Of a DNA stretch of 39,962 nucleotides, positions 1-39,962 are shown piece by piece. Each line of letters opens with the position of its first letter. Positions within the stretch are counted from its first letter, which is position 1. Source of the DNA: a virus; IMG/VR virus record IMGVR_UViG_3300027719_000285, positions 1 through 39,962 of that record; one strand, written 5' to 3'. The position numbers were made by a program, and so were the translations under genes. Below the pieces are notes generated by a model. The model saw nothing but the letters and a program-made list of their open reading frames with translations. It was not told the origin of the DNA and searched no databases.

Positions 1-1197
1 ATGCCGAGAATAGCTATCCCCCTTTCAGATACTAAAATCCGTACCGCCAAACCTTTATCGAAAGATTACAAGCTCTCTGATGGTGAGGGTTTGCACCTGC
101 TTGTTACAACGAAGGGAAGCAAGTTGTGGAGGATGCAGTACCGCTTCGAGGGTAAACAGAAAACGTTGAGCTTCGGCAAGTATCCGTATATCAGCCTGGC
201 CGATGCCAGAAAGTTGAGAGAGGTGGCGAAACGGCAGCTTTTGAAAGGGGTTGATCCCATGGTTGATAAGGTGCTGGAGGTGCCTGAAAATGACAAGGTA
301 AAGCTTTTTCAGATTGTAGCTGAGGAGTGGCTTGAGAAGCAGTTTCCGGTATGGTCGGTGCGTCATGCGCAAACGACGAAACTGAGGCTTTTCAACGATG
401 TGTTTCCGCATATAGGGCAAATGCCAATCGATGGGATAAAGCCTGCAGACGTGCTTGTTGTGATGCGGTTAATAGAGGAGCGTGGCGCGATTGTGAAGGC
501 GCACAAGATTAAGATCATTATCGGACAGATATGTCGGTACGCTGTGGTTACCGGACGGGCAGAGTATGATCCGACTGCTTCGATCAGAAGTAGCGAGGTT
601 TTGACAAAGCACAAGGTGCGGCATCTTGGGGCAATAACTGATCCGAAAGAGTTCGGGGCGTTACTTCGGGCTATCGATGGTTTTTCCGGTACGTTCACTG
701 TGCGTTCCGCCTTGCTGTTGTCTCCTCTTGTTTTTGTTCGACCTGGTGAGCTGCGGCACATGGAGTGGACGGAGGTTGACATCGAGGCGGGAATCTGGAC
801 CATATCGGCAGGAAAAATGAAGATGGGGCATGATCATGTTGTTCCGTTGTCACGGCAGGCGAAGGAAATTCTGTCGGGGATGGTTCCTGTTACCGGCCAT
901 CTGCAGTATGTTTTCCCTGGGCTTTCTCCAAGGCGTCCGATGAGCATGAACGCGATTACCGGTGCACTCAGAAGGCTCGGGTATGATGGCGAAACGATGA
1001 CGGCTCACGGCTTTCGAGCTTCTGCACGAACGATGCTGGATGAGGTGCTCAGGTTTCGTGTTGACCTTATTGAGCATCAGTTGGCCCATACGGTACGGGA
1101 TGCTCTTGGCAGGGCGTACAATCGCACCAGTTTTCTCGATGACAGGCGCGAGATGATGCAGGCCTGGGCGGATTACTTGGATGGGTTGAAGGTTTAG
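1..1197 (+). CDS. int: Tyrosine-type prophage integrase (DUF4102 arm-binding domain)
   Basis: A 398-residue site-specific recombinase that would insert and excise the phage by recombining attP with attB. The N-terminal part (about 1-85) has the arm-DNA-binding DUF4102 look (LSDGEGLHLLV, FGKYPYISLADAR). The catalytic domain carries a full tyrosine-recombinase set: R247 (FVRPGELR), H336-x-x-R339 (HGFRASAR), H363 (LAHT) and the nucleophile Y373 (RAYNR). Length is normal for P4-type integrases and it looks intact. The frame starts on the first base of the window, so its ribosome-binding site and any left attachment site lie outside. It reads toward the phage body, as usual for an int gene at a prophage end. 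The AlpA-like gene at 7296 is the candidate excision partner. Confidence 0.95.
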   Translation: MPRIAIPLSDTKIRTAKPLSKDYKLSDGEGLHLLVTTKGSKLWRMQYRFEGKQKTLSFGKYPYISLADARKLREVAKRQLLKGVDPMVDKVLEVPENDKVKLFQIVAEEWLEKQFPVWSVRHAQTTKLRLFNDVFPHIGQMPIDGIKPADVLVVMRLIEERGAIVKAHKIKIIIGQICRYAVVTGRAEYDPTASIRSSEVLTKHKVRHLGAITDPKEFGALLRAIDGFSGTFTVRSALLLSPLVFVRPGELRHMEWTEVDIEAGIWTISAGKMKMGHDHVVPLSRQAKEILSGMVPVTGHLQYVFPGLSPRRPMSMNAITGALRRLGYDGETMTAHGFRASARTMLDEVLRFRVDLIEHQLAHTVRDALGRAYNRTSFLDDRREMMQAWADYLDGLKV

Positions 1198-1250
1198 GTT
1201 TTCATTGGTATAGTTCCGTTAATCAGAATGAGGTATATGCCCCTTTTCTT

Positions 1251-1327
1251 GGGCGAGAGTCCCCAGTAAGTTGGCGTGCTTACTTTGGAGGGGAGCAATT
1301 TAAACGTAGTACACTGAGAGATTGCTC
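1251..1327. other. Structured intergenic stretch after the integrase
   Basis: The 195-base gap between integrase and methyltransferase has several consecutive dyads: GGG/CCC (1251-1253 with 1261-1263), AGTAAG/CTTACT (1265-1270 with 1279-1284), and GAGCAAT/ATTGCTC (1293-1299 with 1321-1327). No T-tract follows, so it is not a clear terminator. It could be a small structured RNA, integrase arm sites or chance. No tRNA or obvious attachment core was recognised. Confidence 0.25.
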
Positions 1328-1392
1328 ACTGATTTATTATTAGCTATCTTGTTAATTAGAATTTCGTTATGTAAAAATGGGATAGACAAATA

Positions 1393-2352
1393 ATGACAGG
1401 TTTAACTTCTCTTGAAATATGCTCTGGAGCTGGTGGTCAAGCTTTGGGAATGGAGTTGGCTGGGTTTCAGCATCTTGGCTTAGTGGAGATTGAGCCTGCT
1501 GCTTGTAGAACGCTTCGCATGAACCGTCCGGAGTGGAATATAATTGAAGGAGACTTGCACCATTTTGATGGTACTCCATTCAAAGGGATTGATTTACTTG
1601 CCGGAGGAGTTCCCTGTCCGCCGTTTTCACGAGCAGGAAAGCAGCTTGGCAGTGAAGATGAAAGAGACCTCTTTCCTCAAGCTATTCGCCTTGTAGATGA
1701 ATGCCGTCCGAAAGCTGTTATGCTTGAAAACGTTCGGGGTCTCCTCGATGCTGTTTTTGACGATTACCGCAATAAAGTTGAGCATCAACTGGAAAAGCTC
1801 GGATACAAACCTGGTTGGCGGCTTCTGAACGCTTCGGATTACGGTGTTTCACAGCTTAGGCCTCGGGTTGTGTTTGTTGGCATAAAGAAAGAATTATCAG
1901 AACATTTTGTTTGGCCAGAACCCAGGCAAGATTCACCACCAACCGTAGGACGTCTTCTATATGATCTGATGAAGGAAAACGGCTGGAAAGGAGCTGATGA
2001 ATGGCGCGAACAAGCCAACAGTATAGCGCCAACGCTTGTTGGAGGGTCCAAAAAACATGGCGGCCCTGATCTTGGCCCCACCCGAGCAAAAAAGGCATGG
2101 GCAGCCCTTGGTGTTGACGGTCACGGACTTTCGGATGAAGCTCCTGAGGCTGATTTTATAGGAATGCCAAGATTGACGACACGCATGACTGCCAGAATTC
2201 AAGGATTTCCGGACTCTTGGGTGTTTTCTGGTAGAAAAACACCGGCATACCGACAGATTGGGAATGCCTTTCCACCTCTGGTAGCAAAAGCTGTTGCTGA
2301 GAAGATCAGTTTTTGCCTAACCAGTAAAAAAGTATTTTCACTCGCCGTTTAA
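1393..2352 (+). CDS. C5 cytosine DNA methyltransferase
   Basis: A 319-residue DNA (cytosine-5) methyltransferase that transfers a methyl group from S-adenosylmethionine to cytosine in a specific DNA site. Conserved blocks are visible in order: motif I (CSGAGGQALG, near 10-20), motif IV with catalytic Cys75 (GGVPCPPFSRAG), motif VI E112-N-V, motif VIII (SQLRPRVVFVG), a short target-recognition region (about 190-270), and motifs IX-X (RIQGFPDSW, QIGNAFPPLVAKAVAEKI). The enzyme looks complete. The HNH endonuclease gene follows after 10 bases, so the two look like a type II restriction-modification pair. It could also methylate phage DNA to evade host restriction. The recognition sequence cannot be read from the protein. 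Confidence 0.93.
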   Translation: MTGLTSLEICSGAGGQALGMELAGFQHLGLVEIEPAACRTLRMNRPEWNIIEGDLHHFDGTPFKGIDLLAGGVPCPPFSRAGKQLGSEDERDLFPQAIRLVDECRPKAVMLENVRGLLDAVFDDYRNKVEHQLEKLGYKPGWRLLNASDYGVSQLRPRVVFVGIKKELSEHFVWPEPRQDSPPTVGRLLYDLMKENGWKGADEWREQANSIAPTLVGGSKKHGGPDLGPTRAKKAWAALGVDGHGLSDEAPEADFIGMPRLTTRMTARIQGFPDSWVFSGRKTPAYRQIGNAFPPLVAKAVAEKISFCLTSKKVFSLAV

Positions 2353-2362
2353 ATGATTTTAT

Positions 2363-2953
2363 ATGGCCAATTCTGAAGGAGCACGGGCAAAATTAAGAGT
2401 GCATTTTCTTGCTAACATTGGCAGGGTTATGGATTCTGATGAGTTGCGGTTAATAGCCGGAGGAATAACCGAATGGGCAAGAAGAGTACGAGAACTACGT
2501 AATGAAGAAGGGTATCAGATTCTAACCCACAATGACCGGAGTGATCTGAAGCCAGGTCAGTATTTGCTTGAAACTCCTACGCCTCGGCCTGCTTTTGAGC
2601 GATCCATTTCAAAAGAGACAAGAGCGTTTGTTCTCGACCGTAATGGCTTTACATGTCAGATGTGCGGAGCTGTAGCAGGAGAACCTCATCCATACGATCC
2701 CACCAGAAAAACCAGATTACATATCGGACATATAGTAGACAAATCCATGGGTGGTACTGATGATCCTTCAAACCTTAGGGCTTTGTGTTCCGTTTGTAAC
2801 GAAGGGGCAGCTAATCTAACCTTGGAGCGTCCATCTGCGGAAAAACTTCTTATCCAGATCCGGAGATCAAAAGGCGGGGACCAGATTGAGGTTCTAAAGT
2901 GGTTGATTCGAAAGTATCCCGAGCAGAGTAAAACAATTTTGAATGACCGATAA
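2363..2953 (+). CDS. HNH endonuclease, probable restriction enzyme
   Basis: A 196-residue protein with a C-terminal Cys4-framed HNH nuclease fold. Visible are C98-x2-C101 (CQMCG), H120 and H123 (LHIGHIVD), N137 (DPSNLRAL) and C142-x2-C145 (CSVCN), which would hold a structural zinc and the metal-dependent nuclease site. The first 80 residues match nothing I recognise and may recognise DNA. Co-directional coupling with the C5 methyltransferase supports a type II restriction role; a solitary HNH nuclease is the alternative. As a phage-borne pair it would protect the lysogen against incoming DNA lacking the modification. Confidence 0.85.
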   Translation: MANSEGARAKLRVHFLANIGRVMDSDELRLIAGGITEWARRVRELRNEEGYQILTHNDRSDLKPGQYLLETPTPRPAFERSISKETRAFVLDRNGFTCQMCGAVAGEPHPYDPTRKTRLHIGHIVDKSMGGTDDPSNLRALCSVCNEGAANLTLERPSAEKLLIQIRRSKGGDQIEVLKWLIRKYPEQSKTILNDR

Positions 2954-3137
2954 GTTTTCTTCTGAAGAAATAAGCAAAAATAGTGAACGATGCTGAAAAT
3001 TTGAGTTGTAAGATCTGTGGCTTTTTGAATCCTGAATAGACCCAACCAAAGCTTTATATGCTTTTCTTTGATAACTGATATGCTTATATTAAGCATTTAG
3101 TTATAGGAAATCTCAACCTTCCAGAACTGAACAAAAG

Positions 3138-3434
3138 ATGATAAAAGAAAGTCTTAATGATGCACTCAGGGATCTAATCGATCAGTATGATAATGATATC
3201 GAAAAGACGGTCTATGATGTTATTGATGAGTCGGAGCGTCTCGCGGAGGAATATGGAGATACTGCCTTGGCGGAAGCTGTTGCAAAAATCCGTTTTGAGC
3301 AGAAACAAGAGTTGATGATGTGGGGGATCCGAGGAGACTTGGACTCGGCTGAGGAGAACTTCCTTGAAGCCGTCAGGGATATGGCAGCAAGAAAGTCTCC
3401 TGAAATACTGTTGCCAGAGAAAAAAAAAAGCTGA
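3138..3434 (+). CDS. Hypothetical protein, 98 aa, acidic helical
   Basis: I do not recognise a family. The 98-residue product is acidic, predicted largely helical, and ends in a Lys-rich tail (PEKKKS). It lies 184 bases after the HNH gene and directly before the CRISPR leader, on the same strand. No signal peptide, membrane segment or Cys motif is visible. It has no resemblance that I can see to Cas1, Cas2 or another CRISPR protein. It could be an accessory gene of the restriction module or an independent moron. Confidence 0.6.
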   Translation: MIKESLNDALRDLIDQYDNDIEKTVYDVIDESERLAEEYGDTALAEAVAKIRFEQKQELMMWGIRGDLDSAEENFLEAVRDMAARKSPEILLPEKKKS

Positions 3435-3674
3435 TTGGATACTTTGCTTCCATTAAGGGTGTTAATATAGTGTAACTCTTTAAAGTGTATAGATTTGCCA
3501 TGTTATCACATAAATGTTGAGCCTTCGATGTTGTATATCTCATTTCTTTTCCGTAAGATACAAGTGTTGTTTTGTGGTAAAATCAGATCATTGTCCTTTG
3601 ATATTGCTGATTTTTGAGTGAGCCTTCGATTTTGCGCCAGGAGCCCTTACCAGTCAAGGGTTTTCAGGGGTACC
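3435..3674 (+). promoter_or_regulatory. Probable CRISPR leader
   Basis: An AT-rich, gene-free 240-base stretch directly before the first repeat. It has a 16-base direct repeat with one mismatch (TGAGCCTTCGATGTTG at 3518-3533 and TGAGCCTTCGATTTTG at 3619-3634), 101 bases apart. Position and composition fit a leader, and the degenerate repeat lies at the opposite end of the array, as expected if the leader is on the left. Confidence 0.6.
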
Positions 3675-4079
3675 CTTTATATCTTATTGCACTCATTGAG
3701 GATTGAAACCATGAATCATTATCAAATATAGATTCTACCATACCATCAACTTTATATCTTATTGCACTCATTGAGGATTGAAACTAACCCAATATATTCT
3801 TCTCGATCTGGGCTTTTCGATCTTTATATCTTATTGCACTCATTGAGGATTGAAACCATGCTTCCTCCTTGTGCTTTTCGATGAGTTCTTCCGCCTTTAT
3901 ATCTTATTGCACTCATTGAGGATTGAAACTCAAGACTTGTTTCTTCAACATGCCATTCCATCCCTGCTTCTTTATATCTTATTGCACTCATTGAGGATTG
4001 AAACGCAGTGCCTGAGATATTCGGCAGTGCTGAAGACGACGCTTTATATCTTATTGCACTCATTGAGGCTCCATGAAAC
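3675..4079 (+). CRISPR. CRISPR array, 6 repeats and 5 spacers, no cas genes
   Basis: Five identical 35-base repeats start with CTTTATATCTTATTGCACTC and end with ATTGAGGATTGAAAC; they lie at 3675-3709, 3750-3784, 3822-3856, 3895-3929 and 3970-4004. A sixth begins at 4042, matches for 27 bases to 4068 and then diverges, with GAAAC recovered at 4075-4079. Spacers are 40, 37, 38, 40 and 37 bases (3710-3749, 3785-3821, 3857-3894, 3930-3969, 4005-4041) and all differ. The GATTGAAAC end is typical of type I and type III repeats and gives the crRNA 5' tag. No cas gene is in the window, so Cas proteins would have to come from the host. By eye none of the spacers matches the rest of the window. Confidence 0.95.
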
Positions 4080-4082
4080 ACG

Positions 4083-4109
4083 AAAGCCCGGCACATCACC
4101 GGGCTTTTT
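4083..4109 (+). terminator. Intrinsic terminator after the CRISPR array
   Basis: A 9-bp perfect stem AAAGCCCGG / CCGGGCTTT (4083-4091 with 4099-4107), a 7-base loop and a short T-run. It starts four bases after the degenerate last repeat and would end the pre-crRNA. Confidence 0.85.
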
Positions 4110-4231
4110 ATTTGCACCTTTCATTCACAATTATTTCTCCTCCTTTCCGAATCCCGATAACTTTCCGTACCTTTACCGTAATATGCAGTATCCCGAGTAG
4201 TACCCCGTTGCTAACCCTAAGCCTCTCGGAT

Positions 4232-4474
4232 ATGAATGTTAAACGCCCCCGGCGCCTGTTTTTCGCTCTGGTTGCTCTGGCCGCCCTTATCGCTTCTCTG
4301 AACGGTTCTGCCCAGCTGCAAGCAGGTATGGGATACCACGGCAACACCAACACGTTGAAGTTCCATGAACCCAGCTGTCGATATTACAACTGTCCGCATT
4401 GCACGGCTGTGTTCAAGACCAGGCAGGACGCTATCGATGCGGGGTATGTGCCGTGTGGGGTGTGCAGGCCGTGA
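4232..4474 (+). CDS. Small exported protein with Ada-like Cys motif
   Basis: An 80-residue product starting at the ATG at 4232; an upstream in-frame start would run into the terminator. Residues 4-8 are basic (KRPRR), 9-23 are hydrophobic, and a signal-peptidase-like site follows (GSAQ), so it is probably exported. The mature part holds five cysteines, C49, C54, C57, C75 and C78, in a pattern (HEPSCRYYNCPHC, AGYVPCGVCRP) that resembles the metal-binding Ada N-terminal fold often attached to nucleases. No nuclease domain is present. It is preceded by the array terminator and stands alone, as expected of a moron expressed from the lysogen. The function is unknown. Confidence 0.7.
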   Translation: MNVKRPRRLFFALVALAALIASLNGSAQLQAGMGYHGNTNTLKFHEPSCRYYNCPHCTAVFKTRQDAIDAGYVPCGVCRP

Positions 4475-4532
4475 GAGTTTTTAGATTAAAAGCGAAAAAA
4501 TCCTATCGATGAGCTTTTATAGATATTAGAAA

Positions 4533-4799
4533 ATGCAATGTCAGGGATTAACAAAATCAGGTAACCCTTGCCGTAATCAAGCTACTGCTAATGGTTACTG
4601 TTATCGCCATGGAGGGATTCCTACACGACAAGCGTCTCGTAAGGAATTTGAGAAAAGTTATGCAGCTATGACTCCAGAGCAGCGTTCGGAGCATAACTCT
4701 TTTACGATGGGGTGCTTGTTAGTAGTTATTCTGTTGGCTTTGATTTATGGTGCTATTACTGGGGATTGGAGTGGTGTTGGTAAATGGTTAAGTAGATAA
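4533..4799 (+). CDS. Small Cys/His motif protein with one membrane helix
   Basis: An 88-residue protein. The N-terminus has a compact C3-x9-C13-x9-C23-x2-H26 pattern (CQGLTKSGNPC, GYCYRHGG), like the short CxG-T-K-G-x-PC zinc-binding modules found in many phage and bacterial small proteins. A linker of about 30 residues leads to one hydrophobic helix (about 57-77, GCLLVVILLALIYGA) near the C-terminus, so it is likely anchored in the inner membrane with the Cys/His module on one face. It sits among other short moron-type genes. The function is unknown. Confidence 0.65.
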   Translation: MQCQGLTKSGNPCRNQATANGYCYRHGGIPTRQASRKEFEKSYAAMTPEQRSEHNSFTMGCLLVVILLALIYGAITGDWSGVGKWLSR

Positions 4800-4873
4800 A
4801 TGAACTGGAGAGACTTATGATGTTGATATGGAGTAGGCGGTTGGTTAATTAGTAAATAAAACAAGGAGGAGTT

Positions 4874-5059
4874 ATGAGTCAGTTTAATTCGGAAAGCAAC
4901 GATGATCTCAGACAGAGGATAGCTCAAATTAATGAGATCATCGAACATCTAAAAAACTGGATTGAAAGGGACTCCTGTATGCCTCAAGTATTAATTGATG
5001 GAGCAGTAAGCCTGATTGAAAAAGCAGAAATAGAAAAAAAAATGCTTATGGATAAGTAA
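4874..5059 (+). CDS. Hypothetical protein, 61 aa
   Basis: A short, charged, helical protein of unknown function. The start is well supported by a strong ribosome-binding site, AAGGAGGA, about seven bases before the ATG. No Cys motif or membrane segment is visible. A rightward terminator-like hairpin follows within 45 bases (5102-5126). Confidence 0.6.
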   Translation: MSQFNSESNDDLRQRIAQINEIIEHLKNWIERDSCMPQVLIDGAVSLIEKAEIEKKMLMDK

Positions 5060-5100
5060 AATATAAAGATTGGATATTGCAGATGGTGAGATGAATTTCC

Positions 5101-5217
5101 AAAAGCCCAGATATGCAACGGGCTTTGGCATTTCTGGGGTATTCAGGGGTGTTGGTGAGGTTCGGAGCCGTGTAGTACCTGGATCCGGCTGCACCTGCAG
5201 GGGTGACCACTACTCCT
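5101..5217. repeat. Convergent-terminator block, copy A
   Basis: A block of about 115 bases beginning with the hairpin AAAGCCC/GGGCTTT (5102-5108 with 5120-5126) and running to the 3' end of a leftward repressor scrap. It aligns along its whole length with copy B at 5760-5873, about three quarters identical by eye, including shared cores GCCGTGT, ATCCGGC and GCACCTGC. The hairpin would end the rightward gene at 4874. Confidence 0.7.
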
Positions 5218-5260
5218 TCTCTCTCTTCTTCTCCTCAATCTCCTCCATGATCAGCTGGAG
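5210..5260 (-). pseudogene. 3' scrap of a repressor gene (duplicate of the end of 6610-6966)
   Basis: On the minus strand this encodes the last residues of an XRE repressor-like protein (LQLIMEEIEEKKREKE then a stop). These match the end of the intact repressor (VQLIMEEIEEQKKEKE). Bases 5213-5263 and 6613-6663 agree at about 46 of 51 positions. No further homology to the repressor is seen upstream, so it is a remnant left by duplication or recombination. Confidence 0.75.
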
Positions 5261-5450
5261 AGCGAATTATCTTCGTGGTATGCGGATATCGGGAAATCTA
5301 AAACACGTCATTCTCAAGGAAAAGTGTTTGTGAGTTGTCGGCATGGAAGGTATATTGATGTTGCTTAGGATCAACAACCAAGCTGTTTTTTGGGCCGTCC
5401 GAAATGTTGGCGCATTTCTGGCGGCCTCTTTATTTCAAAATACTTCAGCT

Positions 5451-5729
5451 ATGAACCCTATTCAAAAGATTGTTCTCTCGATCTATGCAGGAATCATTTT
5501 CCTTATGACGCTGTTCCCCCCGTTTTACGCGGAGATGCCCGGAAGTAACATTGTGTTTTACACGGGATATGGGCCTATATTCGCTTCGCACACGCCGGTT
5601 TATAACGGACGCGTGCTGAACATTGCGGCTCAGATTGACGGGGATAAGCTGTTTTTGCAGTACATGGGGGCTACGCTGATCACGATTGCGATGATTTTTT
5701 TGTTCAGTAGCGGGAATGGTGATGACTGA
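5451..5729 (+). CDS. Small two-helix membrane protein
   Basis: A 92-residue protein from the ATG at 5451 (MNPIQKIVLS). Two hydrophobic segments are clear: an N-terminal one (about 4-26, ending FLMTLFPPFY) and a C-terminal one (about 68-86, LITIAMIFLF), with a polar loop of about 40 residues between them. I recall small bacterial proteins of this FPP-plus-two-helix type but know no function. The frame extends upstream; ATG 5358 has a better ribosome-binding site (GGAAGG seven bases before), but the extra 31 residues do not look like part of the protein. It is followed by terminator block B and is a candidate moron. Confidence 0.6.
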   Translation: MNPIQKIVLSIYAGIIFLMTLFPPFYAEMPGSNIVFYTGYGPIFASHTPVYNGRVLNIAAQIDGDKLFLQYMGATLITIAMIFLFSSGNGDD

Positions 5730-5759
5730 TAAGTTCGGTATAAATTTTTCACAACATTC

Positions 5760-5873
5760 AAAGCCCAGCCATGCGCCGGGCTTCTGTGTTTCGGGGTATT
5801 CCGAGGTATTGATGGGGTTTGGTGCCGTGTTGTACCAGAATCCGGCCGCACCTGCCGGGAGTGAACGTTACTC
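5760..5873. repeat. Convergent-terminator block, copy B
   Basis: The second copy of the block at 5101-5217, starting with the stem AAGCCC/GGGCTT (5761-5766 with 5778-5783) and ending at the stop codon of the leftward membrane-protein gene. In both copies the block joins the 3' end of a rightward gene to the 3' end of a leftward one. Confidence 0.7.
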
Positions 5874-6479
5874 TATATCTTTGTTTTGTTCCTTATTTTT
5901 GACGGTTGTTCTTAGTATTGCTTCTCTGACGCTTCTGAGTCGTATATCAGATATGAATCCAGAGAGTATAAGAATACATGCGACGCATAATAATAATGAT
6001 ATGTAAATATTCTGAATATCAGGGAATGGTTCGGACTGCTTTATAAAATAAATTATATGTGCAAGTAAACCTAATAAAATGCCCCACCCTGAAGTGTATG
6101 ATGAATGTGTATTATCACCCCATTCTTTTGTCTTTTCAAATAAGCCTGTGAGATTATCAGTATCTTCATTATTGTCTAATTTCCAAATTGAAATTAGATA
6201 GTCTGTCGTTTTTTTGCTTATAAAAATATGTCTTGTTTTATTTGAGGAGAAAATAAGTGTTATTGCGTATTCAAAAATAGGATATAAAATGCATCTGTGA
6301 AGTACATAAATATATGCGCCTATTAAAATAGAGCTAATTAGATAAGCGGTTATGTTTTCAATTAAATACTGCACAGGATTTATTTCTGATGCTAATTGAA
6401 ACGAAAAAATTGTAAATGCACCTCCAAATAAATTTCGCAGTAATATGCTTTTGTTGAGGTTTTTTATGAAATTATCCAT
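5868..6479 (-). CDS. Leftward multi-pass membrane protein of unknown function
   Basis: A 203-residue protein with about four membrane segments: near 15-32, 44-66 (YLISSILIGAYIYVLH), 130-150 (GILLGLLAHIIYFI) and 158-178 (ISLLLCVACILILSG). A polar central stretch (70-125) and a basic C-terminus flank them. I do not recognise a family. The gene is clearly more AT-rich than the phage core, which points to recent acquisition. It lies downstream of the repressor on the same strand, so it is probably expressed in the lysogen. That position suits a superinfection-exclusion or conversion protein, but this is inference only. Confidence 0.7.
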   Translation of the reverse strand: MDNFIKNLNKSILLRNLFGGAFTIFSFQLASEINPVQYLIENITAYLISSILIGAYIYVLHRCILYPIFEYAITLIFSSNKTRHIFISKKTTDYLISIWKLDNNEDTDNLTGLFEKTKEWGDNTHSSYTSGWGILLGLLAHIIYFIKQSEPFPDIQNIYISLLLCVACILILSGFISDIRLRSVREAILRTTVKNKEQNKDIE

Positions 6480-6609
6480 TTTTTCTTGTGGAAAATATTA
6501 AGGATATGACTTGTAAATACCTGATAATCGTCGATTAATATGGTTTTGACGTATTAAGGTAAATTCATCTGATAAATCTCTTAATTATACTTTCATGAAG
6601 TAAGATTCG

Positions 6610-6966
6610 TTACTCTTTCTCTTTCTTCTGCTCCTCAATCTCCTCCATGATCAGTTGGACAGCCTCCATGAGGAGCTGGCCGGCCCTCTCTATTTTTGCC
6701 TCTCTTGCACTTTTATAACGAATGTCTTTCAAAAACATCTCTCCTTTGCCGGTGTAAAGCCAGTCAAGTGAGACTCCTATCTTAATCAGTCTTGACACAA
6801 GGTTTTCTGGGTCTCTTTTATTTGGAGCACCTTCAGGAAGCAAGTGTTTGCTGAAGTTCTGTGCCTGCATGCCCAGCATATCCGCCATCTCAGTCTGATT
6901 GCATTCCATCCGCTCCATAACCATCCGGAGGCGATTCTCCAGTATATTTTTTTCTGTAATGGTCAT
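6610..6966 (-). CDS. XRE-family (CI-like) prophage repressor
   Basis: A 118-residue helix-turn-helix protein. Residues about 8-65 form an XRE domain (MECNQTEMADMLGMQAQNFS, then KIGVSLDWLYTGKGEMF, which usually closes this fold). The C-terminus is a charged helix (EEIEEQKKEKE), likely for dimerisation. No LexA/CI-type autoprotease domain is present, so induction would not be by simple self-cleavage. Its start codon lies inside one of two operator-like dyads in the divergent control region, suggesting autoregulation. It is the best candidate for the lysogeny repressor. A 3' scrap of a duplicate lies at 5210. Confidence 0.85.
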   Translation of the reverse strand: MTITEKNILENRLRMVMERMECNQTEMADMLGMQAQNFSKHLLPEGAPNKRDPENLVSRLIKIGVSLDWLYTGKGEMFLKDIRYKSAREAKIERAGQLLMEAVQLIMEEIEEQKKEKE

Positions 6967-7004
6967 AAAAGACTTGTTTGTGTGGTCAAAAAAGACTATT
7001 GTTT
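6962..7004 (+). promoter_or_regulatory. Operator pair and rightward early promoter
   Basis: Two similar sites, GGTCATAAAAGACTTGTTT (from 6961) and a copy from 6984, each contain a GTC-N6-GAC dyad (6962-6973 and 6985-6996), 23 bases apart. A sigma70-like promoter reads right: TTGTTT (6974-6979), 17-base spacer, TATTGT (6997-7002). The second dyad fills the spacer, and the first overlaps the repressor start codon. Binding would shut the early operon and limit repressor synthesis. Confidence 0.6.
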
Positions 7005-7041
7005 AACTGTGACATCAATAAGACGAAGATAAGACAATCCA

Positions 7042-7308
7042 ATGACGAATAATCACAGCCCAAAGAGACGAACGTTTCTCCAGGACATCTGGCCGGAGGT
7101 TACTGCGAGTGTCAACAAAGAGTATGCGCTTTCGTTGAGCGTGGGTGCTGCCCGTAAGCGGTACTACCGTGGAGACGTCAGGGTGGCCAGAGCATACAAG
7201 GCCGCTCTTGAAAATCGTACTCAAACCGAACAACAGAACACAGAAGAGTTTCAAAAGATTCAACGTGAAATAAAGGCAATTGTAACCAATAAACCATGTG
7301 CATCGTGA
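7042..7308 (+). CDS. First early-operon protein, 88 aa, unknown
   Basis: A basic 88-residue protein at the Cro-like position, the first gene right of the divergent promoter. Residues 20-60 (SVNKEYALSLSVGAARKRYYRGDVRVARAYKAAL) look helical and basic and could bind DNA, but I cannot name a fold. Its end overlaps the start of the AlpA-like gene by 13 bases, so the two are probably translationally coupled. A role as early regulator is inferred from position only. Confidence 0.65.
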   Translation: MTNNHSPKRRTFLQDIWPEVTASVNKEYALSLSVGAARKRYYRGDVRVARAYKAALENRTQTEQQNTEEFQKIQREIKAIVTNKPCAS

Positions 7309-7553
7309 AAGAAGTAACACAAGAGGCTCCTCCAAGGCGGTTTTACCGCTTGAAAGAGATCATTGGAGACCGGAAGTCCGGGATCCCCCCGATTATTCCG
7401 GTATGTCGGTCGGTATGGTATGCGGGCATCAAGAAGGGTGTTTATCCGAAACCGGTAAGGCTTTCGGAGCGGACAACTGCCTGGAAGTCAACGGACATTG
7501 ACAAGCTGACGAAGCAGTTGTCGGGTGAAGAAGAAGGAGAAATGACGCCATGA
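7296..7553 (+). CDS. AlpA-family regulator / excisionase-like protein
   Basis: An 85-residue winged-helix protein of the AlpA type, small phage and island regulators that bind DNA near integrase sites and act as excisionases or integrase activators. The typical pieces are present: FYRLKEIIG (start of the helix-turn-helix), VCRSVWYAGIKKGVYPKPVRL (recognition helix and wing) and RTTAWKSTDIDKL (closing helix). The first 10 residues overlap the previous gene; a GTG at 7302 is an alternative start. It overlaps the next gene by four bases (ATGA). Confidence 0.75.
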   Translation: MCIVKEVTQEAPPRRFYRLKEIIGDRKSGIPPIIPVCRSVWYAGIKKGVYPKPVRLSERTTAWKSTDIDKLTKQLSGEEEGEMTP

Positions 7554-7810
7554 ACGGAACTGCTAAGGAGCTACGAAAGAAAGCTGGGCGGCTCAATGCA
7601 CTTCTGGCCGCTCATGATGATCACTTGCGGATGCTTAATGATGCCGAGCTGTCGGTTGAGGTGGCGCTGCATAGGAATGGACTCTTGACTTGCGGGTTGC
7701 GCTTATCTGAGCGAGGCCGGGACAGGATCATGTTCCACGTATCAAGAATCATTCAGGAAGAGCGAGTTGCAGTAGGGATAAATTTTGAGAAAAAAGCAGA
7801 GGAAATCTGA
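7550..7810 (+). CDS. Hypothetical early protein, 86 aa
   Basis: A charged, largely helical protein of unknown family, coupled to the AlpA-like gene through an ATGA overlap. No Cys motif, membrane helix or recognised DNA-binding motif is visible. It belongs to the early rightward operon. Confidence 0.6.
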   Translation: MNGTAKELRKKAGRLNALLAAHDDHLRMLNDAELSVEVALHRNGLLTCGLRLSERGRDRIMFHVSRIIQEERVAVGINFEKKAEEI

Positions 7811-7838
7811 TAAACAACAAAACAGAAGGAGAAAAATT

Positions 7839-8105
7839 ATGACGATTCAGAAAATGACGCTGGTTCGCGGGATTCCGCCATGCTTTTGCATGATCGCCCT
7901 CGTGCAAGGGGAGGCGTTGCTGCAGAACGAAGACCGGTTCGGGAAGTGCGGTAAGCGCATTTACCAGCCGGAGAAGGGAAATTTCCCCGGATGTATGCGG
8001 CTGTATATCCGGGAGTTTCGTGAGGCGACGCCTGCGGCTTTCATGCACGTGATGAGTGTGCGCCTTTTTGATGGCTTGGCGGCGCAAACTGCAATACTGA
8101 ACTAA
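7839..8105 (+). CDS. Hypothetical early protein, 88 aa, Cys-containing
   Basis: Starts at the ATG at 7839, which has a good ribosome-binding site (AGAAGGAG, about eight bases upstream); a longer in-frame version would overlap the previous gene. The product has four cysteines (PCFCM near residue 14, FGKCGK, FPGCM) but no pattern I recognise. The function is unknown. Confidence 0.55.
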   Translation: MTIQKMTLVRGIPPCFCMIALVQGEALLQNEDRFGKCGKRIYQPEKGNFPGCMRLYIREFREATPAAFMHVMSVRLFDGLAAQTAILN

Positions 8106-8118
8106 ACAGGGAGGTGGT

Positions 8119-8220
8119 ATGAAACAGCTTTTTGATCGGTTGGCGCAAGCAGTGAAACGGTTCCTGCATTGCAGGCGTGTACGGCATTACGAATGGAAAA
8201 TCGAACCAAGGGAGGACTGA
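8119..8220 (+). CDS. Very small basic protein, 33 aa
   Basis: A 33-codon frame (MKQLFDRLAQAVKRFLHCRR at its start) preceded by a strong ribosome-binding site, GGGAGGTGGT, and followed four bases later by the next gene. It is strongly basic and amphipathic in its first 20 residues. Short length keeps confidence moderate. The function is unknown. Confidence 0.45.
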   Translation: MKQLFDRLAQAVKRFLHCRRVRHYEWKIEPRED

Positions 8221-8223
8221 GAC

Positions 8224-8595
8224 ATGAATGGATTTTTTATGAGGGCAGTCCGGGTGTTGAAGTACCGTGTTATCCATCGTGCTCAACGGTATGGTGTGCG
8301 GCATTCGTGCGGATGGATCGAGGCTGAGAGGATTACCGGGGCTACGGTTGCTGAGATTGAGGAGAAAATCAAGGAAGTTTTTGCTCCTGTAGTTCACGGC
8401 ATGAGCATTGATCGCATATCGGCAGGGTTTCGCCTTCCGGAAAACTTTGGTGATTTCATGCGGGATTATCTGCGCCAGGATTGCTCGATCATCGACCGGT
8501 CAACAGGAAGATCGGCGGAAAAAAAGGGGTTCCGCCTGGTTGGTTTGCTCGGGGGTGGTTTTGCGAACGTTAAACAGCCAGTACGATGCCGTTGA
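8224..8595 (+). CDS. Hypothetical early protein, 123 aa
   Basis: A basic 123-residue protein with a good ribosome-binding site (GGGAGGACTGAGAC before the ATG). I recognise no family. The N-terminal 40 residues are rich in Arg and His (RVLKYRVIHRAQRYGVRH) and the C-terminus contains a glycine-rich turn (GLLGGGF). It overlaps the next small frame by 10 bases. The function is unknown. Confidence 0.55.
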   Translation: MNGFFMRAVRVLKYRVIHRAQRYGVRHSCGWIEAERITGATVAEIEEKIKEVFAPVVHGMSIDRISAGFRLPENFGDFMRDYLRQDCSIIDRSTGRSAEKKGFRLVGLLGGGFANVKQPVRCR

Positions 8596-8699
8596 CAGTT
8601 GAACAGCTCCCGAAAGCGGTTGAGCAGCTACTTGAAAAGGTTGAGTCCATGCTTCAGAAGGTTGAAGCAATTGTGCGGAGGTGGGATGAGCGGACATAA
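8586..8699 (+). CDS. Very small coiled-coil protein, 37 aa
   Basis: A 37-codon frame overlapping the end of the previous gene. The sequence (MPLTVEQLPKAVEQLLEKVE then SMLQKVEAIV) has a heptad-like pattern of Leu and Val and resembles the N-terminal helix found before small excisionase-type DNA-binding domains in Bacteroidetes/Chlorobi elements. Here it stops before any such domain, so it may be a truncated relic or a small dimerising peptide. No clear ribosome-binding site is visible. Confidence 0.4.
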   Translation: MPLTVEQLPKAVEQLLEKVESMLQKVEAIVRRWDERT

Positions 8700-8736
8700 A
8701 AAAAGCGAGTTCGAGGCTGGTACCCAAGAACTCGCT
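8698..8736 (-). terminator. Leftward intrinsic terminator inside the early operon
   Basis: A 9-bp perfect stem AGCGAGTTC/GAACTCGCT (8704-8712 with 8728-8736) with a 15-base loop. On the minus strand it is followed by seven Ts (the A-run at 8698-8704). On the plus strand no T-run follows, so it would act on leftward transcripts only. Confidence 0.55.
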
Positions 8737-8772
8737 CCAATAGTAACTCTTAATCGAAAACAAGGTACGACA

Positions 8773-9600
8773 ATGAAAGTGGTGAAACAAGACCTGTTCA
8801 CTGAGAACATGAGGAGTCTCGGAATGGATCCTGCTCTTGAGATTTCTTGCGAAGCACGGGCTGCACTCAATGAGCCCTATCCCTATCCAGTTAAGCAGGG
8901 CGCTACATGCGAGTGTGAGGGGGAACAGGTGGCGGTGACAGAGGAACCGGCGAAAGCAAATCCTCTGGCTGATTTGGTGAAGGCTGACGGGAAACTCTCC
9001 CTGGTCGATATGCTCAACCTCTATCGTGAGATCGAGGATGCATTGATCGAATCGGGCGGACTTGCTGAATTTGGTGACCAGCTGGCGAAGATCGAGGGCA
9101 AGATCGAGCAGAAGCTTGATAACTGCAAGGGGCTGATCGATTACTGGAAGGGGCAGATAACGTACCTGGACGATAAGGAGAAGATGTACAAGAACCGGAA
9201 AACCGGGATCAAGAACGGGATCGAGTGGATGAGGAACAGGATGAAGGCGGCATTGTTTGCGACAGGCAAGGAGAAGATCAAGACGACGGAGGGAACGTAC
9301 TATTTCATCAAGCCGAAGAGCCCAGTGCGGGTGATGACGGAGTATGTGACGGAAAAGGATTCTGCGGCTTTGCAGAAGCTTGGTCTGAAGCGGCACAATG
9401 TTGTTATCACGATCCCTTCGAAGTTTGGCGGTGAAGTGGAGCAATTTGCTGGGGAGTTGAAGCAACGGTTCCCTGGGCTAACCGTGACCGTGACCGAACC
9501 GTTTTATGACCTGGATGGCATTCATGCCCGATGGAGCAAGGGGAACAGGCGGTGGCCGAAGTGGTTGGATACTGCAGAGAAAGGTTTTGCAATTCGATAA
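8773..9600 (+). CDS. Gp157-family early phage protein
   Basis: A 275-residue protein of the siphovirus Gp157 family, early proteins of uncertain biochemical role usually encoded beside recombination genes. The family-like part is residues about 65-215: a long helix pair (LVDMLNLYREIEDALIESGG, then KIEGKIEQKLDNCKGLIDYW), followed by DDKEKMYKNRKTGIKNGIEW and the conserved beta segment TEGTYYFIKPKSPVRV. I prefer ATG 8773 (AAGG seven bases upstream) because a leftward-terminator hairpin lies just before it; ATG 8686 (GGAGG four bases upstream) would add 29 residues. The C-terminal 60 residues (from KFGGEVEQF) go beyond the usual family length. Confidence 0.75.
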   Translation: MKVVKQDLFTENMRSLGMDPALEISCEARAALNEPYPYPVKQGATCECEGEQVAVTEEPAKANPLADLVKADGKLSLVDMLNLYREIEDALIESGGLAEFGDQLAKIEGKIEQKLDNCKGLIDYWKGQITYLDDKEKMYKNRKTGIKNGIEWMRNRMKAALFATGKEKIKTTEGTYYFIKPKSPVRVMTEYVTEKDSAALQKLGLKRHNVVITIPSKFGGEVEQFAGELKQRFPGLTVTVTEPFYDLDGIHARWSKGNRRWPKWLDTAEKGFAIR

Positions 9601-9618
9601 TCGAGAGGAGGAAAAATA

Positions 9619-10833
9619 ATGGCAGAGTCAAACGCGATGGTTCAGCAGCAGCAGGGGGGCATTATGACCCCCGCAGCTGTGCAGCAGGTGCAACAGCAGG
9701 TGAACCTGATCCAGCACCTTATGAAAGACGTGATGAAAGACGGTGAGCATTTCGGAGCTATACCGGGATGTGGCGATAAACCGGCGCTGAAGAAACCTGG
9801 TGCTGAAAAGATCATGTTCGTGTTCAATTTCGTGAACGAAGAGGAGGTGCAAAAAGCCGACATGGGCAATTACCACCGTGAGTACGATGTGAAAACGATC
9901 CTCTACACTCGCGATGGCGTGAAGTTGGGTGTGGGTGTCGGCAGCTGTTCGACTATGGAAGGGAAGTACCGTTTCAGGACAGGCGCTGTTGAGTTCACCG
10001 GTCAACCGGTACCGAGAGACTACTGGAACGTGAGGGGAAGCGATCCGGTAAAAGCTCAGGAGATGCTTGGAGGTAAAGGCTTTGTAACCAAGAAAAATGA
10101 TGATGGGCAGTGGGAAATAGCTATGCAGGGGGCAAAGGTCGAACACGATAATCCTCCGGACTATTACAACACTGTCCTCAAGATGGCCAAGAAACGTTCC
10201 CTTGTTGATGCCGTTCTAACTGTTACGGCAGCGTCCGACATTTTCACCCAGGATATTGATGATAATCCGGATTTGTATGGTAACGGGAATAGGAATGTGG
10301 ATGCAGATCCAGCAGGAGATGCCGGAGGTGCAAAGAAGCAGAAGGGCAAGCAAACCACTCCAGAAAATGTCAAACAGCAGAAGAAACCGGCTTCGACGGA
10401 ACCGATGATGATTCCCGATCAGGAGCGGCTTATTCGGGCTTTGTTGAAGGATGCTCACCTGAAGAAGGAGGAGATTGCGCGTGTCAATGCCGATCTGGAA
10501 CATGGATTCACACAGAAGGTTGCCGATGAATGTATTGGGTGGATGATCGGGAATATCCAGAACAGAAGGCCTGATGCGAATGATATGCTTCGTGAGGAGA
10601 TCGGGAGGCTTTCGAAGGATGAGGCGTTTACGGAACAGGAGCGGGAGGCTATTGTGTTTGAGCTGACGCTGCCACTGTCGGTGAAGCGGGCAAATGCCTG
10701 GATTGCGAAGCTGAACGAAAAAATCGCTGAGAGGGCGTTTACCTCTGGTGGTGATGATGATGGACAGGGTGTGCCGGCAGAGAGCGTCTTTGAGGATTAT
10801 GACGAGTCACTGTTACCGGAGGCGATGCGATGA
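9619..10833 (+). CDS. Putative phage recombination / single-strand annealing protein
   Basis: A 404-residue protein with a strong ribosome-binding site (GAGGAGG). The N-terminal half has motifs I associate with a phage family found beside recombination genes: VMKDGEHFGAIPGCG, LKKPGAEKIMFVF, and later YYNTVLKMAKKRSLVDAVL followed by TAASDIFTQD. A Gln-rich head (MVQQQQ) and a Lys/Gln-rich linker (about 235-265) precede a C-terminal helical part and an acidic tail. The neighbours (Gp157 before, DnaQ-type exonuclease and PD-(D/E)XK nuclease after) make a recombination or ssDNA-handling role plausible. I cannot assign it firmly to RecT, Erf or Rad52 folds. It overlaps the next gene by four bases. 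Confidence 0.6.
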   Translation: MAESNAMVQQQQGGIMTPAAVQQVQQQVNLIQHLMKDVMKDGEHFGAIPGCGDKPALKKPGAEKIMFVFNFVNEEEVQKADMGNYHREYDVKTILYTRDGVKLGVGVGSCSTMEGKYRFRTGAVEFTGQPVPRDYWNVRGSDPVKAQEMLGGKGFVTKKNDDGQWEIAMQGAKVEHDNPPDYYNTVLKMAKKRSLVDAVLTVTAASDIFTQDIDDNPDLYGNGNRNVDADPAGDAGGAKKQKGKQTTPENVKQQKKPASTEPMMIPDQERLIRALLKDAHLKKEEIARVNADLEHGFTQKVADECIGWMIGNIQNRRPDANDMLREEIGRLSKDEAFTEQEREAIVFELTLPLSVKRANAWIAKLNEKIAERAFTSGGDDDGQGVPAESVFEDYDESLLPEAMR

Positions 10834-11417
10834 TTAAAAGGAAAACGATGTGGTTTGATCTGGAGACAACTGGTACCGATCCCAAGTATCACGGGATCCT
10901 GCAGTTTGCCGGTATGGTTGAGATCGATGGTGAACTTGTTGACCGGCTTAATGTGAAGATGCAGCCCCATTCCGGGGCTGTAATCGAGAAGGATGCTCTT
11001 CTGGTGAACGGGATTACTGTTAATCAGATTTCGGGGCTCATGCCTCATAACGAAGGGTATCAGCAGATCCTCGGATTTTTCGATAAGCATGTGTCGAAGT
11101 ATGACAGGGGTGACAAGATGTATCCTGCCGGGTTCAATGTGCGGTTTGACCTGGAGTTCCTACAAGAGATGTTCAAGCGGTTCAACAGGTACGGCATTGG
11201 TTCGCACCTGAACTGGCGAGCTGTCGATCCGCTCCCGCTGTTGTACATGCTTGATTACTCTGGGAGGATATCGCTTACGAACTACAAGCTTTCGACGGTT
11301 TGTGAGTATTTCAGGATCCCTTTCGAGAAAGCGCATGATGCACTCAATGACGTGATGGCGACCTATGACCTGACGAGGAAGCTGATGCGGGAGTACGGGC
11401 TGGAGGGGCAGGGATGA
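10830..11417 (+). CDS. DnaQ-type 3'-5' exonuclease (DEDDh)
   Basis: A 195-residue DEDDh exonuclease that removes nucleotides from DNA 3' ends with two metal ions. The motifs are complete: ExoI D10-x-E12 (MWFDLETTGTD), ExoII D107 (FNVRFDLEFL) and ExoIII H169-x-A-x-x-D174 (HDALND). Length is that of a free-standing proofreading-type exonuclease. It is coupled to its neighbours by ATGA overlaps on both sides, within the recombination block. In this context it probably processes ends for annealing rather than proofreading a phage polymerase, since no polymerase is visible. Confidence 0.88.
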   Translation: MIKRKTMWFDLETTGTDPKYHGILQFAGMVEIDGELVDRLNVKMQPHSGAVIEKDALLVNGITVNQISGLMPHNEGYQQILGFFDKHVSKYDRGDKMYPAGFNVRFDLEFLQEMFKRFNRYGIGSHLNWRAVDPLPLLYMLDYSGRISLTNYKLSTVCEYFRIPFEKAHDALNDVMATYDLTRKLMREYGLEGQG

Positions 11418-11779
11418 ATTATTCGGTGAAGAACAAGCAAGGGGTGTTCAAGGCAGATACATGTGATCATGTCATCGTTATGGCGACTCGTAGCGTTTAC
11501 GCGGAAACATGGATTGCAAGAACGCCGGAGGGCTACTATCCATCAATGACTTTGCAAGTGAGGAGTCGAGGGAGCGCCTATGGTCCATCAAAGAAGTTTT
11601 GCCCGCTTTGCCCGACAAGGGAGGATGCTGAGGAGCGTTTCATTACTGATGCTATCAATCAGCTTATGACATTTATCACGGAAGAGGTCAGAGGATCTGT
11701 TGCTGAGGATGCGAAGGCACTTGTCAAAGCACTACAGGATCATAAGCGGATCAAGAACCAGACAACCTTACAACTATGA
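11414..11779 (+). CDS. Hypothetical early protein, 121 aa
   Basis: A 121-residue protein of unknown family between the exonuclease and the resolvase-like nuclease, coupled to both by four-base overlaps. One possible metal or redox motif is visible (FCPLCPTREDAEE, near residue 60). The C-terminal half is helical and charged. A role in the recombination block is inferred from position. Confidence 0.6.
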   Translation: MNYSVKNKQGVFKADTCDHVIVMATRSVYAETWIARTPEGYYPSMTLQVRSRGSAYGPSKKFCPLCPTREDAEERFITDAINQLMTFITEEVRGSVAEDAKALVKALQDHKRIKNQTTLQL

Positions 11780-12333
11780 TCGGCAAGAATGCAGCAGAGA
11801 AGCCTCTCAGGACGAAAAAGAAGGGAGGGAACAGGGTGTTGACTCCGGAGGAACTTTTTCGGCTGAAGCTGCAAGGACGGGCGAACAAGTGGAATGGTGA
11901 TTGGGCTGAGGAATTGGCAGCTGAGGCGCTTCGGCGCCTTGGTTTCCAGTGTGTGGAACCGATTCAGACGGGGTTTCAGGTTGTGCGCTCTGGCGGCAGG
12001 ATTACGGGAGCGTTTCCGATGACGAAGGTGTCGGGGGACATCAAGGCGATTGCCCCAGGAGGCCGTTCCGTGCATTGTGAGGTGAAGTATCAGCCCGATC
12101 CCTACCAGAATCTGCGATGGAGCATGTTTACTCGCAAGCGCAAGAGCCACCAGATAAAGGCGCTCAATGATACCGTAGCTGCCGGAGGGATCGGTTTGGT
12201 GGTGTGGGTGAGAGGTTACACGGAGGCATGTGTGTTGCAGTGGCCTATTGCTGGTTTTTGCCCAGGAAAGGGGCTGAGCTGGGAGCAAGCTTGTTCGGCG
12301 ACGGTTGAAATCGGGAAGGGGGAAAACCGATGA
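11776..12333 (+). CDS. PD-(D/E)XK nuclease, Holliday-junction-resolvase-like
   Basis: A 185-residue protein with a PD-(D/E)XK core. The order is an N-terminal helix with a conserved Glu (WAEELAAEALRRLGFQ, about 38-55), D88 (VSGDIKAI), and E102-x-K104 (HCEVKYQ), then KRKSHQIKALNDT and a strand GIGLVVWV. This arrangement fits RecU- or VRR-NUC-like phage resolvases that cut branched DNA before packaging. It is the last gene of the early operon; motif copy A and the structured leader of the replication module follow. Confidence 0.75.
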   Translation: MIGKNAAEKPLRTKKKGGNRVLTPEELFRLKLQGRANKWNGDWAEELAAEALRRLGFQCVEPIQTGFQVVRSGGRITGAFPMTKVSGDIKAIAPGGRSVHCEVKYQPDPYQNLRWSMFTRKRKSHQIKALNDTVAAGGIGLVVWVRGYTEACVLQWPIAGFCPGKGLSWEQACSATVEIGKGENR

Positions 12334-12340
12334 TAAAAAA

Positions 12341-12360
12341 TTTCCCCCGTTTGTATAAAT
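12341..12360 (+). promoter_or_regulatory. Module motif copy A (replication module)
   Basis: TTTCCCCCGTTTGTATAAAT, the first of four close relatives (others at 14212, 18312, 37138). It lies 189 bases before the replication gene, just after the early operon ends. TATAAA could serve as a -10 element, but no -35 at normal spacing is present, so an activator or a dedicated polymerase or sigma factor would be needed. Confidence 0.5.
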
Positions 12361-12431
12361 GCTCGAAAAGAGTACACATCGTGAAGGGGGCCCTGGAAAG
12401 CCCAAGAGTAACGGGAACAAAACCAAGAATT

Positions 12432-12526
12432 GACATGACCATCATACCAGAAAGGGCAAACCTACCGACGGCTTCACCGTCTTTCCTGTTACGCCCAATT
12501 TCCAGCTCTGGCGTGGTGGTCATGTC
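12432..12526 (+). other. Strongly folded leader of the replication module
   Basis: A near-perfect 20-bp stem: 12432-12451 pairs with 12507-12526, with 19 of 20 positions pairing as RNA (two G-U) and one mismatch. Inside are GGGC/GCCC (12454-12457 with 12493-12496) and GACGG/CCGTC (12467-12471 with 12477-12481). A T-rich run (12529-12533) follows, then the ribosome-binding site of the replication gene 12 bases after the stem. It may be an attenuator or a translation-control structure. Confidence 0.55.
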
Positions 12527-12548
12527 TGTTTTTGGACGGAGGTAGATG

Positions 12549-13466
12549 ATGGCCAGGCCAACCAAGATAGGGCTGGATTATTTCCCGCTCGATGTGCAGT
12601 TCTCTGATGAGGTTGAGGCTGTTGAGTCAGTGCATGGCAATGATGGGTTTGCGGTCATCATCAAAGCTTGGCAGGCTCTTTACCAAACGGAGGATGGGCG
12701 ATTGGATTGTTCGGGAGTTCTTCGCCGAAAAACCCTTGCGAAACGTGCGAATATCTCCGAAGAACTATGGATCGAGATCATTGAAACGTGCATCGATGCC
12801 GGTCTTTTTGATCGTGGAGAGTGGGTACAGGGCAAAATCCTGACTTCCAATGGGGTGAAAAAGAGGATTGCTCAGGTGATGCATGAGCGTGAAGAAGGCC
12901 GGAAAAGAGTGGAAAAGCGCTGGAAAAAGGGTTCTTCACCGAAGAATGATACAGAGCCGGAGAGTTCTTCGCCGAATAACCCTACGGAAAAAGATACAAG
13001 TGAAAGTGAAAGTGAAAAGGAAAGTGAAAAGGAAAGTGAAAGAGAAGAAGATCCTTACGGATCTTTTCCCGAAAACTTTCGGAAGTCAGTTTTCCGGGAT
13101 GAGGCTTTCAGGTTTTCGGATTGGTTTTCCAAAAACCTGAAGCCGGGTTCGGTGAAGGTGACGAAGACGGTGCGAAACCAGTGGGCCTTGGTGTGGTTCC
13201 ATCTTCGCCAGACCGATAAACGCTCAGACGTGAAGGAGATGACCGAGGCCATTGAGTGGGCTCGGGGTGATCCTTTCTGGACGACGAACTTCAATACCCC
13301 GTTGAAGTTGCGAAAGAAGAACGGTGAGGGGATCATGTACATCGACGTGTTCATCGAGCAGTATCGGAAACAAAAACAGCAGAAAAATGGCAAACGTGGT
13401 ATTACACCAGTTCAGTTCGGCAGTCTCCTGCAGTGGATCGACGATAACCCGGCGCTATCTGCCTGA
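12549..13466 (+). CDS. DUF4373-type phage replication protein
   Basis: A protein of about 305 residues. Its N-terminal 90 residues match the DUF4373 / Lin1244-like domain of phage replication-initiation proteins (RPTKIGLDYFPLDVQFSDEV, GNDGFAVIIKAWQALY). A low-complexity acidic linker follows (about 135-170, repeats of SESE/KESEKE) and then a helical C-terminal domain (about 180-290). Such DnaD-like proteins open or mark the phage origin and recruit helicase. Two ATGs are adjacent (12546, 12549); the second has better spacing from GGAGGT. The repeat-coding GAAAGTGAAAGTGAAAAGG region is a possible slippage-prone stretch. Confidence 0.75.
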   Translation: MARPTKIGLDYFPLDVQFSDEVEAVESVHGNDGFAVIIKAWQALYQTEDGRLDCSGVLRRKTLAKRANISEELWIEIIETCIDAGLFDRGEWVQGKILTSNGVKKRIAQVMHEREEGRKRVEKRWKKGSSPKNDTEPESSSPNNPTEKDTSESESEKESEKESEREEDPYGSFPENFRKSVFRDEAFRFSDWFSKNLKPGSVKVTKTVRNQWALVWFHLRQTDKRSDVKEMTEAIEWARGDPFWTTNFNTPLKLRKKNGEGIMYIDVFIEQYRKQKQQKNGKRGITPVQFGSLLQWIDDNPALSA

Positions 13467-13479
13467 GACGGGTGAGCTG

Positions 13480-13905
13480 ATGGTTTATGAGGGAGATCGT
13501 CTGTCGAAGCGGCATTGTGCTGAACTTTCGATGAAGCTGATTGCTGCGTTTCCGATGATGTCGGAAGCGAAGGTGAGGCTGCTTCTTGAGATGATGCTGG
13601 ATGATGAGTTCACGGATGTACGGGCCGCTGATGCGGTGAAGCACGTGATCAAGTCGCATATCGCTTGGGGACAGGAACCGCCTATTGGGGCGTTTATCCA
13701 GTTCGACCGCCGTGTGAAGGTGTTCACCTACGGCGAGATGTGTGCCAAGTACGATCGTGGCGAGATTCCGAGTGTTCCTGGTCCGGATTACGAACCGATC
13801 GATGTTGGCTTGGAGAAACCCCGATGGGCGAAGCGTGAGGATGTGCAGCAGTACAACCTGACGAAGTGGATGGTCAAACAACAGCAGCAGGGAGGACGTT
13901 TATGA
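13480..13905 (+). CDS. Probable replication-module partner, 141 aa
   Basis: A 141-residue protein from the ATG at 13480; the frame is open upstream but overlaps the previous gene there, and the protein-like part starts here. The sequence is mostly helical (HCAELSMKLIAAFPMMSEAK, MMLDDEFTDVRAADAVKHVI) with a central GQEPPIGAFIQF and a polar Gln-rich tail. The layout resembles phage helicase-loader or replisome-organiser partners that follow a DUF4373/DnaD-like gene, but no diagnostic motif is present. It overlaps the next gene by four bases. Confidence 0.6.
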   Translation: MVYEGDRLSKRHCAELSMKLIAAFPMMSEAKVRLLLEMMLDDEFTDVRAADAVKHVIKSHIAWGQEPPIGAFIQFDRRVKVFTYGEMCAKYDRGEIPSVPGPDYEPIDVGLEKPRWAKREDVQQYNLTKWMVKQQQQGGRL

Positions 13906-14198
13906 GAAGTTGCAGGCATGATGCAGAGCCTTTTATCGTGGATGGCGAGACAGTTATCGTAGACCATAAGATGGATTGCTTTGAGGCGAGTCGTAAGCGC
14001 AAAGTTGGGTCTTGGCAGGCAATCTGGGCTGGCGGAGTTGTTGTGCATGCGGAAAGCCGTGATGAAGCCGTCCGCCTGATTGAGGACCGTATCAAGCGAA
14101 AAAAAGCGCTCAAGCAGCTTGAGGAGTATTTCCTACAGCGGAGGATTCGGAAGGCAGTGGATGATTTGATTGCGATGAGTCGAAAACCGGGTGCGTGA
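13902..14198 (+). CDS. Hypothetical protein, 98 aa
   Basis: A basic 98-residue protein with a strong ribosome-binding site (GGAGGACGTTT before the ATG), coupled to the previous gene by ATGA. It has a short beta-rich first half (VDGETVIVDHK, WQAIWAGGVVVHAES) and a basic helical second half (IKRKKALKQLEEYFLQRRIR). No family is recognised. It is the last gene of the replication module, and a terminator overlaps its stop codon. Confidence 0.6.
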   Translation: MRSCRHDAEPFIVDGETVIVDHKMDCFEASRKRKVGSWQAIWAGGVVVHAESRDEAVRLIEDRIKRKKALKQLEEYFLQRRIRKAVDDLIAMSRKPGA

Positions 14199-14206
14199 GC
14201 CCGGTT
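14185..14206 (+). terminator. Probable terminator at the end of the replication module
   Basis: A 7-bp stem AACCGGG/CCCGGTT (14185-14191 with 14200-14206) overlaps the stop codon of the previous gene. A weak T-run (TCATTTT) follows and is shared with the start of motif copy B. Confidence 0.55.
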
Positions 14207-14211
14207 CCTCA

Positions 14212-14245
14212 TTTTCCCCGTTTGTATGTTTCCCCCCGTTTCATA
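14212..14245 (+). promoter_or_regulatory. Module motif copy B, tandem (packaging module)
   Basis: TTTTCCCCGTTTGTATGTTT (from 14212) followed at once by a second, looser copy, TTTCCCCCCGTTTCATA (from 14229). The small terminase start codon is nine bases further on and has no ribosome-binding site of its own, so transcripts started here would have a very short leader. Confidence 0.5.
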
Positions 14246-14254
14246 CCCTCCTGC

Positions 14255-14794
14255 ATGGCAAAGCTCACCCAAAAAAGAGAAACGTTCGCTCGGCTTTATG
14301 TCGAGTATGGAGACGCGAGTAAAGCGTACAGAGAGGCTTTTCCGTCTTCTCAAGGATGGAAGCCAGAGAGTGTTCATCGTAAAGCTCATGAGTTGCTGAA
14401 GGATGTCAAGGTTTTGGCAAGGATTGAAGAGTTGAAGAAAAGGCGGGCTCAGAAGCTGGACATCAGTGAGAACAGGATTCTTGCAGAGATTGCCGCAATC
14501 GCGTTCTCAGACGTTGGAGAGCTTGAAGATGACCAAGGAGGCTTCAAGGGGCTCAAAAGCCTCAATGCTGCTACCAGAAGGGCTGTGAAGAGCGTCAAGT
14601 TCAAACGGTACGTTGAGGGAAAGGGTGAAGAGGCCCAGCTTGTGGAGATCACTCACGTTGAGATGCACCCGAAATTACAGGCTCTGGAGAAGATCTGCGA
14701 GATCAAGGGAATTACGGCTCCTCCGAAGCAAGATAGGCCAGTGAATGTTACCGTCAACGTTACAGGAAACGCGAATGTACGCACTGAGCATTGA
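14255..14794 (+). CDS. Terminase small subunit
   Basis: A 179-residue Terminase_2-type protein that recognises the packaging site and feeds DNA to the large subunit. The N-terminus has the typical MAKLTQKRETFARLYVEYG followed by a helix-turn-helix (DASKAYREAFP, SVHRKAHELL, VKVLARIEEL). The C-terminal part (from about 75) holds the oligomerisation and portal-contact region and ends VNVTVNVTGNANV. I chose the ATG at 14255 because the domain starts there; an upstream frame would run through the promoter-like motif. The end overlaps the large-subunit start by 20 bases. Confidence 0.85.
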   Translation: MAKLTQKRETFARLYVEYGDASKAYREAFPSSQGWKPESVHRKAHELLKDVKVLARIEELKKRRAQKLDISENRILAEIAAIAFSDVGELEDDQGGFKGLKSLNAATRRAVKSVKFKRYVEGKGEEAQLVEITHVEMHPKLQALEKICEIKGITAPPKQDRPVNVTVNVTGNANVRTEH

Positions 14795-16166
14795 CGATGA
14801 TCTTCAGGTGATCGATTCTTCAGAGGCCGTTGAGGCTGTCGAGGTTGGTCTTCCGTATCGCTACACAGCCCGTCCTTACCAGCAGGAATTGTTCGAGGCG
14901 AAGTTCGTCAGGAAGCTTCTGCGGTTTGCAGTTGTGTGGCATCGCAGGGCTGGCAAGGATAAGACCTACTGGCAGATTGCCGTTGCCGCTACACAAGAGC
15001 GTATCGGTTCTTACTGGTACATGCTTCCAAAGCAGACGCAGGCCCGTAAGGCGATCTGGAAAGGACGAGGGAAGGATGGGTTGACGTTCATTGATCACAT
15101 CCCAAAAGAGATCATCAAGACGATCAATAACACGGAGATGTACATCGAGTTTACGAACGGTTCTCTCCTCTACGTTCTGGGATCTGACACGTACAACAAC
15201 CTTGTTGGCAATAACCCTGTTGGTGTGGTCTATTCGGAGTGGTCGCTGTGTGATCCTGCCTCATGGGATTACATCCGTCCGATTCTTGCGGAGAACGGTG
15301 GCTGGGCGATGTTCTGCTACACTCCACGTGGCCGTAATCACGGCTATTCCCTTTTGCAGACGGCGAAGAAGTTTCCTGAACGGTGGTTTTCATCCGTTCT
15401 GACTGTTGACGATACCATTGATGGTGATGGTAATCCGATCATCACGCAGGAGATTATCGACCAGGAACGGGCGGAGGGCATGAGCGAGGATATGATTCAG
15501 CAGGAGTATTACTGTTCGTTCGATGCTGCCGTGCCTGGCTGTTATTTCGGCAAAGAAATTAAAGCAGCCTACGACGATGGCCGCGTTTGCCGCGTGCCTA
15601 TAGAACCAGTACTTCCGGTCTATACCTTCTGGGATCTGGGGATCGGTGATGATATGGCAATCTGGCTGACGCAGCCCTTTGGAAAGGAACTTCGGATTAT
15701 CGCAAGCTACAACAACAGCGGCGAGGGAATGCAGCACTACATCGATTGGCTGCTTGAGTTCAAGAAAAAGCACAAGATCAGGTTCGAAAAGCACTTCGCA
15801 CCTCATGACATCGAGGTGAGAGAGCTTATGAATGGCAAAAGCCGCAAGGAGACCGCTGAAGAGATGGGGATCGAGTTCGAGACTGTGCCGAGAGTTGCCC
15901 AGAAATCAGACAGCATCGAGGCTGTTCGAAGGATTTTTCCCCGCCTGATATTCGATGCCGAGAGGTGTGAGTACGGGCTCAGCGCGATTGCCAGCTATCA
16001 CAGAGAGTACGATGAGGAGCGCAAGGTGTTCAAGTCACGTCCTGAGCATGATTGGTCGAGCAATCTTGCCGATGCCCTGCAGACGCTTGCCATGGCTTGG
16101 GAGGATGAGGTTCCGAAATCTCCACAAAAACAATTGTCCTCCGGCGGCGGGTGGATGATCGCATAA
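14775..16166 (+). CDS. Terminase large subunit
   Basis: A 463-residue packaging motor. The ATPase part has an unusual but recognisable Walker A (HRRAGKDKT, 56-64) and Walker B (GVVYSEW, 150-156, catalytic E155), then motif C-like FCYTPRGRNHG. The C-terminal RNase-H-like nuclease part has D287 (TFWDLGIGDD) and D433 (SNLADALQTL) as metal ligands. Length fits P22-type and related headful terminases. It follows the small subunit with a 20-base overlap and precedes the portal gene, the standard order. Confidence 0.93.
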   Translation: MYALSIDDDLQVIDSSEAVEAVEVGLPYRYTARPYQQELFEAKFVRKLLRFAVVWHRRAGKDKTYWQIAVAATQERIGSYWYMLPKQTQARKAIWKGRGKDGLTFIDHIPKEIIKTINNTEMYIEFTNGSLLYVLGSDTYNNLVGNNPVGVVYSEWSLCDPASWDYIRPILAENGGWAMFCYTPRGRNHGYSLLQTAKKFPERWFSSVLTVDDTIDGDGNPIITQEIIDQERAEGMSEDMIQQEYYCSFDAAVPGCYFGKEIKAAYDDGRVCRVPIEPVLPVYTFWDLGIGDDMAIWLTQPFGKELRIIASYNNSGEGMQHYIDWLLEFKKKHKIRFEKHFAPHDIEVRELMNGKSRKETAEEMGIEFETVPRVAQKSDSIEAVRRIFPRLIFDAERCEYGLSAIASYHREYDEERKVFKSRPEHDWSSNLADALQTLAMAWEDEVPKSPQKQLSSGGGWMIA

Positions 16167-16189
16167 CAAACACACAAACCACAATACCA

Positions 16190-18265
16190 ATGTTATCAGG
16201 TTCAGAGCCGATCAAGGTTGATGATACCAGCACAACTGATGATTTCCTTCGTGTTGCGCGTGACCGCTACGTGACCGCAACGACGTACTGGCGTGACAAC
16301 TACCATGATGCGCTGGATGATCTCAACTTTACCTACATCGAGCAGTGGGATAAAGCGACGAGTGAGGCCCGGAAGGATCGGCCATGCCTGACACTCAACA
16401 AGCTGCCGACTATTCTCGACCAAGTCATTGGTGATATAAGGCAGAATCGGCCCTCAATCAATGTTCATCCCGTCGAAGCCGATCATCGGGTTGGCCCACA
16501 ACCTGCAGGGCCACAGGGCGGGCCACAGGGCGGGAGAGTACCGAATCTGGCAGGCACGAAGGATTACAGCGAGGCTGAGCTGCGTAACGGTTTGATTCGC
16601 AATATCGAGCAGACAAGCGGGGCTGAGGCGCATTATGATACCGCAGCACAGCACGCCATCGAGGGCGGATTCGGCTGGCTCAGGGTGCTGAGCGCCTATT
16701 CGGATGATGACACTTTTGACCAGGACTTGCTGGTCAAGAGCATTCGTAACCGGTTTTCTGTCCTGTTCGATCCACAATCAACAGGTGAGCCGGACTTCTC
16801 CTGTGCCAACTGGTGCTTCATTTCTGAGCTGATGAGGCGCAAGGAGTTCAACAAGCGGTATCCGGATGCCGTCCTCGGTGACATGGGTGACCAAGTGATC
16901 GGCGAGGACTGGCACTTGTGGTTCAACGAAGACATGGTGCGGGTGGCAGAATATTTCTATCGGGAGCCGGTAAAACGCAAGCTCTTGCTCCTAAGCACCG
17001 GTGAAACGGTATGGCTTGATGAGGTCAAGCCAGTGCTTGATGAGCTTGCAGCGCAGGGCGTAGAGGTTCGTAGAGATCGTAAGGTTTCGACATATAAAGT
17101 GATGTGGTGCAAGATTACCGGTATGTCGATCCTCGAAAAGCCAACAGAGGTGCCATTCCGGACAATTCCTGTGGTGCCGGTGCTCGGCAAAGAGGTCGTG
17201 ATCGGCAACGAGGTTCATTACCGTGGCTTGATCAGGTATGCAAAAGACGCGCAGAAAATGCACAACTACTGGATGTCGTCCGCAACAGAGCGTGTTGCCA
17301 TGGCTCCGAAACAGAAGTATATCGCTGACGCCAAGAGTGTCGAAGGGCTTGAAAATGAGTGGGCCAACGCTAACACCTCCGCAAAGCCTTTGCTTCGATA
17401 CAAGCACCGGGTTGATGTGCCGCCTCCTCGTGAGGTGCCACCACCATCGATGCCGGCCGCAGAGTTGCAGCTTGCATTGGCCGGTTCCGACGAGATCAAG
17501 GCGACGACGGGCTTGTATGACGCATCCATGGGCAATCAGGGCAATGAGACGAGCGGGAAGGCTATACTTGCCCGTCAACGACAGGGGGATCGAGGAACTT
17601 TCGCATACATCGACAACCTGAGCAGGGCGCTTCGCCGGGTTGGTAAGCTCCTGATTGATGCAATTCCACGCGTGTACGATTCAGAGCGGATCATCCGCCT
17701 GAAATTCCAGGACGGAAAAGAGGACTGGGTGACGATCAACAAAACGGTGATCGACCAGCAGACAGGGCAGCCTGTTCTCATACATGACATTTCTGCCGGC
17801 AAATACGATTGCACCGTAAACACGGGCCCGAGTTATCAGACTTTGAGGCTCGAAGCAGCTGATAGCTTGATGCAGTTCGTTCAGGCTGTTCCGGCTGCCG
17901 GCGGCGTGATTCTGGATTTGATCGCGAAGAATATGGACTGGCCGGGCGCGGATGAGATTGCAAAGAGGCTGAAGAAGATACTGCCGAATGGGACGCTCTC
18001 CGAACAGGAGATGCAGGAAGATGGGATCGAGCCGCCTCAACCATCCCCGGAGGCACAAGCAGAAATGGCGAGAGCGCAGGCCGACATAGCAAAAGCCAAA
18101 GCAGATGAGGCGATGGCACAGGCCAAGACCGTGGAGGCACAGGCGAAGATCCTTGAAATTCAGATGCAGGCATCCATTGCTGGACCGGGAAGCATCGAGG
18201 AGACGGTGCGTAACCTCGTGGCGGACGCTCTCTCGGAGATTATGCAGTCGCAGGTGGCAGCGTAA
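16190..18265 (+). CDS. P22-type portal protein
   Basis: A 691-residue portal protein that forms the dodecameric DNA entry channel at one head vertex. It has the length and features of the P22 gp1 family: YWRDNYHDALDDLNFTYIEQ and ARKDRPCLTLNKLP near the start, then VIGDIRQNRPSINV and a large central region. The end has a long Ala/Gln-rich helix (about 600-660, AQADIAKAKADEAMAQ) like the P22 portal barrel. The frame also opens at a GTG at 16151; the ATG at 16190 avoids most of the overlap with the terminase. A strong terminator follows seven bases after the stop codon. Confidence 0.9.
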   Translation: MLSGSEPIKVDDTSTTDDFLRVARDRYVTATTYWRDNYHDALDDLNFTYIEQWDKATSEARKDRPCLTLNKLPTILDQVIGDIRQNRPSINVHPVEADHRVGPQPAGPQGGPQGGRVPNLAGTKDYSEAELRNGLIRNIEQTSGAEAHYDTAAQHAIEGGFGWLRVLSAYSDDDTFDQDLLVKSIRNRFSVLFDPQSTGEPDFSCANWCFISELMRRKEFNKRYPDAVLGDMGDQVIGEDWHLWFNEDMVRVAEYFYREPVKRKLLLLSTGETVWLDEVKPVLDELAAQGVEVRRDRKVSTYKVMWCKITGMSILEKPTEVPFRTIPVVPVLGKEVVIGNEVHYRGLIRYAKDAQKMHNYWMSSATERVAMAPKQKYIADAKSVEGLENEWANANTSAKPLLRYKHRVDVPPPREVPPPSMPAAELQLALAGSDEIKATTGLYDASMGNQGNETSGKAILARQRQGDRGTFAYIDNLSRALRRVGKLLIDAIPRVYDSERIIRLKFQDGKEDWVTINKTVIDQQTGQPVLIHDISAGKYDCTVNTGPSYQTLRLEAADSLMQFVQAVPAAGGVILDLIAKNMDWPGADEIAKRLKKILPNGTLSEQEMQEDGIEPPQPSPEAQAEMARAQADIAKAKADEAMAQAKTVEAQAKILEIQMQASIAGPGSIEETVRNLVADALSEIMQSQVAA

Positions 18266-18271
18266 AGTATG

Positions 18272-18298
18272 AAGCCGGGATCCTCTCCCGGCTTTTTT
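18272..18298 (+). terminator. Intrinsic terminator after the portal gene
   Basis: A perfect 9-bp stem AAGCCGGGA/TCCCGGCTT (18272-18280 with 18286-18294) with a 5-base loop and a run of six Ts. It separates packaging from the scaffold/coat unit, which has its own motif copy C. Confidence 0.9.
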
Positions 18299-18311
18299 AT
18301 TGCCAAGAAAA

Positions 18312-18332
18312 AATTCCCCATTGGTATGAATT
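18312..18332 (+). promoter_or_regulatory. Module motif copy C (scaffold/coat module)
   Basis: ATTCCCCATTGGTATGAATT, about 14 bases after the T-run of the previous terminator and 79 bases before the scaffold start codon. It is the most diverged copy (ATTGG for GTTTG) but keeps CCCC and GTATGAATT in the same spacing. A position between a terminator and the next gene is what a promoter needs. Confidence 0.5.
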
Positions 18333-18336
18333 GAAA

Positions 18337-18409
18337 ACGGTTGTACGCTTTTCGGAAATGCTACTGGTGGCAGTTCACCAGGCTATTTCCGCAACAAATG
18401 CGCAACCGT
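18337..18409 (+). other. Nested hairpin leader before the scaffold gene
   Basis: An outer stem ACGGTTG/CAACCGT (18337-18343 with 18403-18409) ends one base before the start codon. Inside is a long hairpin: CGGAAAT/ATTTCCG (18353-18359 with 18385-18391) continued by GC/GC and CTGGTG/CACCAG (18364-18369 with 18376-18381) with a 6-base loop. No ribosome-binding site is free, so translation may depend on opening or processing of this structure. Confidence 0.55.
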
Positions 18410-18410
18410 G

Positions 18411-19325
18411 ATGACAGACAACCAGACCACTCAGCAGCAGGGGCTGCACACAGCCGAAGAGGAGCGTTTTACCGTGACGTTCAGCGATGCTCCTCCCGAA
18501 GCGCAACAGCAGGCCGCGCAGCAGCAGGCAGAGGTAAAGCCGGAAGGCGATACCAAGCAGGCTGATGCAGAACAAAAAGGGGACGCTACTCCCTCCCAGG
18601 ATTCGGCAACCGGGAAAACGGACGATACCTCTACTCATGAAGCCGGCGGCGAAGAGCACAAGCCAAGACTTCAGAAGAGAATTGACAGGCTCACAAAGGA
18701 AAAGCACGATCTTCGGCGCGAGAATGAAGAGTTGAGGGCGAAGCTTACCAATGATGCTACTCAGGATAAGGAACCTGACATTTTCGATTTCGACAACTCC
18801 GATGATTACCTGAAGGCCGAAAAGGAGTACAAGGAGCGCCAGAATGGTAGTCAGCACGCACAGCAGGCAAGGGAAGCGCCTGCAAAAGAAATTGCTCCCG
18901 AGGTTAAGGATGCTATTGAATCGATTCGGGACTCGTTCGATTACGGCAAGCGAAAGTATGCTGATTTCGAGCAGGTGATTAACGCTCAGGATTTTTATCA
19001 AACTGATGCGATGCTTTTTGCTGTCGCGGAGTGCGAAAATCCGGAGGATGTAACTTATTACCTCGCTACGCACAAGGATGAGACTGCAAGACTTGTCGGG
19101 TTATCCGCAGCTGCACAAGCAAAGGAGATCGGCAAGATCGAGGCGAAACTGAACGCTGCACCTCCGAAACCAACCAAGAAAACAACGACAGCTCCCCCGC
19201 CGATTGATCCCGTTGGCGGCAGTGGCGATGTTCCGCGTACGCTCAAGAATGTGGCGAGCCAAGCGGAGTATGAGGCATTGCGCGCAGCTCAGGAAAAGGA
19301 TGCAGTGCATGACGGGTGGCTGTAA
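18411..19325 (+). CDS. Scaffolding protein (P22 gp8-like)
   Basis: A 304-residue, highly charged, Gln/Glu-rich protein between the portal and coat genes, the position of the P22 scaffold. The first 85 residues are low complexity and probably disordered. A coiled coil follows (about 85-115, RLQKRIDRLTKEKHDLRREN), then a helical middle and a basic C-terminal tail, which would contact the coat protein during procapsid assembly. It is the translated unit behind the nested hairpin leader. I use the ATG at 18411; a GTG at 18408 is directly adjacent. Confidence 0.8.
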   Translation: MTDNQTTQQQGLHTAEEERFTVTFSDAPPEAQQQAAQQQAEVKPEGDTKQADAEQKGDATPSQDSATGKTDDTSTHEAGGEEHKPRLQKRIDRLTKEKHDLRRENEELRAKLTNDATQDKEPDIFDFDNSDDYLKAEKEYKERQNGSQHAQQAREAPAKEIAPEVKDAIESIRDSFDYGKRKYADFEQVINAQDFYQTDAMLFAVAECENPEDVTYYLATHKDETARLVGLSAAAQAKEIGKIEAKLNAAPPKPTKKTTTAPPPIDPVGGSGDVPRTLKNVASQAEYEALRAAQEKDAVHDGWL

Positions 19326-19355
19326 TAATCAGGACAACCATACAAATTTTGAATT

Positions 19356-20618
19356 ATGAGTGTACAGGGTGAAGAGGGTAATGTCTTTTTAACCGACGAC
19401 CTTATCCTGCGCGAAATGTTGAGGATCCTTAAGTCAACTTCTGTTGGCGTTAAAAGGGTCCACAGGAATCTTGAGAAGCATTTTGGCAAGGTTGGCGATA
19501 CCATTTCCATCGAGAAGCCTTTCAAAACCAAGACCAGTGAAGGGCGTACGCTCTCGATACAGCCAATGGCTGATCAGAAAGTGCCGTTTCAGATCACAAG
19601 GCAACGGAACTTTGGCCTGCAGTTCACACAGAGGGACAGGACGCTGAGTATGCGGAATTTTAAGTCCAGGTATTTGCAGTCTGGCGTTGCTCAGCTTGGT
19701 GTTGACATCGAGCAGTCCGTGTTGGAATGTCTCGTGCGAAAGACCTACAACGTATCTGGATCACCAGGAACGCAGATCAATAGTGACATGATCACGGACG
19801 CTTCTGGCTATATGACCGAAGTGGCCGTCCCCGAGGACGGTATGCGTACTGGTATTCTGAATACCCGAGATGGAGGTGCGATTGACAAGGAGATGAAGGG
19901 AAAGTACAATGAAGAGCTTGTTAAAGGAGCGGTTCAGAAAGGGTACTATGGCAAAATTGCCGATATCGATATGTACCGTTCGGCAGTGATGCCGGTGCAT
20001 CGTGTCGGCGATTATGGTGGCACTCCACTTGTTAATGGTGCTGGTCAGAAAGGGAGTACTCTCGTTACTGATGGATGGACGGCAAGTAAGACTGAGTTGC
20101 TTCGTGTTGGTGATTCTTTTTCTATTGCAGGAGTGTATGCAATCCATCCGCAGACAAGGTTAAGTACGGGTCGTCTGCAGACCTTCGTGGTTACAGAGAT
20201 TGCTTCTTCGAGCGGAGCAGGAGCTTCGTCTATCAAGATCAGCCCGGAAATCAATGACGGTACGTTGACCATGACCAATCCTGCAGGTGAAACGGTGTCC
20301 CTTGGGGCATACCAGAACGTGAGCAATGCCCCTGCGGATAATGCTCCTATTACGGTTATCGGTACAGCAAACTTGTATTACAGGCAGAACGTGTTGTTCC
20401 ACCGTGACGCCGCCACGCTGTGCATGGTTGAGAAAGAACTCCCTGAGTCTGCTTCGGTCAAAGCACGCATTTCAGATGAGGAGACCGGTCTTTCTTTGTC
20501 GATGACGGCAGCCTACGACATCACTGAGGACATGCAGGTATATCGCGTGGACGCGGTATGGGGCGTTGATTCGCTGATGCCTGAGCTTGCTCATCGCATC
20601 TATTCTGCAGTTCTCTGA
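19356..20618 (+). CDS. Major capsid (coat) protein, P22 gp5-like
   Basis: A 420-residue HK97-fold coat protein with P22 gp5 length and features. The N-arm region is NVFLTDDLILREMLRILKST, followed by VGDTISIEKPFKTKTSEG and ITRQRNFGLQFTQRD. The central region includes the insertion domain (about 225-340). The C-terminus ends AVWGVDSLMPELAHRIYSAV, resembling the end of P22-type coat proteins. It lies directly after the scaffold gene. A GC-rich hairpin and the tRNA-like element follow its stop codon. Confidence 0.9.
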   Translation: MSVQGEEGNVFLTDDLILREMLRILKSTSVGVKRVHRNLEKHFGKVGDTISIEKPFKTKTSEGRTLSIQPMADQKVPFQITRQRNFGLQFTQRDRTLSMRNFKSRYLQSGVAQLGVDIEQSVLECLVRKTYNVSGSPGTQINSDMITDASGYMTEVAVPEDGMRTGILNTRDGGAIDKEMKGKYNEELVKGAVQKGYYGKIADIDMYRSAVMPVHRVGDYGGTPLVNGAGQKGSTLVTDGWTASKTELLRVGDSFSIAGVYAIHPQTRLSTGRLQTFVVTEIASSSGAGASSIKISPEINDGTLTMTNPAGETVSLGAYQNVSNAPADNAPITVIGTANLYYRQNVLFHRDAATLCMVEKELPESASVKARISDEETGLSLSMTAAYDITEDMQVYRVDAVWGVDSLMPELAHRIYSAVL

Positions 20619-20637
20619 GCCTTGTTTTTTCGAGTAG

Positions 20638-20661
20638 GGCCGGGGCAAAGTGTTCCCGGCC
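20638..20661 (+). terminator. GC-rich hairpin after the coat gene
   Basis: A perfect 7-bp stem GGCCGGG/CCCGGCC (20638-20644 with 20655-20661) with a 10-base loop. No T-run follows; the tRNA-like element begins seven bases later. It may be a weak terminator or an RNA-processing or stabilising structure at the 3' end of the coat transcript. Confidence 0.5.
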
Positions 20662-20667
20662 TGAAAT

Positions 20668-20770
20668 GTTTCTGTAGCTCAATTGGTAGAGTTCCACCCT
20701 TGCGAAGAGCAGAACCGCGACAGACATAGGCGGGGCGGTGGCTATCAGGGTTCGATTCCCTGCGGGAACA
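20668..20770 (+). tRNA. tRNA-like element with a 38-nt anticodon loop
   Basis: Acceptor stem GTTTCTG/CGGGAAC (20668-20674 with 20763-20769, seven pairs, two of them G-T). T8-A9 follow, then the D arm GCTC/GAGT with loop AATTGGTA. The anticodon stem is CCACC/GGTGG (20694-20698 with 20737-20741), with a 4-base variable loop. The T arm is CAGGG-TTCGATT-CCCTG (20746-20762) and the discriminator is A at 20770. No CCA is encoded. The loop between the anticodon-stem arms is 38 bases instead of 7. If the first seven (CTTGCGA) are the loop, the anticodon is TGC, but the Ala identity pair G3-U70 is absent. Inside the insert, CCGC/GCGG (20715-20718 with 20730-20733) can pair. It is either a tRNA with a 31-base insertion or a tRNA mimic. 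Confidence 0.6.
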
Positions 20771-20802
20771 TCAACTTTCATAACAGTAAAACGTGACCTA
20801 CC

Positions 20803-21102
20803 ATGAAACAACCCACCTACCTTTTCCATAAAACCGAAGGTATGAAGCTATTCGACGCAGCATCCGACGATATGAAGGCTTTGCGTCTTGCCGGCTGGTG
20901 CGATTCCCCTGTAGTTCCTGATCCGGAGCCCGAGGTACCTCTTCTTGACTGGCCAGTTGGCAATATAAAAGATGGCGATATAGCCGTGATCGAGGGAGTC
21001 AACGACGGCAGGCCGGTTGTACTTCGTCTTGACGTACCGGTGGAGATTCCTGAACCGCCAGTTGAGCCTTTAACCCCAACCAGCAAAAAGGGCAACAAGT
21101 AA
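20803..21102 (+). CDS. Hypothetical virion-region protein, 99 aa
   Basis: A 99-residue protein between the coat and gp4-like genes. The first 35 residues (YLFHKTEGMKLFDAASDDMK, LRLAGWCDSP) resemble short proteins that often follow phage coat genes. A Pro/Glu-rich middle and a compact beta segment (GDIAVIEGVNDGRPVVLRL) complete it. It could be a head decoration or completion protein; no function is known. Its stop codon overlaps the next start (TAATG). Confidence 0.6.
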   Translation: MKQPTYLFHKTEGMKLFDAASDDMKALRLAGWCDSPVVPDPEPEVPLLDWPVGNIKDGDIAVIEGVNDGRPVVLRLDVPVEIPEPPVEPLTPTSKKGNK

Positions 21103-21524
21103 TGGCATCAGTTCGCGATTTGATGACGCAGGCTCTGCGTTCGTCCGGTCTATTGGCGGCTGGTGAGTCTCCGGCACCGGAAGATGTGCAGGATACATTT
21201 GATTATGCCCGGCAAATGCTGGAGCTGTGGGGTTTGCAACCGCTTCTTGTCCCTGATACCGGGGCGATTGCATTCAGTTCGTTGGACGATGTGCTTGCTT
21301 TGCCTGCAGGCTATGAGATGGCTATTCGGTTGAACGTGGCGGTCTACATGCGCGAGGATGCCGGCTTGCAGCCGAGCAGAATGCTTGTGGCTGGGGCCGG
21401 CGAGGCTATTGAGGCGATCAAGCAGACCCATGCAGCAGCAAGACCGCCAGCAGATATGACCTTCGATCCAATCCTGTTGGGTCGGGGCGGATATTATGAC
21501 ATCTACAATGGCACTGAGGTCTAA
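21102..21524 (+). CDS. Tail accessory factor, P22 gp4-like
   Basis: A 140-residue protein matching the P22 gp4 family, which binds under the portal after packaging and starts tail assembly. Typical features are SVRDLMTQALRSSGLLAAGE near the start, ARQMLELWGLQPLLVP, and FSSLDDVLALPAGYEMAIRLNVA written in two parts (LDDVLALPAGYE and AIRLNVAV). It is slightly shorter than P22 gp4. No peptidoglycan-hydrolase motif is evident. It is coupled on both sides by TAATG overlaps. Confidence 0.8.
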   Translation: MASVRDLMTQALRSSGLLAAGESPAPEDVQDTFDYARQMLELWGLQPLLVPDTGAIAFSSLDDVLALPAGYEMAIRLNVAVYMREDAGLQPSRMLVAGAGEAIEAIKQTHAAARPPADMTFDPILLGRGGYYDIYNGTEV

Positions 21525-22900
21525 TGCTTAAGCCGATACCTCTTACTGTTGATTCGTCCGAAGGCAGGGCGGAAATAGCTACTGGATGCCGACTGGTGAA
21601 CCTGTATGCTGAGCAGGTTCCTTCTTCAAAGAAAACTCCGGCGGTGTTGATCGGTACTCCTGGCCTTGCTCCGTTTGTCAAGCTGCCAACGGCTCCGGTT
21701 TACGGTATGATCGAGCATGCAGGCTTTGTGTATGCCGTGACGGCGACAAACCTGTACCGGGTGGCTTATGATGGCTCATTGCTTGATCTTGGCAACGTGA
21801 CGATTGCCGGAAAAGTCTGGATGGCCACCAATGGGGTGCAGATTGCTTTTGTGGATGGATTGAAAGGGTATTGGTTCCATCCGGAAACAGGGGTAACCGA
21901 ATTTTCCGGAGACGGATGGTATCCGGCCAATACCGTGACCGTCCATGATAGCCGGTTCGTGTTCAATCGGAAAGATACCGGGCAGTTTTTCATTTCTGGA
22001 CTTCTTGATGTGACGCTTGATCCTCTTGATTTCGCTACGGCGGAAAGCTCTTCAGATAATCTTCTTGGGTGCATTTCGGATAGCAGGTACCTGATTTTAC
22101 CAGGAAAGAAAACCATCGAGTTCTGGTACAACAGCGGTGACGGATCGTTTACGTTTGAGCGGATTCAGGGCGGCATTGTGGACAAGGGATGTGCTGCCGT
22201 TCACAGTATTGCCAAGACGGGAAGTTCGGTGTACTGGCTTGGTGATGATGCGACGGTGTACCGGTTTATCGGCTACACTCCTGAGCGGATAAGTACTCAT
22301 TCTGTCGAGTACGATATCAAGAAAGGGCGTATCGATGACGCAGAGGCATTCACCTACATCGATGAGGGCCATTCCTTTTATGTACTGACCTTTCCTTCTC
22401 AGCGGAAAACATGGTGTTTTGATGCGACAACGGGCTTGTGGCATGAACGTGAGCATCGCGGATTTGGGCGGGTTCCTGCATCCTGTCATGTCCGGTTTGG
22501 AACCCTGAATCTTGTGGGGGATTTCCAGAGCGGAATGATTTATTCGCTTGATCTGAACGCTGCAGATGATCATGGAACATGCATTACCCGAGAGGTGCGG
22601 TTTCCCGTGCTCTACAACGGAGGAAGGAACGTGACAGTAAAGAGCATCGAGCTTGATGTGCTGCATGGTGTTGGAAGGGTTTCGGGGAAAGGTGCCGATC
22701 CGCAGGCCGTGTTTACCTGGTCTGACGATGAGGGTAAGAGCTGGAGCAATGAACACTGGCGTTCTCTCGGGAAGATTGGAGAGAGGAAGGCTCGCTTGAA
22801 GGTGAACAGGCTGGGCGTGTTTTTGCAACGGCTGTTCAGGGTTTCTATTTCATCACCAGTGAAGGTCGTTATTCAGGGCCTTTACGCAGACATACAGTGA
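21524..22900 (+). CDS. Tail hub / DNA stabilisation protein, P22 gp10-like
   Basis: A 458-residue beta-rich protein of the P22 gp10 family, which forms the tail hub below gp4 and keeps packaged DNA from leaking. Characteristic pieces are CRLVNLYAEQVP near residue 23, TPAVLIGTPGLAPF, a series of repeated beta blades (VYAVTATNLYRV, VQIAFVDGLKGYWF, SRFVFNRKDTGQFFISG), and LPGKKTIEFWYNSGD near 190. Length agrees with the family. It follows gp4 directly, as in P22. Confidence 0.88.
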   Translation: MLKPIPLTVDSSEGRAEIATGCRLVNLYAEQVPSSKKTPAVLIGTPGLAPFVKLPTAPVYGMIEHAGFVYAVTATNLYRVAYDGSLLDLGNVTIAGKVWMATNGVQIAFVDGLKGYWFHPETGVTEFSGDGWYPANTVTVHDSRFVFNRKDTGQFFISGLLDVTLDPLDFATAESSSDNLLGCISDSRYLILPGKKTIEFWYNSGDGSFTFERIQGGIVDKGCAAVHSIAKTGSSVYWLGDDATVYRFIGYTPERISTHSVEYDIKKGRIDDAEAFTYIDEGHSFYVLTFPSQRKTWCFDATTGLWHEREHRGFGRVPASCHVRFGTLNLVGDFQSGMIYSLDLNAADDHGTCITREVRFPVLYNGGRNVTVKSIELDVLHGVGRVSGKGADPQAVFTWSDDEGKSWSNEHWRSLGKIGERKARLKVNRLGVFLQRLFRVSISSPVKVVIQGLYADIQ

Positions 22901-22901
22901 C

Positions 22902-23120
22902 ATGGCAAGGGTCGATCCTCCTCCAATCCATACCCCTCTTGTTGATCGTCAGGGGATGCCGACCAGGGCGATGGGTGATTTTATGCAGTCAATCTGGCGG
23001 AGGCTGAAGGGGCTCGAAGTACCCGAAGTTGCTGATAGTTTGGCGGAGACGCTCGAAGAGCTTCGAGCTGATTTCAACAACCTGCTTGTTGCATTGCAAA
23101 AAGCTGGGGTGATTCGATGA
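22902..23120 (+). CDS. Small virion-region protein, 72 aa, C-terminal helix
   Basis: A 72-residue protein in the position of the P22 tail-needle gene but far too short to be a full needle. It has a Pro-rich start (ARVDPPPIHTPLVD) and a C-terminal helical heptad stretch (SLAETLEELRADFNNLLVAL) that could form a trimeric coiled coil. It might be a minimal needle tip or plug, or an unrelated protein. It overlaps the next gene by four bases. Confidence 0.55.
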   Translation: MARVDPPPIHTPLVDRQGMPTRAMGDFMQSIWRRLKGLEVPEVADSLAETLEELRADFNNLLVALQKAGVIR

Positions 23121-23521
23121 CAGTTGAGCGGTTGAGCGTTGGTTCCTCCCTGTTCGGTGAGGTGCTTGGCATGTTGCCGGGGTATTTCAGAGAGGTTGAG
23201 GGGTTTGTTCGGGATAAGGAAACGCTTCGGCTGTATTTGGCCGGACTGGTCGAGCATGGTCATGTTTATGGCGTTCCGGGAGGCGGGTTCATGGTGGTTG
23301 ACCGGTGTGAGGATCTGTTTCACTGGAATGGCGGGTACTGGATTATTCTGATGGCGTATGTGGTGCCGGAGAAAAGGTGTTCGGGCATATTAGGCCGTTT
23401 GTTAAGAACGGTGAAAGGGATACATAGCGGGGAGGTACGGGCGATGAGCTACCGGAAAACGGGAGCTGATCCGGTTATGGCAAAGCGGTACAGACACATT
23501 GGAAATATTTACATCATATGA
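23117..23521 (+). CDS. Possible GNAT-type acetyltransferase
   Basis: A 134-residue protein whose second half looks like a GNAT acyltransferase core: a central strand (GGYWIILMAYVVP), an acetyl-CoA-binding-like turn and helix (PEKRCSGILGRLLRTV), then a strand and a YRHIGNIYII end. Small GNAT-like proteins are seen in this position in some podophage tail regions, where their substrate is unknown. The R/Q-x-x-G-x-G/A loop is imperfect here (RCSGIL), so this remains tentative. It overlaps the next gene by four bases. Confidence 0.4.
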   Translation: MTVERLSVGSSLFGEVLGMLPGYFREVEGFVRDKETLRLYLAGLVEHGHVYGVPGGGFMVVDRCEDLFHWNGGYWIILMAYVVPEKRCSGILGRLLRTVKGIHSGEVRAMSYRKTGADPVMAKRYRHIGNIYII

Positions 23522-24234
23522 GCGGGTTGTTTGGTGATGGTGGGGCAAAGGACGCGGCACAGGCGCAGATAAAAGCAGCCAAGTTATCGGCAGATGCGAT
23601 ACTGAAGGCAACGGATAAGACTATTGCGTTCAACAAGGAGCTGTATGAGGATCAAAAGAGCCTTTCCATGCCCTGGTACGAGGCTGGAAAGTCGGCTATT
23701 GCTTCGATTCAGAAGGGGATTGCCGATGGTTCTTTTGATATCGGACAGTTCAAATTCGATGAAAGCAAGGTTGACGTTACCAAGGATCCCGGTTACAAGT
23801 TTCGGTTGTCCGAGGGCCTGAAGGCTATTGATAATTCTGCGGCTGCCAAGGGGAACTTACTTTCTGGAGGGCAGTTGAAGCGGGCTGCAGGGTATGCCGG
23901 GGAGCTTGCTTCTCAGGAGTATGATCAGGTTTATGATCGGGAGTACAGCAATCAGCTCACCGAGTATAACAGTGGAGTTGCCCAGAAACAGAATACCTAC
24001 AACATCCTTGCCGGACAGTCCGGATCAGGTCAGACAGCAAATGCTTCCATCCAGAATTCTGGTACGAATACAGGTGGACAGATTTCCAATGCCCTTGGCA
24101 CACAGGGGACGGCACTGGCGAACATGTACACCAACATCGGCAACGCTCAGGCGAACTATGCTACTCAGAAAGCCAATGCTAACGGAAATCTTGTTAACAA
24201 CCTCTTTAAAGTTGGCAGTTCGATACTGCTTTAA
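23518..24234 (+). CDS. DNA ejection protein (P22 gp7-like)
   Basis: A 238-residue protein similar to ejected internal proteins of podophages. Visible are an Ala-rich N-terminal helix (about 10-50), the often-seen PWYEAGKSAIASIQKGIADG segment, DPGYKFRLSEGLKAID, and SGGQLKRAAGYAGELASQEY, followed by an Asn/Gly/Gln-rich tail. Such proteins are ejected with the genome and help form the trans-envelope channel. It is the first of three genes in the ejection block; the last is the giant polyvalent gene. Confidence 0.7.
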   Translation: MSGLFGDGGAKDAAQAQIKAAKLSADAILKATDKTIAFNKELYEDQKSLSMPWYEAGKSAIASIQKGIADGSFDIGQFKFDESKVDVTKDPGYKFRLSEGLKAIDNSAAAKGNLLSGGQLKRAAGYAGELASQEYDQVYDREYSNQLTEYNSGVAQKQNTYNILAGQSGSGQTANASIQNSGTNTGGQISNALGTQGTALANMYTNIGNAQANYATQKANANGNLVNNLFKVGSSILL

Positions 24235-24236
24235 AT

Positions 24237-25139
24237 ATGACAATGCCGCTCGTACAGCAGATAATCCCGCAGCAGGGGCAGCTTATAGATGCCGCTCCTG
24301 TCGCGAACCTCATTTCCGGGTATAAGAAGAAGCTGAAAGACGACAAGAAAAATGAGCTTCGAAACCAGATTGCAGCCGGTGACGAGAAGGCTACCAGACA
24401 GTTCATAACGCTTGACCCCGAGGAGGGGAAACGAATTGTCGATGCTTTCGGGGCTATGGACGAGAACGAGAGGAAGTCAACCTCTTCACAGATTGACAAG
24501 GTTGGCCGTATCGCGCATTACGTCCTGAGTGGAGGAGATGATAATGAGAGGGCTCAGCGATATTCGTATGCTCGCCAGAACTCGGAGTCTGAGATTACCG
24601 GAGAGATGCCGGAGCAGTATGACCCGAATTTCGTGCAGTACCATCTTTCAAGAGCTACTGAAATAAAGGAGTTACTGGAAAATCCGGAGGTGAAAACCAT
24701 CGGAGGGTATGATGTTGCATACAAGAACGGTCAGCCGATCAGCAAACCAGTACCAGGTATAAACCTGATTAAGATGAATAACGATAATACTCAGGCAGGT
24801 CTGGATCGATCGAACAAGATTACGCTGAAAGGCATGGAGGGTGATGACGGCAATGGTGTGCCGAAGTCGGCAGATGAATCGCTGATGTACCGGCAATCTG
24901 CGGCTTTATTTGGCGGTACTTTTGACCAAGCTGGCAACCTTATCACTCTCGATCCTACAGCAAGGCCAAAGGTACAGGCCATTGCAACGGAAGCAGCGAA
25001 GCTCTTTTCTTCCGGTAAGTATTCCCGTTCTGAGGCTGTAACCAGGGCGGCCAAAAAGTACGGTGTGAATGTAGGCGGCGGAGCGCAGAAGCCTGGTGCT
25101 CCGGCAGCAGGGAATAATCCGGTTAAACCTTTCATGTGA
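24237..25139 (+). CDS. Probable ejection/virion protein, 300 aa
   Basis: A 300-residue protein in the position of P22 gp20, between the gp7-like protein and the last ejection protein. It has a charged helical N-terminal half (SGYKKKLKDDKKNELRNQI, IVDAFGAMDENERK), a middle segment (GGYDVAYKNGQPIS) and a low-complexity Gly/Pro tail (VNVGGGAQKPGAPAAG). The C-terminal residues 255-280 (SSGKYSRSEAVTRAAKKYG) recur in phage internal proteins. The role is inferred from position. Confidence 0.6.
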   Translation: MTMPLVQQIIPQQGQLIDAAPVANLISGYKKKLKDDKKNELRNQIAAGDEKATRQFITLDPEEGKRIVDAFGAMDENERKSTSSQIDKVGRIAHYVLSGGDDNERAQRYSYARQNSESEITGEMPEQYDPNFVQYHLSRATEIKELLENPEVKTIGGYDVAYKNGQPISKPVPGINLIKMNNDNTQAGLDRSNKITLKGMEGDDGNGVPKSADESLMYRQSAALFGGTFDQAGNLITLDPTARPKVQAIATEAAKLFSSGKYSRSEAVTRAAKKYGVNVGGGAQKPGAPAAGNNPVKPFM

Positions 25140-25146
25140 CAGCGAA

Positions 25147-28100
25147 ATGGAAAAAGTTCAGGAGCTTTATGCCTACCTGAAAGGGTATGGTGCGCTCAGT
25201 GATTCAGTGACGGCTGAGCAGTTTTCGAAGGAAATGGGGAGTAAAGGACGCAGAGAGCAGCTTCACTCCTATATGCAGCAGAACGGCTTCTTGACGAAAG
25301 AGGCCGATTTTGTTTCGTTCGATAGGACGCTTGGTTCCCGCGATATGACGTTTGGGGAGAACATGCGTCATGTCGGCGGCAAGATCAAGGAATTTGCGGA
25401 TTCCGTAGTCGATCCTGACAAGATTGAGAAGCGGGATATGGAACAGGATTTGAAAGCTGTTGCTGATGTTGCGAAGAAAGCTCCCGGCTTTGTCCGTGAT
25501 TCAGCTATGGCCGGGTTATATAACGCCAGTGCCGGCACAGTGGGCGCTGTACGGGGTGTTGTCGAGCCGCTGAACCGATACGTTGCAAAGCCTATCTATG
25601 AAGCCGTAACCGGTCAGCCTGGTGCAGATACGGACAAAATTTCTCAAGCACTTACTGATTACCAGCAATCCATACAGCAGAGTTCTGATGCCGTGATGCC
25701 GGAGGATCAAACCGGTATTGCAAGCGGCATCGCTTCGACAGCACAGATGGGCGCGAACTTGCCGTTGCTTGTGATGAATCCTGCAGCCGGGCTCGGCATG
25801 ATGGGTGCGCAGACAGCAGGTTCGGCTTATGGCGATGCGAGAGAGCAAGGTGCTGAGCCGGGACAGGCTTTTGTGCATGGCGTTTCTCAGGGAGCTATCG
25901 AGGTCGCTACCGAGAAAATCCCGGTCATGAAGTTGCTTGGAGACCTGAAACAGAATTCCGGGTTTCTCAAGACAGTCGTGAACCAGCTCAAATCAGAGCT
26001 TCCGCAAGAGCAGTATGCTACCATCCTTCAAGACCTGAACGATTGGGCGACTCTAAACCCTGAGAAGCCATTCTCCGCATATCTCGCTGAACGTCCTTCA
26101 GCAGCCGGTCAAACCGCTGTTGCAACGATTGTCGCTACAGGCTTAATGTCTGGGGCTGCCACTGGCGCGAATAGGATTATTCAAGGATCACCTGAGCGGC
26201 AGGTTGCCGGGGCTATCGATCAGCAGGTTGATCAGTCGGCTCAATCCGGGACGATGCTGGACAGGCTTCTTGAAACCGCTATTGCCGGCCAGCCTCAGTC
26301 GCAGGTACGGCAGGCTCCCGTGCAGCGTGAAAGCATGGCGGAGAAGCTTGCGAAGCGTGGTGTGGTACTGAATGGCGGTGCAAGGGGATTCGATCAGGCG
26401 GTTGTCCAGCAGGAGAGCAGCGGGAACCCGAACGCGGTGAACAAGCTCTCTGGGGCTACCGGCCAGTACCAGATCATGCCAGTTTTCCTGAAGGAGGGCA
26501 ATCAGCTTCTCGGTACGAACTATTCCATGCAGGATATGAAGAATCCTGCAAAGGCAGAGCAGGTAAAGAATGCGGTGCATGGGCTGTGGATCAGGCAGTT
26601 CCAGCGTAAGAACGGCAGGCTGCCGAGTGCCGAGGAAATGGCAATGATGCACCATGGTGGGCCGCAGGGGTATCTGAGACCTGAAGTAAAGGATGCTCAC
26701 GGTATCAGTAATGCGGAGTATGCCCGGCAGGTTGTTGCCCGTATGGGTCAGCCTGGAGGGATGCCGTCAGCTGTTCCTACAGCACAAGCTGAACCGGTAG
26801 CGTTGCCGGAAGCTCCAGAACTTCCAGGAATGGATATGGTTGGCGACCAGCTTCCTGGCATGGGATACCAGCAGGACAGTCAGGTTTCGGCAAATTTGCC
26901 TGAAACATCCGAAAACTCCAGTGTTTCCGTATCTAAACCAGCGGTAAATTTACCTGAAGTTCCGCAGGAATCGGAGCAACAGTCGCAGGAGGCGACAGCG
27001 ACGGTTGAGCCAGTTCAGCCCGATCAAGTTCCCGAAGCCGGGAAAACGATTGAGGCGAAAGCCGAGAAGAGAGAGATGTGGCAAGTACCGAGAGAGGTGT
27101 ATGTGGATTATTGGGCTGATACTAAAGGAAAGCCGTCATTAATCTCGAATGCAAGACGCCGCCACAGGGAGCTTGTTGAAAAAGCGATTGCCGAAGGCAA
27201 GCAGGTTCCTTCGGAAGTTCTCGCAGATTATCCTGAGTTGCAGCCAAAAGTGAGGCCGGAAGATTTGCCCTCTACCTCCACATGGAGAGAGGAGTCTATT
27301 GATCTTCCTGTGTGGGAAAACGAAAAGCAGGGGAGAAAGACCAATCAGACCTTTACGGGAAAAGCTCTTGGTGATTATGTCGTATTTGAAGAAGGGTCGC
27401 TGGGCAAGATGAACGTGACACATCTTCCGTCAAGAATTACTTTTGGAAAATTCCTGCCAGGCGAAGCATTTGCATTGACTCGCAAGCTTGCGGCCATGAA
27501 AAACAGATGGATACCGGAAGAACCCGGAAAAATGGGGCAGATGAGTGACCCACTGTTCAAGGCATTTTATGAGGAATCAAAAGCGGTGATGGTGTCTTTT
27601 CGTGAAGAATATGCCAAACAGCAAGCTGAACGAGCAAAAAAGCGGGAGGAGACAAAAGATCAGAAGCGATCAGTATTTCAGGGAGAGACAGATCCGGAAG
27701 TCATTGCTCAGGATTATGCGAAATTGCTTGATCAGCCGGTTCGCGATTTCCACCGCGATATAGGTAGAGCTATCGTTGAAAAGGATGCTGATAAGCTTAT
27801 TGCTCTTATCGGCCAGGCAAAAGGGGCAAACAAGAACACAGAGAAGATATTCACCAAGTACACGGGTGTAAAGATGCCGAGCCGAATTGCTGACAGAAGG
27901 CAGGCGATCCGCGAGTGGGCGGAATCAGGGACAAAACCAGAGAGCGAAGTGCGGGGGGCTGAAGCGGAGGCAACTGAACAAGAATCGAAACATTATCAGG
28001 CCAAGACAAACGCACCTGTTTATGACAGTTCTCCTGACCGGATGCTTAATGATCAGGTATGGGTAAGGTATACCGGAAATGAGAAAGATGGCGTTTCGCA

Positions 28101-31100
28101 AGACGGGAAGAATGTTGCGCAGTATGAAGTTGAAGTGATACGATCAGATTCTCCGAATCTTGAAAAGGGATGGAAGGTTTTTGTTGTGATTGACAGGACA
28201 AAACTCAAAACCGTTCCTCCGTTATGGAAATATGAAGAATCAGAAAGAATACAGGAAAAACCAGTACCTTCAACAAAGGAGAGCCCTGAACCAACAAAAA
28301 AGGACAGCAATGCCACAACTGAGCGCTTGGGCGAGTCAAGCAAAGAACCACTGGCGGGAGTTCCAGCCGACACGGTACAAGAGCCTGAAGGAGGCCGGAA
28401 CATTGGACGAAGTGGCGATGTTATCAGCGGAACTGACCGAAAGAGAGATGGACAAGCTGACGGAAGCCGGGTACCAGGAACACGAAGCGTGGGAAATGGT
28501 GAGGGAGCGGTATCTGTTCCCGCCGGAAGAGGAGAGCCTTCGGAAGAAGTGGGACAAGGAGCCGGCAGCGAGTTCGTTCGGGGAGATGTTCAATCTGGCG
28601 ATGCAGATCCAAAGCGAGATGCTCCAGCGGGAGATCGATCCGGAGACAGGGGAAGAACTGCCACCAATAGAGGAGATGGACGTCAGGTAGAGGCTCAGGA
28701 ACAAGCCGCAGAGGAGAGCAAGCCGCCGGCAACCACTCACAGACCGGCGGTGAAGGCTTCAGAGGTACCCGTCGAGATGTTCACCATTACCGACGCTGTC
28801 AGGATCGGGGAAGGTGGAGCGAAAACCAAGTTCAATAATAACATTGCTGCTATCAGGCTTTTGAAAAGGCTTGAGGCTGAAGGCCGTCTGGCGACACGGG
28901 ACGAGCAGGGGATTCTTGCGCTCTACGTTGGGTGGGGCGGTATTCCGCAGGCGTTTTACAAGCCGGATGGATCGGTTACGAAGGGATGGGAGGATGCGGC
29001 TAAAGAGCTTAAGGGTTCGCTGTCTGATGCTGAATATGAGGCTGCCAGGCGTTCGACGCAGGATGCGCATTACACCAGCAGGAGCGTGGTGAACGGTATA
29101 TGGGCGGCTGTCCGGCAGTTCGGGTTTACTGGGGGGCGTGTTCTGGAACCTTCGGTTGGAACCGGTAATTTCCTTGGCCTTATGCCTGTCGATCTTCGAG
29201 CAGGCAGCCAGATTACCGCTGTTGAGCTTGATACCATTACCGGAGCAATTGCGAAGCATCTTTATCCCGTGGCGAACATCCATGCGCCGATGGGGTTTCA
29301 AGATGCGGGCATTGCTGATAACCGGTTCGATGTTGCCATAGGGAACCCGCCGTTCGGTGACCAGAAGCTCTACGATAAGAAGCGGAAGCACCTCAACAAG
29401 TTCAGCATCCACAATTATTTCTTTGCCAAGAGCGTGGATGCCTTGCGCCCTAATGGGGTGCTGGCGATGGTTGTTTCGAGTCGCCTGATGGATTCCGGAA
29501 AAGACCAGGCGAGAAAGTATATCGCTGACCGGACGGAGTTTCTTGGAGCTATCCGGCTGCCGAACAATGCCTTCCTGAAGAATGCCGGCACGGAGGTAAC
29601 GACAGACATTATTTTCCTCCGGAAGCTGGCTGATAGCGAGGTTCCTGCCGATAACCAGCCGTGGCTTGAAACGGTCATGGTGAAGGACAAGAAGGATATC
29701 GAGATTCCACTGAACCGCTATTTTACCGATAACTCCGATATGATGCTTGGCGAGTGGGGTGCATTCGGGTCCATGTATGGCCCGAATGAACCGGCACTCG
29801 TTGCCCGTGCAGGACAGGATACCGAGAAGCTGCTTGCTGAGGCTATCGGAAAACTGCCGAAGAACATCATGGGCGCATCCGGCGCTCCAGTTACGCGCGA
29901 AACGGTGGTAAAGCAGGACGGTATGGATATGGCTGGCGTGAAGGACGAGAGCATGTTCATCCATGACGGCACAGTGTATCGTAAGACCTTCGACCCAGAT
30001 TCGTTGAAGCATATTGCTGAACGGGTAGGCTTTTCGAACAAGAAGGCTGAGGATCGGGTAAAGGGCATGGTTGCTCTCCGTGATGCTTTTACTGCACTGA
30101 GGGTTGCGCAGCTCGATGAGCATACCGAAGAAAAGCAGGTTGAGTTTCTTCGGCAGAAGCTCAATACGATTTATGACCGGTTCGTTAAGGAGAACGGGCC
30201 GATAAACAGCCAGGCTAACAAAATTTTGTTCCGGCAGGATCCGAGCTGGCCGCAGGTTTCAGCTCTTGAGGAGAGCTTCGACAAGGGGATTTCCACTGCC
30301 GTTGCCAAAACCACTGGAGAGAAGTCAAGAACGCCATCGGCAAAGAAAGCGGCCATCTTTTTCAAGAGAACACAGTCGCCGTATAAGCCTGTCACGACGG
30401 CTGCGACGGCGAAGGATGCGCTTTCGGCTTCGCTTTCGGAGTTCGGCCGTATCAATTTCGAGCGGATGAGCGCCTTGTACGGCAAGTCACAGGCGGAGAT
30501 GATCAACGAGCTTGGTTCACTGGTGTTCGAGGATCCTGTTTCCGGATGGGTAACGCGGGACGAGTACCTTTCCGGTAACGTGAAGCGGAAGCTTGCCCAG
30601 GCGCGGGATGCGGGGAAACAGGATTCACGGTTCGACCGGAATGTTGAGGAGCTGAAAGAGGTGATTCCGGCGGATGTCGAGGCTGTCGATATTGTCGTTC
30701 GCCTTGGCGGCCACTGGATACCTACGTCCGACATGTCGGAGTTTGCCGCTCATCTCACAGGAAACCTACGTGCAAAAGCTTCGTATGATGCTATTTCGGC
30801 AAAGTGGTCGTTCTCGGAATCCCATCCTTCTGATGCAGCGCAGGCTGAGTTTGGCACTGCCAGGAAATATGCTGATTCCATTCTTGAGGCGGTAGCCAAC
30901 AGCAAGCAGATTGTTGTAAATGACAAGGATGCCGACGGAAAATCGTTTGTGAACAAAGCAGAAACCGCTGCCGCCAACGATAAGGCCGAACGGATTAAGG
31001 AGCGGTTTGCTTCGTGGGTGTGGCAGTCGGATGAGCGCAGGGAGCGGCTTGCGAAGCTGTATAATGACACGTTCAATACTGACCGGCAGCGGGAGTATGA

Positions 31101-34100
31101 TGGTTCGCACTTGTCGTTTCCCGGTAAAATCTCTGATGACATTGTGAAGCTGAGGCCGCACCAGGCTAACGCGGTGTGGCGATGCCTGCAGGGCGGGACG
31201 ACGCTTCTGGATCATGTCGTTGGTGCCGGGAAGACCTTTACCATGATTGCAACAGCCATGGAGATGCGCCGGATGGGACTTGCGAAGAAACCTGTTTTCA
31301 CGGTGCCTAACCATCTCGTTGGGCAGTGGGCAGCTGATTTCATCAAGCTCTACCCTGGGGCGAATATCCTCGCAGCAACAAAACAGGATTTCGAAGCACA
31401 GAACCGGAAACGGTTTTTCTCTCGTATAGCTACTGGCGATTGGGATGCTGTTGTTGTTGCTCACAGTTCGTTCAAGCTGCTTGCAAGCAGTCCGGAGTTC
31501 GAGCTTGAGTTCATTGAAATGCAGATTCGGGATATCGAGATTTCAATCAAAAATTTGCGGGAAGCCGACGGGAAGGATTCGAGGAGCGTCAAGCAGCAGG
31601 AAAAGCAGCGTGACAAACTGAGGGCGAAGTTGCAGAGGACATTGGATTCCGGTTCGAAGGATGACAACCTGAACTTTGCTGAACTTGGCATCGATGCCCT
31701 GTTTGTCGATGAGGCCCATGAGTTCAAGAACCTCTCGTTCTCAACGTCCATGACAAGAGTTGGTGGACTGAATCCAGCAGGAAGCCAACGGGCAGCTGAT
31801 TTGTTCTCAAAAGTCATGTTCATACAACGGTTGACCGGCGGGCGAAATGTGGTGTTCGCTACTGGGACTCCGATCAGTAACACCATGGCGGAGATGTACA
31901 CGATGCAGCGGTACCTGCAGTACGGAACGATGCAGGATCAGGGGGTTGCGCATTTCGACGCATGGGCGCGCATGTACGGCGAGGTGGTGTCTGATTGGGA
32001 GCTTTCACCTGCAGGAAAGTATGTGATGCGGAGCAGGTTCTCCCGGTTTGTGAATATTCCGGAGCTGATGCAACAGTACCTCTCGTTTGCCGATGTGATT
32101 TCGCGCGACGACATTAACCGCCAGTTGGCCGTGCAGGGGAAAAAACTACCTGTTCCAGAGATGGTTACAGGGAAGCCAGTGAACGTAGTTGTTGAGCGGA
32201 GTGTAGACCAAGCCGATTATATCGGAGAGCCAACAAAGGACAAGAACGGGAAAGAGGTTTATCCTGAGCATAGCTTGGTTTTCCGTTCGGAGAATCTGCC
32301 AAAGAGGCCGGGGAAAGGCGATGATAACATGTTGGTTATCATGGGGCTTGCCCGTAAGGCCGCGCTTGACATGCGACTGATTGATACGGCATATCCCGAT
32401 GATTCGGGTTCAAAGGTGAATGAAGCTGCCCGCAGGATCAAGGAGCAGTATGACCAGTGGGATCATGTGAGAGGAACTCAGCTTGTTTTTTGTGATCTCA
32501 GCACTCCGTCGAAAGCAAGAGGAAAAGAGGCATCGAGGATTGGTGAGTTGTTGCGCCGTGCTGACGAGGGTGATGAAGATGCGATTGTCGAGCTTGACAA
32601 GATCGATCCGGATGAGTTGGCGGCACTTGATTCGAAGTTCAGTGTTTACGATGACTTGAAGGCGAAGCTGATAAATATGGGGATCAAGGAGAACGAGGTT
32701 GCTTTTATCCATGATGCCAATACAGAGCAGCAGAAGGAGGATTTGTTTGGCAAGGTTCGTTCTGGCCGCATTCGGGTTCTGATGGGTTCGACGCAAAAGA
32801 TGGGTGCCGGTATGAATGTTCAAGAGCGGCTTGTTGCTCTGCACCATCTGGATGCGCCATGGAGACCGTCAGATCTTGAACAGCGTGAGGGGCGCATTAT
32901 CCGCCAGGGAAACCAGCTCTATGATGCCGATCCGGAAGGGTTTCGGGTGTTCGTTGGGAGGTATGCGACAAAGAATACTCTGGACAGTCGGATGTGGCAG
33001 ACTATCGAGACGAAAGCCAGGTTCATCGAGCAGATCAAGAAGGGGGGAACATCTGAACGTGTTATCGAGGATATTGGCGGCGAGGCAGCCAATGCGGCTG
33101 AGATGAAGGCGGCGGCCAGCGGAAACCCGCTGATTCTTGAGGAGATGACGTTGCGCCAGAAGGTACAGAAACTGAACCAGCAGAAAACGAATCATGATCG
33201 GGAGCAGCACCGGATTAAGGATACGATCCGGATCAAGAAGAAAGCTCTTGTGCGAATGGATGGGGAGCTTCCTGAACTGAAAGAGGATGCAGAGACTGCG
33301 GCTCATATAGGGCAGGAGTTTGCGATGAAGGTCGGAAAGAAGGTGTTCGATAAGCGGCAGGAAGCCGGAGAGACTCTTGTTGCTGTGGCAAAAAAGATCG
33401 ATTCAGCAAAACCGGTAGTAATTGGCACTATCGGCGGTTTTTCGATTACGGTTCATACGAATGACCTTGGGCATAACAAGCTGTCGGTTTCAGGAAAGAA
33501 TCTCCATACTGCTAAAAGTGACGTTGATTTAACTTCGGATGACTTGTCGAAGGAGCAGAAGGGCGGCATTGCTACGCAGATTTTCAATATTGCCCGAACC
33601 GTTCCGGGGAAAGAATTTGAAGCGACGCGCTCAGAGGTTAAAAGGATCGAGAAGGATATTCCCGCGCTTGAAAAGCAGATCCGCGCGTGGGAAAATGAAA
33701 AGGAGCTTGTCGAAATCAAGAAACGGCATGCAGCAGTAATCAGGGAGCTGCAGCCGGAAAGCGATAGACAGGAGCAAGCGAAGGGAGGGGGCGACGCCGG
33801 CGTTTCCGCTATGGCAGAATTGTCACCGATGCCGGGATGGGTTCCGCCGTTATCGGTTGCGGGATTCCCGGAACGGCCTGAGAGCGGCAAGGTGAAAATC
33901 GGTGACAGGACGGTCGAGCTTCCCCCGGAGGATAAGCCGGTTCGTATCGAGCAGATCAGGCTCATGGCGGAACAGCTTATCGGGCGAGGGCTCTACTTCG
34001 GCAAGATCAAGCTGAAGGGAACAGCGGGCTTTCATCGCCGGAAGATCGGCGAGGTTCGCATGGCGAATTACAACGATGTAGAGACGCTTGCTCACGAGAT

Positions 34101-39707: not shown

Positions 39708-39962
39708 ATGAATGAAGCATTGATGTTTTTGCAGCAGAACGCTATGGGCATTGCCGCCGTGGTAGTGCCGGTTGTCGTCGGTGTAGTTATTGGCACCAGA
39801 AAGGTTGCCGTGGCAAACGTGTTACGAGAGTCTGGTGATGTGATGACAGCACTTGGCGCAATGGTAGAGACTACAAGTTCTGATACTGTGCGAAAAGTGT
39901 TCGCTGAAGCCTCTGATTTTCGCGATGCTCTGAGAAAGCTTTCTCTTGCTGCAGGTAAATGA
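39708..39962 (+). CDS. Small single-helix membrane protein, holin or spanin-type candidate
   Basis: An 84-residue protein with an excellent ribosome-binding site (AAGGAGGTGAT before the ATG). One membrane segment is clear (about 13-29, MGIAAVVVPVVVGVVIG), followed by a helical soluble part of about 55 residues. The position after the endolysin suits a second lysis protein such as a pinholin or type III holin. It lacks a lipobox or Cys, so it is not an o-spanin. The frame ends on the last base of the window. Confidence 0.6.
   Translation: MNEALMFLQQNAMGIAAVVVPVVVGVVIGTRKVAVANVLRESGDVMTALGAMVETTSSDTVRKVFAEASDFRDALRKLSLAAGK

Follow-up and report, generated by a model that had tools for sequence, protein, structure and literature searches.

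A TnpV-like gene nested in the +1 phase of a giant polyvalent phage gene

A complete small gene of 126 codons lies inside, and out of phase with, the giant polyvalent gene of a viral DNA of 39,962 nucleotides (IMG/VR record IMGVR_UViG_3300027719_000285, positions 1 to 39,962; the whole of this stretch is called the window here). A preliminary description had taken this ORF, with its start codon and ribosome-binding site, for a gene, and it proved to be a real one, since its phase, start and Shine-Dalgarno sequence are conserved in dozens of phages. The best explanation of the observations is that one message region gives two proteins, and we regard it as quite probable. Ribosomes on the giant gene would read positions 28309-28686 as a disordered Gly/Arg/Asp-rich linker, which would join the N-terminal transglycosylase part to the methylase-helicase-LPD38 part. 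Other ribosomes would start independently at the ATG at 28310 behind AAGGA and make a TnpV-like helical protein of 126 aa. Only the small frame would then be under selection at the amino-acid level; in the giant frame selection would do no more than keep stop codons out. The evidence on the small gene presented below (conservation, phase, start signal, selection and relatives) suggests that the small protein is expressed.

The nested gene and its host gene

The features of the window that concern the overlap are the following.

25096..37137, + strand: giant polyvalent gene (DarB-like / PLxRFG), its longest ORF encoding 4013 aa (Pfam domains; similarity to VvAW1)
26398..26556, + strand: SLT lytic transglycosylase domain, upstream of the nested gene (Pfam PF01464, E 5.3e-6)
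28300..28304, + strand: AAGGA Shine-Dalgarno core, 5 nt 5' of the nested ATG (sequence; comparison with homologous starts)
28309..28686, + strand: giant-frame segment over the nested gene, a low-complexity linker, neutral but kept open (dNN/dNS 1.15; probability of being open near 0 for the nested protein of the window under its own codon usage)
28310..28690, + strand: nested gene, 126-codon TnpV-like ORF (P0001) in +1 phase (phase-conserved homologues, own start and Shine-Dalgarno sequence, dNN/dSN 0.24)
29311..29553, + strand: core of the Eco57I / N6-adenine methylase domain, downstream of the nested gene (Pfam PF07669, E 1.1e-12)
31195..31737, + strand: SNF2-type helicase domain of the giant protein (Pfam PF00176 / PF04851)
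36253..36711, + strand: LPD38 large polyvalent protein-associated domain (Pfam PF18857, E 7.4e-33)

The giant protein is polyvalent in that SLT, Eco57I/N6_Mtase, SNF2 and LPD38 domains are found in one phage polypeptide. It resembles in these domains the known polyvalent or DarB-like proteins (Iyer et al. 2017, PMC5512222; Bcep22 gp75 family), and its methylase region is 62% identical to that of Vibrio phage VvAW1, where the CDS is annotated as DarB-like antirestriction. The window also carries P22-type portal and coat genes. A further likeness is presence in the virion: the homologue of the giant protein in phage JC1 (gp69) is a virion protein by mass spectrometry, with 51 unique peptides, and DarB of P1 belongs to a multi-protein system and shields DNA against type I restriction (PMC9144972). 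Unlike the polyvalent proteins as described in PMC5512222, the text of which contains neither "TnpV" nor "overlap", the gene studied here has a second protein-coding gene inside it.

The nested ORF runs from the ATG at 28310 to the stop codon at 28688-28690 and is read in the +1 phase with respect to the giant ORF (25096-37137). It is thus complete inside another ORF, in a different phase and with a start signal of its own, and its frame is under selection at the amino-acid level (dNN/dSN 0.24, 0.20-0.29), as an embedded gene should be. The giant frame over it had been described as a linker without domain features, and this was borne out: a Pfam search of this segment gave no match, and G/R/D/E/S/A/P make up 79% of the linker (median over 72 loci).

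Start signals and conservation of the arrangement

The length of an ORF is by itself weak evidence for a nested gene, and conservation is what makes a nested gene real. ORFs of at least 75 aa starting with ATG are common in these giant genes, occurring about 0.56 times per kb in frames +1 and +2, so a frame opened by chance through the codon bias of the giant gene, and coding for nothing, had to be considered. The probability of such a chance frame is negligible, however, and the substitution pattern and the start signals refute it: the nested frame is under selection and the giant frame is not, a Shine-Dalgarno core precedes nearly all starts, and the mean column identity of 41% across 43 diverse members is that of a conserved protein. 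Moreover, some homologues are not nested at all, and there are relatives in Pfam TnpV.

Start signals were analysed in 73 non-redundant nested copies, a core being at least four bases of the Shine-Dalgarno sequence 3-13 nt upstream. The start codon at the first residue of the family was ATG in 67 copies and GTG in six. A core was present before 72 of the 73 starts, compared with 16% of 6488 control ATGs in the +1 frame of the same giant genes, and five-base cores before 59% of the nested starts, compared with 2.9% of the controls. Start position, +1 phase and Shine-Dalgarno sequence are all conserved across the nested copies.

The homologue search that had been suggested for the 126-residue product was carried out with tblastn, and 21 INPHARED records were matched, representing 11 distinct phages (less than 60% identity), with E down to 6e-19. 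All these matches fell in the giant-gene region and none was annotated as a separate gene. The named phages with a homologue belong to or are Pavtokvirus, Lastavirus, Ittyvirus, Namazuvirus, Roslyckyvirus, VvAW1, PBC5 and a Microcystis phage. Nine phages have the giant CDS annotated and intact, and in each of them the phase worked out from the deposited coordinates was +1 for every match. In Pseudomonas phage Itty13 the match is +1 as well, within a giant frame that is open. The giant gene of Itty13 (L003) is itself unannotated, long ORFs of the opposite strand being annotated in its place.

A profile built from the 11 sequences led to 71 IMG/VR loci, which are partly redundant, and 22 genome contigs; distinct sequences were counted once. 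Among the resulting 86 distinct homologues from named phages, IMG/VR and bacterial genomes, 76 lay in the +1 phase inside a long frame (at least 400 aa); contig ends cut two, and eight were not nested. The nested gene was annotated in none of the records carrying a gene table. All 11 phages in which the methylase domain is at least 52% identical possess the nested gene, and the identities of the nested and methylase sequences are correlated (Mantel rho 0.67, 0 of 999 permutations), which argues that the pair was inherited together. The family is rare in sampled bacterial genomes (3/399 and 1/369), and a search of the PLSDB plasmids with two proteins of the window family gave no match. In a decayed provirus (L013, around 7001-7336) the giant frame is down to about 245 codons, while the nested ORF is still intact together with its ribosome-binding site.

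The start signals also bear on how the small protein could be made. In the deposited record of Sinorhizobium phage PBC5 (L009 / L063, locus 1-6306) a frame shift interrupts the giant gene shortly ahead of the nested gene, so that the N-terminal half continues in the frame of the nested sequence and ends at the nested stop. One could accordingly suppose that programmed frameshifting normally links the nested sequence to the N-terminal half, producing a transglycosylase-TnpV fusion, and that the nested sequence is not made from a start of its own. As a normal route this is very unlikely: the first residue of the family is an ATG or GTG behind a Shine-Dalgarno core in 72 of the 73 copies, in 19 of the 73 an in-frame stop lies no more than 10 codons upstream of the start, leaving a tiny space for a shift, free-standing relatives exist, and the frames are separate in all relatives but PBC5, the single exception. 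Marginally less probable again is translational coupling, in which the nested stop would allow ribosomes to reinitiate and to produce methylase-helicase as a protein by itself. The position of the nested stop in phages, just upstream of the methylase domain, would suit it. On the other hand, giant-frame ATG or GTG codons with a Shine-Dalgarno core are depleted near the nested stop (4/73, against 38/73 in a control stretch), which disfavours such re-initiation, and several Firmicutes elements have hundreds of codons between TnpV and the methylase.

Selection on the two frames

Substitutions were compared in 20 pairs of relatives, each locus being used once (2102 codons), and each difference was classed by its effect in both frames. 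The estimate is our own approximate implementation of the OLGenie logic, with raw difference counts and no correction for multiple hits. The differences fell on the three nested codon positions as 156, 125 and 381. With this method dNN/dSN was 0.24 in the nested frame (95% bootstrap 0.20-0.29), and dNN/dNS of the giant frame over the overlap was 1.15 (0.93-1.43) in the same pairs. Purifying selection is thus confined to the nested frame, and the giant frame over the overlap is neutral. Selection acting only on the giant frame had been named beforehand as the result that would speak against the nested gene, and the opposite was found. The same pattern was seen between the window and its nearest relative (L083, protein 85% identical), with 12, 11 and 27 differences by nested position and 38 of the 50 differences non-synonymous in the giant frame. 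Outside the overlap, pN/pS of the giant frame was 0.40 just upstream and 0.20 and then 0.11 downstream; being constrained on both sides, the giant frame is relaxed only locally.

When each nested protein was reshuffled synonymously under the codon usage of its genome, the giant frame was expected to be open in 3.6 of 73 loci (median chance 1.3%), but as these 73 loci had been chosen as nested, the fair comparison for openness is 76 of 86. The giant frame is open far above the reshuffling expectation, which argues that the bases are selected for the sequence of the small protein and also for the absence of giant-frame stops. The usual direction of overprinting is inverted here: the long annotated protein is passive and the unannotated small protein is under selection.

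The small protein and its kinship with TnpV

An AlphaFold2 model computed with 43 relatives has four helices (residues 2-18, 20-29, 32-52 and 57-68), with pLDDT 89-98 for residues 1-70 and a less certain acidic tail, in agreement with the folded helical protein that had been proposed from amino-acid composition. The net charge of the family is mostly negative (median -6; -13 in the window protein). Searches with the small protein for a fold in the PDB and for a family in NCBIfam gave no match, and the window protein did not match the Pfam TnpV model PF14198 at E up to 5. Nevertheless, 33 of 43 family members matched PF14198 at E up to 1 (best 2.9e-7), and a profile-profile comparison with TnpV was moderate (probability 67%, E 5e-5 over 48 columns), all profile E-values given in this paper being those of single comparisons.

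Like TnpV (PF14198, of Tn4451-type elements), the small protein is helical, of similar size and found in mobile elements, and the core KE-xx-P/R-x-x-Y-x-x-L-x-x-x-G-x-L is common to both. It differs in the place of its gene inside a phage giant gene, and the alignment and the AlphaFold models, of which that of TnpV has low confidence, indicate that the N-terminal strand-rich segment and the C-terminal AEEIV-xx-ELIY motif (AEEIV..ELIY) of TnpV are lacking in the window protein. It is for the latter two differences that the small protein is classed, on sequence comparison, as a probable distant relative of TnpV and not as a member. The TnpV genes of the publications consulted, unlike the nested gene, are free-standing and were described as a possible Xis (PMC3158075).

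PBC5 gp22 ends in TnpV-like sequence owing to the frame shift in its record. Two database matches were set aside in this connection: phrog_938 "endolysin", the only match in PHROGs and located at its C-terminal end, probably comes from the frame-shifted PBC5 protein, and the BFVD match Q8W6J4_2 is probably the PBC5 chimera too.

Nested genes in other phages and in Firmicutes elements

The next-closest methylase-helicase genes, from gut Firmicutes, contain genuine TnpV ORFs with an ATG of their own (E 3e-39 to 1e-6). In all 10 cases examined the true TnpV was in the +1 phase of the homologous methylase-helicase gene, with the long frame open across it.

L117 4995-5336, L118, L119, L120, L122, L128, L109, L111, L112 and L115: true nested TnpV, in +1 phase, in SNF2/methylase-helicase genes of Firmicutes elements

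These nested genes are unannotated in the records with a gene table; one of them lies in a gene of an Enterococcus faecalis plasmid for which the annotation says no more than SNF2-related. Most of the genomes concerned are AT-rich, and chance openness is near zero there. Free-standing TnpV was also found, adjoining tet(O).

Among phages, a nested +1 ORF akin to the window family (profile E 4e-8) is present in Pseudomonas phage USP_18 as well as in two related IMG/VR loci. The Bcep22-like phages DC1, BcepIL02, CSP3 and JC1 also have one, which is related to TnpV at the core and C-terminus (profile E 2.4e-5) and more constrained in its frame than the giant frame; its Shine-Dalgarno sequence is GAAGGAGGT in DC1, BcepIL02 and CSP3, and GAAGGAGGT or a near-identical sequence overall. 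The USP_18-like and Bcep22-like ORFs are like the window gene in place, +1 phase, strong Shine-Dalgarno sequence and nested-frame selection, but they are too diverged from the window protein for direct BLAST, and the Bcep22-like ones, unlike it, keep a TnpV-like C-terminus. Pseudomonas phage 8P (L106 5609-5920) and Pseudoalteromonas phage Y7 (L108 4430-4735) have +1 ORFs just upstream of the methylase domain, for which no sequence link was found; they are possibly diverged or analogous nested genes.

The arrangement is therefore not peculiar to the phage of the window but is an ancient, unannotated overlapping-gene layout across phages and conjugative elements. A more general statement, to which we give an even chance, is that polyvalent methylase-helicase genes have from ancient times generally contained a gene of the TnpV superfamily, nested in the +1 phase, and that this gene predates the split between the versions in proteobacterial/cyanobacterial phages and in Firmicutes conjugative elements. 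Each such gene would then make two proteins, and the linker would exist only through out-of-phase reading of the older gene. In the open-access literature searched, no report of TnpV or another gene nested in polyvalent genes was found.

Origin of the overlap

Of the two coding sequences the small frame is the older, being the one with a fold, with selection and with relatives in a wider family. Free-standing members of that wider family are TnpV and the genes at L084, L086, L087, L093, L102 and L131. An origin of the small protein from an older, wider family, with the linker of the giant protein as a passive by-product of out-of-phase reading, is thus supported. To this extent the preliminary description was correct: the small gene is the older, structured and selected partner with free-standing relatives, and the giant segment is a passive linker. 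It had further suggested that the giant gene arose when flanking ejection and methylase-helicase genes were fused by read-through. Such a fusion is plausible, but the intermediate looked for, a phage with the three separate genes in this order and the small gene free-standing between the ejection-type and methylase-helicase genes, was not found.

The small gene could instead have been inserted as a cassette into an existing giant gene, or have come with an exchanged N-terminal module, an alternative whose probability we place slightly below even. The methylase-helicase relatives lacking TnpV (L110, L113) have different, unrelated N-terminal regions; this indicates that N-terminal modules have been swapped and makes insertion or module exchange equally possible as fusion. 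The free-standing relatives are also mobile. However, no giant gene with an empty site, that is, with the same N-terminal part and no nested gene, was found, and the correlation between nested and methylase identities speaks for long joint inheritance within the phage group.

Function and significance

Because the small protein would be made from inside the message of the giant protein, it is most simply regarded as an accessory of the latter. We tentatively propose, as a possibility somewhat short of even, that it is a small partner produced alongside the virion-associated DarB-like giant, a DNA-protection protein, and that it may act on the giant protein, on DNA or on restriction enzymes during packaging or establishment. 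The partnership is suggested through guilt by association, and free-standing copies occur without the giant gene. Three of these, in bacterial chromosomes, adjoin restriction genes: L093 a McrBC-like gene (PADLOC similarity and our own reading) and a type I methylase, L102 type I HsdM/S/R, and L131 DUF262-type and McrB-like genes. Together with the mostly negative charge of the small proteins and the DarB-like nature of the giant protein, this could mean that the small protein acts on restriction systems, in anti-restriction or restriction control, and is not a partner of the giant protein. We consider this rather unlikely, as only three of about nine free-standing copies are so placed and restriction genes are common in variable islands; moreover, for TnpV of Tn4451 the older suggestion is a Xis-like role in excision (PMC3158075). 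In L093 the relative of the small protein is fused to a membrane segment.

Among phage genes that lie whole within another gene in the +1 phase and have their own start, Rz1 inside Rz, of the phage spanins, is the best known. Embedded spanins are among the subjects of PMC6139136. The window gene is likewise complete, in the +1 phase of its host gene and provided with its own start. Rz1 and Rz are both short, selected lysis partners, whereas here the host frame encodes a protein of 4000 aa and evolves neutrally across the overlap.

In bacteria and their phages, few long nested genes on the same strand show a clear evolutionary signature. Recognition of the nested gene adds a gene that had been missed in many phages and mobile elements and accounts for the linker in polyvalent proteins, and TnpV, a family of unknown function, gains a candidate genetic partner. 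The case shows how a multi-domain giant can extend across a neighbouring gene without destroying that gene.
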